From: Prosthecomicrobium pneumaticum
GTDB taxonomy: Bacteria; Pseudomonadota; Alphaproteobacteria; Rhizobiales; Kaistiaceae
DNA length: 64,000 nt
Reading direction: 5' to 3'
Assembly: GCF_014199915.1 (NCBI RefSeq)
Contig: NZ_JACHOO010000001.1
Span: 434,001-498,000, forward strand
Part shown: positions 1-64,000 of the stretch, piece by piece
How the letters are laid out: the number at the start of each line of letters is the position of its first letter
Position numbering within the stretch: position 1 is the first letter of the stretch
Made by a program: the position numbers and the translations under genes
The notes under the pieces: model-generated
Seen by the model: only the letters and a program-made list of their open reading frames with translations
Databases searched by the model: none
Told to the model about the DNA's origin: nothing

Positions 1-244
1 ATCCTCGCCCGCGAAGCCGGGCCGGCGCCCCTCCTCCCGCAGTCCGCCGTACCGCATCGGCCGGGCCGCCGCGGCGCCCCCGCCAGTCCGCGTGCACCAC
101 CCACCCTCGCCTGAGACGAGGCGCCTGCCGTAAGCGCGGCGCACCGCGATACGCCGGCCCGGCGACGCGCGACCGCGCTCGTCGTGCGGTCCCCATGCGG
201 GCCGGCTGAGCTTGACGGGAGGCGGGCGCTGCCCCCTCCTCGCA
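1..244. other. Leader region without a recognisable gene
   Basis: I see no reading frame here with a credible start, ribosome binding site and protein-like composition. The stretch runs from the window edge to the start of the cobalamin riboswitch, so it probably holds the promoter of the riboswitch transcript and perhaps the end of whatever lies to the left. No clear -35/-10 pair stands out in this very GC-rich sequence. Confidence 0.4.
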
Positions 245-246
245 GG

Positions 247-440
247 GTGCATGGTGTCCTTCGCTGCGGCGACGCATCGACGGATGAAACGGGAACGGGG
301 AAGGGCCGGCAGCGGCCCGAAGCCCCGACCGCCCCCGCGACTGTGAGCGGCGAGCGGCCTTCCGAAACGCCACTGGTTCCTCCTCGAAGGGCCGGGAAGG
401 CGGAAGGCCGCGGTGACCCGCGAGTCAGGAGACCGGCCAT
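247..440 (+). promoter_or_regulatory. Cobalamin (B12) riboswitch
   Basis: The conserved landmarks appear in the right order: a CCCCCGCGACTGTGAGCGG segment at about 332-350, the B12-box core GCCACTGG at 369-376, a GGGAAGGCGG segment at about 393-402, and the 3' element GACCCGCGAGTCAGGAGACC at 415-434. It lies about 50 bases before the ATG of a CbiM-like permease. Riboswitches of this class bind adenosylcobalamin and usually turn expression off. Here it would repress cobalt uptake when B12 is plentiful. Confidence 0.93.
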
Positions 441-491
441 GCGTAGGACGTGCAACCGAACGCCGTCGGGTGAGACGGCAAGGAGACCGAC

Positions 492-1169
492 ATGCATATC
501 GAACCCGGCCTCGTTTCCGAGGCCAAGATCGGACTGAGCTACGCCACCGCCGCCGGCGCAGGGGTCTACGCCCTGAAGCTCGCCGCCGACGCGATCCGTG
601 CGCAGGGCTTCGCGTCCCTCGCCGGACGGAGCGTTGCGACCACCGCGCTGGTGTTCTCGTTCTTCGAGGTGCTGCCGCACTATCCGGTCGGGGTTTCCGA
701 GGTCCATCTGATCCTCGGCTCGACGCTCTTCCTCGTCTTCGGCCTCGCGCCTGCGGCGATCGGGCTCGCGCTCGGCCTGCTGATCCAGGGTCTGTTCTTC
801 GCGCCCTTCGACCTGCCGCAATACGGCATGAACGTGACGACCCTGCTCGTGCCGCTCTTTGCGCTCACCGCCGTCGCCCGACGGATCATCGCGCCGGACA
901 CGCCCTATGTGGCGCTGCGCTACCGGCAGGCGCTCGCCCTCTCCACGACCTATCAGGCCGGCATCGTCCTCTGGGTGGCCTTCTGGGCCTTCTACGGCCA
1001 CGGCTTCTCCGCCGAGAACACAGCGGCGATCGCCAGCTTCGGCGGCGCCTACATGCTGGTGATCGTGATCGAGCCGCTCGTCGATCTCGCGGTGCTCGCG
1101 GTCGCCAAGGCGCTCAACGGCCTGCGCGGCACGCCGCTGCTCGAACGGCGGCTCTACGAGGCCGCCTGA
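492..1169 (+). CDS. CbiM/NikM-like cobalt transport permease
   Basis: This 225-residue multi-pass membrane protein starts with Met-His-Ile, the N-terminal metal-binding signature of CbiM/NikM, the substrate-specificity components of energy-coupling-factor Co/Ni transporters. The motif Gly-Leu-Leu-Ile-Gln around residues 95-100 and the later Gly-Met-Asn (family: Gly-Ala-Asn) also match. An AAGGAGA ribosome binding site ends six bases before the ATG. The cobalamin riboswitch directly upstream supports cobalt rather than nickel as the substrate. No CbiN, CbiQ or CbiO gene follows, so this is a stand-alone CbiM or relies on ATPase parts encoded elsewhere. Confidence 0.8.
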   Translation: MHIEPGLVSEAKIGLSYATAAGAGVYALKLAADAIRAQGFASLAGRSVATTALVFSFFEVLPHYPVGVSEVHLILGSTLFLVFGLAPAAIGLALGLLIQGLFFAPFDLPQYGMNVTTLLVPLFALTAVARRIIAPDTPYVALRYRQALALSTTYQAGIVLWVAFWAFYGHGFSAENTAAIASFGGAYMLVIVIEPLVDLAVLAVAKALNGLRGTPLLERRLYEAA

Positions 1170-1211
1170 GGCTCGGGGCCGCGGCTCTTCGGTCGCGCCC
1201 CGCCGACATCG

Positions 1212-1240
1212 CTCCGGGAGGCCCCCCGCGCCTCCCGGAG
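1212..1240 (+). terminator. Hairpin after the cobalt permease gene
   Basis: A perfect 10-bp stem (CTCCGGGAGG / CCTCCCGGAG) encloses a 9-nt C-rich loop 43 bases after the stop codon. No T tract follows, so it may act as an mRNA 3'-end stabiliser or a weak terminator. Confidence 0.45.
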
Positions 1241-1325
1241 AAGATCCAATCCCGCTCCGGAACCCCGGGAGACCCGTCATCCGCACGCGAAACGCACTCG
1301 CGCCCCGGCGCCGGACCCTGCCGCG

Positions 1326-1730
1326 ATGAGGCATGGGCCGGCACGGACGATCCGGGACGAACTCGCCGCGCTCCGCCGTGCGGCGAGCGGCCTCGTCGCG
1401 CTCGCGCTCCTGCTGCCGGTCCTCCTCGGCGCCCTCGCCTCGCCGGACCTCATAAGCAACAGGGCGCTCGTCGCATCGCTCGCGGTGCTCTGCGGCGACG
1501 ATGCCGGGCCGGGTCACGGCGGTGCGCCGATCGGGTCGTTCGGCTGCGATCTCTGCCCGGTCGCCTGCGCGGCCGGCTGTGCCGTGCCTCCGGCCGCCCC
1601 GGCGCTCGTTCGATCGGACCCGCCCGACCGGCGCGCCCGTTTCGCTCTCGCCCGCGAAGGCGACCTCGTCGCCGGCCGGAAGCCGGCCGAGGACGGCCTG
1701 CCGCGCGGTCCTCCGGTTTCGGACGCCTGA
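1326..1730 (+). CDS. Small DUF2946-like membrane/secreted protein
   Basis: The 134-residue protein has a basic start, one hydrophobic segment at about residues 20-40 and a cysteine-bearing patch (Phe-Gly-Cys-Asp-Leu-Cys-Pro, then Ala-Cys-Ala-Ala-Gly-Cys) at about 72-86. That architecture fits the DUF2946 family, small proteins of unknown function often found near metal-uptake genes. It lies between the B12-regulated permease and a PepSY membrane protein, so a metal-handling accessory role is plausible but unproven. No strong ribosome binding site is visible, so the start is uncertain. Confidence 0.5.
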   Translation: MRHGPARTIRDELAALRRAASGLVALALLLPVLLGALASPDLISNRALVASLAVLCGDDAGPGHGGAPIGSFGCDLCPVACAAGCAVPPAAPALVRSDPPDRRARFALAREGDLVAGRKPAEDGLPRGPPVSDA

Positions 1731-1792
1731 GATCCCGCCTCATCAACCGCGCCGCTCCGGCGCATCGATCTCTCACGTCCTTCGGGTTTTTC

Positions 1793-3181
1793 ATGTCGAC
1801 GATCACACAGCCGGCGGCCGATGCCGCGGCGAGCACCCGGCTCTACCGGGCGGTCTGGCGCTGGCATTTCTATGCCGGCCTCTATGTCGTGCCCTTCCTC
1901 GTCATGCTCGTCCTCACCGGACTCGTCATGATGATCTATTCCGACCGCAGCAACGAACTGGGCTGGGTGCCCGACGTCGCGGTCGGCGGTGGTCTGCGGC
2001 CGGTATCGGCGCAGGCCGATGCCGCGCTCGCCGCCGTTCCGGGGGGCAGGCTCACCACCTATGTCGCGCCGCAGCGGGCGGACCGCCCGGCCTTCTTCCA
2101 GATCGAGAGCGACCAGGGCTCGTTCGCCGTCGCGGTCGATCCCTATCGGGGCGCGGTGGTCGCCACCACCGACCTCGGCCGCACGGTCCGCGCGATCGCC
2201 GAGAAGATCCACGGGACGCTTCTGATCGGCGATGTCGGCGACCGGCTGATCGAGGTCGCGGCCTCGCTCTCGATCGTGCTGGTCGTCACCGGCCTCTATC
2301 TCTGGTGGCCGCGCGGTTCGGTCGGCGTCGCGCGGGCGCTCTTCCCCAATCTCGCCCTGAAGGGCCGGGCGTTCTGGAAGGACCTGCACAAGTCGCTCGG
2401 CGTCTGGACCGCGGCGTTCCTCTTGCTCTTCATGCTGTCCGGGCTCGCCTGGACGGGCGTCTGGGGCGACCGGTTCGCGAAGCCCTGGTCCGGCTTCCCG
2501 GCGGAGAAATGGGACAATGTCCCGCTGTCGGATGTCACCCATGCGGCGCTCGATCACGGGCTGCCCAAGGAGGAGCCCTGGGCGCTCGACGCGACGCCGA
2601 TGCCGGCCTCGGGCTCGACCGCGGGGGCACCGGGTGTCGGAACCCCGGTCTCGCTCGACAGCGTCACCGCCTGGGCGGCGCGGAACGGCTTCACCGGCCA
2701 GTACAAGCTCTCCCTGCCGATGAGCGAGACGGGCGTCTACACGGTCGCCTATGACGGCCGCAATCAGGACAGCGCCCTGCCCTCCTCGGACCGTTTCGTC
2801 CATATCGACCGCTACACCGGCAACATCCTCGCCGATATCCGCTTCGCCGATTACAGCCCGCTCGGCAAGCTGATGGCCTGGGGCATCGCCCTGCACAAGG
2901 GCATGGCGGGGCCGATCAACTTCGTCTTCAACCTCGTCTATCTCGCCTTCGTGCTGCTCCTCTGCATCTCCGGTATCGCGATGTGGTGGAAGCGGCGGCC
3001 TGCGGGGGCGGTCGGCGCGCCGCGCTATGCGAAGGACTTTCGTCTGAGCGCCGGCGTCTCCACGATCGCCGTCGCGCTCGGCGTCCTCTTCCCGCTCGGC
3101 GGCCTCGCGATCCTCGCCTTCGCGGTGATCGACGCGCTGCTGCCGAAGCGCCTCAAGGAGGCCGGCTGGCGCCCCGCCTGA
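1793..3181 (+). CDS. PepSY-associated TM domain protein
   Basis: The 462-residue protein has the layout of the PepSY_TM family. A first membrane helix follows Trp-Arg-Trp-His-Phe-Tyr-Ala-Gly (about residues 21-45), a PepSY-like soluble part comes next, and then two helices with Leu-Trp-Trp-Pro-Arg and a Lys-Ser-Leu-Gly-Val-Trp segment. A second periplasmic part and two or three C-terminal helices complete it. Relatives occur beside TonB-dependent siderophore receptors or iron/cobalamin genes and some act as ferric reductases. I infer a metal-uptake accessory role from that and the B12-regulated neighbour. The start is the ATG at 1793, where homology-like sequence begins; an upstream in-frame extension is low-complexity shadow. 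Confidence 0.82.
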   Translation: MSTITQPAADAAASTRLYRAVWRWHFYAGLYVVPFLVMLVLTGLVMMIYSDRSNELGWVPDVAVGGGLRPVSAQADAALAAVPGGRLTTYVAPQRADRPAFFQIESDQGSFAVAVDPYRGAVVATTDLGRTVRAIAEKIHGTLLIGDVGDRLIEVAASLSIVLVVTGLYLWWPRGSVGVARALFPNLALKGRAFWKDLHKSLGVWTAAFLLLFMLSGLAWTGVWGDRFAKPWSGFPAEKWDNVPLSDVTHAALDHGLPKEEPWALDATPMPASGSTAGAPGVGTPVSLDSVTAWAARNGFTGQYKLSLPMSETGVYTVAYDGRNQDSALPSSDRFVHIDRYTGNILADIRFADYSPLGKLMAWGIALHKGMAGPINFVFNLVYLAFVLLLCISGIAMWWKRRPAGAVGAPRYAKDFRLSAGVSTIAVALGVLFPLGGLAILAFAVIDALLPKRLKEAGWRPA

Positions 3182-3195
3182 CGGCGGATCCGGAA

Positions 3196-3224
3196 GATCG
3201 AGGGCGGCCCCGCCGCCCTCGATC
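3196..3224 (+). terminator. Strong hairpin after PepSY gene
   Basis: A perfect 13-bp stem (GATCGAGGGCGGC / GCCGCCCTCGATC) with a CCC loop begins 15 bases after the stop codon. There is no T run, but the stem is very stable. It probably marks the 3' end of the cobalt/PepSY transcript. Confidence 0.55.
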
Positions 3225-3246
3225 GAGCCGTTCTCGCGCGCGCTTC

Positions 3247-3292
3247 GCGACAGGCGCACGCCGTCCGCGAAAATAGTCGTCGCGCCTGTCGC
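3247..3292 (+). promoter_or_regulatory. 11-bp inverted repeat before the MFS gene
   Basis: GCGACAGGCGC and its exact complement GCGCCTGTCGC are separated by 24 nt holding the only A/T-rich patch of the intergenic region (GAAAATAG). The element ends 53 bases before the transporter ATG. It could be an operator pair flanking a promoter or an RNA hairpin. Confidence 0.4.
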
Positions 3293-3345
3293 ATGGCGGT
3301 GGTTCTCTTCGTCCTTGGCTCACACGCTTCGAGGGAGTGGGCGCG

Positions 3346-4575
3346 ATGGAACGAAATTATGGCTGGGTGGTCGTGGCGGCGGGCGCGCTGATCACCTGCG
3401 TGGCGATGGGGGCGATGTTCGCCCTGCCCGTCTATCTGCAGCCGATCGCCGCCGAGACCGGCTGGAGCCGGGCGGGCATCTCTGCGGCGATGACGATCGG
3501 CTTCGTCTCGATGGGCGTCTGCGGCTTCGGCTGGGGCACGCTGAGCGACCGGATCGGCGCCCGGCCGGTGGTGATCGCCGCCGCGATCCTCCTCTGCGGC
3601 GGTCTGATCCTGGCGAGCTTCGCGCAGCATCTCGTCGTCTTCCAGCTCGCTTATGGCGTGCTCGTCGGCGCATCGGGCGGCGCGTTCTTCGCCCCGATCA
3701 TGGCGGCGACGGTCGGCTGGTTCGACCGCCATCGCAGTCTCGCCGTCTCGCTCGTGTCGATCGGCACCGGCGTCGCGCCGATGGTGATGACGCCGTTCGC
3801 GACGGTCCTGATCGAAACACTCGGCTGGCGGACCGCGATGGCGGCAACCGCGCTCGGCGCGGTCGTGCTGCTCGTCCCGGCCGCGCTCTTCATCCGCCGT
3901 CCGCCGGAGGCCGCAGCCGCGCCGCTTCCCGCCGCCGGTGCAGCGGCGGTGCCCGCCGCGCCGCCGTCGCGGATCGGCGCCGCGCTCCGCACGCCGCAAT
4001 TCGCCGTGCTCGCGCTCACCTTCTTCCTCTGTTGCGCCGCGCATTCCGGGCCGATCTTCCACACCGTCAGCTATGCCATGATCTGCGGCGCCACGCCGCT
4101 CGCGGCGGCGAGCATCTACAGCGTCGAGGGCTTCGCCGGCCTGATCGGCCGCGTCGCCTTCGGCCTGATGGGCGACCGCTTCGGCGCGCGCCGCGTGATC
4201 GTCGGCGGCCTCGTGCTGCAGGCGGTCGGCATCTACACCTATGTCCACGTCTCCGAACTCTCGGAATTCTACCTGCTCGCCGCTGTGCTCGGCATGGCCT
4301 ATGGCGGCGTGATGCCGCTCTATGCGGTGCTGGCACGCGACTATTTCGACCAGCGCGTGATGGGGGCCGTGCTCGGCGCCGCGACCATGGTGTCGGCGAT
4401 CGGCATGGCCTTCGGCCCGGTCGGCGGCGGCTGGCTCTACGATCATTTCGGCAGCTATTACTGGCTCTATGTCGCTTCGGCGGGCGTCGGCATCGCCGCT
4501 GCGGCGATGGCCCTCGCCTTCCCGCCCGCCCGCCGCACCGGTTCCGGTCCCGAGGGAACGCCTCAGCCGGCCTGA
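3346..4575 (+). CDS. MFS transporter
   Basis: This 409-residue, 12-helix major facilitator protein carries the MFS loop motif Gly-x-Leu-Ser-Asp-Arg-Ile-Gly-Ala-Arg between helices 2 and 3 (about residues 65-75) and its repeat Gly-Asp-Arg-Phe-Gly-Ala-Arg-Arg in the second half (about 280-287). A Pro/Ala-rich central loop separates the halves. The overall pattern resembles the oxalate/formate-antiporter and monocarboxylate-transporter branches, but the substrate cannot be told. The ATG at 3346 is preferred over an in-frame GTG at 3337 because GAGGGAG ends eight bases before it. Confidence 0.85.
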   Translation: MERNYGWVVVAAGALITCVAMGAMFALPVYLQPIAAETGWSRAGISAAMTIGFVSMGVCGFGWGTLSDRIGARPVVIAAAILLCGGLILASFAQHLVVFQLAYGVLVGASGGAFFAPIMAATVGWFDRHRSLAVSLVSIGTGVAPMVMTPFATVLIETLGWRTAMAATALGAVVLLVPAALFIRRPPEAAAAPLPAAGAAAVPAAPPSRIGAALRTPQFAVLALTFFLCCAAHSGPIFHTVSYAMICGATPLAAASIYSVEGFAGLIGRVAFGLMGDRFGARRVIVGGLVLQAVGIYTYVHVSELSEFYLLAAVLGMAYGGVMPLYAVLARDYFDQRVMGAVLGAATMVSAIGMAFGPVGGGWLYDHFGSYYWLYVASAGVGIAAAAMALAFPPARRTGSGPEGTPQPA

Positions 4576-4591
4576 CGACCTCCGAACACAG

Positions 4592-4627
4592 GGCCGCCGC
4601 CGCGCCCGATCAGGGCCGGCGGCGGCC
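4592..4627 (+). terminator. Hairpin after MFS gene
   Basis: A 10-bp stem (GGCCGCCGCC / GGCGGCGGCC) with a 16-nt loop starts 16 bases after the transporter stop codon. No T tract follows directly. A second small stem (TGCTGC-AAA-GCAGCA, 4642-4656) lies between it and the next gene. Confidence 0.4.
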
Positions 4628-4719
4628 TCTCGCGCGGCTCTTGCTGCAAAGCAGCATCTTGCCAAAGAATAGTACAGAAGGCATCAATAGAGATGAGGTG
4701 AACGGCAATGGAGTGAAAG

Positions 4720-5637
4720 ATGAGCTTGATTGCTTACAAAAACGAAGCATTTTCCGAGGAAAATGTCTCGAGCTCGCTCGGCAAGGCACTCCAGGATCTT
4801 TTCGCTCTCACCGCCCGCAAGAGCTTCTCCGTTTCGACCGAGGACGAGGCGACCATCCTGTCCGCCCGGGCGGCAGCGAGCGCGATGGTGAGCGAGTATT
4901 TCGACCGTATGGTCGTGCAGGCGGCGGAACGGCGCCGCAACCTCGAGACCTTCGAGGGCGTCCGCTTCGTCTCGATCGGCGAGGACTGCTTCAGCCGCAC
5001 GGTGCTGACCCAATGGGGCGTCAAGCCCTTTGCGAAGCTCGGCGAGAAATCCGGCCCGTTCGACCTCTCCGTCCACCCGATCACCACCACCGCCACGCTG
5101 TTCGAGACCGATTTCGCCGGCTATCTCGACCGCGCCAACCTCGTCTTCAATCCCAACTACAATTTCTGCACCAATCCGAAGCTCAAGGTCGGCTTCAACC
5201 ATGAGGTCGGGCCGAGCTATGCGGAGAACGACTTCGCGCCGCTGATCGAGATTTATGAGCGCCGGCTCGCGCACTTCCGCGCCCTGATGGAGGCGGATGC
5301 GCCGACCGTGCTGGTCTGCCACGTCCAGCGCCCCTCGGCGGGAACGGGAACGCACATCGCCCGGCTCTGGCAGGCGATCCGCAGCCGCTGGAGCGTCGAC
5401 AACAAGATCCTCGTCGCGATCAAGACCTGGCGCCACGGCGAGACGGCCCTTCCCTCCGCCACCGTCGACGATCCGCGCGTCGCCGTCCTCGATCTCCATT
5501 ACCCCGCCGAAGACTATGTCTGGCACCTGCCGAAATACTGCTTCACGCGGGATGGCTTCGCGTTCGAGCGGCAGGTCGTCGACTTCGTCAAGCAGGCGAG
5601 CGGACGCCTCGTCGCCCGCGCGGCGCTCGCCGCCTGA
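4720..5637 (+). CDS. DUF1796 family putative papain-like cysteine peptidase
   Basis: The 305-residue protein contains Val-Ser-Ile-Gly-Glu-Asp-Cys (Cys90) followed by Ser-Gly-Pro-Phe-Asp-Leu, the signature of DUF1796, a papain-like fold family of unknown role. The first 80 residues are helical and not part of that domain. There is no signal peptide, so it should be cytoplasmic. GGAG at 4710-4713 supports this ATG. The next gene, an alpha/beta hydrolase, starts 27 bases later and is probably co-transcribed. Related proteins often occur near polysaccharide or cell-surface genes; the substrate is unknown. Confidence 0.7.
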   Translation: MSLIAYKNEAFSEENVSSSLGKALQDLFALTARKSFSVSTEDEATILSARAAASAMVSEYFDRMVVQAAERRRNLETFEGVRFVSIGEDCFSRTVLTQWGVKPFAKLGEKSGPFDLSVHPITTTATLFETDFAGYLDRANLVFNPNYNFCTNPKLKVGFNHEVGPSYAENDFAPLIEIYERRLAHFRALMEADAPTVLVCHVQRPSAGTGTHIARLWQAIRSRWSVDNKILVAIKTWRHGETALPSATVDDPRVAVLDLHYPAEDYVWHLPKYCFTRDGFAFERQVVDFVKQASGRLVARAALAA

Positions 5638-5664
5638 TCGATGGCGAGCGGACAGGGAGCGCCG

Positions 5665-6525
5665 ATGATCACGCTCTACAGCGGCAAGGACCTCGATGTG
5701 CGCTATCTCGAGGGCTCGGACCGGCTTCTCGTCGGGTTCTCGCACGTGACGAACGAGGACGCCCCGGTCGAGGTGGCGTTCGGCGAACGCATTCTGGGCA
5801 AGCTCGGCCGTGCTTCGGGATTGTTCTTCGTCTCGCGCTGGAACCACTGGTGGCAGACGCGGGAGATGGAGCACGGCCTCGCCGCGATCGAGCGGTCGGG
5901 CGTGCTCGAGGGCCGCTCGGCGATCATGGCCTATGGCAGCAGCATGGGCGGCTATGGCGCCCTTCTCTACGGTGCCCGGCTGAAGGCGAGCTCGGTCCTG
6001 TCGATCGCGCCGCAGATCTCGATCGATCCGAAACGCTCCGGACCCGACCAGCGCTTCCGGGGACGCGGCCGGACGCTCACCTTCGTCAACGACCGGCTGA
6101 TCGAGGAGGCGAGCCGCACGGCAAAGACCATCCTCGTCTACGATCCGAGGCACCGCGAGGACCGGTGGAACGCCGAGCAGATCGAGGCGGGCCTTCCCCA
6201 TGCGCAGCCCATCCACCTGCCCGTCACGGGTCACCCTCCGACCATGTTCATGCTGCAGGCGGGCATGCTCGTCGATTTCGTCGCCCATGTCTTTGCGACG
6301 GGCGACGCCCCGCCGGACTGGCGTGCCCGCCGGCGGGCCGGGCGCCGCGGCAGCCGCGATTACTGGCGCTGCCTGGCGGCGAAGGCCCGCAAGCGCGGCT
6401 GGCACGCCCTCGCCGACCGGGCGGAGGAAGAACACGCCGAACTCGTCAAGCAGATGCCGCAGCCGGTCCAGCCCGCGGCCGCGCCTCCGAAGCGGGCGCT
6501 CGAAGCCGCGGTCACGATGACGTGA
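5665..6525 (+). CDS. Alpha/beta hydrolase-fold protein
   Basis: The 286-residue protein has a nucleophile elbow Tyr-Gly-Ser-Ser-Met-Gly-Gly-Tyr-Gly (about residues 91-99) and a late His in Val-Thr-Gly-His-Pro-Pro (about 188-193), as in acyl esterases/lipases. An acidic residue in Leu-Val-Tyr-Asp-Pro-Arg-His would complete the triad. The C-terminal third is Arg/Ala-rich and helical. I chose the ATG at 5665, which follows CAGGGAG, over the in-frame ATG at 5641, which has no ribosome binding site. It probably forms a two-gene unit with the DUF1796 gene. The substrate is unknown. Confidence 0.7.
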   Translation: MITLYSGKDLDVRYLEGSDRLLVGFSHVTNEDAPVEVAFGERILGKLGRASGLFFVSRWNHWWQTREMEHGLAAIERSGVLEGRSAIMAYGSSMGGYGALLYGARLKASSVLSIAPQISIDPKRSGPDQRFRGRGRTLTFVNDRLIEEASRTAKTILVYDPRHREDRWNAEQIEAGLPHAQPIHLPVTGHPPTMFMLQAGMLVDFVAHVFATGDAPPDWRARRRAGRRGSRDYWRCLAAKARKRGWHALADRAEEEHAELVKQMPQPVQPAAAPPKRALEAAVTMT

Positions 6526-6752
6526 CCGTCCGTGACGCACGGCCCGCCGGCAATCTTCGCAACGGCGCGCAAGGCCTTAGCATAGTTAACGTTTTCTGGA
6601 CGAGCGCGGGCGAGGCCCGCCATCACGAATCATCGCCCCCCGCATCTGTTGAACCCTTGACAGAGGCGCCGCATCAATAGCGCCGTGAAACCCCGGTCCG
6701 GGTCGGCGGCTTGTCTCGTCACGAACGAACGTGACAGGCAGGAACCGCAACG

Positions 6753-7268
6753 ATGTCCCGTCTCGCCCTTTCTCTCTCGGCCGCCGCCGTCTTCACCCTC
6801 GCCGCCAGCGCCACCCTCGCCGGCTTCGGCGACGAACCGTCCGCGCGGGCCGCATCGGCTCATCAGCCGGCCGCAGTGGAGGCGTCGGTGGGAGGCGCGA
6901 TGCCCGCGGCGATCGCGGCGAGCACCAATCCGCGCGCCCGCTCCGCGGTGATGGCGCAGATCGAGGCGATCAAGCGCGACGACACGCCGTCGGCCTACAA
7001 GCTGACCTCGGCGGGCGTTCGCCGCGCCTTCCCGACGGGCGACGCCTTCATGACGATGATCCGGACCTATTACCCGGCGATGCACCGGCCGCGCGCCGTC
7101 GCGCTCGGCCCCTTTAGCGAGACCAAGGCCGGTCCGATCCAGATCGTCTTCATCTCGGGCACGGATGGTTCGAACTGGATCGCCTACTTCCAGCTCGAGC
7201 AGGAAAAGGACGGCGCGATGCGCATCGCCGGCTGCACCATGGTCGAAGACAAGATGCCGATGATCTGA
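6753..7268 (+). CDS. Secreted DUF4864-like protein
   Basis: The 171-residue protein starts with a signal peptide (Met-Ser-Arg, then a hydrophobic stretch ending near Ala-Gly-Phe-Gly). It continues as a small cystatin/NTF2-like domain with Ile-Lys-Arg-Asp-Asp-Thr-Pro-Ser-Ala-Tyr near residues 71-80 and a final Gly-Cys-Thr-Met-Val, which fits DUF4864. It is likely periplasmic, of unknown function. GGAA precedes the ATG by about ten bases. It converges on tgt with only 3 bases between stop codons. Confidence 0.6.
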   Translation: MSRLALSLSAAAVFTLAASATLAGFGDEPSARAASAHQPAAVEASVGGAMPAAIAASTNPRARSAVMAQIEAIKRDDTPSAYKLTSAGVRRAFPTGDAFMTMIRTYYPAMHRPRAVALGPFSETKAGPIQIVFISGTDGSNWIAYFQLEQEKDGAMRIAGCTMVEDKMPMI

Positions 7269-7271
7269 CGG

Positions 7272-8405
7272 CTACGCCGCGGCGGGCAGATCGCCGCGCT
7301 CCCAGCCTTCCTTGGTCGTCCGCCGGAAGTCCTCGAACCGCCGCTCGTCGATCGCTGCCCGGATGCCCGCCATCAGCGCCTGATAATAGGCGAGGTTGTT
7401 CCAGGACAGGAGCATCGCCCCGAGCATCTCGTCGGTCTTGAAGAGGTGGTGCAGATAGGCCCGCGAATAGTCGCGCGCCGCCGGGCAGTCGGACGCCTCG
7501 TCGAGCGGGCGGCTGTCTTCGGCGTGGCGCGCGTTCTTCAGATTGATCTTGCCGAAGCGGGTATAGGCGAGGCCATGCCGGCCGGCCCGGGTCGGCATCA
7601 CGCAGTCGAACATATCGATGCCGCGCGCGACCGATTCGATGATGTCGTCCGGCGTGCCGACCCCCATCAGATAGCGCGGCTTGTCCGCCGGCAGCACGGG
7701 ATTGGTGGTCTCGAGCATGGCGAGCATCACCGCCTGCGGCTCGCCGACCGCCAGACCGCCGACCGAATAGCCGGGAAAATCCATCGCCGCCAGCTCGCGC
7801 GCAGACTCGATCCGTAGATGCGCGACGTCGCCACCCTGCACGATGCCGAAGATCGCCCGGTCCGGACGCTCGCCGAAGGCGCGCTTCGAGCGTTCCGCCC
7901 AGCGCAGCGACAGCCGCATGGCGCGCGCCACCTCGGCCTCCTCGGCCGGCAGCCGGACACATTCGTCGAGCTGCATGATGATGTCGGAATCGAGCAGAAG
8001 CTGGATCTCGACGGACCGCTCCGGGGTCAGGACATGCCTCGAGCCGTCGACATGGCTCTGGAAGGTGACGCCCGTCTCGTCGAGTTTGCGCAGCTGCGCG
8101 AGGCTCATCACCTGGAAGCCGCCGGAATCGGTCAGGATCGGATGCGGCCAGTTGGCGAAGACGTGCAGGCCGCCGAGCCGCGCGACCCGCTCGGCGCCCG
8201 GCCGCAGCATCAGATGATAGGTGTTGCCGAGGATGATATCCGCGCCGAGGGCGCGCACCTGATCGGGATACATCGCCTTCACCGTGCCGGCCGTGCCGAC
8301 CGGCATGAAGGCCGGGGTGCGGATGGCGCCGCGCGGCAGGCGGATCTCGCCGCGCCGGGCGCCGCCGTCGGTGCCGAGGAGATGGAAGGAGAAGCGATCG
8401 GTCAT
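7272..8405 (-). CDS. tgt: Queuine tRNA-ribosyltransferase (Tgt)
   Basis: The 377-residue enzyme exchanges guanine-34 of Asp, Asn, His and Tyr tRNAs for preQ1 on the way to queuosine. The active-site residues are present: Asp93 in Leu-Thr-Asp-Ser-Gly-Gly-Phe-Gln and the nucleophile Asp267 in Met-Phe-Asp-Cys-Val-Met-Pro-Thr-Arg. Two of the three zinc cysteines of the usual C-x-C-x-x-C are replaced: Ser305-Asp-Cys307-Pro-Ala-Ala310. The zinc-site His in Tyr-Leu-His-His-Leu is kept. The gene overlaps queA by ATGA (4 bases), so the two consecutive pathway enzymes are translationally coupled. Confidence 0.96.
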
Positions 8406-9484
8406 TCGGGCTCGGCTGGATGGAGAAGCGAGGCGTCGCCATAGGAATAGAAGCGATAGCCGGTTTCGATCGCCTGCGCATAGGCGCTGCGCATCGTCTC
8501 GAGTCCGGAAAAGGCCGAGACGAGCATGAAGAGCGTCGAGCGCGGCAGGTGGAAGTTCGTCATCAGCAGGTCGACGGCGCGGAAGCGATAGCCGGGCGTG
8601 ATGAAGATGTCGGTGGCGCCACGGAAGGGCCGGATGATCCGGTCCTCACCCGCCGCGCTCTCGAGCAGCCGCAGCGAGGTCGTGCCGACGGCCACCACCC
8701 GCCCGCCGCGCGCCCGCACGGCGTTGAGCGCATCCGCCGTGGCGGCGTCGACCGTGCCGATCTCGGCGTGCATCCGGTGCGCGGCCGTGTCCTCCGCCTT
8801 CACCGGCAGGAAGGTACCCGCGCCGACATGCAGCGTCACGAAATGGCGCGACACGCCGCGCGCGTCGAGCCGGCCGAAGAGATCGTCGGTGAAATGGAGG
8901 CCCGCGGTCGGCGCGGCGACCGCGCCCTCCTCCCGGGCATAGATGGTCTGGTAGTCGCGCCGGTCCTCGCCGTCCTCCGGCCGCCGCGCCGCGATATAGG
9001 GCGGCAGCGGGATGTGGCCGACGGCGGCGATCGCGCCGTCGAGAGCGGGGCCGGCGAGATCGAAGGCGAGCAGCACATCGCCGCCCTCGCCCTTCTCGAT
9101 CACCGTTGCGGCCAACCCGGTGGCGAGGCAGGCCCGGTCGGCGGCCTCTCCGAACGTGATGCGGTCGCCGGGCTCGAGCTTCTTGCCGGGCCGTGCGAAG
9201 GCGCGCCAGCGGTCGGCCGCCTCGCGCATGTGGAGCGTGACGGCGATCCTCGCCGCGGCACCGTTCCGTACGCGCTCGCCGAAAAGCTGCGCCGGGATCA
9301 CCTTCGTATCGTTGAAGACGAGCGCATCGCCGGGCGCGAGAAGCTCCGGCAGGTCGCGGACGATCCGGTCTTCCGGCACGCTCCCGGGCCGCACGACGAG
9401 CAGACGCGCCGCATCACGCGGCCGCGCGGGGCGAAGCGCGATCCGGTCCTCGGGCAGGTCGAAGTCGAAAAGGTCGACGCGCAT
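8402..9484 (-). CDS. queA: S-adenosylmethionine:tRNA ribosyltransferase-isomerase (QueA)
   Basis: The 360-residue protein begins with the family start [11 protein letters not shown] and carries [10 protein letters not shown], Ala-Pro-Thr-Ala-Gly-Leu-His-Phe and Asn-Phe-His-Leu-Pro-Arg-Ser-Thr-Leu. QueA adds the ribosyl group of SAM to preQ1-34 in tRNA to make epoxyqueuosine, the step after Tgt. Its length is normal. A terminator lies between it and the upstream cyclophilin gene, so queA-tgt is probably its own unit. Confidence 0.96.
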
Positions 9485-9497
9485 CGGTCCTCGAAGT

Positions 9498-9522
9498 GAA
9501 AAGGCGCGGCCGGAGCCGCGCC
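9498..9522 (-). terminator. Rho-independent terminator after ppiB
   Basis: On the minus strand an 8-bp stem (GGCGCGGC / GCCGCGCC) with a TCCG loop is followed by TTTTC. It lies 37 bases after the ppiB stop codon and just before the queA start, separating the two transcripts. Confidence 0.75.
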
Positions 9523-9558
9523 TCTCATAGTCGACGGCCGCTTCGGCCGCAAATCGGC

Positions 9559-10032
9559 TCAGGCCGCGTCGGCGGCGACCTTCATCGAGACGATGGCGTC
9601 CGGGTTCTTGACCGGCTCGCCGCGCTTGATCTTGTCGATCGCGTCCATGCCATCGACGACCTGGCCCCAGACCGTGTACTGGCCGTTGAGCCAGGGGCTG
9701 TCCTCGAAGCAGATGAAGAACTGGCTGTCGGCCGAATCCGGGTTCTGCGCGCGCGCCATCGAGGCGGTACCGCGGACATGCGGGGTGTTGGTGAACTCCG
9801 CCTTCAGCTTCTTGCCCGAGCCACCCATGCCGGTGCCGGTCGGGTCGCCCGTCTGGGCCATGAAGCCGTCGATGACGCGATGGAAGACGACGCCGTCGTA
9901 GAAGCCTTCGCGGGTGAGTTCCTTGATCCGCGCGACATGGTTGGGCGCGAGATCGGGCCGCAGCGCGATGGTGACGACGCCGTGCGCGGTCTCGAGAAGC
10001 AGCGTGTTTTCGGGATCGTTGATTTCGGCCAT
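9559..10032 (-). CDS. ppiB: Cytoplasmic cyclophilin-type peptidyl-prolyl isomerase
   Basis: The 157-residue single-domain cyclophilin has [15 protein letters not shown] (catalytic Arg included), Ser-Gln-Phe-Phe-Ile and Tyr-Thr-Val-Trp-Gly-Gln-Val. No signal peptide is present, so it acts in the cytoplasm as a proline cis-trans isomerase. It follows a second, exported cyclophilin gene on the same strand, spaced 116 bases, a tandem arrangement common in Rhizobiales. Confidence 0.93.
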
Positions 10033-10148
10033 TGAGGGGGCCTCCTCGTGTCTCTTCGGGGGCGGCGGTCCGTCACCCGCCGGTCTTTAGGGATCGGCAC
10101 GCCGATCCCGGGGGCAGCGCGCTTTTCCACGCGCCATCGCACGACGCC

Positions 10149-10694
10149 CTACTTGGCGTCCGCGGCGACCTGCATCCTGATGATCTTGTCGGGGTCGGCC
10201 GGCGGCTCGCCCTTGGCGATCCGGTCGACGAATTCCATGCCCGAGACGACCTCGCCCCAGACGGTATACTGGCCGTCGAGGAATCCGCCATCGGCGAACA
10301 TGATGAAGAACTGCGAATTGGCCGAGTTCGGGTCCTGCGTCCGCGCCATGCCGAGCGTGCCGCGCGCGAAATGAGCGTTGGAGAACTCGGCCGGCAGGTT
10401 CGGCTCGTCCGAACCGCCCATGCCCGTGCCGGTCGGGTCGCCGGTCTGCGCCATGAAGCCGTCGATGACCCGGTGGAAGGTCAGTCCGTCATAGAAGCCG
10501 GCCCGCGTCAGCTTCTTGATCTGCGCGACGTGCTTGGGTGCGAGATCGGGCCGCAGCTGGATGACGACGCGACCGTCCTTCAGATCGAGATAGAGCGTGT
10601 TCTGCGGATCGAGCTTCTGGGCCTGCGCCGGCAGGGCGGCGGCAAGCGGCAGCGCGACGAAGAGGGCGGCGATCAGGCCGAACAGGCGGTTCAA
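10149..10694 (-). CDS. ppiA: Periplasmic cyclophilin-type peptidyl-prolyl isomerase
   Basis: The 181-residue protein is a paralogue of the next gene with an added signal peptide (a hydrophobic run ending Leu-Pro-Ala-Gln-Ala-Gln, cleavage near residue 26). The core motifs Phe-His-Arg-Val-Ile-Asp-Gly-Phe and Ser-Gln-Phe-Phe-Ile-Met are intact. It should catalyse proline isomerisation of exported proteins. It lies 39 bases after coaD on the same strand, so the two are probably co-transcribed. Confidence 0.92.
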   Translation of the reverse strand: MNRLFGLIAALFVALPLAAALPAQAQKLDPQNTLYLDLKDGRVVIQLRPDLAPKHVAQIKKLTRAGFYDGLTFHRVIDGFMAQTGDPTGTGMGGSDEPNLPAEFSNAHFARGTLGMARTQDPNSANSQFFIMFADGGFLDGQYTVWGEVVSGMEFVDRIAKGEPPADPDKIIRMQVAADAK

Positions 10695-10733
10695 AGCGGC
10701 GTCTCCTAACGGGCGCCCATCGGCGCGGGCGCT

Positions 10734-11228
10734 TCAGGAACGGAACTTTTGTGTCAGCTTTCGGGCGACGACGACCGGCACGAAGGCCGCGACGTCGCCG
10801 CCCATCTTGGCGATCTGCCGGACGAGCGTGCCCGTGACGTGGCGCACCGCGGGCGATGCGGGCAGAAAGACCGTCCGGATCTCGGGTGCCAGTTCGCCAT
10901 TCATGCCGGCGAGCTGCATCTCGTAATCGAAGTCCGTCCCGTCGCGCAGGCCCCGGATCATCAGCGTCGCGCCCGCCGCGCGAGCGGCCTCGACCGCCAG
11001 CCCGTCGAAGGCGACAACCTCGACACGGCCCGCGGCCCCGTCGATCGTCGCCGCCACCGCCTCGATCAGCGCGACCCGCTCCTCGAAGGTCAGCACGGGC
11101 GTCTTGCCGGGATGGACGCCGATCGCGACGACCAGCCGGTCGGCGAGCGCGAGCGCCCGGGCGATCACATCGAGATGGCCGTTGGTCGGAGGGTCGAACG
11201 ACCCCGGATAGAAGGCGATGCGCGTCAT
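10734..11228 (-). CDS. coaD: Phosphopantetheine adenylyltransferase (CoaD)
   Basis: The 164-residue protein starts [18 protein letters not shown], the nucleotidyltransferase T/HxGH signature of CoaD, which makes dephospho-CoA from phosphopantetheine. An in-frame upstream start at 11339 would add 37 residues unlike the family, so 11228 is chosen. The C-terminal substrate loop reads Val-Thr-Gly-Thr-Leu-Val-Arg instead of the commoner Ile-Ser-Ser-x-x-Val-Arg, a mild variation. Confidence 0.94.
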
Positions 11229-11455
11229 CGAAAAGGTCCCGCTCCGGTCCGTCCTATCGGGCCGCGCGCGCCGCGGCAAGCCGCCGTTCACACAAGAGTG
11301 ACGCAGCGTTCGGATGGGGCTCATGGGAACCTCGCGCAAGCCTCACCATTTATCCGTCAGATGAACCGCAGATGAACGCGCCGGACCAGAAACGTTCAGA
11401 CTGCACCGCGTAAGCTTGTTTCAAGTTTGATCGGAAAGGCATTCAGGAGGATCGC

Positions 11456-11680
11456 ATGTCGATCTGGTTGCACTCCAGCATCCTCGCTGTCGCCGGCGTC
11501 GCCACCGTGGCCGTCGGAATCGCCAGCGCCGCCGTCTATTCCGATCTCGGCGGAGCGGCCAAGAAGGCCGACCGTCTTCACATCGAGCAGCAGGCCGACG
11601 ATATCCGCTACGTCACGGTCGAGCACCGCCAGGAAGGCGTCTCGGTCCTGACCCGCGTGCCGGTTGCCTCGGCCGAATAA
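11456..11680 (+). CDS. Small exported or membrane-anchored protein, unknown
   Basis: The 74-residue product has one N-terminal hydrophobic segment (residues 6-28) followed by a charged tail of about 45 residues (Leu-His-Ile-Glu-Gln-Gln-Ala-Asp-Asp). A very good ribosome binding site (AGGAGG) ends six bases before the ATG, and a strong terminator lies 31 bases after the stop codon, so this is a real, separately transcribed gene. I do not recognise a family. Confidence 0.7.
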   Translation: MSIWLHSSILAVAGVATVAVGIASAAVYSDLGGAAKKADRLHIEQQADDIRYVTVEHRQEGVSVLTRVPVASAE

Positions 11681-11711
11681 TCCCCTCGTCCATCCCTCCC
11701 CCGGAAAAACT

Positions 11712-11739
11712 GACGCCGGCCTTTGGCCGGCGTCTTTTT
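11712..11739. terminator. Bidirectional rho-independent terminator
   Basis: A perfect 10-bp stem (GACGCCGGCC / GGCCGGCGTC) with a TTT loop is followed by TTTTT on the plus strand and, on the minus strand, by an A-G then TTTTT. It can end both the small plus-strand gene and convergent gyrA. Confidence 0.93.
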
Positions 11740-11759
11740 GTTCGGCGGGAGATGGCGAC

Positions 11760-14522
<2,763 letters not shown>

Positions 14523-14730
14523 CTTCTTTTCCGGGAATCAGTTCTCGATGACGCCGACCTTAGGCGCCCGGTGTGGCAGCATCAAGGAAATGGCCGGATT
14601 CGAAGAACAATCAACAGCATTTGGATGAGTTTCCGCAGCGGATTCCGGTTCGGGACAGGATGGCTCTGGCGCCGGCGCCCGCCGCCTGCCAACATGCGGG
14701 CGGACGCATGGTCCTCTCGCGCGAAGCCCG

Positions 14731-15375
14731 ATGGCGGATTACCTGCTCAATGCCCTCGTCACATTGCTCGTGACGATCGATCCGATCGGGCTCGCCCCGA
14801 TTTTTCTGGCGCTGACCAGCGGCATGACGGCCGGACAGCGCCGCGACGTTGCCCTGCGCGCCGCGATCATCGCCGGGCTCGTCCTCTTCGTCTTCGCGAT
14901 CGCCGGCGAGGGCGTGCTCACCCTGCTCGGCATCTCCATTCCCGCCTTCCGCATCGCCGGCGGCCTGCTCCTGTTCTGGATCGCCTTCGAGATGGTCTTC
15001 GAGCGCCGCGACGGCCGCAAGAAGAAGAGCGCGGAGAAGGCCCTCGCCGAGGATCAGGCCCTCGGCATCGAGGATGTCCGCCACATCGCCGTCTTTCCGC
15101 TCGCCATTCCGCTCATTTCCGGACCCGGCGCGATCTCGGCGACCATCCTGCTCGCGGCCTCGGCGCCCACTTTCGTCGAGCTGGTCCTGCTGCTCGTGAT
15201 CATCGCCCTCTTGATTGCGACATGCGTTCTCGTCTTCCTCGGGGCCAATCGGCTCGACCGATTGCTGGGCGACACCGGGCGGACGGTTCTGACCCGCCTG
15301 CTCGGCGTGCTGCTCGCCGCCCTCTCGGTGCAGTTCGTCGCCGACGGCGTGCGGGCCTTCGTCGTTGCGAGTTGA
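14731..15375 (+). CDS. MarC family integral membrane protein
   Basis: The 214-residue, six-helix protein matches the MarC/UPF0056 family: Ile-Asp-Pro-Ile-Gly-Leu-Ala-Pro-Ile-Phe near the start, Phe-Arg-Ile-Ala-Gly-Gly-Leu-Leu-Leu-Phe in the middle, and Phe-Pro-Leu-Ala-Ile-Pro-Leu-Ile-Ser-Gly-Pro-Gly-Ala-Ile. A Lys/Arg-rich cytoplasmic loop sits between halves. The function of the family is not settled; early links to multidrug resistance were not confirmed. It is divergent from gyrA, with about 200 bases between the starts, and a CYTH-CHAD gene follows after 9 bases, suggesting co-transcription. Confidence 0.88.
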   Translation: MADYLLNALVTLLVTIDPIGLAPIFLALTSGMTAGQRRDVALRAAIIAGLVLFVFAIAGEGVLTLLGISIPAFRIAGGLLLFWIAFEMVFERRDGRKKKSAEKALAEDQALGIEDVRHIAVFPLAIPLISGPGAISATILLAASAPTFVELVLLLVIIALLIATCVLVFLGANRLDRLLGDTGRTVLTRLLGVLLAALSVQFVADGVRAFVVAS

Positions 15376-15384
15376 GATGAGACC

Positions 15385-16962
15385 ATGAACGACCTCGCCT
15401 TTCCCGGCCCGCGGACCGAACAGGGCATCGCGCCGCCCCCCATCGAGGTCGAGATCAAGCTGACCGGTTCGGCCGAAGCGATCGCCGGCGCGATCCGTTC
15501 CCCGGCAATCGCAAGCCGGGCGCGCAATCGCGGTGTCTTCCGCCGTCTCGAGGCGACCTATTTCGACGCGCCGGACCACAGGCTGCGCCGCGCCGGCCTC
15601 ACCTATCGCATCCGCCGGTCCGGCGGCCGGCTGACCGCGACGGTGAAGCAGGAACTCGATATCCCGGAGGCGCTGGCCGGCCGGGCGGAGTGGGAGGCGT
15701 CGGTCGAGAGCGCGGCACCCGATCCCGCTCTTTTGCCGCAGGACGCCGCCGATGCCGTGCGCAAGGCGCTCGCCGGCGCGCCGCTGTTCGCTTCGGTCGC
15801 CACCCGCATCCGCCGCCACGCGATCCGGCTCGACGTCGACGGCGCCCTGCTCGAACTCGCACACGATGAAGGGCTCATCGCGGCGGAGGGGCGGTCCACG
15901 ACGCTGCACGAGATCGAACTGGAACTGCTCGCCGGCGGCGCGGAGCATCTGATCGGCCTCGCCCGCGATCTGGTCGAGACGCACGGCCTGTGCGTCGGCC
16001 ACATGAGCAAGGCCGAGCGGGGCTTCCTGCTGCTCGGTTCCGGGGTGCCGATCGTCAAGGCGGAGCGGCCGGCGCTCGATCCGGCGATGAAGCTCGACGA
16101 CGCGATCGCCACCGTGCTCGGCGCGGCCGCCCGCCATGTCGCCGGCAATCTCAAGGCGGCCGAGGCGGGTCTGCAGGTGGAGGTGATCCACCAGACGCGG
16201 GTGTCGCTCCGCCGGCTGCGCTCGATCTGCGGCCTGATGCGGCGGATCGCGCCGGCCCCGGTGTTCCGGCGTCTGGCGGACGAGGGCAAGGCGCTCGCCG
16301 GTGCGCTCGGCCGGGCGCGCGACATCGACGTGTTCCTCGCCGAGAGCCTCGCCACCGCCGAGCCGAACGACGCCGCACGGATCGATTTTGCGGGGCTGAA
16401 GGCGGTGGCGGAGGCCGAGCGCCGCACCGCCTATGAGGGCGCGCGCGCCGCGCTCGACGGACCGAGCGCCAGCCGTCTCCATCTCGCTTTGCTCGACACG
16501 CTGGTGCGGCGCTCCTGGCGGGAGGATCTGCCCCCTGTCGAGGGCGCCCGGCTGAACGAAGCTGCGGCGGGCGCCGCGGCCGACCTGCTCGACCGCCTCG
16601 CGAAGCAGGTCCGCCGGCGGGGACGGCGGCTGAAGACGCTGCCGGCTCCGGAGCGGCACGAACTGCGGATCACGGTGAAGAAGCTCAACTATGCCGTCGA
16701 CCTGCTCGCCAACCTCTTCGAGGGCTCGGGCAAGCTGCGCCGTTACCAGAACGCGCTCGCCGGGCTGCAGCAGGCGCTCGGCCGGGCAAACGACAGCGCG
16801 GTGCTGCCGCAGCTCCTCGATTCCCTGACCACGGGCGCCGCGCCGGACCTCGTCCGCGCCGCGGCCTATCTCGAAGGCTGGCGGGCGCGCGACGACCACG
16901 ACACCGAGCAGGACATCCGCAAGGCCTGGCGGCGCTTCCGGTCGGTCGAGCCGTTCTGGTAG
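15385..16962 (+). CDS. CYTH-CHAD domain protein (inorganic triphosphatase-like)
   Basis: The 525-residue protein joins a CYTH triphosphate-tunnel domain (Ile-Glu-Val-Glu-Ile-Lys-Leu-Thr at about residues 13-20, the ExExK signature) to a His-rich helical CHAD domain (about 225-520, with His-Gln-Thr-Arg-Val-Ser-Leu-Arg-Arg-Leu-Arg and a second His-Glu-Leu-Arg-Ile-Thr-Val-Lys-Lys-Leu). In characterised relatives CYTH hydrolyses inorganic triphosphate and CHAD binds polyphosphate, so a role in polyphosphate metabolism is likely. It follows marC by 9 bases and converges on the DUF2306 gene. Confidence 0.88.
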   Translation: MNDLAFPGPRTEQGIAPPPIEVEIKLTGSAEAIAGAIRSPAIASRARNRGVFRRLEATYFDAPDHRLRRAGLTYRIRRSGGRLTATVKQELDIPEALAGRAEWEASVESAAPDPALLPQDAADAVRKALAGAPLFASVATRIRRHAIRLDVDGALLELAHDEGLIAAEGRSTTLHEIELELLAGGAEHLIGLARDLVETHGLCVGHMSKAERGFLLLGSGVPIVKAERPALDPAMKLDDAIATVLGAAARHVAGNLKAAEAGLQVEVIHQTRVSLRRLRSICGLMRRIAPAPVFRRLADEGKALAGALGRARDIDVFLAESLATAEPNDAARIDFAGLKAVAEAERRTAYEGARAALDGPSASRLHLALLDTLVRRSWREDLPPVEGARLNEAAAGAAADLLDRLAKQVRRRGRRLKTLPAPERHELRITVKKLNYAVDLLANLFEGSGKLRRYQNALAGLQQALGRANDSAVLPQLLDSLTTGAAPDLVRAAAYLEGWRARDDHDTEQDIRKAWRRFRSVEPFW

Positions 16963-16966
16963 CGTC

Positions 16967-17365
16967 TCAGCCGCCGAAGACGACGGCGTGCATGATCCGG
17001 CCGGGCAGCAGGGTGAACCCGCCGGCAATGACGAGCCCGCCGACGAAGATGCCGATCATCGCATTGCGATGGCTGCGCACCGCGTGGCGGCGCGCGGCAT
17101 AGACCGCGGCCGCAAGCCCAAAGAGCGTGCCGATCGACAGGAGATGGATGGGGCTCCATGGCCCCCACAGCCGGATCTCGTGCACGAAGAACGAAGACAG
17201 CGCCACGAACGCCATGATCGCCACCCAGAGCCAGCCGAGCAGCCGATGCGGCACCGTGCCCTTGGGAGCGACGATCTGGACGAGGCCGAGCGCGAAGGCG
17301 GCAAGCGCCGCGATGGCGTGCAGCACGACCGGGCCGGGCGAAGCGAACAGCGGCGCGAACGACAT
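16967..17365 (-). CDS. DUF2306-like four-helix membrane protein
   Basis: The 132-residue protein has four hydrophobic helices with His-Ala near the first, Pro-His-Arg-Leu-Leu-Gly-Trp-Leu-Trp before the second and Ser-His-Arg-Asn-Ala-Met at the last, a pattern of DUF2306 proteins (function unknown, possibly haem/quinone-type membrane proteins given conserved His). The ATG at 17365 has a GGGGGG ribosome binding site; longer in-frame starts add an unrelated Arg-rich tail. A 19-bp palindrome lies 33 bases upstream and probably controls it. Confidence 0.72.
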   Translation of the reverse strand: MSFAPLFASPGPVVLHAIAALAAFALGLVQIVAPKGTVPHRLLGWLWVAIMAFVALSSFFVHEIRLWGPWSPIHLLSIGTLFGLAAAVYAARRHAVRSHRNAMIGIFVGGLVIAGGFTLLPGRIMHAVVFGG

Positions 17366-17397
17366 CACGGCCCCCCAATCTGGACGAGATCGACAAT

Positions 17398-17416
17398 AAC
17401 CGTTCACTGAACAGTT
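17398..17416. promoter_or_regulatory. 19-bp palindromic operator candidate
   Basis: The sequence AACCGTTCACTGAACAGTT is a near-perfect dyad (AAC-N-GTTCA-N-TGAAC-N-GTT) lying 33 bases before the DUF2306 start codon. Its size and symmetry resemble TetR-family operators; that family assignment is inference. Confidence 0.55.
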
Positions 17417-17559
17417 TGGAAGGGGTGGCGTTTCGGTCGGGATATCGCGGCCCCTCGTGGGCGCGCCGCGACACATCCGTAAGGGCCGCCCGGCAGGCGC
17501 GCCGCAACGCCAACGCTCACGCCCGGAGCGGCCGCACCGAGCGCCCCGGCGGCCTTCGT

Positions 17560-17841
17560 CTACTCGCCGTAACCGTGGTCGGCGCCGCCGATCGTCGCGC
17601 CGTCGGGCGCCATCTTGCGCCAGCCTTCGAGCGGCTTCAGCCTGCCCTCGGGCGTGTGGCGCCACGCCTCGTAGCGGGCGACCAATTCGCCGGCCGGCCC
17701 GATCTCTTCATACGTCCAGCTCTCCCGCTGTCCAACGGCGCCCGCCGCGGCGCGCTTGCCATGCGCGGTCTCGCGCAGCGTGTGGGCCTCCGGCACGCTG
17801 AAGCGCACCCTCACGACATCGAGCGTTCCCTGATCCGACAT
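17560..17841 (-). CDS. Small conserved-looking protein, unknown
   Basis: The 93-residue soluble protein starts Met-Ser-Asp-Gln-Gly with a strong GGAGGGAGG ribosome binding site before the ATG at 17841; a longer frame to 17913 lacks one. It contains Arg-Glu-Ser-Trp-Thr-Tyr-Glu-Glu-Ile and Tyr-Glu-Ala-Trp-Arg-His-Thr-Pro-Glu-Gly and ends Tyr-Gly-Glu. I do not recognise a domain. The aromatic-rich body and the good start make a real gene likely. Confidence 0.6.
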   Translation of the reverse strand: MSDQGTLDVVRVRFSVPEAHTLRETAHGKRAAAGAVGQRESWTYEEIGPAGELVARYEAWRHTPEGRLKPLEGWRKMAPDGATIGGADHGYGE

Positions 17842-18001
17842 GCCAACCTCCCTCCGCGTCGTATCGAGGCCGAAACGACCGTCCTGCAGGCCGAGCAGGC
17901 GCTCAGGCCGCATAACGATCCTTCCTTAGTTCGGCCTTGGGCCGGCGATCGAACGCGCCCGTCTCCTCCCGGCGCGCGATGCGGCTCGACCCTCGGGCGT
18001 T

Positions 18002-18223
18002 CTACTCTGCGGCGATCGGAAGCTCGCTTCCGGAGCCGAAGGCCACCCAGTCGATCACAGGCATGATGGCACGATCGTAATGCTGACGATCCGTTGGGGA
18101 CAGGGCCCCCGCGCCCCGCTCGATAACGGTCCGCAGAATACGGTCGGATTCTCCGTCCGGCCGCAGCGCCCCTTCCTCGATGAGTTGCTGCCGGATCTCT
18201 CCGAGAATGATTCGTCTCGACAT
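18002..18223 (-). CDS. Small hypothetical protein
   Basis: The 73-residue protein (starts Met-Ser-Arg-Arg-Ile-Ile-Leu-Gly) is predicted helical, with charged residues spread evenly and no membrane segment. GGGGGCAG precedes the ATG by a few bases. It sits alone between two minus-strand genes, with 160 bases downstream and 245 upstream. The upstream gap holds a TTCCAAATTGGAA palindrome. No family is recognised. Confidence 0.5.
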   Translation of the reverse strand: MSRRIILGEIRQQLIEEGALRPDGESDRILRTVIERGAGALSPTDRQHYDRAIMPVIDWVAFGSGSELPIAAE

Positions 18224-18364
18224 AGCTGCCCCCAGCCCTGCCCCACGAGCCGATCACGGCGTCATGCCGAACCGCGCAAGCCCAAGGAGCCGCCGCCGGT
18301 TCAAGACCCGATCGACACCTTCAGCCTAGTCCGGACGTCGAATGTGATGCAACGCCGAAATTCA

Positions 18365-18377
18365 TTCCAAATTGGAA
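18365..18377. promoter_or_regulatory. TTCCAA-A-TTGGAA palindrome
   Basis: A 13-bp palindrome with 6-bp arms sits in an unusually A/T-rich patch of an intergenic region, 142 bases before the start of the 73-residue minus-strand gene. The plus strand running out of it reads GGAAC, 16 nt, CGTT (18374-18398), the spacing of promoters read by EcfG-type general-stress sigma factors, but no plus-strand gene follows. Confidence 0.35.
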
Positions 18378-18468
18378 CTTTTCGCCCCGGCGTGCGTTTC
18401 GCGCCTCCGAATCGACTTATCGGAGTATGGCTCGGGCTTGCACGCCGGTCTTACGGACGGGCGGACGG

Positions 18469-19131
18469 TCAGTGGAAGGCGCTCGCGATCAGGAACAGCG
18501 CTGTCTTCAAGAGCGCCAAGAACACGCCCCAGACGAGGAGAACGGCCGCGATCGCCGCGACGAAGCCGGCGAGGATCCAGAACCCGTCGCGCTCCAGAAT
18601 ACCGAGCGAGAACAGCGAAACCGCCAGCGCCGGCAGCATGTTGCCGAGCGGGATCGGCAGGAACAGGATAACCGCCAGAAGGAAGCAGACGACGCCCACC
18701 AGCTGCTCGACGGGCGGACGGACGAGCACGCCGGCGCGGGGCCGCAAGAGGCGCTCCCCCTTCTGAAGCCAGGGCACTACCCGGCGCGTCAGCGCGGCGA
18801 AGTCGCGCCGCGCCATCGACCGCGCGGCGATCACGCGCGGCAGCCAGGGCGGAAGGCCGAGCGCGAGCTGGGCCGCCAGAAAAATGAGCGGTGCGCCGAG
18901 GATCGCCGAGGTGCCCGGCGGGGTCGGCAGGATGTTCGGAAAGGCGAAGATGAAGAGCAGCGCGCCGAGCGCCCGCTCCTGCGTCGCGACAAGAATGTCG
19001 CCGACCGAAATCCGCGCGCGGCTCTCATCCTCCGCGAGACCGATCAGGAGGTCGGAGAGACGGCGCCGCACCACGGCGGAGCTCGCCGGCACCAGGGCGG
19101 ACGCCGTGGGGCGCGTGTCGTCAACCGGCAT
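18469..19131 (-). CDS. ExoD family exopolysaccharide protein
   Basis: The 220-residue protein has the ExoD pattern: a soluble helical N-terminus (Leu-Ser-Asp-Leu-Leu to Gln-Glu-Arg-Ala, about residues 25-55), then Phe-Ile-Phe-Ala-Phe-Pro-Asn-Ile-Leu-Pro-Thr-Pro-Pro-Gly-Thr and four to five hydrophobic helices. ExoD was first described in Sinorhizobium as affecting exopolysaccharide and alkali tolerance; its biochemical role is unknown. The start at 19131 has GAAGG upstream. Confidence 0.82.
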   Translation of the reverse strand: MPVDDTRPTASALVPASSAVVRRRLSDLLIGLAEDESRARISVGDILVATQERALGALLFIFAFPNILPTPPGTSAILGAPLIFLAAQLALGLPPWLPRVIAARSMARRDFAALTRRVVPWLQKGERLLRPRAGVLVRPPVEQLVGVVCFLLAVILFLPIPLGNMLPALAVSLFSLGILERDGFWILAGFVAAIAAVLLVWGVFLALLKTALFLIASAFH

Positions 19132-19229
19132 AAGAACCTTCGGATATGCTCGGACCGGCACGGCCATAGCTGCACGCGCCGACGGGGGCGAGCTGGCGCC
19201 CGCCCCCGTCCAGCGTCTGGGATCGCGGA

Positions 19230-19790
19230 TCAGAGCTCTTCGTCGCCGCCGAAGAAGCCATCGAAGAAGCCGCCTTCCTCTTCGGCCGCGGGGGCGGCCT
19301 CGGGCTCGGCGGTCTCCGCGGCAGAGGGTTCTGCGGCGTTCGCCTCTCCTCCGGAGAACATGCCAGCGATCGCGTTGCCGAGCAACACACCGCCCGCGAC
19401 ACCCATCGCGGTCTGGGCAGCGCCGGCGAGGAAGCCGCCTCCGCCGCGTGCCGTCACGGGAGGTTCGTCGGCCGCCGCGCGCGGCGCCACCCTGGCGGAC
19501 AGCGGCGCCGGCGCCGGCCGGCCGCCGCCGAACAGGCTCGAGAACAGCCCGCCCGCGGCGGGCCGCTCCGAGACCTGCCGCTCGAGGGCGGCGATCCGCT
19601 CTTCCGCGTCCCGCAGCGCGACGTCCTGCATGACGATGGTCTGCGCCATCAGATAGGGCGCGGCGGGCTGCCGCGCGACGCACTCGCCGATCAACGCCTC
19701 GGCATCGGCATCGCGCGGCGCCGACTGCCGCTCGACCGCCTCGAGCCGCGCGAACAACCCCTCGATCGCCTGCCGGTCCTGATTGTCCAT
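19230..19790 (-). CDS. DUF2076 family protein
   Basis: The 186-residue protein begins Met-Asp-Asn-Gln-Asp-Arg-Gln-Ala-Ile-Glu-Gly-Leu-Phe, with a coiled-coil N-terminal half. A Gly-rich hydrophobic segment follows (Phe-Leu-Ala-Gly-Ala-Ala-Gln-Thr-Ala-Met-Gly, about 120-143), then an acidic Ala/Glu tail ending Phe-Phe-Gly-Gly-Asp-Glu-Glu-Leu, the usual DUF2076 layout. The function is unknown. An AGGAGGAGA ribosome binding site supports the start. It follows the Bax-inhibitor-like gene by 23 bases, so they are probably one transcript. Confidence 0.82.
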   Translation of the reverse strand: MDNQDRQAIEGLFARLEAVERQSAPRDADAEALIGECVARQPAAPYLMAQTIVMQDVALRDAEERIAALERQVSERPAAGGLFSSLFGGGRPAPAPLSARVAPRAAADEPPVTARGGGGFLAGAAQTAMGVAGGVLLGNAIAGMFSGGEANAAEPSAAETAEPEAAPAAEEEGGFFDGFFGGDEEL

Positions 19791-19813
19791 GGTCGTCTCT
19801 CCTCCTCGCCCGA

Positions 19814-20539
19814 TCATTCCTGGCGCTGGCCGGTCAGGCTGAGCAGCAGCTGGAAGATGTTGACGAAGTTGAGGTAGAGCGAAAAGGCGCCGAACACGGC
19901 GAGCTTCTGCTTCGATTCCGCGTCGAAATGGTCGGCATACTGCTCCTTGATCGACTGGGTGTCCCAGGCGGTCAGCCCGACGAAGACGAGAATGCCGATC
20001 ACCGAGACGGCGAACTGCAGCGCGCTCGACTGCAGGAAGAGATTGACGAGGCTCGCGATCACGACGCCGATCAGGCCCATGATCAGGAACGAGCCGAACT
20101 GCGACAGATCGCGCTTGGTCGTGTAGCCGTAGAGGCTCATCGCGCCGAACATCGTGGCGGCGATGAAGAAGGTGCGGGCGATGCTCGTGCCCGTGAAGAC
20201 GAGGAAGATCGACGCGAGCGACAGGCCCATCACGGCGCAGAAGGCCCAGAACATCGCCTGCGCCGAGGAGGCCGACATCCGCTCCATCCGGAACGAGAAG
20301 ACGAGCACGAAGGCGAGCGGCGCCAGCATCACCACCCATTTGAGCGGGGTGGAGAAGATCGGCACATAGAGCGCGGGCGTCGTGCCGACGATATAGGCGA
20401 CGATGCCCGTCAGCACGAGGCCGAGCCCCATATAATTGTAGACCCGCAGCATGTGGGCGCGCAGGCCTTCGTCGAAAGCGGCCCGATCGATCCGGCCCCT
20501 GCCGGTCTGCAGGCCGTAGCCGAAATTGGGCGTGTTCAT
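19814..20539 (-). CDS. Bax inhibitor-1/YccA family membrane protein
   Basis: The 241-residue, seven-helix protein has the alphaproteobacterial family start (Asp-Glu-Gly-Leu-Arg-Ala-His-Met-Leu-Arg-Val-Tyr-Asn-Tyr-Met) and the late Thr-Ala-Trp-Asp-Thr-Gln-Ser-Ile-Lys signature. Bacterial members (YccA, YetJ) are pH-gated calcium channels or modulators of the FtsH protease; which applies here is unknown. It lies 36 bases after an anti-sigma gene, so it may belong to the sigma-controlled operon. Confidence 0.9.
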   Translation of the reverse strand: MNTPNFGYGLQTGRGRIDRAAFDEGLRAHMLRVYNYMGLGLVLTGIVAYIVGTTPALYVPIFSTPLKWVVMLAPLAFVLVFSFRMERMSASSAQAMFWAFCAVMGLSLASIFLVFTGTSIARTFFIAATMFGAMSLYGYTTKRDLSQFGSFLIMGLIGVVIASLVNLFLQSSALQFAVSVIGILVFVGLTAWDTQSIKEQYADHFDAESKQKLAVFGAFSLYLNFVNIFQLLLSLTGQRQE

Positions 20540-20575
20540 GTCGATCGTCCCTTGGATGTTGGACAGGGTTGCACG

Positions 20576-21349
20576 TCAGTAGAAAGAAGGGGCGAGCCGG
20601 CCGGCCGCCGCCCTCAGAGCCTCGGGTTCGGCCGCGGCGACGAGCGCATAGGCGACCTCCCCCACTTGCCAGTAGGCCGCTGCGAGATCGCCCTCGCGCA
20701 CCGCCGACGCCGAGACGACATCGAAGCCGCCCGGCCGAACGGCGAACAGGGAGACCGGGCCGAGCGCTTCGGTCCGGATCGCAACCTCCACGCTCGGTCC
20801 GAAGGCGGAGGGGAAGACCTGGACATCGGTCACCGACCACTCCTGCGGCAGGGCCGGCAGATCGATCGCCGTCGCGGCACGGAGCTCGGCCCGGTCGAAG
20901 CGCGGCACCTCCGGCTGGGAGGCCATTGCAGCGCGAACATGCGCCGTGCCGTGCGCCCGGACCGCATCGGCGACATAGGCCGGGGGTACAGCGGAGGCGA
21001 CGACCGGGCTGACGCCGAAGGCCCCGAATTCGGCATGGGCGAGCCAGCCCGCCGCGATCAGTACGGCGACAGCGGCGATCCGGCGCAGCTGGCGGACCAG
21101 ACGGTCGCGGCCGAGCCCGCGCTCCAGGCGCCGCGCCGCCTCGGTGGTCGCGACGCGAGCGGCCCGCGGCGCCTCGGCGAGCGCCAGACGCAGTTCGTCG
21201 CGCACCCGCAGATCCGCCATCACCCGCACCGCCTCGTCCGGACTGCGGCAGAGATGGGTCTCGACCTCGATCCGGCGTGCGACCGGCAGCTGATCCTCGA
21301 CATAGGCCTGGAGATCGGCTTCCGTGATGGGGTCAAGCGGATGGTCCAT
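20576..21349 (-). CDS. Transmembrane anti-sigma factor
   Basis: The 257-residue protein has a cytoplasmic N-terminus (Ile-Thr-Glu-Ala-Asp-Leu-Gln-Ala-Tyr-Val-Glu-Asp-Gln-Leu-Pro, the anti-sigma-domain style, with a single Cys rather than a zinc site). One membrane helix (Ala-Ala-Gly-Trp-Leu-Ala-His-Ala at its end, about residue 100) and a periplasmic domain of about 150 residues follow. Its start codon overlaps the end of the ECF sigma gene by 17 bases, the classic coupled pair. A paralogue lies at 63163-63978. It should hold the partner sigma factor at the membrane until an unknown signal arrives. Confidence 0.82.
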   Translation of the reverse strand: MDHPLDPITEADLQAYVEDQLPVARRIEVETHLCRSPDEAVRVMADLRVRDELRLALAEAPRAARVATTEAARRLERGLGRDRLVRQLRRIAAVAVLIAAGWLAHAEFGAFGVSPVVASAVPPAYVADAVRAHGTAHVRAAMASQPEVPRFDRAELRAATAIDLPALPQEWSVTDVQVFPSAFGPSVEVAIRTEALGPVSLFAVRPGGFDVVSASAVREGDLAAAYWQVGEVAYALVAAAEPEALRAAAGRLAPSFY

Positions 21350-21893
21350 CCGATCCTCCGACGATCCTGAGGTGGGGCTGGCCCTTCTCCCGCGGCCGGC
21401 CGGCCGGCACGCCGTCCTCGATCTGACGAAGCGCAGCACGGGCACGGGCGAGGCGCGACATCAGCGTGCCGATCGGGATGCCGAGCGCACCAGCAGCCTC
21501 GGCGAAGGTCAGCCCTTCGATGGCGACGAGGTGGAGCGCGGCCCGCTGCTCCTCGGGCAGGTCCATGAAGGCGCGGCGGACCTGGGCGAGACGGAGCTGT
21601 TGCTCCTGATGCGGCGCGGCCTCTCGCTCCTGCAACTCCGCGACCTGCTCGATCCGCGCCATCTCGGCCCGACGGGCCCGGCGACGATCGACGAAAACGT
21701 TGTGCAGGATCGAGAACAGCCAGGTGCGGACGCTGCCGCCTTCCCGGAAGCTCGAGCGCCTCTCATAGGCGCGCACCAGCGCGTCATGGACGAGGTCCTC
21801 GGCATCGGTCTCGTCGCGCGTCAACGACCGCGCATAACGACGCAGCGCCGTCATCTGGGCGAGAACATCGAAACGGGGACGATCCTTGGTCAT
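21333..21893 (-). CDS. ECF-family RNA polymerase sigma factor
   Basis: The 186-residue protein has sigma region 2 (Ala-Glu-Asp-Leu-Val-His-Asp-Ala-Leu-Val-Arg-Ala and Thr-Trp-Leu-Phe-Ser-Ile-Leu-His-Asn, about residues 30-68) and region 4 (Leu-Pro-Glu-Glu-Gln-Arg-Ala-Ala-Leu-His-Leu and Gly-Thr-Leu-Met-Ser-Arg-Leu-Ala-Arg-Ala, about 112-155). Its tail Leu-Arg-Ile-Val-Gly-Gly-x-Asp-Gly is shared with the second ECF factor of this window. It is co-expressed with its anti-sigma gene. The target promoters are unknown. Confidence 0.9.
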   Translation of the reverse strand: MTKDRPRFDVLAQMTALRRYARSLTRDETDAEDLVHDALVRAYERRSSFREGGSVRTWLFSILHNVFVDRRRARRAEMARIEQVAELQEREAAPHQEQQLRLAQVRRAFMDLPEEQRAALHLVAIEGLTFAEAAGALGIPIGTLMSRLARARAALRQIEDGVPAGRPREKGQPHLRIVGGSDGPSA

Positions 21894-22040
21894 GCCCCAT
21901 ATACGGAACGAGACGCCGGATTAATCCACACAGCCGAAAAAGAAGCCGGCAGCCGCCTGTCCCCGCGAACGCTCGCCGGGCACGCTCCGTCGAGACCGTT
22001 CGACTGCCGCCCACGCAGCTCCGGGACGGCGATGGGATGG

Positions 22041-22200
22041 GATGGCGTGCGCCCGGACCGGCGGAAGCGCCATCAGGCGGCCGTCCGCTCGCGGGGCAGC
22101 CTCGTCGAGATCGCGCGACCGCGGCGCCAACAGGCGCCGGGTCGGGATGGCGTGCCGGCCCCGGCCGCCGGAACCCGCGATCAGGCGACCGTCTGCTCGG
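22041..22200. repeat. Imperfect direct repeat at the 3' end of the GT2 gene
   Basis: Two roughly 55-bp copies share GATGGCGTGC (22041 and 22146), a CCGGC-rich middle, then ATCAGGCG(G/A)CCGTC(C/T)GCTCG (22072 and 22180). The second copy contains the last codons and stop of the glycosyltransferase gene. The first lies in the gap behind it and encodes a similar ending (Arg-Thr-Ala-Ala-stop). This looks like a local duplication of the gene's 3' end. Confidence 0.5.
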
Positions 22201-24403
22201 GCATCTCCTGGCGCCCACGGCCCAGCCGGCGGCTCATCCACTCGGTCTTCATCTCGATCCAGGCGACCAGATCGGCAAAGCCCTCTCGCAGGCCGATGAA
22301 CACGACGATGCCATAGACATAGAGCGCAACGTCGATCAGACGCAGCAAGGTCTCCGTATAGTGGCCCGACCAGATGCCATTCGCCACATAGCGCAGGGTC
22401 AGCGCGACCATCGCGATGTTGAAGAGGAAATAGATCGGCGGAATGTAGGTGCGGTTGGCGACCTTCGGCGTTCGCGAGAACGGCACGCGCCGGCCCGTCA
22501 CCATCTGCCGCAAGGAGGCTGCGATACCGGCGAAGCTGACCGGCAGAAGCATCAGATTGAGCGCGCAGACCGAGAACAGGTCACGGGCGCGATAGCCGAG
22601 CCGGACCAGATCGAGCGCATAGAGGAGGAAGTAGGGCACGATGATCAGCGGGGTCCACAGCATGATCCCGTCGGTGCGTGTGTTGCGCATCATCAGGACC
22701 AGCAGGCAGGCATTGCCGATCAGTGGCGACAGCAGATAATTCGCGCGGATGACCAGTTCGGGCAGCCGCCGCAGACGCTCGCCCGAAGCGAGATATTCCC
22801 GCATCAGCCAGGGCGCTATGATCAGGCCGCCATTGCTCCAACGCTTCCGCTGGATGGCGAGCGCGCCGAAATCGGCCGGCGTCGCGCTATAGGCGAGCGG
22901 TGCGAAATGGTTGTGCACGGCCCAGCCCGCATCGAGCAGATCGATCGTCGATCCCGTGTCCTCGATGACGGTGTCGTCCTGGATGAAGACGTGGACGGGA
23001 ACGCCGTCTTCCACCCGTTCGCGCCGAACGGAGCGCAGCGCGGTAAGGCGGATCAGAGCATTCGCGCCGACCCAATAGGAGGCATTGTAATAGGTCGTTC
23101 CCTGGTGGGCGAGGAACTGGATGTCGGTCGTCGCGCCTGCTGTCCGCTCGACCGGAGCGCCGGCAGCGGGGAAGGTCAGATAGGGCGTCTGGGCGACGGC
23201 CACCGTGTCGCGGCTTTCGAGAACGTGCACCAGCTCGAGCAGATACTCGTGCCGCACGACGCTGTCGGCGTCGAGCGTCAGGATGTATTTCGCCGAAGGG
23301 ATGGCGAGATCGTGATTGTCGGCCGTCGCCCGCACCAGGGTCCGGCCGCGCTCGTCGTCGACGACACGATAATGGGCGCCGAGCAGGCCGATGAACGCAT
23401 TGAGGTTCATCGCCTTGTTGGGGCGATGCGACAGATTGCGGAAAGTCTTCCGCTGAAACGTCTCGATCTGGCTGCAGAACAGCGTCGAAAGGCGCCGATA
23501 CTCCGCCGAGACCTCTCCCGCCTCCAGCCGTGCAAAGGCGATCCCATCGGCATGGCGACGGTACCGATGCGCCAGATCGCGCAGGATCGAATCGACGAAG
23601 AAGGTATCGACGTGGCGGAATGCCTCCGTGATCTCCCGCTCCATGCGCTGCGCGGTCTGCTCGAGCCAGAAGGCGGCATCGGCATAAAGCCCGGCGATCC
23701 GCTTCGCCTCGCCCTGGAGATCATAGCGGCCGGTGGCCTCGCGGCGCCGCCAAGCGGCGGCTGCGGCAGCCAATGGCGCCATCGTCGCCTCGATATCGGC
23801 ACGCACCGCCTCGACGGCCGCGAGGGATTCGGCGACCGAGGCCGCATCCCCCGGCGGATCGTCGATCAGCACGACGATGCGGCGGTTCGCATATTGCGTC
23901 AGGGCGGCGGACAGCACGGTCATCGCGAGAACGCGCTGCTCTTCGCGATAGCTCGGCACGAGCACGAGCACCGGAGGCGCGTCGCCCGACAGAAAGCGTG
24001 TCTTGACCGCCGGCGGCAGCGTTTCGCGTTTCGCTTGCCGTCTCGCGGTCCCGAAACGGCTCAGCTGATAGGCGAGACTGCAGGCAAATAGTCCGGCGAT
24101 AACGAAGAAGTAGAATACGTCCCCTTCGCCGAGCGGTCTGCTGCCGAAGAACAGGATCAGCGCGAACCCGGTCATCAAGGCGAGCGAGGCGCAGATCAAC
24201 AAGAAGATGAAGACGAACTCGTACCTCTGATAGCCGGACCCGTTGAGCCACCGACCGAGCGCGGAGAGGGTCGGCGGGTGCCAGGCAGCCGGGCTCCCGC
24301 TATCCTCTGCTCGCTCGACGTCCGGCGAAAGGCGCGCTCGCTCAGTCCGCGAGGGCCGGAATGTCCGACCCTCGATCGGAAACTGGTCGCTGGTGATCGC
24401 CAT
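22181..24403 (-). CDS. Multi-pass family 2 glycosyltransferase
   Basis: The 740-residue membrane protein has two N-terminal helices (about residues 61-115) and a cytosolic GT2 domain with Asp181-Asp182, Asp378-Ala-Asp380, Glu481-Asp482 and Gln-Arg-Lys-Arg-Trp 518-522, the D/DxD/ED/QxxRW set of processive synthases such as cellulose or hyaluronan synthase. Four to five C-terminal helices complete it. About 190 residues, mostly helical, are inserted between the first Asp and the DxD, far more than usual. No PilZ domain is present. It ends the autotransporter-IalB operon, so a secreted or surface glycan is likely; the polymer is unknown. Confidence 0.82.
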   Translation of the reverse strand: MAITSDQFPIEGRTFRPSRTERARLSPDVERAEDSGSPAAWHPPTLSALGRWLNGSGYQRYEFVFIFLLICASLALMTGFALILFFGSRPLGEGDVFYFFVIAGLFACSLAYQLSRFGTARRQAKRETLPPAVKTRFLSGDAPPVLVLVPSYREEQRVLAMTVLSAALTQYANRRIVVLIDDPPGDAASVAESLAAVEAVRADIEATMAPLAAAAAAWRRREATGRYDLQGEAKRIAGLYADAAFWLEQTAQRMEREITEAFRHVDTFFVDSILRDLAHRYRRHADGIAFARLEAGEVSAEYRRLSTLFCSQIETFQRKTFRNLSHRPNKAMNLNAFIGLLGAHYRVVDDERGRTLVRATADNHDLAIPSAKYILTLDADSVVRHEYLLELVHVLESRDTVAVAQTPYLTFPAAGAPVERTAGATTDIQFLAHQGTTYYNASYWVGANALIRLTALRSVRRERVEDGVPVHVFIQDDTVIEDTGSTIDLLDAGWAVHNHFAPLAYSATPADFGALAIQRKRWSNGGLIIAPWLMREYLASGERLRRLPELVIRANYLLSPLIGNACLLVLMMRNTRTDGIMLWTPLIIVPYFLLYALDLVRLGYRARDLFSVCALNLMLLPVSFAGIAASLRQMVTGRRVPFSRTPKVANRTYIPPIYFLFNIAMVALTLRYVANGIWSGHYTETLLRLIDVALYVYGIVVFIGLREGFADLVAWIEMKTEWMSRRLGRGRQEMPEQTVA

Positions 24404-24436
24404 CGATACGCTGCCCCCGCTGCCGAACGCCTCGCA

Positions 24437-24991
24437 CTACTTCACTTTGGCGAAAGCCGCCGCGAAGCCGGCAAGAGAGAGCGGCAGTTTTACAGGCTGT
24501 TTGTCGAGGTTCTGAACGACGAGCGTGAGCGTCGTGCCCCTCGACAGGGCCGACAGCACTTCCGACTTTATGGCAGCCCCGGCATAACAGCCGCTGGCAT
24601 CGCAGGTCTGAAGCGGCAGTGTCTCGACCGTGCTGCCGTCGACGTCGAGGGCGATGCCACCCTCGAGCGACAGGCCGAGAGGAGCCTGGATCATGGCGAC
24701 CGGCTCCCGCGTTTCCGACGGCACCCGGATCGACACCATGCCGACGAGTTGACCCGTCTTCGCGACGACGATGCGCTGCTCCATCCGGCAGCTCAGCGGG
24801 CCGCTGCGTGCATCGGCACGGCATTCGGTCGACCAGGCCGGCCCCGCCTGCGCCTGATCGCCGGCACGCGGGGCATCCTGCGACAGGGCGGGCGTCGCGA
24901 CGACGAGGAGAACCGCCAGAGCGAGCCGGCGCGAGCCGATACGATCGAGAGACGGGACCGCCGCGATCATGTGATCGAAGTATTTCTTCAC
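24437..24991 (-). CDS. Invasion-associated locus B (IalB) family protein
   Basis: The 184-residue exported protein has an N-terminal basic region and a hydrophobic stretch ending Ala-Leu-Ser-Gln. The IalB-type domain follows: Trp-Ser-Thr-Glu-Cys, Gly-Pro-Leu-Ser-Cys-Arg-Met-Glu-Gln, Gly-Leu-Ser-Leu-Glu-Gly-Gly, and Thr-Cys-Asp-Ala-Ser-Gly-Cys-Tyr-Ala-Gly, with four Cys likely forming two disulphides. The GTG at 24991 is chosen because GGGGGAT precedes it; an ATG at 25021 would overlap the autotransporter end. It lies 13 bases after the autotransporter stop and 33 before the glycosyltransferase, so the three are one operon. The family is periplasmic, with unclear biochemistry. Confidence 0.8.
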   Translation of the reverse strand: MKKYFDHMIAAVPSLDRIGSRRLALAVLLVVATPALSQDAPRAGDQAQAGPAWSTECRADARSGPLSCRMEQRIVVAKTGQLVGMVSIRVPSETREPVAMIQAPLGLSLEGGIALDVDGSTVETLPLQTCDASGCYAGAAIKSEVLSALSRGTTLTLVVQNLDKQPVKLPLSLAGFAAAFAKVK

Positions 24992-25004
24992 GGTATCCCC
25001 CGGA

Positions 25005-28000
25005 TCAGAACGGGACGGCAAACTTGGCGCCCGCCGTATGCTGCTCGATGGTCTTGCCGAAGCTGCCCTCGTAGTAGAAGCGCAGCGCGCTCGAGCTGGT
25101 GGTCAGGATGTCGAGGCCGGCATTGACCCGCCCGAGCACATCGTCGCCGTAGGAAGTGATGGCGAAGGTGCCGAGGCTCGGATCGACCGCGGCAAAGCGG
25201 GCCTGGATGTCGATGTCCGAGCCGCCGATGAAGGAGACACCCGCATCGACATAGGGCCGGAAGATCACGCCGTCGGCCGCCTTCCACTCGCCGCCGAACT
25301 CGACCCCCGGCGTCACGGTGACGACCCAATGGTTGGTGTCTTCATAGGAGAGCGCCGCGATGCCGCCCTTCTCCGTGTAGCCGCCGAAGCCGATCCAGGT
25401 CAGATCCACGTCGGCCATCGGCCGCACGTAAAGGCCGTCCTTGGCGAAGGTGTAGGCCGTGCGGACCCGGCCCGACGCCAGCGCGATGCCGTTGTCGCCG
25501 GACAGTTCGTCCGTGAACCCGCCGATCGCCACCTTGCGCCGGTTGTCATACCAGCCATAGCCGCCGGTCAGAGAGGTGGCGATGGTCAGAGCCTCGTGAT
25601 CGTATTTGAGCACGACGCCCGCTTCCGCCTGGTCGCTGTCGGTGCTGGTGCCGTAGTCACCGTTCGACGACGTGTTGGTATAACCCACCGCCAGGCCGAG
25701 CCGCCAATCGTCGGAGATCGCCCGCTGCACGCCGCCGGACACCTTGAACGCCGTCTGGTCGTAGCCGGAGTTCTGGCTCGTCGCCTGCCGATCGGTGAAG
25801 GTCATCTGCATGCTCGACCACGAGCATTCGCCTTCCGCATTGAAGGCATAGACGCCATCACGAACGCGGCAGCTCAGCAGACGATTGGCGAAGTTGAGGT
25901 TCGACGTCACCGCCGTGCTCGCCGTCTGGGAGGAGAGGTCGGGGGCAAGCTGCTTGAGCGCGTCGACATACTCCGGCACGTCGGTGATATCGAGCAGCGC
26001 GTAGAGGATCGGGTCGAGCGTCCGGTCATCGGAAGCGAGGAGCGTGTTGAACATCTCGCCGACCTCGCTCCACGGCTCCGACTGGCCGCCCGTGAAGTTG
26101 AAGCCGTTAAGCGTCAGCACGACGTCCTTGCCGTCGACATAGTCGATCGTGCCGTTGAGGGCCACATTGGCGAGGTCGAGGCTGGTGACGCCGAGACCCG
26201 CCGAAGTGATCAGCGTGTAGGTCGACGGAACCACGCCGTGGATGTCGAGGAATTTCAGCGCGATCGTCCCGTCGACATCGGCATCGCCGCTGACCGTCAG
26301 CTTGTCCGCGAGCCCGGTGGCGACATTGATGTCCACGAGCATCTCGCCGCCCGCCGTCTGCTCGAAATCGCCGTCGAGATGCGTCGTGAAGATCGTGCCG
26401 ACCGCGCCGACCGAAAGCATGCCGGCGTTCTGGAGCTTGCCGGACCCGTCATAGAAGGAGATGTCCGAGCCGGCGTTCAGCGTGCCGTCCGCGGTGTTGA
26501 AGATCTCGCTATAGGCCGAGAACAGGTCGATATTGCCGCTGATCGTGCCGTTATTGGTAATCGTGGTCTCGGAACCGACCGTCGGCACGGAACCGAGGCC
26601 TGAATTGACGGTCTGGATGGCGTAGCCCGTGCCGCCGTCGATCGTGCCCGCGTTCGTGATCGTCGCACCGTCGCCGGTCGCGATCCGAATGGCGGCTGCG
26701 TTCGTGTTGCTCTTCACCGTTCCGCCGTCGACCGTCACGTCGGCGCCGGTATCGACCGCCTTGACCTCGATACCATAGGTCTCGCCGGTGATGTCGCCGT
26801 CGGTCGTCACCGACACAGGCGTATCGTTGCCTTCGGCATAGACCGCCGCGTTCGCCGTCGCCGTCACGTCGCCGGTCACATCGACCGTCACCGCGCCGCC
26901 GTCACCGCTCTTCGCAAAGATGCCGTAGGAGCCGGAGGTGATGTCGCCCGTCACGGTGACGTCGACGTCGCCCTTGCTGCTCGTGGCATAGATGCCGCGC
27001 CCTTCGGCGTCGATGTCCTTGGCAGTGACCGAAACCGTCGCGGATGCGTCATCGCCCGTGGTCGTGGCGTAGATGCCGTCCTTCTCGGCCGTCACCTTGC
27101 CGTCCGACGTCACGGACACCGCGCCGGCGACCGAGGTCGCGTAGATGCCTTCCTCGCCGTTCGACGTGACGTCGTGTGCCTCGACCGTCACCGTCGCATC
27201 GGTGTTCGATGCGTGGGTGGCGGCCGCGTATATGCCTTCCTCTTCGGCCACGATCGAGCCCGTCGAGGTCACCGTCACGCCGCGATAGGAGGCCGTCGCG
27301 TAGACACCACGCTCGCCGGCCTCAATGTCCTTGGCAGTGACCGAAACCGTCGCCGAGGCGTCGTCGCCCGTAGTGGTGGCGAAGATGCCGTCCTTCTCGG
27401 CCGTCACCTTGCCGTCCGACGTCACGGACACCGCGCCGGCGACCGAGGTCGCGTAGATGCCCCGGTCGCCGTTCGACGTGACGTCGTGCGCCTCGACCGT
27501 CACCGTCGCGTCGGTGTTCGTCGCGTGGGTGGCAATGGCGAAGATGCCTTCTTCTTCGGCCACGATCGAGCCCGTCGAGGTCACCGTCACGCCGCGGTAG
27601 GACGCCGTCGCATAGACACCGCGTCCGCCGGCCTCGATGTCCTTGGCAGTGACCGAAACCGTCGCCGAGGCGTCGTCGCCCGTGGTGGTGGCGAAGATAC
27701 CGTCCTTCTCGGCCGTCACCTTGCCGTCCGACGTCACGGAAACCGCCCCGGCGACCGAGGTCGCGTAGATGCCTTCCTCGCTGTTCGAGGTGACGTCGTG
27801 CGCCTCGACCGTCACCGTCGCATCGGTGTTCGTCGCGTGGGTGGCAATGGCGAAGATGCCTTCCTCTTCGGCCACGATCGAGCCCGTCGAGGTCACCGTC
27901 ACGCCGCGGTAGGACGCCGTCGCATAGATGCCCCGTCCGCCAGACTCGATGTCCTTGGCAGTCACCGAAACCGTCGCAGAGGCATCGCTGCCGGTCGACA

Positions 28001-31000
28001 CGGCGTAGATACCGGTCTTGGCCGCTGTCGTCGTGACCTTGCCATCGGAAGAGACCGAAACAGCTCCGTTCGCCGAGCTGGCGAAGATCGCCTCTTTCGT
28101 GTTCGAGGTGACGTCGTGCGCCTCGATCGTCACGGTCGCATCGGAACCTGCACCGGCCGCGACAGCGTAAATGCCCTCGAGCTCCGCAACGACCGCGCCG
28201 TCCGACGTGACGGTGATCGAATGGTTCACCGAGTTCGCATAGATGCCGCGGTCGAGCTTCGATTCCACATCGTGCGCGTTGACCGTCACCGTCGCCGAAG
28301 CATCCGTGCCCTTGGCGACCGCGTAGATGCCTTCCTTCGAGTCCGACGAAACCTTGCCGTCGGATCCGACCGTCACCTTGCCGTTCTCCGAGACGGCATA
28401 GATGCCTTCCTCGTCTTCCGACGAGACGTCGTGCGCCTCGATATCGACCGTCGCATCCGTGCCGGCACCCTGCGCCCAGGCATAGATGCCTTCGAGCTTG
28501 GCCGTGATCGCGCCATCCGACGTCACCGTGATCGAATGGTTCACCGAATTCGCGTAGATGCCACGGTCGTTCATGGCCTCGACGTCGTGCGCGTTGACGG
28601 TCACCGTCGCCGATGCGTCCGTGCCCTTGGCGACCGCGTAGATACCTTCCTTCGTGTCCGACGAGACCTTGCCATCGGAGCCGACCGTCACCGCACCATT
28701 GTCCGAGGTCGCATAGATCGCCACCTCGTCCTCTGACGACACGTCGTGCGCCTCGATATCGACCGTCGCGTCCGTGCCCGCACCGTGCGCGACGGCATAG
28801 ATGCCTTCGAGCTTGGCCGTGATCGCGCCGTCCGACGTCACGGTTATCGAATGGTTCACCGAGTTCGCGTAGATGCCACGGTCGACCTTCGATTCCACAT
28901 CGTGCGCGTTGACCGTCACCGTTGCGGAGTCGTCGGTGCCCTTGGCGACCGCGTAGATGGCCTCCTTCGAGTCCGACGAGACCTTGCCGTCGGACTTGAC
29001 GGTCACCTGGCCGTTCTCCGAGACGGCGTAGATACCCTCTTCGTCCTCCGACGACACGTCGTGCGCCTCGACCGTCACCGTGGCGTCGGTCCCCGCCCCC
29101 TTCGCCCAGGCGTAGATGCCTTCGAGCTTGGCAACGACGGCGCCGTCCGACGTCACGGTGATCGAATGGTTCACCGAGTTCGCGTAGATGCCCTTATCGA
29201 CCTTCGACTCCACATCGTGCGCGTTGACCGTCACCGTTGCGGAGTCGTCGGTGCCCTTGGCGACCGCGTAGATGGCCTCCTTCGAGTCCGACGAAACCTT
29301 GCCGTCGGACTTGACGGTCACCTTGCCGTTTTCCGAGACGGCGTAGATGCCCTCTTCGTCCACCGACGAAACGTCGTGCGCGTCGATGTAGACCGTCGCA
29401 TCCGTGCCGGCTCCCTTCGCCGAGGCATAGATGCCTTCCTTCTTGGCAACGACGGCGCCGTCCGACGTCACACTGATCGCGTGGTTGGCCGAGTCGGCAT
29501 AGATGCCGCGGTTATCCTTCGACGTGACGTCGTGCGCATCGACCGTGACCGTCGCCTCGGATCCTGCCCCGTTCGCGACCGCGTAGATGCCTTCCTTGCC
29601 GGCCTCGACGGCGCCCGTCGAGGTGACGGACACCGCGCCGTTCTCGGAGACCGCATAGATGCCGCGCTCGTCCCAGCCGGTGACGTTGTTGGCCGAGACC
29701 GTCACGCTCGCGATCGTGCCGTCGACGCCCGGCGCGTAGGCATAGATGCCCCAGGTCTTGCCGATGACAGTGCCCGTCGAGGTGACCGAAACGGCGCCCT
29801 GCGGCGCCGTCGCGTAGATGCCGCGACCGTCCCAGCTGGTCACGTCGTCGGCGCTGACGGTGACGCCGTTGTCGCTATCGACGCTGTCGGTGACCGCATA
29901 GATACCGTCCTTCTTGCCGACCACCGCGCCGGTCGCCGTGACGGAAACCGCGCCCTGCGGCGCAGTCGCATAGATGCCGTAGCCGTCCCAGCCGGTAACG
30001 GCACCGGCCGACACAGTCACCCCGGCGGAGGAGTCGATCGAGTCGGTGACGGCGTAAATGCCGTCCGTCTGACCGACCACATTCCCGGCGGTCACCGAGA
30101 CGGCGCCGTTCTCCGAAGTGGCGTAGATACCGCCCGCGTCCCAGCCGGTGACGTTGCCGGCGGTGACCGTGACGCTATCCTCGAGCTCGTCGCCATCCGT
30201 CACGGCATAGATGCCGTAGTTCTGGCCGGACACGTTCTTGACGTCGACCGTGACAGCGGCCTCAGGCGCCACGGCATAGATACCGTCGCCGTCCTCGCCG
30301 AGTTCATGCGTCGCGGTGATGTTGCCCGTCGCGCTGACCGATACGGCGCCGTTCTTCGATGTCGCGTAGACACCGTAGCCGTTCGAAGCTTGGATCGAAC
30401 CAGCCGAGACGGTGACGCTCGCCGACTCATCGTCGCCGTTCGCGACGGCGTAGATACCATCCGTGCCGCCGGTGACCTTGCCGGTGGAGGTGACCGAGAC
30501 CGCACCCTGCGGCGAAACCGCATAGATGCCGCGGCCGTCCCAGCCGGTCGCATTGTTGACGCTGACCGTGACGCCCGCCGAACTGTCGGTGCCGTAGGTG
30601 ACGGCGTGAACGCCCTCGGTCTTGCCCTCGATCGTGCCGGTCGAGGTGACCGTGACCGCGCCGTTCTCCGACTTCGCGAAGACGCCCTCGGCGTCGGCCG
30701 AGATCGCGCTGCCGACATTGACGGTCACGCCGTCGTCGACCGACGGGCCGGAGGAAACGGCGAAGACACCTTCGGTCTTCGAGTTGATCGTGCCGTTGAC
30801 GGTCACAGAGACCGGGCCGTCCGCCGCCGTCGCATAGATGCCGCGGCCGTCATTGGTCTGGATGTTGCCCGTGTGGTTGACGGTGACATCGGCGTCGGCC
30901 GCCGTCGCGAAGGCGCGGATACCGTCCGTCTCGGCGCCGATATTCCCCGTCGTCGTGACCGAGATCGAGCCGCCCTTCGAGGTGGCGTAGACGCCGTAGG

Positions 31001-32084
31001 CCTTGGCGGAATCGTCGCCGGTCTCCGCATAGGCCTGGATGTCGCCCTTGTAGTCGACCGTCACGAGGGCGTCGGACGTCGTTCCGTTGCTCACCGCCCG
31101 GATGCCGTCCGAACGCGACACGATCGATGCGTTGGTCGCGGTGCCCGAGGTGACCGTGACCGCGCCGTTCGCGGCCGAGGCGTCGATGCCGCGGCCCTCC
31201 CAGGAGAGCAGCGTGTTGCCATTGGTGACCGTCACCGTATCCGCGGTGGTGTCGCCATCACTGACCGCGGAGATGGCGTCGTGCTTCGCCTGGATCGAGC
31301 CGCCGGAGGTTGTGACGCTCACCGGGCCGTCATCGGCCGAGACGTCGATGCCGCCGGCGACCGCCGAGGTGATCGAGCCGGTGTGGGTCACCGTCGCCGA
31401 GGCGCCCGAGCCATCGGTCGAGACCTTGATGCCCTCGAACTTCGAGGTGATCGTGCCGCTCGTCGTCACGGAAACGTCGTCGCCGCCCTCCACATCGACG
31501 CCGATGCCGGAGGCGGTGTTGAGATTGCCGGTGTGCTGCAGCGTCACGGCGCCGCCGGCATAAGCCTGGATCGCGCCCTTGGCGGAATTGATGAAGCCAG
31601 AGCTCGTCGAGACGATATCGCCGCCCGACGACTCGATGATGCCGTAGCCGGCCGAGGTCTCGATGTTTCCGGTATGATTGACCGAAACCGTCGCGTTGCC
31701 GGTCGTGGTGACCACGATGCCATCGGCATCGCTCGCCCAGACATTGATCTTGTAGCTGCCGGTATTGCTGACCAACGTCGCGGCGCCCGTCGTGGTGAAC
31801 GAGATGCCGTCGATATGGCCGTAGCGGCCGATATCATTGGTGAGGCTGCCGACATTGAGCGCCGTGACGCCGGCCCCGGCGACGACACCGTTCTCGAGGA
31901 AGCCCGAGCAATTCTGCGTCGTCCCGGTGACCGAGCAGTCCGCCCTCGCCTCGCCCGGTATCAACCCGGCGAGCATCAGCGCTGCGAGCGATGTGCCGCT
32001 CAACAACACGCCACGGCTGAGACGCGAACGTTCACTCAACTTAACCGTCGGAGACACCCGGTCCCCGGCGCTGCGATACAGCAT
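25005..32084 (-). CDS. Giant type V autotransporter with tandem-repeat passenger
   Basis: The 2,359-residue protein has a long signal region (residues 1-48, ending Gly-Glu-Ala-Arg-Ala), then Asp-Cys-Ser-Val-Thr-Gly as in alphaproteobacterial autotransporters. Nearly 1,800 residues of beta-helix-type passenger follow. The C-terminal beta-barrel of about 270 residues ends in Phe, as outer-membrane proteins do. The passenger is built of units of roughly 50 residues with Gly-Ile-Tyr-Ala turns and Thr-Val-Thr-Val strands; parts recur almost exactly every 312 or 315 bases. Two Cys near the N-terminus and two before the barrel are the only ones noticed. GGGGGAAG precedes the ATG at 32084. It is probably an adhesin or surface fibre; the ligand is unknown. 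Confidence 0.9.
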   Translation of the reverse strand: MLYRSAGDRVSPTVKLSERSRLSRGVLLSGTSLAALMLAGLIPGEARADCSVTGTTQNCSGFLENGVVAGAGVTALNVGSLTNDIGRYGHIDGISFTTTGAATLVSNTGSYKINVWASDADGIVVTTTGNATVSVNHTGNIETSAGYGIIESSGGDIVSTSSGFINSAKGAIQAYAGGAVTLQHTGNLNTASGIGVDVEGGDDVSVTTSGTITSKFEGIKVSTDGSGASATVTHTGSITSAVAGGIDVSADDGPVSVTTSGGSIQAKHDAISAVSDGDTTADTVTVTNGNTLLSWEGRGIDASAANGAVTVTSGTATNASIVSRSDGIRAVSNGTTSDALVTVDYKGDIQAYAETGDDSAKAYGVYATSKGGSISVTTTGNIGAETDGIRAFATAADADVTVNHTGNIQTNDGRGIYATAADGPVSVTVNGTINSKTEGVFAVSSGPSVDDGVTVNVGSAISADAEGVFAKSENGAVTVTSTGTIEGKTEGVHAVTYGTDSSAGVTVSVNNATGWDGRGIYAVSPQGAVSVTSTGKVTGGTDGIYAVANGDDESASVTVSAGSIQASNGYGVYATSKNGAVSVSATGNITATHELGEDGDGIYAVAPEAAVTVDVKNVSGQNYGIYAVTDGDELEDSVTVTAGNVTGWDAGGIYATSENGAVSVTAGNVVGQTDGIYAVTDSIDSSAGVTVSAGAVTGWDGYGIYATAPQGAVSVTATGAVVGKKDGIYAVTDSVDSDNGVTVSADDVTSWDGRGIYATAPQGAVSVTSTGTVIGKTWGIYAYAPGVDGTIASVTVSANNVTGWDERGIYAVSENGAVSVTSTGAVEAGKEGIYAVANGAGSEATVTVDAHDVTSKDNRGIYADSANHAISVTSDGAVVAKKEGIYASAKGAGTDATVYIDAHDVSSVDEEGIYAVSENGKVTVKSDGKVSSDSKEAIYAVAKGTDDSATVTVNAHDVESKVDKGIYANSVNHSITVTSDGAVVAKLEGIYAWAKGAGTDATVTVEAHDVSSEDEEGIYAVSENGQVTVKSDGKVSSDSKEAIYAVAKGTDDSATVTVNAHDVESKVDRGIYANSVNHSITVTSDGAITAKLEGIYAVAHGAGTDATVDIEAHDVSSEDEVAIYATSDNGAVTVGSDGKVSSDTKEGIYAVAKGTDASATVTVNAHDVEAMNDRGIYANSVNHSITVTSDGAITAKLEGIYAWAQGAGTDATVDIEAHDVSSEDEEGIYAVSENGKVTVGSDGKVSSDSKEGIYAVAKGTDASATVTVNAHDVESKLDRGIYANSVNHSITVTSDGAVVAELEGIYAVAAGAGSDATVTIEAHDVTSNTKEAIFASSANGAVSVSSDGKVTTTAAKTGIYAVSTGSDASATVSVTAKDIESGGRGIYATASYRGVTVTSTGSIVAEEEGIFAIATHATNTDATVTVEAHDVTSNSEEGIYATSVAGAVSVTSDGKVTAEKDGIFATTTGDDASATVSVTAKDIEAGGRGVYATASYRGVTVTSTGSIVAEEEGIFAIATHATNTDATVTVEAHDVTSNGDRGIYATSVAGAVSVTSDGKVTAEKDGIFATTTGDDASATVSVTAKDIEAGERGVYATASYRGVTVTSTGSIVAEEEGIYAAATHASNTDATVTVEAHDVTSNGEEGIYATSVAGAVSVTSDGKVTAEKDGIYATTTGDDASATVSVTAKDIDAEGRGIYATSSKGDVDVTVTGDITSGSYGIFAKSGDGGAVTVDVTGDVTATANAAVYAEGNDTPVSVTTDGDITGETYGIEVKAVDTGADVTVDGGTVKSNTNAAAIRIATGDGATITNAGTIDGGTGYAIQTVNSGLGSVPTVGSETTITNNGTISGNIDLFSAYSEIFNTADGTLNAGSDISFYDGSGKLQNAGMLSVGAVGTIFTTHLDGDFEQTAGGEMLVDINVATGLADKLTVSGDADVDGTIALKFLDIHGVVPSTYTLITSAGLGVTSLDLANVALNGTIDYVDGKDVVLTLNGFNFTGGQSEPWSEVGEMFNTLLASDDRTLDPILYALLDITDVPEYVDALKQLAPDLSSQTASTAVTSNLNFANRLLSCRVRDGVYAFNAEGECSWSSMQMTFTDRQATSQNSGYDQTAFKVSGGVQRAISDDWRLGLAVGYTNTSSNGDYGTSTDSDQAEAGVVLKYDHEALTIATSLTGGYGWYDNRRKVAIGGFTDELSGDNGIALASGRVRTAYTFAKDGLYVRPMADVDLTWIGFGGYTEKGGIAALSYEDTNHWVVTVTPGVEFGGEWKAADGVIFRPYVDAGVSFIGGSDIDIQARFAAVDPSLGTFAITSYGDDVLGRVNAGLDILTTSSSALRFYYEGSFGKTIEQHTAGAKFAVPF
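27013..27948 (-). repeat. Three tandem 312-bp units in the autotransporter passenger
   Basis: The anchor ATGTCCTTGGCAGT starts at 27013, 27325, 27637 and 27949, exactly 312 bases apart. A second anchor (GTCACGGA-A/C-ACC) recurs at 27109, 27421 and 27733. Each unit encodes 104 residues and copies differ by only scattered substitutions, so the array is young or kept uniform by recombination. Confidence 0.93.
28219..29478 (-). repeat. Four tandem 315-bp units in the autotransporter passenger
   Basis: The anchor GAATGGTTCACCGA recurs at 28219, 28534, 28849 and 29164, exactly 315 bases apart; a diverged fifth anchor lies at 29479. Each unit encodes 105 residues (Gly-Ile-Tyr-Ala-Asn-Ser-Val-Asn-His-Ser and following). 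The period differs from the neighbouring 312-bp array by one codon, so the two arrays expanded separately. Confidence 0.93.
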
Positions 32085-32390
32085 GACTTCCCCCGCCCGC
32101 ATCCCACCAGGCACATTAAGGACTATCACAATCCTCCTCACAGGCAATGCGATCGCAAACGGCAAGGCTGCGGCGCCGGCGCCGTCGTCGGCAGAACCCA
32201 ACATTTCTGCGGGTGCCGTGACGTAACAGGGAATCTGGCGCGGAAAGTGTTGCGCCCTCGCCACAGGGTGACGAGGGCGCATGGCCGACCGAGCGGAAGG
32301 ACGAGCCCGCCGGATGTCGAGAATCACGCTTCGCGATCCGCCCCTGCACCCGGTCGGAAGGCTCCCCGGCGTTGTCGAGGAGCGGCCGTG
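32085..32390. other. Intergenic region between autotransporter and Sel1 genes
   Basis: These 306 bases hold no credible gene. They contain one terminator-like hairpin (listed separately) that should end the Sel1 transcript. The remainder, nearest 32084, probably holds the autotransporter promoter. In-frame upstream extension of the autotransporter through this stretch looks like noise. Confidence 0.5.
32252..32280 (-). terminator. Hairpin terminator after the Sel1 gene
   Basis: A 9-bp stem (GCGCCCTCG / CGAGGGCGC) encloses an 11-nt loop 111 bases after the Sel1 stop codon on the minus strand, followed by AACACTTTCC. It separates that gene from the autotransporter operon. Confidence 0.5.
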
Positions 32391-33281
32391 TCATTGAGTC
32401 GTCTGGGCGGTCTTCTTCCCGTCGCCCGAAAGCGCGGCAACCCGCTCGGCGATCCAGGCCGGCGCATCGGGCTTGGCCGCGACAAGTTCATAGAGCCGCA
32501 GGGCTTCCGCACGGTCCCGCTTCACGCCCGCCCCCTTTTCGAGACGCTGCGCGAGCGCCGTCTGGGCAGGCGTGATGTTCTGGTCGACGGCGATCCGGTA
32601 GTATTTGATCGCCGTCGCAACGTTGAGCCGCACACCCTTGCCGGCCACATACATCTCGGCGAGCTTGAACGAGGCCCAGCCGTTCTGCTGGTCGGCGGCG
32701 AGGCCGTAGAGGCGTGCCGCCTCCTTGAAGCTCTGAGTTACACCGCGGCCGTCGTAATACAGCCCTCCGAGCTGGTACTGGGCCCAGCCATTGCCGGCGT
32801 CCGCCGCCTTCTGATAGTAACCAACCGCCTTGTCGAGATCGGCGGGAACGCCGAGCCCTTCCTCGTAGATCTGGCCGAGATTGTAGATCGCCCACGGGTT
32901 GTTCTTCTCGGCCGCCTTCTGGAACAATTCGAGCGCCTTGGCGTAGCTTTGCTCGACGCCCTGGCCGTTCTTGTAGAGCGTGCCGAGGCCGTTCTGAGCC
33001 CAGTCATTGCCGCCATCGGCCGCCTTGCCGTACCAGTAGGCGGCCTTCTTGTAGTCCCGCTCGACCCCGAGGCCATCCTCGTAGAGCCTGGCGAGGCTGA
33101 TCTGGCTCCACGCGTTGTCGTGCCGGGCACCCTCGCGGAACCAGTTCGCGGCATTCGCATAGTCGCCCCGTTTCAGGAATTTCTCGCCCGCCCCGTGCCA
33201 ATCGACATACTGGGCGAAAGCACCGGTGGCGGACAGGGCGAGCGCAGCAATGGAGAGGGCAAATCGCGCAGGCAGCTTCAT
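32391..33281 (-). CDS. Secreted Sel1-repeat (TPR-like) protein
   Basis: The 296-residue protein has a signal peptide (Met-Lys-Leu-Pro-Ala-Arg, hydrophobic core, cleavage near Ala-Phe-Ala-Gln). About seven Sel1-like repeats follow, each with Ala-x-x-x-Leu-Gly-x-x-Tyr-x-x-Gly-x-Gly-Val. It ends in a Lys/Thr/Gln-rich tail. Sel1 proteins are solenoid scaffolds for protein-protein contacts. Here it is periplasmic, next to the surface-protein operon but with its own promoter. The start at 33281 is where the signal peptide begins; earlier in-frame starts give Arg-rich sequence. Confidence 0.85.
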   Translation of the reverse strand: MKLPARFALSIAALALSATGAFAQYVDWHGAGEKFLKRGDYANAANWFREGARHDNAWSQISLARLYEDGLGVERDYKKAAYWYGKAADGGNDWAQNGLGTLYKNGQGVEQSYAKALELFQKAAEKNNPWAIYNLGQIYEEGLGVPADLDKAVGYYQKAADAGNGWAQYQLGGLYYDGRGVTQSFKEAARLYGLAADQQNGWASFKLAEMYVAGKGVRLNVATAIKYYRIAVDQNITPAQTALAQRLEKGAGVKRDRAEALRLYELVAAKPDAPAWIAERVAALSGDGKKTAQTTQ

Positions 33282-33417
33282 CGTCGTGTTCCGCTGTAGC
33301 CGTATCGCCGACGGCGTTGATCGGGCCGCCGCCGCCTCCCGGCCGCGACGTTGGCCAGACCATATCGGGTCGCAGGTCGAGGTCAACGCCCGTCTGTGCG
33401 AGCGGACGGCTCGGCCG

Positions 33418-34113
33418 CTAAGGCCGATCGAAAAGGTCCGTGCCCGGACCGAACGGCCCGAGCACCGGATCCGCCCTGAGGCTGCAGCAATGGAGCGGCG
33501 ACGAGCCGACTTTCGGACAGGTCGCCACCATGCGGAAGAGATCCACAGGAGAGGACGCGCCCATCTTGTGCAGCACGTTGATGCGATGGCCCTCGACGGC
33601 CTTGACGCTGAGCTTCAGCTCGCGCGCCGCAACCTTGTTCGGCAATCCCCGCAGCACGCAGTCGAGAATCGCCTTCTCCCTCTCGGTCAGGGTGTCGAGC
33701 TTCATACGGGTCTCGCGGCAGATCATCTCGCCGGCATAGCTGTCGGCATCGGCCCGGATCCATCGCTGCACGAGTTGCAGCAACAAGGTGTCGTTGACGG
33801 GCTTCTCGAGCATGTCGCAGGCGCCGGCGTGGAGCGCCCGCACGGCGGTCGCGACATCCGCGTGGCCGCTCACGAACAGCACCGGCATTGTCCACCCGGA
33901 CCGGCGCATTTGTCGCAGCACGTCGAGCCCGCTGATGCCGGGCAGCCGCATGTCGAGAACCGCGCAGGCCGGCCGGCTGATCCGCCGCTGCTCGAGAAAG
34001 GTCTGCGGGTGTGAGAAAAGCTCGGTTCTCAGGTTGACCGAGGCGAACAGGGCGGCAAGCGAGGCGCTGTAGCCGGCATCGTCATCGACGATGTAGACCG
34101 TCGGTTCGTGCAT
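33418..34113 (-). CDS. FixJ-type response regulator (REC + LuxR HTH)
   Basis: The 231-residue protein has a receiver domain with Asp10-Asp12, phospho-acceptor Asp54 in Leu-Asp-Met-Arg-Leu-Pro-Gly, Ser82 and Lys104. A GerE/LuxR helix-turn-helix follows (Leu-Thr-Glu-Arg-Glu-Lys-Ala-Ile-Leu, then Val-Glu-Gly-His-Arg-Ile-Asn-Val-Leu-His-Lys-Met). A 40-residue tail with two Cys follows the HTH. It lies 11 bases behind the histidine kinase gene, and the pair is divergent from gvpA. I infer that it regulates the gas vesicle cluster, perhaps through the CTAG-type inverted repeat at 35671-35690. Confidence 0.9.
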   Translation of the reverse strand: MHEPTVYIVDDDAGYSASLAALFASVNLRTELFSHPQTFLEQRRISRPACAVLDMRLPGISGLDVLRQMRRSGWTMPVLFVSGHADVATAVRALHAGACDMLEKPVNDTLLLQLVQRWIRADADSYAGEMICRETRMKLDTLTEREKAILDCVLRGLPNKVAARELKLSVKAVEGHRINVLHKMGASSPVDLFRMVATCPKVGSSPLHCCSLRADPVLGPFGPGTDLFDRP

Positions 34114-34124
34114 TCACACGTCCT

Positions 34125-35024
34125 TCACTGCGCTGGGGCCAGCTGGATGGAGAAGACGGTTCCGCGGCCCTCGCACGGGCGCGCCTCGATCGCGCCCCCC
34201 ACCCGCTGCAGCAGCGTGCGGACGACGTGCAGGCCGAGCCCCCGGCCGGTCGCCTTGCCGCTCACCAGAGGCTCGAAGATGCGTGCACCGAGAGACTCCG
34301 GTATGCCACGTCCCGTATCGCCGATATCAACCCGAACCGTTCCGGCGGGTTCCTGCGCCACTCGCACGGTGAGACGCCGGGTCCAGAGTGGGACGTTGAC
34401 CATCTCCTCGACCGCGTTGGCGATGACATTGTGAAGGACCTGCTCGAGCAGCGTCTGGCTGCCGCGCACTGCCGGCACCGTGGCGGGCCGTTCGAACTCG
34501 AGATCGACGACCGTCTCGGCGAGTGCCGGGCGGAGGCGGGCGATGACGGCGTCGATGGCCTCCAGAACGTCGCCGGCGCCCGCTTCAGGACCGCCATTCG
34601 CAGGCTCGGTCGCGCTGCGGACGATGTCGGCGGCGCGCTGCGCTTCCTTGCGGATGGCGACCAGCAGATCCTGGAGCCGCTTCAGGCTCGCGGCCTGCGC
34701 CTCGATCGCGTTGAGCGCGGCGCCGGCGAGATTGGTGATCGCGCCGAGCGGCTGGCGCAGTTCGTGCGCCAGCATCTTCACCGCCTCGGCGGGCGCGGTC
34801 TCGACGAGCGGTCCTACGGGGAGCAGAGCACCCTCCCCGAGGATCCCAGCCCGCTCGCTGCGCAGAACGGCGTGGTCGCCGACCGGCCCCAGAGGCTGTG
34901 GCGCGCCGGGCAGATCCGGAGCCACGCCGGTCGCGGCGGACGAGCGCAGCGCGAGCACGGCCCGGGCGCGCTGAATCCTGCGCTGGTCCGCGCTGCCGGC
35001 CCCCGGCATTTCGGGAGTTCTCAT
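34125..35024 (-). CDS. Soluble sensor histidine kinase, partner of the FixJ-type regulator
   Basis: The 299-residue kinase has the H-box Met-Leu-Ala-His87-Glu-Leu-Arg-Gln-Pro-Leu, a dimerisation helix pair, N-box Asn-Val-Ile-Ala-Asn-Ala-Val-Glu, and ATP-lid motifs Asp-Thr-Gly-Arg-Gly-Ile-Pro and Gly-Arg-Gly-Leu-Gly-Leu-His-Val-Val. No membrane helix, PAS or GAF domain is visible. The first 80 residues are Ala/Gly/Pro-rich without a known fold, so the signal is unknown. It resembles the FixL/PdhS-like HWE-independent HisKA class. GAAGG precedes the chosen ATG. Confidence 0.85.
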   Translation of the reverse strand: MRTPEMPGAGSADQRRIQRARAVLALRSSAATGVAPDLPGAPQPLGPVGDHAVLRSERAGILGEGALLPVGPLVETAPAEAVKMLAHELRQPLGAITNLAGAALNAIEAQAASLKRLQDLLVAIRKEAQRAADIVRSATEPANGGPEAGAGDVLEAIDAVIARLRPALAETVVDLEFERPATVPAVRGSQTLLEQVLHNVIANAVEEMVNVPLWTRRLTVRVAQEPAGTVRVDIGDTGRGIPESLGARIFEPLVSGKATGRGLGLHVVRTLLQRVGGAIEARPCEGRGTVFSIQLAPAQ

Positions 35025-35870
35025 GTGGATGACCTTCGGATCAAAAATGGAGACGGGGCGGCCTCCCTCCACCCCTTGCTTTCGAAACGCGTGCGCCCAA
35101 CCGATCGGGAAGGCGCCGGCTCTCCGAACCGGCGGGCCGGACGGGCGGCGGCCTAGCGCCGCTGCAGGAGCCGCGGACCGAGGCGATGCCCTGGACGATA
35201 AAACCCTGCCGCGCCGAGGCGGCCGGACGAGTGTTCGTCCGCGACGCGGCCCGCGCCCCCCGTAACCCGCGTCGTGCAAGCATGATGCATCATCGTTCCT
35301 GCCCCCTCTTCAATGCCCCCGACAACGCCCGATCAGCGGATTGGGCGTTGCGCAGCTACGGATTCCTCAACCCAGAGTACCCCAGTCGATGTCTCATTAA
35401 ATTGGATCAACTATTCCGGATTTGAAGAATTGCCCGTGTCGCACTGTTTCGCCAACGGCGCGAGAGGGGGGGACATCGTTCTATCGCCTCCCGAATTATT
35501 TCCCCGTTGCTCCCCCGCCAATTCGGCACAGCTCCGACACGGCAAACCCACCGGCGGGCCGGCCTGCCGGTGGACGCCGCGCTCCGACAGCCTCCTCCGT
35601 GATCGGGCCGAGCCTGGAACGAAGGCTCGCATGGCGCCGGCCGACTGTCCGCCCGTGCGTCCCCGGTTTGTCCTAGGGCAATCCCTAGGATGCTCCCACC
35701 CACCGCCGGCCGGCTGCCGGCTTCGCCTGATTCCATCCCGGGGATAGACCGACGCAAGCCCGGGCCGACAGCGCCTAGCTGAAGTGAAGCCGACCAGCGA
35801 CAATGCAATTGCTTACTGGCACTGCCTGTGTCCACTAAGTGCAGATTTTGCTTGTCAAGAGGAGATTCTG
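35025..35870. other. 846-bp divergent regulatory region before gvpA
   Basis: No credible gene is present. It separates the divergent kinase gene and gvpA and should hold both promoters. It is less GC-rich than its surroundings near 35340-35430 and 35800-35870. Visible elements are a 12-bp palindrome ATGATGCATCAT (35282-35293) and the CTAG-type inverted repeat at 35671-35690. A possible -35 TTGCTT lies at 35809-35814, with a poor -10 after 17-18 bases. Confidence 0.6.
35671..35690. promoter_or_regulatory. Perfect 8-bp inverted repeat, candidate operator of gvpA
   Basis: TCCTAGGG, a CAAT spacer, then CCCTAGGA. The tetramer CTAG is rare elsewhere in this GC-rich window, and two copies 12 bases apart in symmetric context are conspicuous. 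It lies 180 bases before the gvpA start. A size of 20 bp with 4-bp spacing suits a dimeric LuxR/FixJ-type regulator, and such a gene lies just to the left. Confidence 0.6.
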
Positions 35871-36083
35871 ATGGCAGTAGAGAAGATCAATGCTTCCAGC
35901 AGTCTTGCGGAAGTCGTCGATCGTATTCTCGACAAGGGCGTCATTGTTGATGCCTGGGTTCGCGTTTCGCTGGTCGGCATCGAACTGCTCGCCGTCGAGG
36001 CGCGCGTGGTCGTTGCGGGTGTCGATACCTACCTGAAGTACGCCGAGGCCGTCGGCCTGACGGCGGGCGCTCAGGCGGCCTGA
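35871..36083 (+). CDS. gvpA: Gas vesicle major shell protein GvpA
   Basis: The 70-residue hydrophobic protein matches the canonical GvpA: [15 protein letters not shown], [17 protein letters not shown] and Glu-Ala-Arg-Val-Val-Val-Ala. Its subunits form the ribs of the gas-filled cylinder that gives cells buoyancy. AAGAGGAGA gives a strong ribosome binding site. A hairpin starts right behind the stop codon, and the next gene is 317 bases away, which would let gvpA mRNA accumulate above the rest. Confidence 0.98.
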
Positions 36084-36084
36084 C

Positions 36085-36151
36085 GACCCGCAAGCGGGTC
36101 CACAGTTCCGGTGGGGGAGGCTCCTCGCGAGTTTCTCCCTCCGAGCTGTGG
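36085..36151 (+). terminator. Two hairpins behind gvpA (probable attenuator or mRNA stabiliser)
   Basis: GACCCGC-AA-GCGGGTC (36085-36100) begins one base after the stop codon. A second, longer fold (36100-36151) pairs CCACAG with CTGTGG and GGGGGAGG with the inner CTCCCTCC-like segment. No T run follows, so readthrough into the cluster is expected. The rest of the 317-base gap to the next start (to 36400) holds no gene that I can support. Confidence 0.55.
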
Positions 36152-36400
36152 CGCTGGGGTGACTGCGCGTCGTGTCGTCCGGACGGACCCGGCGGCGGCG
36201 TTGTTTCTATGACAAGCAACTCATTCGATCGTTTGACCAGCCGTTGTGCGGACTCTTGGTCTCGAGCGGCTCGTCGGCAGGCAGACCGCCTCCTCCGGCG
36301 AGCGCCAACGAGGGAGTCCACCTCCCGAATCCGGCAACCCGGCAAGCGATATCTGGCAAGCGAGAGCTGGCGAGCGAGAGCCGGCAAGGAGGCATGGACC

Positions 36401-37180
36401 GTGTCTTTGACCCGACAGATGTCTACGATCGTCGCGGCGTCGAAGGCCGCGCGTGCGGCGCGGCACGACGCCGTCGGGCGCATCCGCGCCGAGACCGCGC
36501 GACATCTTGCGGCAGCGAGCGCCGCCCACAAGGCGAGTGCGGCGCAGCAGCGCAAGCATCTCGCCGCCGAGATCGGCAGGCTGCGACGCGCCACCAAGCA
36601 GATCCTCGGTGCAGCCGAGCGTCAGGTGGGGTCCTACCGCAAGACCCGGCTCGCCGGCGCCGCCAAGCTGCGCAAGGAGCTCTCGACGGCTTTCAAGGCG
36701 ACCCGGACGGCCGGCAACGCCCGTCGCGCGGCGACCTGGAAGGCCCTGAAGGCGCAGTACGGGGCCCGCCGGCAGGCGACGGCCAGCGCTCTGCAGGCGC
36801 TCCGCGCCGGCGTCTCGGCAGCGACCGTGGCCAATCGGGGCTTTCTGGCCGAGCTCGCCAAGGACCGCGCCGGCGCCGCCCGCCTCTGGCACGAGCGGCT
36901 CGTTTCGCCGGCCGCTCCGGTCGCCGTGACGCCCGCGCCGGCCGTGGTGGCTCCTGCGGCGCCCGAGCCGGTCGCGTCTGCACCGACCGTCGTCACGCCG
37001 GTCGAGCCGGCTACCGCCGCCGCCATCGAGGCGGAAGCCGTGAAGGTCGAGCCGGTGAAGGGGGAGACCGCCGATGCGCCGGTTTCCGAGCCGGCGAAGG
37101 TGAAAGCGGAGCCGGCCGCCAAGGCCGAGGTGAAGGCCCCGACGGCCGCCGCCAAGCCGCGCCCGGCGAAGGTCGAGTAA
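36401..37180 (+). CDS. GvpC-like basic helical protein
   Basis: The 259-residue protein starts at a GTG preceded by AAGGAGG with 8-base spacing; longer frames give unrelated sequence. Residues 10-165 are Ala/Arg/Lys-rich, predicted continuous helix with loose repeats (Ala-Ala-x-x-Arg-x-x-Ala-Lys). The rest is a Pro/Ala/Val/Lys tail. Its place directly after gvpA and its helical repeats suggest the outer reinforcing protein GvpC, but the strongly basic composition is atypical and classical 33-residue repeats are not clear. Alternatively it is a cluster-specific scaffold. Confidence 0.5.
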   Translation: MSLTRQMSTIVAASKAARAARHDAVGRIRAETARHLAAASAAHKASAAQQRKHLAAEIGRLRRATKQILGAAERQVGSYRKTRLAGAAKLRKELSTAFKATRTAGNARRAATWKALKAQYGARRQATASALQALRAGVSAATVANRGFLAELAKDRAGAARLWHERLVSPAAPVAVTPAPAVVAPAAPEPVASAPTVVTPVEPATAAAIEAEAVKVEPVKGETADAPVSEPAKVKAEPAAKAEVKAPTAAAKPRPAKVE

Positions 37181-37244
37181 GGCCCACGGCCCGTAGGAAG
37201 GCGGCGGCCTCGCTTGCGGGGCCCCGCCGAACAGGAAGGCAATC

Positions 37245-38291
37245 ATGACGCTCGTCTCACAATCGCTCGACGTCGACATCAACGGCGCCGGGAGCGCGAC
37301 GCTGCCCGCGCCGGCCCGCAGCAGCGCTTCGACTCTGGCGCCGCGGCCGCGCTCCGACTTCGTGGAGACGGGGGCTCTGAAGGATCTGACACGCCGCGGG
37401 CTGAGCTTTCTGCGCGCCGGTTATCCGCTGCACTTTCGGGGTCCGGCCGGCACCGGAAAGACCACGCTCGCCCTGCATGTCGCGGCGCAGCTCGGCCGGC
37501 CGGTCATCCTGATCTCCGGCGACAACGAACTCGGCACTGCGGATCTGATCGGCTCGCAGCGCGGCTACCACTACCGCAAGGTCGTCGATCGCTTCATTCA
37601 CAGCGTGACCAAGCTCGAGGAAACCGCCAACCAGCAGTGGACGGACCACCGTCTCACCACCGCCTGCCGCGAGGGCTACACGCTCGTTTATGACGAGTTC
37701 ACGCGCTCCCGGCCGGAGACGCACAATGTTCTGCTCGGCGTTTTCGAGGAGAAGATGCTCTTCCTGCCGGCGCAGGCCGGACGTGATCATTACATCCGCG
37801 TCCATCCGGACTTTCGGGCGATCTTCACGAGCAATCCGCTCGAATATGCCGGTGTCCATTCGAGCCAGGATGCGCTCGCCGACCGACTGGCGACGATCGA
37901 TGTCGACTATCCCGAGCGCGAGATGGAGGTGGCGGTCGCCGCTGCACGTTCCGGCCTGCCGAAGGCCGCCGCGGCACGGATCGTCGACCTCGTGCGCGCC
38001 TTCCGCGCTTCGGAGAACTACGTCCAGACGCCGACGCTCCGGTCGAGCCTGATGATCGCCCGGGTTGCGGCGCTCGAGGGCTATACCGTCGCCGCCGACG
38101 ATCCCCGTTTCGTCCAGCTCTGCCTCGATGCGCTCGAATCGCGCGTCTTCTCCGGCTCGCAGGCGAAGCTCTCGGAGCGGCAGGAGCGGCGGACGGCTTT
38201 GCTCGCCCTCGTCGCCACACACTGTCCGGCCGCCGGCGCGAAGCCGGTCCGGGTCCGCGCGACGCCGAAAGCGGTGGAGAGCCTCGCATGA
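37245..38291 (+). CDS. gvpN: Gas vesicle AAA+ ATPase GvpN
   Basis: The 348-residue MoxR-type ATPase has Walker A Gly-Pro-Ala-Gly-Thr-Gly-Lys-Thr (residues 66-73), Asp-Asn-Glu-Leu-Gly-Thr-Ala-Asp-Leu-Ile-Gly, Walker B Thr-Leu-Val-Tyr-Asp-Glu-Phe-Thr-Arg and sensor Ile-Phe-Thr-Ser-Asn-Pro, all typical of GvpN. In studied systems it aids growth of vesicles to full width. Its stop overlaps the start of the next gene by ATGA. Confidence 0.96.
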   Translation: MTLVSQSLDVDINGAGSATLPAPARSSASTLAPRPRSDFVETGALKDLTRRGLSFLRAGYPLHFRGPAGTGKTTLALHVAAQLGRPVILISGDNELGTADLIGSQRGYHYRKVVDRFIHSVTKLEETANQQWTDHRLTTACREGYTLVYDEFTRSRPETHNVLLGVFEEKMLFLPAQAGRDHYIRVHPDFRAIFTSNPLEYAGVHSSQDALADRLATIDVDYPEREMEVAVAAARSGLPKAAAARIVDLVRAFRASENYVQTPTLRSSLMIARVAALEGYTVAADDPRFVQLCLDALESRVFSGSQAKLSERQERRTALLALVATHCPAAGAKPVRVRATPKAVESLA

Positions 38292-38638
38292 CCGAGCCAC
38301 GGACAGGTCCGTTCAAGCGCGGCATGCGCGACGTCGCCACGATCCAGTCGCGGCTGACCCACGCCCGGCCGAACAATCGCACCCAGGCGGTGGGTCGCTA
38401 TGCGCGGCTCGAGAACGAACGGATGCGGCTGCAGCGCGAGCTCGACAACTGGACGATGCGCAAGCTCGAGGCGGAGCGGGCGCTCGCCCGGATCGACGCG
38501 GAGATCGCCGCGATGCGCGATCTCCTGCTCGGCACGCCGGATGCCGCGCGCACTCCGGCGCGTCGCCGGCGTGCCGCGCCGAAGGGCCAGGAAGCGCTCG
38601 TCTCGGCACCTGCCCTGCCCGAACCGCTCGATTACTGA
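38288..38638 (+). CDS. Small coiled-coil gas vesicle cluster protein (possibly GvpV)
   Basis: The 116-residue protein has a basic start, a central coiled coil (Arg-Leu-Glu-Asn-Glu-Arg-Met-Arg-Leu-Gln-Arg-Glu-Leu to Met-Arg-Asp-Leu-Leu, about residues 40-80) and a Pro/Ala tail. It overlaps gvpN by 4 bases. Small coiled-coil proteins called GvpV occur at similar places in cyanobacterial clusters; I make that match only on size and position. Confidence 0.5.
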   Translation: MTEPRTGPFKRGMRDVATIQSRLTHARPNNRTQAVGRYARLENERMRLQRELDNWTMRKLEAERALARIDAEIAAMRDLLLGTPDAARTPARRRRAAPKGQEALVSAPALPEPLDY

Positions 38639-38649
38639 GGAACGCGGGA

Positions 38650-39210
38650 ATGAGCGGCGAAGACGACGATAAAGCGGGCGGTGGCGAGGGCGGCAAGCCC
38701 GCCGGAGCCGGCGGCGGTCCGAAGGGCGCCGAGGCGATCGCGGAGATCGGCGCAGTGTTCAAGGGGCTCGGCGGCTTCGTCGAGATGCTCGGTGCGCTGG
38801 TCGAGAAGGCCGAAACTGTGGAGCGCCAGGGTTCTTTCACCGTCAAGGGCGCGGGCGACGAGGCGCAGGGCGTCTATGGCTTCAGCGTCCGCACGGGTCT
38901 CGGCGGCGTCCCGCGCGTCCGCAGTTTCGGCAATGTCCGCCCGACGGCCAGGGGTCCGGTCGTGGACGATGTGCGCGAGCCACTCGTCGATCTCTTCGAC
39001 GAGGCCGACGGGGTGATCGTCACGGCCGAGATCCCCGGCGTTGCGGAAGACGAGATCGCGCTTTCGATCGAGGACGGCAAACTCTCGATCACGACGAGCG
39101 GCCGCCATCGCTATGCGAAGACGATCGCCCTCCCCGCCGGTGTCGACCCCGCCTCGCTCGAACGGAGCCATCGCAACGGCATCCTCCAGGTCAAGCTGCG
39201 GAAGGTCTGA
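38650..39210 (+). CDS. gvpH: GvpH-like Hsp20 family protein
   Basis: The 186-residue protein has a Gly/Lys-rich disordered start and an amphipathic helix (about residues 28-53). A C-terminal alpha-crystallin/Hsp20 domain follows, with Pro-Leu-Val-Asp-Leu-Phe-Asp-Glu, Val-Ile-Val-Thr-Ala-Glu-Ile-Pro-Gly-Val and a final Gly-Ile-Leu-Gln-Val-Lys-Leu. This is the layout of bacterial GvpH, regarded as a small heat-shock chaperone for aggregation-prone vesicle proteins. It sits 11 bases after the coiled-coil gene and 5 before the metallopeptidase-like gene. Confidence 0.85.
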   Translation: MSGEDDDKAGGGEGGKPAGAGGGPKGAEAIAEIGAVFKGLGGFVEMLGALVEKAETVERQGSFTVKGAGDEAQGVYGFSVRTGLGGVPRVRSFGNVRPTARGPVVDDVREPLVDLFDEADGVIVTAEIPGVAEDEIALSIEDGKLSITTSGRHRYAKTIALPAGVDPASLERSHRNGILQVKLRKV

Positions 39211-39215
39211 AACGT

Positions 39216-40235
39216 ATGGCGGGTGTCGTCGAGGTCGTCGAGAACATCTCCGTCGGCGGCGCCCGGGTCCGGGTCGTCACGGATTGTGCGCGCGACGTCG
39301 GATTCCTGGTGGATGCGGAGAAGACTGTGGTCGCCCGTCTCACCGAGCGGGGCCTGTGGCCGCACGCGGCGGTGACGCTGATCGTGCTCGACGAACTCGC
39401 CTCCCTGGTCGGGCCGCTCAAGGCGCTCGGCCGGCTGCCCGAAGCGGCGCTGCTGCAGCTGCCGCAGCGGCCCATGGTCAATCTCTACGATCCGCGCAGC
39501 CCTGCGGAATGCTTCATCTTCGTCAACCGGCGGATCATGACCGACGAAGGCTGCTGGGGCGACGCGCGGGCCGCCACCGGGCTGCTGGCGCACGAACACG
39601 CCCATCCGCTCTCGGAGGCGCCGGCGACGGCGGCGGCGCGGACGCTCCAGGTGCGGGTGGAGGCGCCGCCCGTGCTCATCGAGCCGGCGCTGCATCTGGC
39701 CCGGACGCTGTCCACCGGGGCGGTCACGGAACTGCTCGCCAACACCTTCTGCCTCAAGCAGGGTTTCGGCGAGGCGATCGGTCACCTCGACCGGCTGACG
39801 CTCGGCCGCGCCCTCGCCAACCTGCCGCAGAGGGCGGAGCTCGAACGCCGGGCCAGCGCCGCGGTGGCGGCCGGGTCGCTCGCCCGGGCGGTGGCGCGGC
39901 CGCTGCTCCTCATCGCCGATGCGCAGATTGGCCTGCCCTTCGCGCTCGAGATCGCGCCCTTCGCGCGGGCCGGAGCGCCCGATGAGGCGATGGCGCTCGA
40001 AGCGGTGCTGAGCGCCGGGCTTCTCGCCGCGATGCCCCCCGAGGTCGGCGAGATCTATGGGGAGTTGCGGCGCGCCTTCGAGCGCGTCCAGCCGGAATGG
40101 GATACCCGGGCCATCGAGGCCTGGTGCACAGAGATCCTCGCGCAGCTGTGCGCATTCCTCTCGGACGGCGGCGCCGCGATCCGTTTCAGCCTCGAACCGG
40201 CCGCAATGGCCGGTCCGGAAGGAAGACAGTCATGA
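39216..40235 (+). CDS. Putative zinc metallopeptidase in the gas vesicle cluster
   Basis: The 339-residue protein has no signal peptide. It carries His126-Glu-His-Ala-His130 (HExxH) inside a hydrophobic helix (Gly-Leu-Leu-Ala before it). Downstream is Thr-Glu172-Leu-Leu-Ala-Asn176-Thr-Phe, resembling the E-x-x-A-N/D helix that supplies the third zinc ligand in gluzincin-type peptidases such as M48 and M78/ImmA. The C-terminal half is helical. Five bases separate it from gvpH, and its stop overlaps gvpF by ATGA, so it belongs to the gvp operon. I know no named Gvp protein with this architecture. A processing or quality-control protease is an inference. Confidence 0.55.
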   Translation: MAGVVEVVENISVGGARVRVVTDCARDVGFLVDAEKTVVARLTERGLWPHAAVTLIVLDELASLVGPLKALGRLPEAALLQLPQRPMVNLYDPRSPAECFIFVNRRIMTDEGCWGDARAATGLLAHEHAHPLSEAPATAAARTLQVRVEAPPVLIEPALHLARTLSTGAVTELLANTFCLKQGFGEAIGHLDRLTLGRALANLPQRAELERRASAAVAAGSLARAVARPLLLIADAQIGLPFALEIAPFARAGAPDEAMALEAVLSAGLLAAMPPEVGEIYGELRRAFERVQPEWDTRAIEAWCTEILAQLCAFLSDGGAAIRFSLEPAAMAGPEGRQS

Positions 40236-41008
40236 GCCGGTCCTCCGCCATCGAGGGCGACGCGCCCGACGGCAAATATCTCTACGGCATCATCGAAGCC
40301 GCCGACGACGCACAGTTCGAAACGCCCGGAATCGGCACGGGCGCGCCGGTGCACACGCTGCGCTGCGGCCGGCTCGCCGCGGTGGTGAGCGACGCCCCAC
40401 GCATCGATTATCCGAACAGCCGTCGCAACATGCTGGCGCATACCCGGGTCATCGAGGAAGTGATGGCCCGCCACACCCTGCTGCCGGTGTGTTTCGGCAC
40501 GGTCGCCTCCGACGCCGAGGCCGTGGTCGAGAAGATCCTGCGGCCGCGCCGCGACGAACTGCTCGAGCGGCTCGGCCTGATGCAGGACCGCGTCGAACTC
40601 GGTCTCAAGGCGACCTGGCACGAGGATGTGGTTTTCGAGGAAGTCCTCGCGGAGAACCCGGCGATCCGCAAGCTGCGCGACTCGCTCGTCGGCCGGCCCG
40701 CCGAAAAAACGCATTTCGATCGGGTGCGGCTCGGCGAGCAGATCGGCCAGGCGCTCGAGCGCAAGCGTCTCGAAGACGAGCAGCGCATCCTCGACCGGCT
40801 GCGCTCCTTCGTCCACATGACGAAGCTCAACAAGCCGATCGGCGACCGCATGGTGCTCAACGCCGCCTTCCTGGTCGAGGCGGCGCAGGAGCGCGCCCTC
40901 GACCAGGCGGTGCGGGCGATGGATGCCGACTGGAGCGCCCGGCTCGGCTTCAAATATGTCGGTCCGGTGCCGCCCTACAATTTCGTGACCATCACCATCC
41001 ACTGGTAG
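40232..41008 (+). CDS. gvpF: Gas vesicle protein GvpF
   Basis: The 258-residue protein has the GvpL/F family start Gly-Lys-Tyr-Leu-Tyr-Gly-Ile-Ile, Leu-Ala-Ala-Val-Val-Ser, the helix Ala-His-Thr-Arg-Val-Ile-Glu-Glu-Val followed by Leu-Leu-Pro-Val-Cys-Phe-Gly-Thr-Val, and the closing Pro-Val-Pro-Pro-Tyr-Asn-Phe-Val. It is the most canonical of four family members in the cluster. GvpF binds GvpA and is thought to keep it soluble and to nucleate assembly. Its start overlaps the metallopeptidase gene by 4 bases. Confidence 0.94.
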   Translation: MSRSSAIEGDAPDGKYLYGIIEAADDAQFETPGIGTGAPVHTLRCGRLAAVVSDAPRIDYPNSRRNMLAHTRVIEEVMARHTLLPVCFGTVASDAEAVVEKILRPRRDELLERLGLMQDRVELGLKATWHEDVVFEEVLAENPAIRKLRDSLVGRPAEKTHFDRVRLGEQIGQALERKRLEDEQRILDRLRSFVHMTKLNKPIGDRMVLNAAFLVEAAQERALDQAVRAMDADWSARLGFKYVGPVPPYNFVTITIHW

Positions 41009-41016
41009 AGGCGGCC

Positions 41017-41268
41017 ATGGCGATCCTGACCAATGTTCTCGGTGCGCCGGTCGTCGGACCGCTCAAGGGCGTGCTGTGGCTGAGCCGGCTGCTGCTCGAG
41101 CAGGCCGAGGCGGCCCTCTATGACGAGAACGCCATTCGCGCCGGGCTGTTTGCGCTCGAGGAACGGCTCGAAGCCGGCGAGATCGACGAGGCGCAATATG
41201 AGAAGGAAGAGGACGTCCTGCTCGAGCGGCTCAGAATCGCGCGGGAACGACACCGCGGCGGCGGCTGA
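41017..41268 (+). CDS. gvpG: Gas vesicle protein GvpG
   Basis: The 83-residue protein matches GvpG: a hydrophobic start (Gly-Ala-Pro-Val-Val-Gly-Pro-Leu-Lys-Gly-Val-Leu-Trp), then an acidic helix with Leu-Glu-Glu-Arg-Leu-Glu-Ala-Gly-Glu-Ile-Asp-Glu and Glu-Lys-Glu-Glu-Asp-Val-Leu-Leu-Glu-Arg-Leu. It begins 8 bases after gvpF. GvpG is an essential accessory protein in studied clusters and interacts with GvpF/L. Confidence 0.93.
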   Translation: MAILTNVLGAPVVGPLKGVLWLSRLLLEQAEAALYDENAIRAGLFALEERLEAGEIDEAQYEKEEDVLLERLRIARERHRGGG

Positions 41269-41349
41269 GCCGGCCGTCACGATCCCCCCCGCCCCGCCCG
41301 CCGCGGGGCCGCAGAAGCCGGCCGGTGCGGCCGGCAGAAGGAATGCCCG

Positions 41350-41613
41350 ATGAACACCATGGAACTCATCCGCACGATCAAGGCCCAGCTCCACGAGCTG
41401 ACCGGCTTCGCGGCGGAGAGCGTGTCGCAGCTCACGCCGACCGAAACGGGCTGGGAAGTCGTCGCCAATCTCGTCGAGCTGAAGCGCATCCCGGCCTCGA
41501 CCGACCTGCTCGCGGCCTACCGGATCACCCTCGACAAGGAGGGCAACGTCACCAGCTACAGCCGGGTGCGCCGCTATCTGCGCGACCAGCTGATCGAGGA
41601 AACGGCCGACTGA
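41350..41613 (+). CDS. gvpO: Gas vesicle protein GvpO
   Basis: The 87-residue protein matches GvpO: Gln-Leu-His-Glu-Leu-Thr-Gly-Phe-Ala-Ala-Glu-Ser-Val-Ser, Gly-Trp-Glu-Val-Val-Ala-Asn-Leu-Val-Glu-Leu-Lys-Arg-Ile-Pro and a final Tyr-Ser-Arg-Val-Arg-Arg-Tyr-Leu-Arg. GvpO is a small soluble accessory protein needed for vesicle formation in haloarchaea. It lies 81 bases after gvpG and is followed by a 175-base gap containing a long GC palindrome. Confidence 0.93.
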   Translation: MNTMELIRTIKAQLHELTGFAAESVSQLTPTETGWEVVANLVELKRIPASTDLLAAYRITLDKEGNVTSYSRVRRYLRDQLIEETAD

Positions 41614-41706
41614 AGCGGCATGCGGGGCGGCGAGCCGGCCGGCGCCGGGGGGCCCGCGCCGGCTCGACCGCCTCTTGGGGGGCCGCTCTCGATCGGCCTA
41701 CCGGAA

Positions 41707-41728
41707 CCGCCGCCCGGCCGGGCGGCGG
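41707..41728. repeat. 22-bp perfect palindrome between gvpO and gvpJ
   Basis: Positions 41707-41728 form a perfect self-complementary run of G and C (half-site CCGCCGCCCGG). A partial copy, CCGGCCGGGCGGCGG, lies about 25 bases further right. Both sit in the only sizeable gap inside the downstream cluster. It could form a hairpin that adjusts expression or stability of the distal operon. Confidence 0.6.
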
Positions 41729-41788
41729 AGGATTTCCGGCCGGGCGGCGGCGCACGCCGGCCCGGCCGGCTGGAAAGGACGTGAACAG

Positions 41789-42121
41789 ATGGCCGATCAG
41801 AGGATGGAGCACTCGGTCCAGGCGGCGGGCCTCGCCGATATCCTGGAGCGCGTCCTCGACAAGGGCATCGTGATCGCCGGCGACATCTCGATCTCGCTGG
41901 TCGAGGTCGACCTGCTCAACATCCGGCTCCGCCTCGTGGTGGCGTCGGTCGACCGTGCCATGTCGATGGGAATCAACTGGTGGCAGAGCGACCCGCATCT
42001 GAGCGTCGAGGCGAGCGCGCTGCGCGAGGAAAACCGGATGCTGCGCGAGCGGCTCGACCAGGTCGAGGTGGCGCTCGGCGTCGCCCGCCCGACGGAAACG
42101 ATCGGCGCGCGCGATGAGTGA
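41789..42121 (+). CDS. gvpJ: GvpA-family minor protein, GvpJ type
   Basis: The 110-residue protein has a GvpA-like core (Leu-Ala-Asp-Ile-Leu-Glu-Arg-Val-Leu-Asp-Lys-Gly-Ile-Val-Ile-Ala-Gly-Asp-Ile-Ser-Ile-Ser-Leu) plus a C-terminal extension with a coiled-coil stretch (Leu-Arg-Glu-Glu-Asn-Arg-Met-Leu). Such longer paralogues are GvpJ/M/S proteins, thought to form tips or nucleation sites. Its end overlaps the Cdc48-like gene by 8 bases. The letter assignment within J/M/S is tentative. Confidence 0.82.
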   Translation: MADQRMEHSVQAAGLADILERVLDKGIVIAGDISISLVEVDLLNIRLRLVVASVDRAMSMGINWWQSDPHLSVEASALREENRMLRERLDQVEVALGVARPTETIGARDE

Positions 42122-44234
42122 CCCGGCCGAACCGCTCGCCTTCTGGGTCCGCGAGGCGGACGGCCGCGATGTCGGCCGCGGCCTGGTCCGTCTCGACCCC
42201 GCCGACATGCAGCGGCTCGGGGTCGAACCGGGCGATGTGGTCTCGATCGCCGGCCGCCGCACCACGGTGGCCCGCGCCATGCCCGCCCATGCCGGCATGC
42301 GCAAGCAGAGCCTCGTCCAGCTCGACGGGCTCACTCGCGTCAATGCCGGGGCGAGCCTCGACGAGAAGGTGGTCCTGAGGGCAGCGGCGGTGGCACCCGC
42401 CCGCTCCGTGACGCTCGCCCAGGCGGGGACGCGGGCGGCCCCGCTCGAATCCCGGCAGCTCGCCCGGTTCCTCGAGGGGATTCCGGTGATCGCCGGGGAC
42501 CGGGTGCGCACGACGCTCGTCGGCGCGCAGGCGCGCGAGTTCACGGTGGAGCGCACCGATCCGCCCGGCCCCGTGCTCGTCGGCGCCGAGACGCGGATGC
42601 GCGCGGTCGACGGCGCCGCCGGCGGCACGACCGTGACCTATGAGGATGTCGGCGGCCTGCGCGCCGAGGTGCAGCGCATCCGCGAGATGATCGAGCTGCC
42701 GCTCAAGCATCCCGAGGTGTTCGCCCATCTCGGCATCGAGCCGCCCAAGGGCGTTCTCCTCTCCGGCCCGCCCGGCACCGGCAAGACGCTGATCGCCCGT
42801 GCGGTGGCGCGCGAGGCGAACGTCCATTTCATTCATCTCAACGGCCCCGAGATCATCGACAAGATGTATGGGGCGAGCGAGGCGCAGCTGCGCCGCATCT
42901 TCGAGGAGGCGCAGAAGAACGCGCCGTCGATCATCTTCATCGACGAGTTGGACGCGATCGCGCCGAAGCGCGAAGAGATGAGCGGCGACCGGCAGGTCGA
43001 GCGCCGCGTCGTCGCGCAGCTGCTCGGACTGATGGACGGGCTCGAGACGCGCGGCCACGTCGTCGTCATCGCCGCGACGAACATTCCGAACGCCATCGAC
43101 CCGGCGCTCCGCCGGCCGGGCCGGTTCGACCGCGAGATCGTCATCGGCGTGCCGGACGAGGCCGGTCGCCGCGAGATTCTCGCGGTACACAGCCGCGGCA
43201 TGCCGCTCGCCGCCGATGTCGATCTCGACCGGCTCGCCGCGCGCACGCCGGGCTTCGTCGGTGCGGACCTCGCCGCGCTCTGCCGGGAGGCCGCGATGAG
43301 CACGCTCAGGCGGCTGGCGCCCGACCTCACCCTCGAAGACGGCCGGCTCGCCGACCACACCCTCGCCGCCCTCACGGTCGCCGGCGTCGATTTCGAGGCC
43401 GCCGTCGCCCTCGTCCAGCCGAGCGCGCTGCGCGAGATCGTCACCCAGGCCTCGCACAAACGCTGGCAGGACGTCGGCGGGCTCGACGCGGTGAAGCGCA
43501 CGCTGACCGAGGCCGTCGAGTGGCCGGCCCGGCACGCCGATCTCTTCGCCGCCGCGGGCGTGGCACCCCCGCGCGGGATTCTCTTCTACGGTTCACCGGG
43601 CACCGGCAAGACGCTGATCGCCAAGGCGCTCGCCGGGGAGAGCGGTGCAAATTTCATCCCTGTGAAGGGTCCGCAGCTGATCTCGATGTGGGCCGGCGAA
43701 TCCGAGCGCGGCGTCCGCGAAGTGTTCCGCAAGGCGCGCCAGACGGCGCCCTGCATCATCTTCTTCGACGAGATCGACACGCTGACGCCGGCGCGCGGCG
43801 GGCTCGGCAACGCGATCACCGACCGGGTGGTCGCGCAGCTGCTCACCGAGATCGACGGCATCGAGGAGCTGCGCGGCGTCACCGTGCTCGCCGCCACCAA
43901 CCGGCTCGACCAGATCGACCCGGCGCTTTTGCGGCCCGGACGCTTCGACCTGCTGATCGAGTTCGGCATGCCCGACCTCGCAACCCGACGCGCCATCCTC
44001 GACGTGCATGTCCGGCCGATGCCGCTCGCCGACACCGTCGATCTGGTGACACTCGCCGCCGCGACGGACGGACTCGTCGGGGCGGAGATCGAGGCGCTCT
44101 GCCGCTATGCCGGCATCGCGGCAATCCGCGATGCGCTCGCGGTGCGCGCCTCCGGCCGCGCTGCCGCGCTGTCGGTCGAGCCGCGCCATTTCCACGATGC
44201 CCTCCATCTCGTCCGGCGGGAGAAGGTCGAATGA
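42114..44234 (+). CDS. Cdc48/p97-like double AAA+ ATPase in the gas vesicle cluster
   Basis: The 706-residue protein has an N-terminal double-psi-barrel-like domain (about 1-150) and two AAA+ modules. D1 has Walker A 218-225 (Gly-Pro-Pro-Gly-Thr-Gly-Lys-Thr), Walker B 273-280 and pore loop Lys-Met-Tyr-Gly. D2 has Walker A 493-500 (Gly-Ser-Pro-Gly-Thr-Gly-Lys-Thr), Walker B 547-555 and pore loop Met-Trp-Ala-Gly-Glu-Ser. Arginine fingers (Arg-Pro-Gly-Arg-Phe-Asp) are present in both. All catalytic residues are intact, so it should be an active hexameric unfoldase. Overlaps with gvpJ (8 bases) and the next gvpF/L gene (ATGA) tie it to the operon. It may disassemble or remodel vesicle proteins. 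Confidence 0.9.
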   Translation: MSDPAEPLAFWVREADGRDVGRGLVRLDPADMQRLGVEPGDVVSIAGRRTTVARAMPAHAGMRKQSLVQLDGLTRVNAGASLDEKVVLRAAAVAPARSVTLAQAGTRAAPLESRQLARFLEGIPVIAGDRVRTTLVGAQAREFTVERTDPPGPVLVGAETRMRAVDGAAGGTTVTYEDVGGLRAEVQRIREMIELPLKHPEVFAHLGIEPPKGVLLSGPPGTGKTLIARAVAREANVHFIHLNGPEIIDKMYGASEAQLRRIFEEAQKNAPSIIFIDELDAIAPKREEMSGDRQVERRVVAQLLGLMDGLETRGHVVVIAATNIPNAIDPALRRPGRFDREIVIGVPDEAGRREILAVHSRGMPLAADVDLDRLAARTPGFVGADLAALCREAAMSTLRRLAPDLTLEDGRLADHTLAALTVAGVDFEAAVALVQPSALREIVTQASHKRWQDVGGLDAVKRTLTEAVEWPARHADLFAAAGVAPPRGILFYGSPGTGKTLIAKALAGESGANFIPVKGPQLISMWAGESERGVREVFRKARQTAPCIIFFDEIDTLTPARGGLGNAITDRVVAQLLTEIDGIEELRGVTVLAATNRLDQIDPALLRPGRFDLLIEFGMPDLATRRAILDVHVRPMPLADTVDLVTLAAATDGLVGAEIEALCRYAGIAAIRDALAVRASGRAAALSVEPRHFHDALHLVRREKVE

Positions 44235-45223
44235 CCGAAACGCTTCTGTTCGCCGTCACCGGCGCCGATCTCAACGGGGCGGATCTCGAGGGTCCGGGCC
44301 TGCCGCCCGGCCTGACCATCGTCCGCGAGAGCGGTCTCGCGGCGGTCGTCGGGCCCGCCCCCGAGGGCGGCTTCCATCAACAGGAGCGCAGTGCGCTGCT
44401 GCCGCTGCTGCTCGCCCGTCAGAAGCTGATCGGGCGGCTGCTCGACAGCGCAACCATCCTGCCCGTGGCGCTCGGGACATCCGTCGAGGACATCGGCCGC
44501 ATCCGCCATCTGCTCGCCGCCGGTGCCCCCGTGATCAGAACCGCGCTCGGCACGGTCGATGGCTGCGTCGAATACGGTCTGTCGGTGCGCGCCGAGACCG
44601 TCGCGAAGACCGACGAGGACGAGGAGCAGGCGGAAGAGGACGCCCTCGGCGCCACCGCCACCCTGCTCTTCGAGACGATCGCCGCGCAGGCGGCGGATTC
44701 GGCACGGGCCCGCGCCGCCGAGCGCCGCGACCGGGCGCGGCGAGTCCTGATCGAGCGCCTCGCGCCGATCTGCCGCGATCTGATCGTCACAGAGCCTGGT
44801 GATCCGTCGGTGATCGCCGAGCTGGCGCTGCTGGTGCCGCGACGCGCCGCCGAGGCGCTCGACGACGCACTCGAATCCGTCGACCAGAGCTTTGCCGGAC
44901 AGCTGGCGCTGCGGCTCGTCGGCCCCCTGCCGCCCTACAGCTTCGCCACGGTGCACGTCCATCTCGGCACGATGGCGGCGGCCGAGGCGGCGCGGCGCCT
45001 GCTCGGCGTGCCGGCCGGCGCCGATCCGGCGGCACTGCGTCAGGCCTATCGGCACGCGATCCGCCGGGTTCATCCCGACCTCGTGCCCGAAGGCGCCGAG
45101 CCGATCGAGGCCGCGGATGGCACGGCGGCCGACGTCGCGGCGCTCACCGCGGCGCACCGTGTGCTGCAGGCCGAGCACGTGCCGGTGTCGATCCGTCGCC
45201 AGCCGACGCAGGCGGCCGGCTGA
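44231..45223 (+). CDS. GvpF/L protein fused to a J domain
   Basis: The 330-residue protein has a GvpL/F body (residues 1-245: Gly-Leu-Ala-Ala-Val-Val, Thr-Ile-Leu-Pro-Val-Ala-Leu-Gly-Thr, ending Gly-Pro-Leu-Pro-Pro-Tyr-Ser-Phe-Ala). A DnaJ-like domain follows at about 250-316: helix I Ala-Arg-Arg-Leu-Leu-Gly-Val, helix II Leu-Arg-Gln-Ala-Tyr-Arg-His-Ala-Ile-Arg-Arg-Val, the loop His281-Pro-Asp283, and helix III Leu-Thr-Ala-Ala-His-Arg-Val-Leu-Gln. An acidic insert (128-138) lies in the Gvp part. The intact HPD suggests it recruits DnaK to gas vesicle clients. It overlaps the ATPase gene by 4 bases. Confidence 0.85.
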   Translation: MTETLLFAVTGADLNGADLEGPGLPPGLTIVRESGLAAVVGPAPEGGFHQQERSALLPLLLARQKLIGRLLDSATILPVALGTSVEDIGRIRHLLAAGAPVIRTALGTVDGCVEYGLSVRAETVAKTDEDEEQAEEDALGATATLLFETIAAQAADSARARAAERRDRARRVLIERLAPICRDLIVTEPGDPSVIAELALLVPRRAAEALDDALESVDQSFAGQLALRLVGPLPPYSFATVHVHLGTMAAAEAARRLLGVPAGADPAALRQAYRHAIRRVHPDLVPEGAEPIEAADGTAADVAALTAAHRVLQAEHVPVSIRRQPTQAAG

Positions 45224-45246
45224 GAAAGGGCGGCGGGAGAGACGCT

Positions 45247-46050
45247 ATGCTCTATGCCTATGCGGTGACGGACGATCCTGGTCCCGAAGGCGGGGCGCCC
45301 CTGCCCCGGTCCGGCATCCTTCCCGAACTCGGCGTGGAGCGCATCCGCGAGAGCGGCGTCGCCGTGATCGCGAGCCCCGTACCGGCCGGCCTTCTCGACG
45401 CCGAAGCGATCGCCGAACGGATCAACGATCCGGAGTGGGCCCGCGAGCGGGTCCTCGCCCATCAGGCTGTCGTGACCGCGCTGCTCGGCACCGCGGCCGT
45501 GCTGCCGCTCAAATTCGGCACCCTGTTCTCTGGCACGGCGGCGCTCCGCGCGACGATCGAGACTCGCCGGACTGCCCTCGCCGAGGCGCTCGATCAGGTG
45601 CGCGGGGCACGCGAATGGGGCGTTCAGCTCTTCGTTCGCCAGCCCCCGCAGGCGGCCCCGCATGCCGCGGCCGGCCGGGCCGGGCCGGGCGCCGGGGCCG
45701 CCTTCTTCCAGCGCAAGCGGGAGGCACGCGCCGCCGAGCAGGCCGCGGCGGCGGCGCTGGACCGGCTCGCCGCCGACAGCCACGCCCGTCTGGCCCGCCG
45801 GGCGCGGGCGGCGGTGATGAACCGGCCGCAGCCCGCCGCCGTGCACCGCCGGCCGGGCGAGATGGTGCTCAACGGCGCCTATCTGGTGGCGGAGCAGGAC
45901 GAGGCGGCCTGGCGAGAGGATCTCGCCGCGCTCGAACGTGAGGCTCCCGAGACCGGCGCCGACTATGCCCTCACCGGACCGTGGGCGCCCTACAATTTCA
46001 CCGGAGGCGCGCTCGGGGCCGGCGCAGGAGGCGGGGTTGGCAGTGGCTGA
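45247..46050 (+). CDS. gvpL: GvpL/F family protein (third copy)
   Basis: The 267-residue protein shows the family marks Leu-Tyr-Ala-Tyr-Ala-Val-Thr, His-Gln-Ala-Val-Val-Thr-Ala-Leu-Leu, Val-Leu-Pro-Leu-Lys-Phe-Gly-Thr-Leu and Gly-Pro-Trp-Ala-Pro-Tyr-Asn-Phe. A Gly/Ala-rich insert (about residues 135-155) and a Gly-rich tail are distinctive. GGGAGA precedes the ATG. It should bind GvpA-family proteins during assembly. The letter L rather than F is by convention only. Confidence 0.88.
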   Translation: MLYAYAVTDDPGPEGGAPLPRSGILPELGVERIRESGVAVIASPVPAGLLDAEAIAERINDPEWARERVLAHQAVVTALLGTAAVLPLKFGTLFSGTAALRATIETRRTALAEALDQVRGAREWGVQLFVRQPPQAAPHAAAGRAGPGAGAAFFQRKREARAAEQAAAAALDRLAADSHARLARRARAAVMNRPQPAAVHRRPGEMVLNGAYLVAEQDEAAWREDLAALEREAPETGADYALTGPWAPYNFTGGALGAGAGGGVGSG

Positions 46051-46270
46051 GCCTCCACGCACCAGCGGCGACGTCGCGCTCGCCGACCTGCTCGACCGGG
46101 CGCTCGGCAAGGGACTCGTCCTTTGGGGCGAGGCGGTGATCTCGGTCGCCGGAGTGGATCTCGTCTATGTCGGGCTCAAGGTGCTCGTCGCCTCGACCGA
46201 CACGGCCGAACGGATGCGGCGCGCCGGCACATCCGATCCGACCCGTTCGGTGGCGCTGCGAGACGGGTGA
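46043..46270 (+). CDS. Short GvpA-family protein (GvpM/S type)
   Basis: The 75-residue protein has the GvpA core (Leu-Ala-Asp-Leu-Leu-Asp-Arg-Ala-Leu-Gly-Lys-Gly-Leu-Val-Leu-Trp-Gly-Glu, then Val-Gly-Leu-Lys-Val-Leu-Val-Ala-Ser). The start is taken as GTG at 46043, overlapping the gvpL end by 8 bases; TTG at 46037 is also possible behind GGAGG. It is likely a minor shell or nucleation protein. Third GvpA-family gene of the cluster. Confidence 0.8.
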   Translation: MAEPPRTSGDVALADLLDRALGKGLVLWGEAVISVAGVDLVYVGLKVLVASTDTAERMRRAGTSDPTRSVALRDG

Positions 46271-46274
46271 TCCG

Positions 46275-46955
46275 ATGCTTCATCTCTACGCCGTGATCGA
46301 TTCGGCGCCACCGGACGCGGCGGTGGGCGGCGCCGGGACGGCCGGCCTGCTTTTCGTGTCCTGGGATGGCATCGCCTGCGCCGCCGGACATGCCGCGGCA
46401 CGCTCCGGCCCGCCGACATCCGCGGAGGTTCTGCGCCATCAGGCGGTGATCGAGGCGCTGATGCCGGTCGGTGCCCTATTGCCGCTGCGGTTCGGAACCA
46501 TGGTCGACAACGCCCATATCTGCCGCGATTTCCTCGCCCGCAATGCGGCGGCGCTGCGCCACCGGCTCGACTGGGTGCGGCACTGCGCCGAGTATGCGTT
46601 GCGCGTCTGCGGGCTGGAGGCCGATCCGGCGAGGGCGGTACCGGCGCGGGCAGAGGGTCCCGGCGCCGCGCATCTGCGCACGCTGCTGCGCCGTGTCGGC
46701 GGCTGGCCGCCGTCGGACGCGGCCTTCCCGCACGATCGCCTGCTCGCCCACGCGAAGGACCGTGTGCTCTGGCCGAGGACCGAGGGTTCGGCCGACCTGC
46801 GCGCCTCCTTCCTGGTGCCCCAGGCCCAGACGGAGCGCTTCCTCGCCGATCTCTCGGCGCTGATGCCGCTCCGTCCGGATCTCGTCTTCACCTGCACCGG
46901 TCCGTGGCCGCCCTATTCCTTCGCCGATATCGGCGGCGGAACGGCGGCGCCATGA
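46275..46955 (+). CDS. GvpF/L family protein (fourth copy)
   Basis: The 226-residue protein has Leu-His-Leu-Tyr-Ala-Val-Ile, Leu-Arg-His-Gln-Ala-Val-Ile-Glu-Ala-Leu-Met-Pro, Leu-Leu-Pro-Leu-Arg-Phe-Gly-Thr-Met and the family ending Gly-Pro-Trp-Pro-Pro-Tyr-Ser-Phe-Ala. It is shorter than the others, lacking part of the middle helical region. It starts 4 bases after the GvpA-like gene and overlaps gvpK by ATGA. Confidence 0.87.
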   Translation: MLHLYAVIDSAPPDAAVGGAGTAGLLFVSWDGIACAAGHAAARSGPPTSAEVLRHQAVIEALMPVGALLPLRFGTMVDNAHICRDFLARNAAALRHRLDWVRHCAEYALRVCGLEADPARAVPARAEGPGAAHLRTLLRRVGGWPPSDAAFPHDRLLAHAKDRVLWPRTEGSADLRASFLVPQAQTERFLADLSALMPLRPDLVFTCTGPWPPYSFADIGGGTAAP

Positions 46956-47257
46956 CCGAAGGCACGATCCCCGATCTCATCGGCGCCTTCCAGGACGGGC
47001 GGGTCGCGCTCGATCCGGAGAAGGTCGAGCAGGGCCTCGCCAAACTCGTCCTGATGCTGGTGGAAACGCTGCGCCAGCTGATCGAGAAACAGGCGATCCG
47101 GCGGGTCGAGGGCGGCTCGCTGTCGGACGAGGAGATCGAGCGGCTCGGACTGACGCTGATGCGGCTCGAGGAGAAGATGGCGGAATTGCGCGCCGTGTTC
47201 GGACTCGACGAAGCGGACCTCACCCTCCGGCTCGACCTGCCGATCGAGACGCTCTGA
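46952..47257 (+). CDS. gvpK: Gas vesicle protein GvpK
   Basis: The 101-residue protein matches GvpK: Ile-Asp/Leu-Asp-Pro-Glu-Lys-Val-Glu-Gln-Gly-Leu-Ala-Lys-Leu-Val-Leu, Leu-Arg-Gln-Leu-Ile-Glu-Lys-Gln-Ala-Ile-Arg-Arg-Val, and Glu-Ile-Glu-Arg-Leu-Gly-Leu-Thr-Leu-Met. GvpK is an essential accessory protein of unclear mechanism. It is the last gene of the cluster; about 155 bases without a gene follow before an alpha/beta hydrolase gene. Confidence 0.95.
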   Translation: MTEGTIPDLIGAFQDGRVALDPEKVEQGLAKLVLMLVETLRQLIEKQAIRRVEGGSLSDEEIERLGLTLMRLEEKMAELRAVFGLDEADLTLRLDLPIETL

Positions 47258-47412
47258 CCGGCCGCCCGACGTGACGGCTCCCGGCCGCCCTGTCGCCGCT
47301 CTCCCGAACCCTCCTCCTCGCACCGCCGTCCGGTATCGCGCGATCGGCGCGACGGCCTTGGCACTGCCGCGGGTGGGTGGCATGATTCGGGCGTGCTCGC
47401 GGGGAGGCACCG

Positions 47413-47955
47413 ATGCCGCCGATCATCATGGTCCCGGGGATATGCAATTCGGGGCCGGACCACTGGCAGTCCCTCTGGCAGGCGCAGCTGCGTCAGGCGA
47501 CGCGTTTCGCCCCGACAGACTGGTTCCATCCGGACCGCGACGACTGGGTGGCGGCCCTCACCCTCGCCGTCACCGCCGCGCCGAGCCCGCCGCTGCTCGT
47601 CGCGCACAGCCTGGGCTGTCTCGCGGTCGCGCATTGGGCGGCGCGGCGCACCGCACGCAAGGCCGCAGGCGCCCTTCTCGTCGCGGTGCCCGATCCGTCC
47701 GGCCGCGCCTTCCCGGCCGAGGCCTCGTCCTTCGTCGACCCGCCGCTCGGCCCGTTGCCCTTCCCCGCCATGATCGTCGCGAGCGAAAACGACCCCTATG
47801 CGAGCCTCACCTATGCCGAGGAACATGCTGCGGGCTGGGGCGCGGAACTCGTCGTCGTCGGCCGGCGCGGCCACATCAATTCGGCCTCCCGGCTCGGCGA
47901 CTGGCCGGAGGGGCGCGCCCTGCTCGACCGGCTCGCGGCGCGCATCGCGGCCTGA
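47413..47955 (+). CDS. RBBP9/YdeN-type serine hydrolase
   Basis: The 180-residue alpha/beta hydrolase starts Pro-Pro-Ile-Ile-Met-Val-Pro-Gly-Ile with the oxyanion-region Asn-Ser-Gly-Pro-Asp-His-Trp. It has the nucleophile motif Ala-His-Ser-Leu-Gly-Cys, Asp in Ala-Ser-Glu-Asn-Asp-Pro-Tyr and His in Arg-Gly-His-Ile-Asn, the complete RBBP9/YdeN set. The substrate is unknown for bacterial members. GAGG lies before the ATG. It follows gvpK but has its own spacing and converges on the aldehyde dehydrogenase gene. Confidence 0.85.
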   Translation: MPPIIMVPGICNSGPDHWQSLWQAQLRQATRFAPTDWFHPDRDDWVAALTLAVTAAPSPPLLVAHSLGCLAVAHWAARRTARKAAGALLVAVPDPSGRAFPAEASSFVDPPLGPLPFPAMIVASENDPYASLTYAEEHAAGWGAELVVVGRRGHINSASRLGDWPEGRALLDRLAARIAA

Positions 47956-47976
47956 GGAGCGACGCGCCCGGGCCGT

Positions 47977-49431
47977 TCAGCGGTCGAGGCCGGCGACGAG
48001 CAGGTATTTCTTCTCGACGAACTCCTCGATGCCGTGATGCGAGCCCTCGCGGCCGTTGCCGCTCTCCTTGACGCCGCCGAAGGGTGCGAGCTCGGTGGAG
48101 ATCAGGCCGGAATTGATCCCGACCATGCCGTATTCGAGCCCCTCCGCGACCCGGAAGATCCGCCCGACATCGCGCGAGAAGAAATAGGCGGCGAGACCGA
48201 ACTCCGTGTCGTTGGCGGCATGGATCGCCTCCGCCTCTGTCTCGAAGCGGAAGACCGGCGCCAGCGGGCCGAAGGTCTCCTCGCGCGCGAGCGTCATGGC
48301 GGGCGAGGCCTCCGTCAGCACGGTCGGCTCGAAAAAGGAACCGCCGAGCGCATGGCGCCGGCCGCCGAGCACGACCTTGCCGCCCTTCGCGACCGCGTCG
48401 GCGAGGTGCTGCTCGACCTTGTCGATCGCCGCGGCATTGATGAGCGGCCCCTGCGTCACGCCCTCCTCCGTGCCGATACCGACCTTGAGCGCGGCGACCG
48501 CGGCGGTGAGCTTCTCGACGAAGGCGTCGTAGATGCCGGCCTGGGCGTAGATGCGGTTCGCACAGACGCAGGTCTGGCCCATGTTGCGGAACTTCGACAC
48601 CATCGCGCCCTCGACCGCGGCGTCGAGATCGGCGTCGTCGAAGACGATGAAGGGCGCGTTGCCGCCGAGCTCCAGCGCCACCTTCTTCACCGTGCCGGCA
48701 GCCTGTTTCATCAGGAGCTTGCCGACCTCGGTCGAGCCCGTGAAATTGACGAGCCGGATCGCCGGATGGCTGGTCAGGACGCCGCCGATCTCGCGCGAGG
48801 CGCCGGTCACGACGTTGAAGACGCCGGGCGGAACACCGGCGCGCTCGGCGAGGGCCGCGAGGGCGAGCGCCGTCAGCGGCGTCTCGCCGGCCGGCTTCAG
48901 CACCACCGGGCAGCCGGCGGCGAGTGCCGGCGCGACCTTGCGGGTGATCATCGCGGCCGGGAAGTTCCACGGCGTGATCGCCGCCACGACGCCGGTCGGC
49001 TGGCGGATGACGAGGATGCGCGCATCGGCGCGATGGCTCGGCAGCGTCTCGCCGGCGATCCGTTTCGCCTCCTCGCCATAGAATTCCACATAGGCGGCGG
49101 CATAGTCGATCTCGCCCTTCGCCTCGGCGAGCGGCTTGCCCTGTTCGGAGGTGAGGATGAGGCCGAGATCGTCGCGGTTCGCTATGATCAGGTCGAACCA
49201 GCGGCGCAGGATCACGGCGCGCGCCTTGGCGGTGGTCGCCGCCCAGCCCTTGAAGGCCGCCGCCGCCGCATCGACCGCCGCCGTCGCCTCTGAGGCGCCG
49301 AAATGCGGCACCCGCGCCAGCACCGCGCCCGTCGCGGGATCGGTCACCTCGGTCGCGCCGGTGCCGATCCAGCGCCCGTCGACGAAGCACTGCTCCCGGA
49401 TGAGGCTCGGATCCTTGAGTGCGAGGGCCAT
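47977..49431 (-). CDS. gabD: NAD(P)-dependent succinate-semialdehyde dehydrogenase
   Basis: The 484-residue aldehyde dehydrogenase has Thr-Pro-Trp-Asn-Phe-Pro-Ala-Ala-Met, Phe-Thr-Gly-Ser-Thr-Glu-Val-Gly, catalytic Glu in Leu-Glu-Leu-Gly-Gly-Asn and catalytic Cys in Gly-Gln-Thr-Cys-Val-Cys-Ala-Asn. The Cys-x-Cys spacing and the ending Ile-Ser-Thr-Glu-Leu-Ala-Pro-Phe-Gly-Gly-Val-Lys-Glu-Ser-Gly are typical of GabD, which oxidises succinate semialdehyde to succinate in the GABA pathway. No gabT is nearby. The start at 49431 gives the usual length; a longer frame is Arg/Pro-rich. Confidence 0.9.
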   Translation of the reverse strand: MALALKDPSLIREQCFVDGRWIGTGATEVTDPATGAVLARVPHFGASEATAAVDAAAAAFKGWAATTAKARAVILRRWFDLIIANRDDLGLILTSEQGKPLAEAKGEIDYAAAYVEFYGEEAKRIAGETLPSHRADARILVIRQPTGVVAAITPWNFPAAMITRKVAPALAAGCPVVLKPAGETPLTALALAALAERAGVPPGVFNVVTGASREIGGVLTSHPAIRLVNFTGSTEVGKLLMKQAAGTVKKVALELGGNAPFIVFDDADLDAAVEGAMVSKFRNMGQTCVCANRIYAQAGIYDAFVEKLTAAVAALKVGIGTEEGVTQGPLINAAAIDKVEQHLADAVAKGGKVVLGGRRHALGGSFFEPTVLTEASPAMTLAREETFGPLAPVFRFETEAEAIHAANDTEFGLAAYFFSRDVGRIFRVAEGLEYGMVGINSGLISTELAPFGGVKESGNGREGSHHGIEEFVEKKYLLVAGLDR

Positions 49432-49678
49432 GGTCTCTACTCCGTCTTTCGTTCCGCAGCGGCGGCCACCGGGGCTTGCCCGCGGTCTCGGGGGCGCATG
49501 TTGACCACTAAAGCGGCGCCATTTCCAGTCAGTGGACGGAGGCGGCGGGCGGCCGCGGGCGCGGCGCAACGCCCCGCCGGGGGAACGCCGGCCGAGAGCG
49601 GAAGTTCGCTCCATGCGCTACGCCCTGAGAGCCTTTGCCGGACGACCCTGGCGTCGTGCGCCGAAACGGGAGCAACCG

Positions 49679-50890
49679 ATGCGCCGAGCTACCTTCATCT
49701 TCTGGCTCGTTCTCGCCGGGGCGGGCTTCGGGCCGGTCCTGCGTGCCGAAGCGGCGAGCGGCACTGCAGCAGTCGTCGGAAGCGCGAGCGCGACGATGAC
49801 GCCTGAAGCGGCCATCGCGCGCCTGTTCGAGCAGCCCCTCAATGCCGCGCTCTTCTCGGCGGACTTCCTCGCCGCCATCCCCATGGCGGAGATCGAGCGG
49901 CTCGTCGCGGAGATGCGGGCGGCCGGCGGCGACTTCACCGGCGTCAGAGGCACCGCGCCCGATCTGACCATCGATCTCGAGCGGAGCACCGTGCCGGCGC
50001 GGATCGTGCTCGATGCCGAGGGCCGGGTCGCCGGGCTCTGGCTCGGCGCGCCCGCTGCGAAGGGCGGGCTCGATGCGCTCGCCGCCGAAATCGCCGCGCT
50101 GCCCGGCCGAACTTCCCTTCTCGTCACGAAGGGCGGCGCGGTCGAGATGGCGCACGAGGCGGATACCCCGCTCGCCGTCGGCTCGGCCTTCAAGCTCGCC
50201 GTGCTCGCCGCGCTCGACACGGCGGTGACGGAGGGCCGGCTCGCCTGGGCCGACGTGGTGGCGATCGACCCGGCCCAGCGGTCGCTGCCGTCGGGCATCC
50301 TGCAGGACTGGCCGGATGCCTCGCCCGTCACCATCGCGACGCTCGCCAATCTGATGATCTCGGTGAGCGACAACACGGCCACCGATCTCCTCATCCACCG
50401 GCTGGGACGCGAGGCCGTCGAAGCCCAGTCGCCGCGCAACACGCCCTTCCTCACCACGCGCGAGGCTTTTGTCCTGAAGGCCGACGAAACACTGTCCGAC
50501 CAGTGGGCAAGCGGCGACGCGAAGGCGCGGCAGGCGCTCCTGAAGCTGATCGAGGGCAACCGGCTGCCCGCAGTGGAGGCGCTCGACGCTGTCCGTCCGG
50601 CGGTCGAGTGGTTCATGAGCGCCACGGAACTCTGCGGGCTGCTCGAACGCACCGCCGATCTGCCCCCCTTCCGGATCGATCCCGGCCCGGCGCGCGGCGG
50701 CCCGTGGACGGCAGTCGCCTATAAGGGCGGGTCGGAGCCCGGCGTGCTCAATTTCTCGAGCCGCGTCGTCGACGCCGATGGTGCCGCCCATTGCGTCGTC
50801 GTGAGCTGGAACGACGACAAGCCGCTCGACGAGGGGCGGCTGCTGACACTCTATCGCGGGCTGCTCGCCGCTCTCGCCGAGCGCGGCTGA
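49679..50890 (+). CDS. Exported class A beta-lactamase-like serine hydrolase
   Basis: The 403-residue protein has a signal peptide and an N-terminal domain of about 125 residues. A penicillin-binding-type hydrolase domain follows, with Ser169-Ala-Phe-Lys172 (SxxK), Ser230-Asp-Asn232 (SDN) and Tyr-Lys-Gly-Gly-Ser near residue 348 (KTG box variant). The class A Glu166 motif is not obvious, so beta-lactam hydrolysis is doubtful; the longer form resembles uncharacterised serine hydrolases of the beta-lactamase2 family with an N-terminal NTF2-like part. GGGAG precedes the ATG. It is divergent from gabD. Confidence 0.78.
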   Translation: MRRATFIFWLVLAGAGFGPVLRAEAASGTAAVVGSASATMTPEAAIARLFEQPLNAALFSADFLAAIPMAEIERLVAEMRAAGGDFTGVRGTAPDLTIDLERSTVPARIVLDAEGRVAGLWLGAPAAKGGLDALAAEIAALPGRTSLLVTKGGAVEMAHEADTPLAVGSAFKLAVLAALDTAVTEGRLAWADVVAIDPAQRSLPSGILQDWPDASPVTIATLANLMISVSDNTATDLLIHRLGREAVEAQSPRNTPFLTTREAFVLKADETLSDQWASGDAKARQALLKLIEGNRLPAVEALDAVRPAVEWFMSATELCGLLERTADLPPFRIDPGPARGGPWTAVAYKGGSEPGVLNFSSRVVDADGAAHCVVVSWNDDKPLDEGRLLTLYRGLLAALAERG

Positions 50891-50904
50891 ACGGCGAACG
50901 CCGC

Positions 50905-50918
50905 TTGATCCCGATCAA
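50905..50918. promoter_or_regulatory. FNR/FixK-type box before hemN
   Basis: TTGAT-CCCG-ATCAA is a perfect match to the FNR/FixK/Anr palindrome TTGAT-N4-ATCAA. It lies 74 bases before the small leader gene and 196 before hemN, an oxygen-independent enzyme commonly under such control. Low oxygen should induce the unit. Confidence 0.88.
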
Positions 50919-50991
50919 GGCCGGGGCAGGCCGCAGCGGCGACACTGCCCCGATCGCACCGCGAGGTGCTTGTTCCGGAGCCGAGACCGCC

Positions 50992-51117
50992 ATGACAGCG
51001 CCCGTTCTTGTCCTTCTCACGGCCTGTCTCGCCTGCGGCGCGCGCGCCCTCTCTGCCCCCGCCGCGGCCGCCACCGCCGCCCCGGCCGTTCCCGTCGAGA
51101 GCCGGCGGCGCGGATGA
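50992..51117 (+). CDS. Small 41-residue protein coupled to hemN
   Basis: The product has a hydrophobic start (Val-Leu-Val-Leu-Leu-Thr-Ala-Cys-Leu-Ala-Cys) and an Ala-rich second half ending Ser-Arg-Arg-Arg-Gly. Its stop overlaps the hemN ATG (ATGA), so translating it would feed ribosomes to hemN. A GGAG at about 50977 is a distant ribosome binding site. Whether the peptide acts itself (a small membrane protein) or only as a translational leader is open. Confidence 0.5.
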   Translation: MTAPVLVLLTACLACGARALSAPAAAATAAPAVPVESRRRG

Positions 51118-52439
51118 CCGACCTCGTCGCGAAATACGCTGCGGTCCCGGTGCCGCGCTACACATCCTATCCGACGGCCGCCGACTTCCGTCCGCTCGGT
51201 GCCGGCGAGCACGCCGCCTGGCTCGGCGCGATCGCGCCCGGCAGCCGGGTCTCGATCTATCTGCACGTCCCCTATTGCCGGGCGCTCTGCCATTATTGCG
51301 GCTGCCACGCCAAGATCGCCCGCCGCGACGACGTGATCGCCACCTATCGCGCGGCGCTCGAGGCGGAGATCGCCCATGTCGCCGCGGCGCTGCCGGCCGG
51401 CCTCAAGGTCGCGCGGATCGCCTGGGGCGGCGGCACGCCGAGCGCCCTCGGCGCCGAGGGTCTTGCCGCCGTGACCGGGGTGCTCCGGAGCCATTTCACC
51501 TTCGAGCCGGACCTCGAGCACGGGATCGAGCTCGACCCGCGCCTCGTCGATGCGACGCTCGCGCAGGCGCTCGCCGTGCTCGGCGTCGATCGGGCGAGCC
51601 TCGGCGTGCAGGATCTCGACCCGACCGTGCAGGAGGCGATCGGCCGGGTTCAGCCGGTCGAGATCGTCGCCGCCGCCACCGCAGCCCTCCGGCAGGCCGG
51701 CATCAACACCCTCAACTACGACCTGATCGTCGGCCTGCCGCACCAGACCGAGGCGACGGTGCGGCGAACGGCGGAGCAGGTGCTCGCCCTCGGCCCCGAC
51801 AGCATCGCCTGCTATGGCTACGCCCATCTGCCGGAGCGACGGAAGAACCAGCGGCTGATCGATGCCGCGGCGCTGCCCTCCGCGGCGGTACGTTTCGCGC
51901 AGACCGGGGCGATCGCCGAGATCTTCACGGCCGCCGGCTATGTCGCGGTCGGCATGGATCATTTCGCGCGGCCCGATCATCCGCTCGCCCGCTCGGCGGC
52001 GGCCGGTGTGCTCAAGCGGAACTTCCAGGGCTATACCGACGACGCCGAACCGGTGCTGATCGGCTTCGGCGCCTCGGCGATCTCGCATCTGCCGTCCGGC
52101 TATGCGCAGAACATCGCCGACCCTTCCGCCTATGTGCGGACGGTCGCGGAAGGCGCGCTGCCCTCGGCGCGCGGCATCGCGCTCGATGACGAGGACCGCC
52201 GCCGCGCCGCGATCATCGAGACGCTGATGTGCGACTTCCGCGTCGATCTCGGCGCTGCGGCCGCGGCCTATGCCGAGGAGATCGCCTCCCTCGCGCCGCT
52301 CGCCGCCGACGGCCTCGTCACCGTCGAGAACGGCCGCATTGAGTTGACGGAGGCCGGCCGGCCCTTCGTCCGGCTCGTCGCGGCGGCCTTCGACGCCTAT
52401 CGCGCCGGCACGGCGGGGCGCTTCAGCGTCGCGGTCTGA
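51114..52439 (+). CDS. hemN: Oxygen-independent coproporphyrinogen III oxidase
   Basis: The 441-residue radical-SAM enzyme has the cluster motif Cys55-x3-Cys59-x2-Cys62 followed by Gly-Cys-His, the start Val-Pro-Arg-Tyr-Thr-Ser-Tyr-Pro-Thr-Ala, Trp-Gly-Gly-Gly-Thr-Pro-Ser, Asn-Tyr-Asp-Leu-Ile-Val-Gly-Leu-Pro-His-Gln and Gly-Met-Asp-His-Phe-Ala. It converts coproporphyrinogen III to protoporphyrinogen IX without oxygen. These motifs mark true HemN rather than HemW. Control by low oxygen is indicated by the FNR-type box upstream. Confidence 0.95.
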   Translation: MTDLVAKYAAVPVPRYTSYPTAADFRPLGAGEHAAWLGAIAPGSRVSIYLHVPYCRALCHYCGCHAKIARRDDVIATYRAALEAEIAHVAAALPAGLKVARIAWGGGTPSALGAEGLAAVTGVLRSHFTFEPDLEHGIELDPRLVDATLAQALAVLGVDRASLGVQDLDPTVQEAIGRVQPVEIVAAATAALRQAGINTLNYDLIVGLPHQTEATVRRTAEQVLALGPDSIACYGYAHLPERRKNQRLIDAAALPSAAVRFAQTGAIAEIFTAAGYVAVGMDHFARPDHPLARSAAAGVLKRNFQGYTDDAEPVLIGFGASAISHLPSGYAQNIADPSAYVRTVAEGALPSARGIALDDEDRRRAAIIETLMCDFRVDLGAAAAAYAEEIASLAPLAADGLVTVENGRIELTEAGRPFVRLVAAAFDAYRAGTAGRFSVAV

Positions 52440-52448
52440 GCCGGCTCC

Positions 52449-53201
52449 TCAGGCCGGCGCCGCATAGCCGGTGCGCAGCGCATAAGCCCAGTCGGGCCGG
52501 CCGAGTTCATCGGCGAGGCGGGCGGAGTGCTCCCAGTCATAGGGCACCGCCCGCTGCTCGACCCGCCAGAGCCCGGCCCGGCCCTCGACGATCGCATAGC
52601 GGGCGTGCGGGCTGCCGACCTCGACGCGATGCGGCACCGGATGCTCGTCGTGATAGGCCTGCAGTCCGACGCTGCCCGGATTGACGAGCAGCGCGCCGGC
52701 CGGCAGCCGGACCTGCCGCGGGACGTGGCTGTGGCCGAACAGGAACAGTTCGCCCGCCACCCCGGCGATCGCCTCGGCCACCGCCTCCGGCGCGGCGAGC
52801 ACGATCCGCTCCTCGGCCACGGCATCGGTGAGATAGGGCCGGTCGTCGGCCGGCGTCGCATGGAACATCAGCACGCCCGGCGCCACCTCCATCGTCATCG
52901 GCAGCGTCTCGAGCCAATCGAAGTGCCGCTGCGCCAGCCGGTCATAGGCGACCCGGTCGGTGGCCTTCATCGCCTCCGGCTCGAGCGTGACCAGATAGCG
53001 GTCGTGATTGCCCCGCACGGTGGGCCAGCCGAGGCCGAGCAGACGCTCCGCCGTACCGGCGGGCTCGATCGGCCCGGAGACGCAATCGCCGCAATTGACG
53101 ACGAGGTCGGGCGAGGCGGCCGCGATGTCCTCGATCACCGCGTCGAGCGCGGCGAGATTGCCGTGAATGTCAGCTACGACAGCAATGCGCAGAGCGTCCA
53201 T
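52449..53201 (-). CDS. Calcineurin-like metallophosphoesterase
   Basis: The 250-residue protein has the metallophosphoesterase ligands Ala-Asp-Ile-His-Gly-Asn (residues 10-15), Asn-Cys-Gly-Asp-Cys-Val, Arg-Gly-Asn-His-Asp and Phe-Gly-His-Ser-His-Val, then Asn-Pro-Gly-Ser-Val-Gly, as in the YfcE/MJ0936 phosphodiesterase group. It is cytoplasmic. The natural substrate is unknown. It converges on hemN and is divergent from alr. Confidence 0.87.
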   Translation of the reverse strand: MDALRIAVVADIHGNLAALDAVIEDIAAASPDLVVNCGDCVSGPIEPAGTAERLLGLGWPTVRGNHDRYLVTLEPEAMKATDRVAYDRLAQRHFDWLETLPMTMEVAPGVLMFHATPADDRPYLTDAVAEERIVLAAPEAVAEAIAGVAGELFLFGHSHVPRQVRLPAGALLVNPGSVGLQAYHDEHPVPHRVEVGSPHARYAIVEGRAGLWRVEQRAVPYDWEHSARLADELGRPDWAYALRTGYAAPA

Positions 53202-53354
53202 GCCCCCTCCGAATCAGCCGCGCCACCGGACCGGCCCGGCACGGAGCCAGCATGCAACGTCCGTGTCGCCGCGAGAATGCCGCGAATGGCCCGCAACAGG
53301 AGCGCTCGCTCTCGGCCGTCCCGGTTCGGCCCGGGAATCGGATAGGCTCGGCCC

Positions 53355-54482
53355 ATGCAGAACTCTTCCTCCGACGCGACCGCCCTTCCGGCCCGCCACG
53401 GCGCGCGGGTGCGGATCGACCTGCCCGCACTCGCCGCCAATTACCGCACCCTCGCCGCCGCGGCGGGCGGCGCCGAGACCGCTGCGGCCGTCAAGGGCGA
53501 CGCCTATGGCATCGGCATCGAGCCGGCGACCCGCACGCTCGCGAGAGCCGGCTGCCGCACCTTTTTCGTCGCCCTGCCGAAGGAGGGCGCGATCGTTCGT
53601 GCCACTGCCCCCGAGGCGACGGTCTATGTGCTGAGCGGTCTGGCGCCGGGCGCGGCGCCCTCGCTCGCGGCGGCCGGCCTGCGGCCGGTGCTCGGCTCGA
53701 TGGCCGAGATCGAGGAATGGGCCGCCTGGAAGAAGGCGGGCGGCGAGGGCCGCGCGGCGATCCATGTCGACACCGGCATGAACCGGCTCGGCCTGACGCT
53801 CGCAGAAGCCGCCGTCCTCGCCGCCGATCCGGCGGCGGTCGATGATCTGGCGCCGGCGCTCGTGATGAGCCATCTCGCCTGCGCCGATACACCCGACCAT
53901 CCGCTCAATGCCCTCCAGGCGGAGCGCTTCGCGGCCCTCGCCGCGCGCTTTCCCGGCCGTCCGGCGAGCCTCGCCAATTCGGCCGGCATCCATCTCGGCG
54001 CGCCGTTCCGGTTCGATCTGGTTCGGCCCGGGATCGCGCTCTATGGCGGCCGGTTCGGCCCCGGGCCGGCGCTCGCGCCGGTCGCCACCGTGACGGCGCC
54101 GATCGTCCAGGTGCGCGAGGTGCCGGGCGGCGAGACGATCGGCTATGGCGCGGCGGAGACGCTCCGCCGGCCGACACGGGCGGCGATCCTTTCGATCGGC
54201 TATGCCGACGGCTATCCGCGCGCGGCCGGCGGCGCGGACGGCCGACCGGGCGCCTTCGCCTTCGTCGAGGGCCACCATGTGCCGCTGATCGGCCGCGTCT
54301 CGATGGACCTCGTCGCCATCGACGTCACCGACGTGCCGTCCGCCCGGCGCGGCGTCGAGGTCGAGCTGTTCGGTCCCCACGTCGCCGTCGACGCGGTCGC
54401 GGAGGCCGCCGGCACGATCGGCTACGAACTCCTCACCCGTCTCGGCGCGCGGCTCGAACGCGTCTATGCGGGGGGCGGCTGA
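53355..54482 (+). CDS. alr: Alanine racemase
   Basis: The 375-residue fold-III PLP enzyme has the cofactor lysine in Ala-Ala-Val-Lys-Gly-Asp-Ala-Tyr-Gly (residue 47; most relatives have Lys-Ala-Asn/Asp). It also has His-Val-Asp-Thr-Gly-Met-Asn-Arg-Leu-Gly, Ile-Gly-Tyr-Gly-Ala with the second catalytic Tyr, and Arg-Val-Ser-Met-Asp. It makes D-alanine for peptidoglycan. Its stop abuts the radA ATG directly (no gap), starting a four- to five-gene run alr-radA-cvpA-purF. Confidence 0.93.
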   Translation: MQNSSSDATALPARHGARVRIDLPALAANYRTLAAAAGGAETAAAVKGDAYGIGIEPATRTLARAGCRTFFVALPKEGAIVRATAPEATVYVLSGLAPGAAPSLAAAGLRPVLGSMAEIEEWAAWKKAGGEGRAAIHVDTGMNRLGLTLAEAAVLAADPAAVDDLAPALVMSHLACADTPDHPLNALQAERFAALAARFPGRPASLANSAGIHLGAPFRFDLVRPGIALYGGRFGPGPALAPVATVTAPIVQVREVPGGETIGYGAAETLRRPTRAAILSIGYADGYPRAAGGADGRPGAFAFVEGHHVPLIGRVSMDLVAIDVTDVPSARRGVEVELFGPHVAVDAVAEAAGTIGYELLTRLGARLERVYAGGG

Positions 54483-55925
54483 ATGGCGAAGGCGAAGCTT
54501 CAGTTCGTCTGCCAGAATTGCGGCGCGGCCTCGCCCCGCTGGCAGGGACGCTGCGATTCCTGCGGCGAGTGGAACACGCTCGTCGAGGAGACCGCGGCCG
54601 GCGGCATCGGCGGCGGCCCCGGCCGGACGCCGCGGCGCGGCCGCATCGTCGAGCTGGTGCCGCTCGCCGGCGCCTCTGACGATGCGCCGCGCATCGCGAG
54701 CGGCATCGCCGAGCTCGACCGTGTCACCGGCGGCGGCTTCGTGCGCGGCTCGGCCCTGCTCGTCGGCGGCGATCCCGGCATCGGCAAGTCGACGCTGCTC
54801 CTGCAGGCCTCGGCCGCGCTCGCGAGCCGCGGCGCCCGCGTCGTCTATGTGTCGGGCGAGGAGGCGGTGGCGCAGGTGCGGCTGCGGGCCGAGCGCATGG
54901 GCGTCGCGAACGCCCCGGTGGCGCTCGCCGCCGAGACGAGCGTCGAGGACATCCTGGCGACGCTCGACGCCGGCCCGCGTGCATCCCTCGTCATCGTCGA
55001 TTCGATCCAGACGCTGTGGACGGATACGGTCGATTCGGCCCCCGGCACGGTGGCGCAGGTGCGCGCCTCGGCGCAGGCGCTGATCCGTTACGCCAAGCAG
55101 TCGGGCGCGACGGTGGTGCTGGTCGGCCATGTGACGAAGGAAGGCCAGATCGCCGGCCCGCGCGTCGTCGAGCACATGGTCGACGCCGTGCTCTATTTCG
55201 AGGGCGAGGGCGGCCACCAGTTCCGCATCCTGCGCGCCGTGAAGAACCGGTTCGGCGCGACCGACGAGATCGGCGTCTTCGAGATGACCGGCGGGGGTCT
55301 GCGCGAAGTGCCGAACCCCTCCGAACTCTTCCTCGGCGAGCGCAACGCCGCTGCGCCCGGGGCCGCCGTTTTCGCGGGTATGGAGGGCACGAGGCCGGTC
55401 CTCTGCGAGATCCAGGCGCTCGTCGCGCCCTCCCCGCTCGGAACGCCCCGCCGGGCTGTCGTCGGCTGGGACGGCGGGCGGCTCTCGATGGTGATCGCCG
55501 TGCTCGAATCCCATTGCGGCGTGCGGCTCGGCCCAAACGACGTCTATCTCGCGGTCGCCGGCGGCCTGAAGATCGGCGAGCCCGCAGCCGATCTCGCGGT
55601 CGCGGCGGCGCTCGTCTCCTCGCTCACCGGGGTTGCCCTGCCCCCGGATTCTGTCTATTTCGGCGAGGTCAGCCTGTCGGGCTCGGTCAGGCCCGTCGTG
55701 CACGCTTCGGCGCGTCTCAAGGAAGCCGAGCGGCTCGGTTTCTCGCGGGCCGTGCTCCCCGCCGCTTCGGTCGACCGGGAGGCGACGAAGGGCGTCGGCC
55801 TCGAGGGGATCGACCAGCTCTCTGCGCTCGTCGCCAGCATCGCGGCGCGGACGGCGGGCCGGAATCGTGATAGCGAAGGCCAGCATAGTGTCGCCGCGCG
55901 CGGGGGCGCGGGCAATACGGGGTAG
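54483..55925 (+). CDS. radA: DNA repair protein RadA
   Basis: The 480-residue protein has a zinc finger (Cys10, Cys13, Cys24, Cys27), Walker A Gly-Gly-Asp-Pro-Gly-Ile-Gly-Lys-Ser-Thr (95-104) and the RadA-specific Lys-Asn-Arg-Phe-Gly motif. A C-terminal Lon-protease-like domain follows, without the peptidase residues. RadA is a DnaB-type helicase that extends recombination intermediates made by RecA. The final 25 residues are lineage-specific. Confidence 0.96.
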   Translation: MAKAKLQFVCQNCGAASPRWQGRCDSCGEWNTLVEETAAGGIGGGPGRTPRRGRIVELVPLAGASDDAPRIASGIAELDRVTGGGFVRGSALLVGGDPGIGKSTLLLQASAALASRGARVVYVSGEEAVAQVRLRAERMGVANAPVALAAETSVEDILATLDAGPRASLVIVDSIQTLWTDTVDSAPGTVAQVRASAQALIRYAKQSGATVVLVGHVTKEGQIAGPRVVEHMVDAVLYFEGEGGHQFRILRAVKNRFGATDEIGVFEMTGGGLREVPNPSELFLGERNAAAPGAAVFAGMEGTRPVLCEIQALVAPSPLGTPRRAVVGWDGGRLSMVIAVLESHCGVRLGPNDVYLAVAGGLKIGEPAADLAVAAALVSSLTGVALPPDSVYFGEVSLSGSVRPVVHASARLKEAERLGFSRAVLPAASVDREATKGVGLEGIDQLSALVASIAARTAGRNRDSEGQHSVAARGGAGNTG

Positions 55926-55934
55926 TTGCAACTC

Positions 55935-56639
55935 ATGCCGGTCACGATTCTGGACGGGATCGTCCTCGTCGTCGTTCTCATCTCCGCCATGCTCGCCATG
56001 GTCCGCGGCTTCGTCCGGGAGGTTCTGTCGCTCGCCTCCTGGCTCGCCGCGGCCGCCGCCGCCTTCTTCTTCCACAAGCCGATCGTGCCGCTGATCGAGC
56101 CCTATATCGAAAACCGCAACATCGCGACGATCGCCGCCGCCGCGGCGATCTTCTTCGTCGTGCTGCTCGTCGCGAGCTACATCGCGATGCGGATCGCCGA
56201 TTTCGTCGTCGACAGCCGGGTCGGCCTCGTCGACCGGTCGCTCGGCTTCGTGTTCGGAGCCGTTCGCGGCATCCTGCTTCTCGTCATCGCGCTCGAATTT
56301 TTCACCTGGCTCGTGCCGAACCCGCCGGCCTGGGTGGCGAATGCGATGACGCGGCCCTATCTCGATACTCTGGGGGATCGGCTGATCGCCGCCTTGCCCG
56401 AGGACATCGAAAGCAGCATTGTCGAACGCTTGCGGGGCGGCGAAGAGGCGGCGCCTCCGGCGGACGCGCCGGCCGATGCGCCGGACCAGCCGCTGCCCCC
56501 GGTCGAAACGCCGCCGCCGAGCGATCGGCAGGGGCTCGACGACCTGATCAATAACGACGGCGGCACGTCCGTCGGCGGAGGAGTGTGGGGGAATCAGCCG
56601 GCCGCCCCCGCGACCGGTGGAGGCCAGACCAACCCCTGA
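55935..56639 (+). CDS. CvpA family membrane protein
   Basis: The 234-residue protein has four hydrophobic helices in the first 145 residues with Gly-Phe-Val-Arg-Glu-Val-Leu-Ser-Leu-Ala-Ser-Trp and Asp-Arg-Ser-Leu-Gly-Phe-Val-Phe-Gly-Ala-Val-Arg-Gly, the CvpA signatures. A Pro/Ala/Asp-rich tail follows. CvpA proteins are needed for colicin V production and envelope integrity in some species. The place between radA and purF is conserved in alphaproteobacteria. The ATG at 55935 is preferred over TTG at 55926; neither has a strong ribosome binding site. Confidence 0.88.
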   Translation: MPVTILDGIVLVVVLISAMLAMVRGFVREVLSLASWLAAAAAAFFFHKPIVPLIEPYIENRNIATIAAAAAIFFVVLLVASYIAMRIADFVVDSRVGLVDRSLGFVFGAVRGILLLVIALEFFTWLVPNPPAWVANAMTRPYLDTLGDRLIAALPEDIESSIVERLRGGEEAAPPADAPADAPDQPLPPVETPPPSDRQGLDDLINNDGGTSVGGGVWGNQPAAPATGGGQTNP

Positions 56640-56668
56640 TCCGGCGGCGGCCGGACGAGAGGATCGCA

Positions 56669-58135
56669 ATGGACGATTTCCGGCTCGCGCCTTTGGACGC
56701 TTCGGATGACAAGCTCCACGAGGAATGCGGCGTCTTCGGTGTGTTCGGTCACGACGATGCGGCAGCTCTGACCGCGCTCGGCCTGCACGCGCTGCAGCAT
56801 CGTGGCCAGGAGGCGGCCGGCATCGTCGCCTTCGACGGCGCTCATTTCGCCGTCGAGCGGCATGTCGGTCTGGTCGGCGACAATTTCACGCGGAAGTCGG
56901 TGATCGACCAGCTGACCGGCCCTTATGCCATCGGCCACACGCGCTATTCGACGGCAGGCGGCGCGGGCCTGCGCAACATCCAGCCGATGTTCGCCGAGTT
57001 CACCGGCGGCGGCTTTGCGGTCGCCCACAACGGCAATCTGACCAATGCCGGCGTGCTGAAGCGGGAGTTGCAGCGCCGCGGCTCGATCTTCCAGTCGACC
57101 TCCGACACGGAGGTGATCATCCATCTGATCGCCACATCGATCCATGGCCGGCTGCTCGACCGCTTCGTCGACGCGATCCGCCGCATCGAAGGCGCCTATT
57201 CCCTCATCTGCCTCACCGAGAAGAAGATGATCGGCTGCCGCGACCCGCTCGGCGTGCGCCCGCTCGTGCTCGGCCGGCTCGACGGCAGCTATATCCTCGC
57301 CTCCGAGACCTGCGCGCTCGACATCATCGGCGCCGACTATGTCCGCGATCTCGATCCGGGCGAGCTCGTCGTGATCACCGACAAGGGGCTCGAGAGCCTG
57401 CGTCCGTTCGAGAATGCGCGTTCCCGTTTCTGCATCTTCGAATATGTCTATTTCGCCCGACCGGATTCGGTGGTGGACGGCCGGGGCGTCTATGGCGTGC
57501 GCAAGCGGATCGGTGCGGAACTGGCGCACGAGAGCCACGTCCCGGCGGATATCGTCGTGCCGGTGCCGGATTCCGGTGTGCCCGCAGCGATCGGCTATGC
57601 CGAGGCCGCGGGACTTCCCTTCGAGCTCGGCATCATCCGCAACCACTATGTCGGCCGCACCTTCATCGAGCCGACGGACGCGATCCGCCATATGGGCGTG
57701 AAGCTGAAGCACAACGCCAATTCCGCCATCCTCGCCGGCCGGCGTGTCGTGTTGGTCGACGATTCGATCGTCCGCGGCACCACATCGCGCAAGATCGTCG
57801 AGATGGTGCGCGCGGCCGGCGCGGCCGAGGTGCACATGCGGATCGCGAGCCCCCCGACCACGGACGCCTGCTTCTACGGCGTCGACACGCCGGAGAAATC
57901 GAAGCTCATCGCCTCGCAGCTCACCATCGAAGAGATGCGCGAGTTCATCAAGGCCGACAGCCTCGCCTTCCTGTCGATCGACGGCCTCTATCGCGCGGTC
58001 GGGGAGGCGGGCCGCGATCCCGCCATGCCGCGCTTCTGCGACGCCTGCTTCACCGGCGATTATCCGACCCGGCTCGCCGACCAGGAAGAGCGCGAGCCGG
58101 TGCGGGCGATCGCCCGCTTTGCCGAAGCGAGCTGA
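56669..58135 (+). CDS. purF: Amidophosphoribosyltransferase
   Basis: The 488-residue enzyme has a short propeptide before the N-terminal nucleophile Cys20 in Glu-Glu-Cys-Gly-Val-Phe-Gly. The glutaminase domain follows (Arg-Tyr-Ser-Thr, Asn-Gly-Asn-Leu-Thr-Asn). The phosphoribosyltransferase domain carries the PRPP loop Val-Leu-Val-Asp-Asp-Ser-Ile-Val-Arg-Gly-Thr-Thr. C-terminal Cys residues resemble those binding the Fe-S cluster in the Bacillus type, but only in part (Phe-Cys-Asp-Ala-Cys-Phe). It catalyses the first step of purine synthesis. Gap to cvpA: 29 bases. Confidence 0.96.
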   Translation: MDDFRLAPLDASDDKLHEECGVFGVFGHDDAAALTALGLHALQHRGQEAAGIVAFDGAHFAVERHVGLVGDNFTRKSVIDQLTGPYAIGHTRYSTAGGAGLRNIQPMFAEFTGGGFAVAHNGNLTNAGVLKRELQRRGSIFQSTSDTEVIIHLIATSIHGRLLDRFVDAIRRIEGAYSLICLTEKKMIGCRDPLGVRPLVLGRLDGSYILASETCALDIIGADYVRDLDPGELVVITDKGLESLRPFENARSRFCIFEYVYFARPDSVVDGRGVYGVRKRIGAELAHESHVPADIVVPVPDSGVPAAIGYAEAAGLPFELGIIRNHYVGRTFIEPTDAIRHMGVKLKHNANSAILAGRRVVLVDDSIVRGTTSRKIVEMVRAAGAAEVHMRIASPPTTDACFYGVDTPEKSKLIASQLTIEEMREFIKADSLAFLSIDGLYRAVGEAGRDPAMPRFCDACFTGDYPTRLADQEEREPVRAIARFAEAS

Positions 58136-58165
58136 CACGGCCTTTCAAGTCCTTCGGAGAACCTG

Positions 58166-58903
58166 TTGGCAGACCTCGATCTTTCCGGACGCCTCATCGT
58201 TGTGACCGGGGCGTCGCGCGGCATCGGTTGGCATGCGGCCCTGGCGCTCGCCGAGGCCGGTGCGCACATCATCGCGGTCGCCCGCACGGTGGGCGGGCTC
58301 GAGGAACTCGACGATGCGATCCGCGCCAAGAGCGGCAGCGCGACGCTGGTCCCGCTCGACCTGCGCGACGGCGACGCGCTCGACCGGCTCGGCCTGTCGA
58401 TCTGGGAGCGCTGGAAGAAGCTCGACGGGCTCGTCGCCAATGCCGGCGAGCTGGGGGTGATCACGCCCGTCAGCCATCTCGAGCCGAAGGTGTTCGAGCA
58501 GACGATGGCGGTCAACGTCACCGCGAACTACCGACTGATCCGCTCGCTGGAGCCGCTGCTTCTGCAATCGGATGCGGGCCGGGCGCTCTTCGTGACGTCG
58601 GGCGCGGTCGAGCGGTGCCGGCCGTTCTGGTCGGCCTACTCGGCCTCCAAGGCGGCACTCGAGGCGATCGTCAAGACCTGGGCCGCCGAGGTCGCCTCGA
58701 CCAAGCTGCGGGTCAATCTGATCGACCCAGGGCCGATGCGGACCGCCATGCGGGCGAAGGCGATGCCGGGCGAGAACGCCGAGACGCTGCCGCATCCGAG
58801 CCTGCTCGCCCCGCACATCCTGCGCCTCGTCGCGCCCGGCACGGCCGAGCACGGCACCCGCTTCTCCTACCCGACCGGCGAGAGCCGCCGCCTCATCGAC
58901 TGA
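58166..58903 (+). CDS. Short-chain dehydrogenase/reductase
   Basis: The 245-residue SDR has the cofactor motif Thr-Gly-Ala-Ser-Arg-Gly-Ile-Gly (residues 14-21), Asn-Ala-Gly (about 91-93), Ser in Val-Thr-Ser-Gly-Ala, and the catalytic Tyr-Ser-Ala-Ser-Lys. The start is TTG at 58166 with CGGAGA before it. The gene follows purF by 30 bases and this order is common in Rhizobiales, but the substrate is not known. Asp at the end of strand 2 is absent, so NADP(H) is more likely than NAD(H). Confidence 0.9.
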   Translation: MADLDLSGRLIVVTGASRGIGWHAALALAEAGAHIIAVARTVGGLEELDDAIRAKSGSATLVPLDLRDGDALDRLGLSIWERWKKLDGLVANAGELGVITPVSHLEPKVFEQTMAVNVTANYRLIRSLEPLLLQSDAGRALFVTSGAVERCRPFWSAYSASKAALEAIVKTWAAEVASTKLRVNLIDPGPMRTAMRAKAMPGENAETLPHPSLLAPHILRLVAPGTAEHGTRFSYPTGESRRLID

Positions 58904-59008
58904 CCCTCGGGCGCAGGCCCGCGGGCGTTCGCGCCTCCGTCATTTTGCGATCTTTCGCTCCCTCGGCGCCTGTCCTAAAGATCGGGAGGTGGCGGCGCGG
59001 GGGCGTGC

Positions 59009-61327
59009 ATGAACACTGTTTCGGACTTTGAGACGTCGGCCAAAGGCGACGCGCTCTTCGACCAGTATCGCGCCGCGAACGACTTGTTCGATGCTGATGA
59101 CTTCGCCGCTGCTCGGTCGAGGCTCGAGGGTTTCGCGGCCGGTTTGCGCGCTGCGAGCCGGGTCGAGCAGATCGGCCGGCCGATCGACGATGCGATCGCG
59201 AGCATCGTCGTGGCGAGCTACAGAGATCATCCGCTCGTCGACCGCGCGCTCGAGGAGCTCGCGCTGCAGAGCCGCGGCTTCGAGATCGTGCTGGTGACGA
59301 CCGGCAATGAACGGCTGCTCGAGTGCGGCCGACGACATTTCGACAATCTCGTCTTCGTGACGCCGCCCTTTCCGCTCGGCTGTTCCGCGGGCCGCAATCT
59401 CGGTGTCTCCGCCGCCGGCGCGCCGCTCGTCATCTTCATCGATGATGACGGCCTGATCGAGCCGGGCTGCCTCGCCGCCCTGGTCGAGTGCGCCCGGGAG
59501 ACGAACGCCGTCGCGGTGCGCGGCCGCGTCGTGCCGCTCACGCATCCGCAGAAGACGGGGCAACACTACGATCGGGGACCACAGAGACTGCCCTCCGGGA
59601 TCGATTGCGAGGGCATTTCGCTGTGGCGCAGGCAAGCCTTCGAGGCGGCGGGCGGTTTCGACCCGCTCCTCTCGGGCCATGAGGGTGTCGCGCTCTGCAG
59701 CCGGCTGTGGCGCTTCTATGGGCCGCAGGCCTTCCTCTACGAGCCGAAGGCCGTGTTGCGGCACGACTATCACCGCGACGAGGCCGGAGCGGAGGAGAAG
59801 AAGCGCCGCTATGAGCGCGCCAGGCGTTATCTCGACGAGACCTATCCCGACGCCTCGCCGATCCACGCCACCACATCGAAGATCGAGAACGCCGGCCGGA
59901 CGCTCGCGCTCGGCATCCGCTCCACCGCGCGGGCGCCGGAGCCCGGCCTGGAACCGGTCTCGATCCTCACGACGGCGCGCAACGGCGCCGCCTTCGTCGC
60001 CGACTATGTACGCGGCTGGCAGGCGCAGACGGCGCGCGATTTCGAGATCGTGTTCGTCGACGACGGGTCGCGGGACGGCACGGCCGAGAATCTCGCCCGC
60101 GCGTGGGGGGACGATCGCCTCGTGCTGATCGAGCGCCCTTTCGAAGGCCGCGGCGCCAGCCTCAACGCGGCCGTCGCGGCGGCCCGGCACGATCTCTGCC
60201 TGATCGCCGACGTCGACGACATCAGCATGCCCGGCCGGATCGCGTGGACGCAGAACGCCTTCGCGGAGGATCCGCGGCTCGACTATCTCTCTTTCCTCTA
60301 TTTCACCGAGAAGGACCTGTTCTGCTGCGGCCGGCCGCTCTCGCCCTTCATCACCGACATGGACGTGCGGATGCTGTTCGGCATGCCGGCGCCCTTCCCC
60401 GCCTTCGCCTTCCGCCGTCGCCGCTTCGCGCTTCCCTTCGACGCTGGCCTGCGCGGAGGGGTGGATTGCGACTGGCTGCAGCGCAACGCCGCAGCGGCCG
60501 GCGCTTTGCGGGGGCGGCTCGCGCAGATGCCGATGGTCTACTACCGGCGGCATGAAGGTCAGATCACCAGTAGCCACCACGACACGCAGCTGAAGATCCG
60601 GCGCGCCCTGATCGACTGGGCCTTCAGCCGGGTGCTGGGTCCGTTGTCCGCCGGCGACCTCGAGCGGATCGACATCCTCATAGACCGCCGCCGCGTCCCC
60701 GACGCACGCGCGAAGTCGGCGCTCGCCGGATGGGTTGCCCGGCTGATCGCGCGGAATGACGAGACGCAGATCTACGACCGGGACACGTTCGGCCTCGTGC
60801 TCTGCGAGGCGCTCGATGCGGTGGCCGTGCCGCCCGCTGCCCCGGCGGCCCCCGCTCCCGCCAAGTCCGCCCCGGCAGCCTCGGCAGCTCCGGACATCAG
60901 AGGCGCCGCAACACCGCAGCCGCCGGCCCCGTCAGCGTCGCAGGCTCCAAACGCGGCAGCGGCGGTCGCTCCACAGCCGGTGAACGCCCCTCCGGCAAAG
61001 CCCGGCCGCGCGGCCCCGACCGCCTTGTCCGAGATCGGGGCCGGTGCTCCCCCCAGGGTTCCACCGGCTGCGCCCGCAACAGCGCCTTATCAGGCCGCGG
61101 CGGTCGGGCCGGTGGCGCGGGGTCCCGCGGAGATCGACCGGCGCGTCCGCCGCTATCGGCTGTCGGCGGAACAGGCGATTGCGGCGCGCGACTTCCGCAC
61201 CGCGCGCTGGGCGCTGCGCGAGGCGCTGAAACTGCGCTCCGATCCGGAAGTCTATGCGCGGCTCTCGGCGACGCACAAATTCTGGATCGTCCGGGCGATG
61301 TCGCGCTCGCAGCCCTATGCCGGTTGA
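59009..61327 (+). CDS. Tandem two-domain family 2 glycosyltransferase
   Basis: The 772-residue protein has a helical start and a first GT-A domain (about residues 62-300: Val-Ala-Ser-Tyr-Arg-Asp-His, Ile-Phe-Ile-Asp-Asp-Asp-Gly). A second GT2 domain follows (about 318-560: Ile-Leu-Thr-Thr-Ala-Arg-Asn-Gly, Val-Asp-Asp-Gly-Ser-Arg-Asp-Gly-Thr, Ile-Ala-Asp-Val-Asp-Asp). A 110-residue Pro/Ala linker and a C-terminal helical TPR-like end complete it. Both domains keep the DxD-type metal motif. No membrane helix is seen, so it acts in the cytosol on a nucleotide sugar and an unknown acceptor, probably a surface glycan. Confidence 0.83.
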   Translation: MNTVSDFETSAKGDALFDQYRAANDLFDADDFAAARSRLEGFAAGLRAASRVEQIGRPIDDAIASIVVASYRDHPLVDRALEELALQSRGFEIVLVTTGNERLLECGRRHFDNLVFVTPPFPLGCSAGRNLGVSAAGAPLVIFIDDDGLIEPGCLAALVECARETNAVAVRGRVVPLTHPQKTGQHYDRGPQRLPSGIDCEGISLWRRQAFEAAGGFDPLLSGHEGVALCSRLWRFYGPQAFLYEPKAVLRHDYHRDEAGAEEKKRRYERARRYLDETYPDASPIHATTSKIENAGRTLALGIRSTARAPEPGLEPVSILTTARNGAAFVADYVRGWQAQTARDFEIVFVDDGSRDGTAENLARAWGDDRLVLIERPFEGRGASLNAAVAAARHDLCLIADVDDISMPGRIAWTQNAFAEDPRLDYLSFLYFTEKDLFCCGRPLSPFITDMDVRMLFGMPAPFPAFAFRRRRFALPFDAGLRGGVDCDWLQRNAAAAGALRGRLAQMPMVYYRRHEGQITSSHHDTQLKIRRALIDWAFSRVLGPLSAGDLERIDILIDRRRVPDARAKSALAGWVARLIARNDETQIYDRDTFGLVLCEALDAVAVPPAAPAAPAPAKSAPAASAAPDIRGAATPQPPAPSASQAPNAAAAVAPQPVNAPPAKPGRAAPTALSEIGAGAPPRVPPAAPATAPYQAAAVGPVARGPAEIDRRVRRYRLSAEQAIAARDFRTARWALREALKLRSDPEVYARLSATHKFWIVRAMSRSQPYAG

Positions 61328-61408
61328 GCCGACCGACCGCAGGTGCTTTCCGCGCGGGCCGCGCCGTGCGAAACACGGGGGGAGGAAAGCGCGAGGAGGC
61401 CGTCCTTC

Positions 61409-61609
61409 ATGGTGACGCGAGATCAGGAACATCCGTTCTTCCGGCCGCTCTGGCGCCGGATCGCGCTCGTGGTGCTGCTCGCCGTCTGGGCAGCCTACGA
61501 AGTTCTCGTCTCGCGCGAGACGCTGTGGATCCTGATCACGCTCGCCGCGCTCGGCTATGCGGTCTGGACCTTCCTGATCACCTTTCCGAAACAGCCCGAC
61601 GCGCCATAG
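61409..61609 (+). CDS. Small two-helix membrane protein
   Basis: The 66-residue protein has a charged start (Val-Thr-Arg-Asp-Gln-Glu-His-Pro-Phe-Phe-Arg-Pro-Leu-Trp-Arg-Arg) and two hydrophobic helices (about 17-33 and 39-58). A strong GAGGAGG lies before the ATG at 61409. I recognise no function. It lies between two surface-glycan-type genes. About 228 bases without a gene follow. Confidence 0.65.
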   Translation: MVTRDQEHPFFRPLWRRIALVVLLAVWAAYEVLVSRETLWILITLAALGYAVWTFLITFPKQPDAP

Positions 61610-61837
61610 GGCCCGGCCGGGCACCCTGCCCTTCGTGTCGAACTGCGGCATGCCCCCCGCAACGACGCCGCGGTCGCCCCGCCTTGCCCGCGCACCCAAT
61701 CTCTGATCATCTTCCGTCGCGTAAGCCGGACGGTCTACGCTGTGCGCCGGGGGGCCGTGATGTTGCGCTTGATGATGATCGTTGTTCTCTTCGAACCGCC
61801 GGTCCCTGCGCGCTGCGGAGCGTGAGACGATCCGTTG

Positions 61838-62551
61838 ATGTTGCGCGTCCTATGGAGCCGACTCGCCGATGCCGCCATCTTCCGCGGCACCATCCCGACC
61901 AGCCCGGCAATGGAGATCGTCTATCGCGACCTTTTCCTGCGCGAACTCGCCCGCGCCGGAGTGGAAGACGTCTTCTATCCCGTCGGCGGCGCCGCGAACC
62001 ACGGCCTCCTCTATCTGATCGCGCGGGCGCTCAACACCTTCGACATTCCGAGCGTGGTGGAGCTGGGTGCCGGCCAGACCACGCTGCTGCTCGACCGGAT
62101 GGCGAAGGCCGGTGGGGACCGCCCGGCGATCCGCACGGTCGAGCACGATCCCCGCTGGGCGGAGCGGATCGGCGCGCAGGTCGCCCACCCGCTCATTGCG
62201 GCGCCGCTGCGGTCCCGCCGGATGGACGGGCGGAAGGTGTCCTTCTATGACGTCGATCCCGCCGAACTCGGCCGCGACATCGCGCTCGCCGTCATCGACG
62301 GCCCCCCGGCCTCGACGGCCAGGCGACGGTTTGCCCGGCTCGGTGCGTTCGAGCTGTTGCGGGACCGTCTCGCGGCCGATTGCATCGTGATCGTGGACGA
62401 CGCAGAACGGATCGGCGAGCGGCGGCTCTCCCGTCTGTTCGAGGCCCATTTTCGGAGCCGGGGATGCGACTACGCGATCGGCCGGGTTCACGCCAACAAG
62501 TGCCAGACGGTGATCGCCACCGGGCGCTTCAGGGGTGCCGCGCATTTCTAG
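61838..62551 (+). CDS. Putative class I SAM-dependent methyltransferase
   Basis: The 237-residue protein has the Rossmann start Val-Val-Glu-Leu-Gly-Ala-Gly-Gln-Thr-Thr-Leu-Leu-Leu (about residues 72-84), an acidic strand-2 end in Val-Glu-His-Asp-Pro, Val-Ile-Asp-Gly-Pro-Pro near strand 4 and Ile-Val-Ile-Val-Asp-Asp-Ala-Glu. This matches small-molecule or glycan methyltransferases with a class I fold. The substrate is unknown; the neighbouring glycosyltransferase suggests a sugar. The ATG at 61838 is taken; an in-frame TTG lies one codon earlier. Confidence 0.72.
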   Translation: MLRVLWSRLADAAIFRGTIPTSPAMEIVYRDLFLRELARAGVEDVFYPVGGAANHGLLYLIARALNTFDIPSVVELGAGQTTLLLDRMAKAGGDRPAIRTVEHDPRWAERIGAQVAHPLIAAPLRSRRMDGRKVSFYDVDPAELGRDIALAVIDGPPASTARRRFARLGAFELLRDRLAADCIVIVDDAERIGERRLSRLFEAHFRSRGCDYAIGRVHANKCQTVIATGRFRGAAHF

Positions 62552-62639
62552 CCCGGCCACGCGCCCGCCGTCCGGCCGGCCGCGTGTCGCTCCGGTTTCG
62601 GTCGAGCCGCGGCGACGCCGCGGCGGGGCGCGGCGCACG

Positions 62640-63176
62640 ATGACGAAAGTCCAACTCGACGTCCTGCCGCATCTCGACGCGCTGCTGCGCTTCGCCCGGA
62701 CGCTGACGGGCGACGACGGGGACGCGGACGAGCTGGTGCAGGAAGCGCTCGCCCGCGCCCTCGCCTTCCGGCGCAGCTACGATCCGGGCCGGCCGCTTCT
62801 CGCCTGGCTGCTCGCCATCCTGCGCAACACCTTCGCGACCGGCGAGGCGCGCCGCCGCGCGGAGATCCGGCGGAACCGCGCGCTCGCGGCACTTGCAGAC
62901 CGGTTCGAGCCCGCGGCGCAGGAGGACCGCGTCGATCTGAACAAGACGACGGCCGCCTTCGACGCGCTGCCCCTCGAACAGGCCGAGGCGCTGCACCTGG
63001 TCGGCCTGCTCGGCTTCACCTATCGCGACGCGGCGGAACTGCTCGACGTGCCGATCGGCACGGTGATGTCGCGGCTCAACCGCGGCCGTGCCGCGCTGCG
63101 GGCTCATCTCGAACCGGGCGGGCGGGCGGCACAGCACCGCCTGCGCATCGTCGGAGGGCGCGATGGATCTTCCTAG
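62640..63176 (+). CDS. ECF-family sigma factor (second pair)
   Basis: The 178-residue protein has sigma region 2 (Asp-Ala-Asp-Glu-Leu-Val-Gln-Glu-Ala-Leu-Ala-Arg-Ala, then Ala-Trp-Leu-Leu-Ala-Ile-Leu-Arg-Asn) and region 4 (Glu-Gln-Ala-Glu-Ala-Leu-His-Leu-Val and Ile-Gly-Thr-Val-Met-Ser-Arg-Leu-Asn-Arg-Gly). Its ending Leu-Arg-Ile-Val-Gly-Gly-Arg-Asp-Gly matches that of the ECF factor at 21333-21893. It overlaps its anti-sigma gene by 14 bases. Confidence 0.9.
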   Translation: MTKVQLDVLPHLDALLRFARTLTGDDGDADELVQEALARALAFRRSYDPGRPLLAWLLAILRNTFATGEARRRAEIRRNRALAALADRFEPAAQEDRVDLNKTTAAFDALPLEQAEALHLVGLLGFTYRDAAELLDVPIGTVMSRLNRGRAALRAHLEPGGRAAQHRLRIVGGRDGSS

Positions 63177-63978
63177 CCGGATCTCCGAGGAGGAGATCGA
63201 CCGCTTCCTCGACGGAGAATTGCCGCCGGACCGGCATGCGGCGATCGAAGCCGCGCTCGCCACCGACCCGGCGCTCGCCGACCGGATCGCCGCCGACCGA
63301 CGGATCATGGACGCGCTCGCGGGCGCCCGGGCGGCGACACCGCGAGCGCGTGCCGAGACCCTCGCCCGCGCCCGCGCGCTCGAACGGAGCCTGCGCGCGC
63401 CGCGGCACGGGCCGGCGCTCCGGCGGGCGGCGATCGCCGCGGGATTCGTCGCGGCCGGCTGGTTCGGCCATGCCGCGACGGGCTGGATCGGCGTCGGCGA
63501 GAGCGCGCGACAGGAGGACTTTCTCGCCGCGGCGCGCCATGCGCTGCGGCTCGCGGAACTGGACGCCGGCGTTCGCTTCGCCGAGGAGACGGCCGAGGCG
63601 CGGGTCGCCCGGCTCGCCGCGTCGCTCGACATCGCGATGCCCGCTCTGCCGGCGAGCTGGGTGGTGCGCGACGTCCGCCTTCATCCCTGGAACGGCAGAA
63701 CGGGTCTCGTCGTGACCGCCGATACGGCCCGGCTCGGCACCGTGACCCTCGTCGCCGCCGCGGCCGAGGGTGAGGACCTGCCGCCCCGGGCGGCCGGCGA
63801 CCCGGCGATGCCGACCATCGCCTGGCGCGCCGGACGCACCACCTTCGCCCTGATGGGGAGCGCCGCACCCGTCGCCCTCAAGGCGGCTGCGGAGGAGATC
63901 GGCGCGGCACCGCGTCCGGAAGGACGACGCGCTCCACTCGGCCCGGAGGCGGCGCCCGGACGGCCGGAGGCCACCTGA
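63163..63978 (+). CDS. Transmembrane anti-sigma factor (second pair)
   Basis: The 271-residue protein has a cytoplasmic start Ile-Ser-Glu-Glu-Glu-Ile-Asp-Arg-Phe-Leu-Asp-Gly-Glu-Leu-Pro. One membrane helix ends Ala-Ala-Gly-Trp-Phe-Gly-His-Ala (about residues 87-106), and a periplasmic domain with Ala-Leu-Pro-Ala-Ser-Trp-Val-Val-Arg-Asp-Val follows. These features align with the anti-sigma at 20576-21349, so the two pairs are duplicates. No zinc-binding HxxxCxxC motif is present. The signal is unknown. The last 22 bases of the window hold nothing further. Confidence 0.82.
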   Translation: MDLPSRISEEEIDRFLDGELPPDRHAAIEAALATDPALADRIAADRRIMDALAGARAATPRARAETLARARALERSLRAPRHGPALRRAAIAAGFVAAGWFGHAATGWIGVGESARQEDFLAAARHALRLAELDAGVRFAEETAEARVARLAASLDIAMPALPASWVVRDVRLHPWNGRTGLVVTADTARLGTVTLVAAAAEGEDLPPRAAGDPAMPTIAWRAGRTTFALMGSAAPVALKAAAEEIGAAPRPEGRRAPLGPEAAPGRPEAT

Positions 63979-64000
63979 CGCCGGAGCCCGCCCCGTTCAG

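Follow-up and report, generated by a model that had tools for sequence, protein, structure and literature searches.

Gas vesicles are buoyancy organelles. In the window (the whole stretch of 64,000 nucleotides that was analysed, from an alphaproteobacterium), the gas vesicle (gvp) operon contains a real, conserved and unnamed gene, here termed X, whose product shows good signs, in its sequence and in structural models, of a gluzincin-like site. X most likely represents a new soluble gluzincin-like family that is specific to one type of gas vesicle operon and would act as a peptidase on Gvp proteins. On balance, we favour a reading of X as a gluzincin-type metallopeptidase, soluble and cytosolic, whose dedicated role would be in making gas vesicles; here the gene, its conservation, its synteny and its predicted fold are what the analysis shows, and the metal, the catalysis and the substrate are what we infer.

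Gene X lies between an Hsp20-type gene and gvpF

X (39216..40235, + strand; 339 amino acids) was characterised by ORF translation, homologue alignment and AlphaFold2 modelling as a putative soluble gluzincin-like protein belonging to no known family. Translation and alignment place HEHAH at residues 126-130 (39591..39605, +), with H126 and H130 as candidate zinc ligands and E127 as the candidate catalytic residue. The segment TELLANTF (residues 171-178) begins with T171-E172-L-L-A-N176, and its ELLAN motif (residues 172-176; 39729..39743, +) supplies the candidate third ligand E172, 42 residues past H130, as well as N176; the HExxH reading frame of the original prediction was confirmed in all these respects. 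There is no transmembrane stretch (maximum 19-residue hydropathy of 1.53). X shares its operon and a conserved place with the named Gvp accessory proteins (GvpF-GvpZ), but none of these was found described as a metallopeptidase (PMC9501494, PMC4982088), and searches of X against Pfam and NCBIfam, Gvp models included, gave zero matches. A search of PHROGs returned nothing, and PDB sequences yielded no relative, only ribosomal L17 and ferredoxin noise.

The operon includes gvpA, encoding the main shell protein (35871..36083, +; PF00741), a gvpN-type AAA_5 ATPase gene identified by profile search (37245..38291, +), a gene for a coiled-coil protein (starting at 38288) and, directly 5′ of X, an Hsp20-type, gvpH-like gene (38650..39210, +; PF00011). 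Directly 3′ of X is gvpF (40232..41008, +; PF06386, 240.7 bits), followed by gvpG (starting at 41017), gvpO (41350), a second GvpA-type gene (41789), a CDC48-type double AAA+ ATPase with a CDC48 N domain (42114..44234, +), a GvpF/L protein with a C-terminal J domain containing an HPD motif (44231..45223, +), a further GvpF/L gene (45247), a third GvpA-type gene (46037) and a fourth GvpF/L gene (46275). The stop codon of X overlaps the gvpF start in the sequence ATGA (40232..40235, +), through which the two genes are probably translationally coupled; the earlier description of X as translationally fused to gvpF holds for the overlap, and "overlapping" is the better term.

X and its motif residues are conserved in gas vesicle loci

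Homologues of X with 32-65% identity to the window protein occur in 12 further alphaproteobacterial loci. A search of genome contigs with a two-sequence alignment gave 11 loci, which belong to Xanthobacter agilis, Ancylobacter polymorphus, A. dichloromethanicus, A. vacuolatus, Xanthobacteraceae 501b, two Hyphomicrobium-type MAGs, an Acetobacteraceae MAG, a Rhodospirillaceae MAG and two others; searches of genomes of the same order added genome G823 and a divergent homologue in genome G896. When the window protein was the sole query, a pattern scan of genome and viral contigs gave no relatives and tblastn gave none in plasmids. Single weak matches in genomes G222 and G348, with E about 1e-4 and internal stops in one of them, were discarded as chance.

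Every gas vesicle locus with a homologue has X immediately after the Hsp20 gene, with gvpF next in all contigs that extend far enough, and the order Hsp20 gene, X, gvpF is seen in 12 complete loci. The ATGA overlap at the X stop is present in all intact homologues examined, and the gap 5′ of X is a few bases. In the Rhodospirillaceae MAG, X is frameshifted after about residue 229, which is probably an assembly error because the adjoining genes in the same MAG are broken too.

Residues H126, E127, H128, H130, P131, E134, E172, A175 and N176 are invariant in the gvp-linked homologues and position 129 is either A or G, with HEH(A/G)HP, E172 and N176 retained in 12/12 of those that cover these sites. 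An 11-sequence alignment with members down to 32% identity has 45 invariant columns, among them H126, E127, H130, E172 and N176, and by this sequence comparison the motif residues of X are conserved beyond chance.

A gluzincin-like fold is predicted for X

An AlphaFold2 model of X built from 12 sequences (pLDDT 89.7, pTM 0.88) has an N-terminal part consisting of a beta hairpin, a helix (29-44) and strands 52-58, 87-92 and 95-104, the last being an edge strand that precedes the helix carrying HEHAH (117-132). E172 is located in a helix spanning residues 167-181, and the C-terminal part is a helical array reaching residue 317. This order of elements is that expected for a gluzincin. The original prediction expected a modelled structure to place His126, His130 and Glu172 around one metal site, and the predicted positions of the two helices are consistent with a single site.

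Foldseek gave nothing significant for the full-length model, and no match reached E < 0.001 with either the full-length protein or the domain. The domain query was the isolated catalytic domain of a Hyphomicrobium homologue (pLDDT 82), whose C-terminal helix is poorly predicted, probably from truncation; the large majority of its top 50 matches were M1, M9 or M34 zincins, comprising M1 aminopeptidases, M9 collagenases and an M34 peptidase with probabilities of up to 1.00, E about 0.02 and TM about 0.35 (IRAP, probability 0.98-1.00). A zincin/gluzincin fold of X is likely on the basis of these models.

Comparison with known peptidase families

When X was compared by hhalign with four M48 proteins from the host genome, the edge strand and the HExxH motif aligned with a score of 34.0 (probability 44%), against a maximum of 21.8 among 300 column shuffles. 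The control comparison with M41, another HExxH family, scored 18.8 and left the HExxH unaligned. Two X homologues weakly match Pfam Peptidase_M48 (E 0.009 and 0.03; 16.3 and 14.5 bits; cut-off 20.3), the window protein itself matches neither Pfam M48 nor M78, and no family was found above its curated cut-off for X or its homologues. M48 (PF01435) and X have in common the HExxH helix behind an edge strand (xFVNRxIM / xxVTxGLL) and a downstream ExxA(D/N); X differs in being soluble without membrane helices, in its HEHxHP motif and C-terminal helical array, in its occurrence here almost only in gvp loci, and in carrying ExxAN in all members, whereas the M48 proteins of the host genome carry ExxAD. 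Membership of M48 was rejected on the score of the best homologue (16.3 bits against a gathering score of 20.3) and on the ExxAN motif, and by sequence M48 is the family nearest to X, though X is no member by the usual test.

The original prediction had proposed an M48 or M78/ImmA layout, of which the M48 half is supported as a distant profile resemblance around the catalytic helix. M78 (ImmA/IrrE) and X are alike in their HExxH and ExxAN motifs and in being small soluble proteins, but the hhalign comparison gave a score of 18.7 (probability 1.2%) that was equalled by 6/300 shuffles, and M78 membership was rejected for want of profile similarity. The same comparison bears on whether X might be an ImmA/IrrE-like regulatory peptidase with a gvp repressor as its target. 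The ExxAN motif of X is reminiscent of M78, and the window and several relatives have a two-component system upstream, but we regard this role as improbable given the M78 result and a conserved operon core that contains no DNA-binding repressor gene. X also showed no association with mobile elements or a repressor, and the Hyphomicrobium loci conserve X but not the divergent pair of two-component genes.

M1 aminopeptidases (IRAP, ERAP1/2, APN) resemble X in the predicted catalytic domain (Foldseek probability up to 1.00) and in having HExxH and a Glu helix with a helical region after them, but X is far smaller, shares about 10% identity with no detectable sequence relationship, and has an HExxH-Glu spacing of 41 residues as opposed to 18 in M1. 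Of the features of the gluzincin clan (MA(E)), X has HExxH and, in a downstream helix of the model, the Glu of ExxxD/N, present as E172/N176. The interpretation in the original prediction holds in part, in that a gluzincin-like fold and putative metal site are supported by the invariant motif, the predicted secondary structure, the Foldseek matches and the M48 profile.

A histidine at the position of H128 in HEHAH is atypical among zinc peptidases, which counts against a peptidase. HExxH by itself is no proof of peptidase activity, and HExxH enzymes that modify or oxidatively cleave peptides occur in RiPP pathways (PMC12636437). That X is a non-peptidase enzyme of this kind is highly improbable, in that it matches no NCBIfam HExxH-modification model and its downstream ExxAN and fold matches point toward gluzincin peptidases.

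X is linked to gas vesicle genes and has probably been lost in one lineage

Among 398 genomes of the same order, GvpF/L is present in 8, X in 5 and both in 4, an overlap with a chance of about 3e-7 (hypergeometric, ignoring phylogeny). The fifth genome with X is G896, which has no GvpF/L; its homologue (L070:1459-2490) is an orphan beside a globin gene, either a relic or a repurposed protein, and has an intact frame of 365 codons in which REHAQ replaces HEHAH, with both histidines lost and QQVFAN kept. Loss of the motif residues was the finding that the original prediction had set against peptidase function, and it is confined to this one homologue outside any gvp locus, all gvp-linked homologues having kept them. 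The His pair is therefore kept only alongside gas vesicle genes, and the G896 loss, one case and not proof, fits a metal-dependent role that would be tied to the organelle.

The G896 homologue also suggests that the fold can persist without the histidines, as would be the case if X were a non-catalytic assembly factor or chaperone of gluzincin fold, perhaps with a structural zinc, that binds GvpF or shell proteins. The chaperone-like genes around X and its probable co-translation with GvpF agree with such a role, which we nevertheless consider rather unlikely: all gvp-linked members keep not only the two histidines and E172 but also E127, whose expected part is that of catalytic base, with no contact to the metal as a ligand.

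X is missing from two related gvp operons that look complete (G247 and G1028), in which the Hsp20 gene adjoins gvpF. In a tree built from five Gvp proteins, these operons are sister to the X-bearing Hyphomicrobium operons (local support 0.93), and X was for this reason probably lost once in the G247/G1028 lineage. X is old within this type of gas vesicle operon, yet it is dispensable and no general requirement for the organelle, since this sister lineage lacks it.

Proposed function of X

X would be a metallopeptidase made together with GvpF and the Hsp20 protein. A single zinc ion would be coordinated by H126 and H130 of the HEHAH helix and by E172 of the later helix; E127 would serve to activate water and N176 to orient a zinc-binding His. 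The helical array at the C-terminus, from about residue 185 to 317, may bind substrate or partners. X may then trim or remove aggregation-prone or surplus Gvp proteins, either shell proteins of the GvpA type or assembly factors of the GvpF/L type, possibly in concert with the Hsp20, J-domain GvpF/L and CDC48-type unfoldase of the operon. A protease with such Gvp substrates fits a chaperone-rich operon that encodes these three proteins and GvpN. A systematic interaction study has led to the view that GvpF chaperones the shell protein and to the suggestion that the AAA+ protein GvpN folds or proofreads it (PMC11445434). The original prediction had put forward GvpC-like proteins, GvpF/L proteins and misassembled shell protein as candidate substrates. 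Processing of GvpC was rejected as the leading substrate idea because Hyphomicrobium loci keep X with no recognisable gene in the GvpC position. More tentatively, X may be the founder of a gas vesicle peptidase family and may, together with the Hsp20 protein, the J-domain GvpF/L and the CDC48-type unfoldase of the operon, make up a system private to this protein organelle for its quality control or disassembly.

In the open-access literature, no paper was found describing a protease among Gvp proteins. To our knowledge, the mechanisms by which gas vesicles are proofread, remodelled and dismantled are largely unexplained. Should its activity be demonstrated, X would be the first protease devoted to gas vesicles. 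X makes these mechanisms directly testable, as a conserved gvp-linked putative zincin that offers one clean catalytic mutant (E127A) and cultured hosts such as Ancylobacter and Xanthobacter agilis, and it could also prove useful for controlling gas vesicles that serve as ultrasound reporters.

Other genes of the gvp loci

The C-terminal HPD of the J-domain GvpF/L protein was seen in nearly all alphaproteobacterial relatives examined, X-less operons included, and this protein may link gas vesicle assembly to Hsp70. The CDC48-type ATPase gene lies inside the gvp operon in the window and at the far end of the operon in those that have no X. The protein encoded in the GvpC position (36209-37180) has no Pfam match, is rich in Ala, Lys and Arg with a Pro/Ala/Glu tail, and is fast evolving (32-40% identity to relatives); it is likely a divergent GvpC. 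In Hyphomicrobium-type loci, a 248-residue protein of no known family is encoded between gvpA and gvpN (L038:7233-7979 and L040:1374-2120). The divergent two-component system (33418-35279, -), consisting of a LuxR-type regulator and a histidine kinase, is conserved upstream of gvpA in Xanthobacteraceae-type loci and is a possible gas vesicle regulator.
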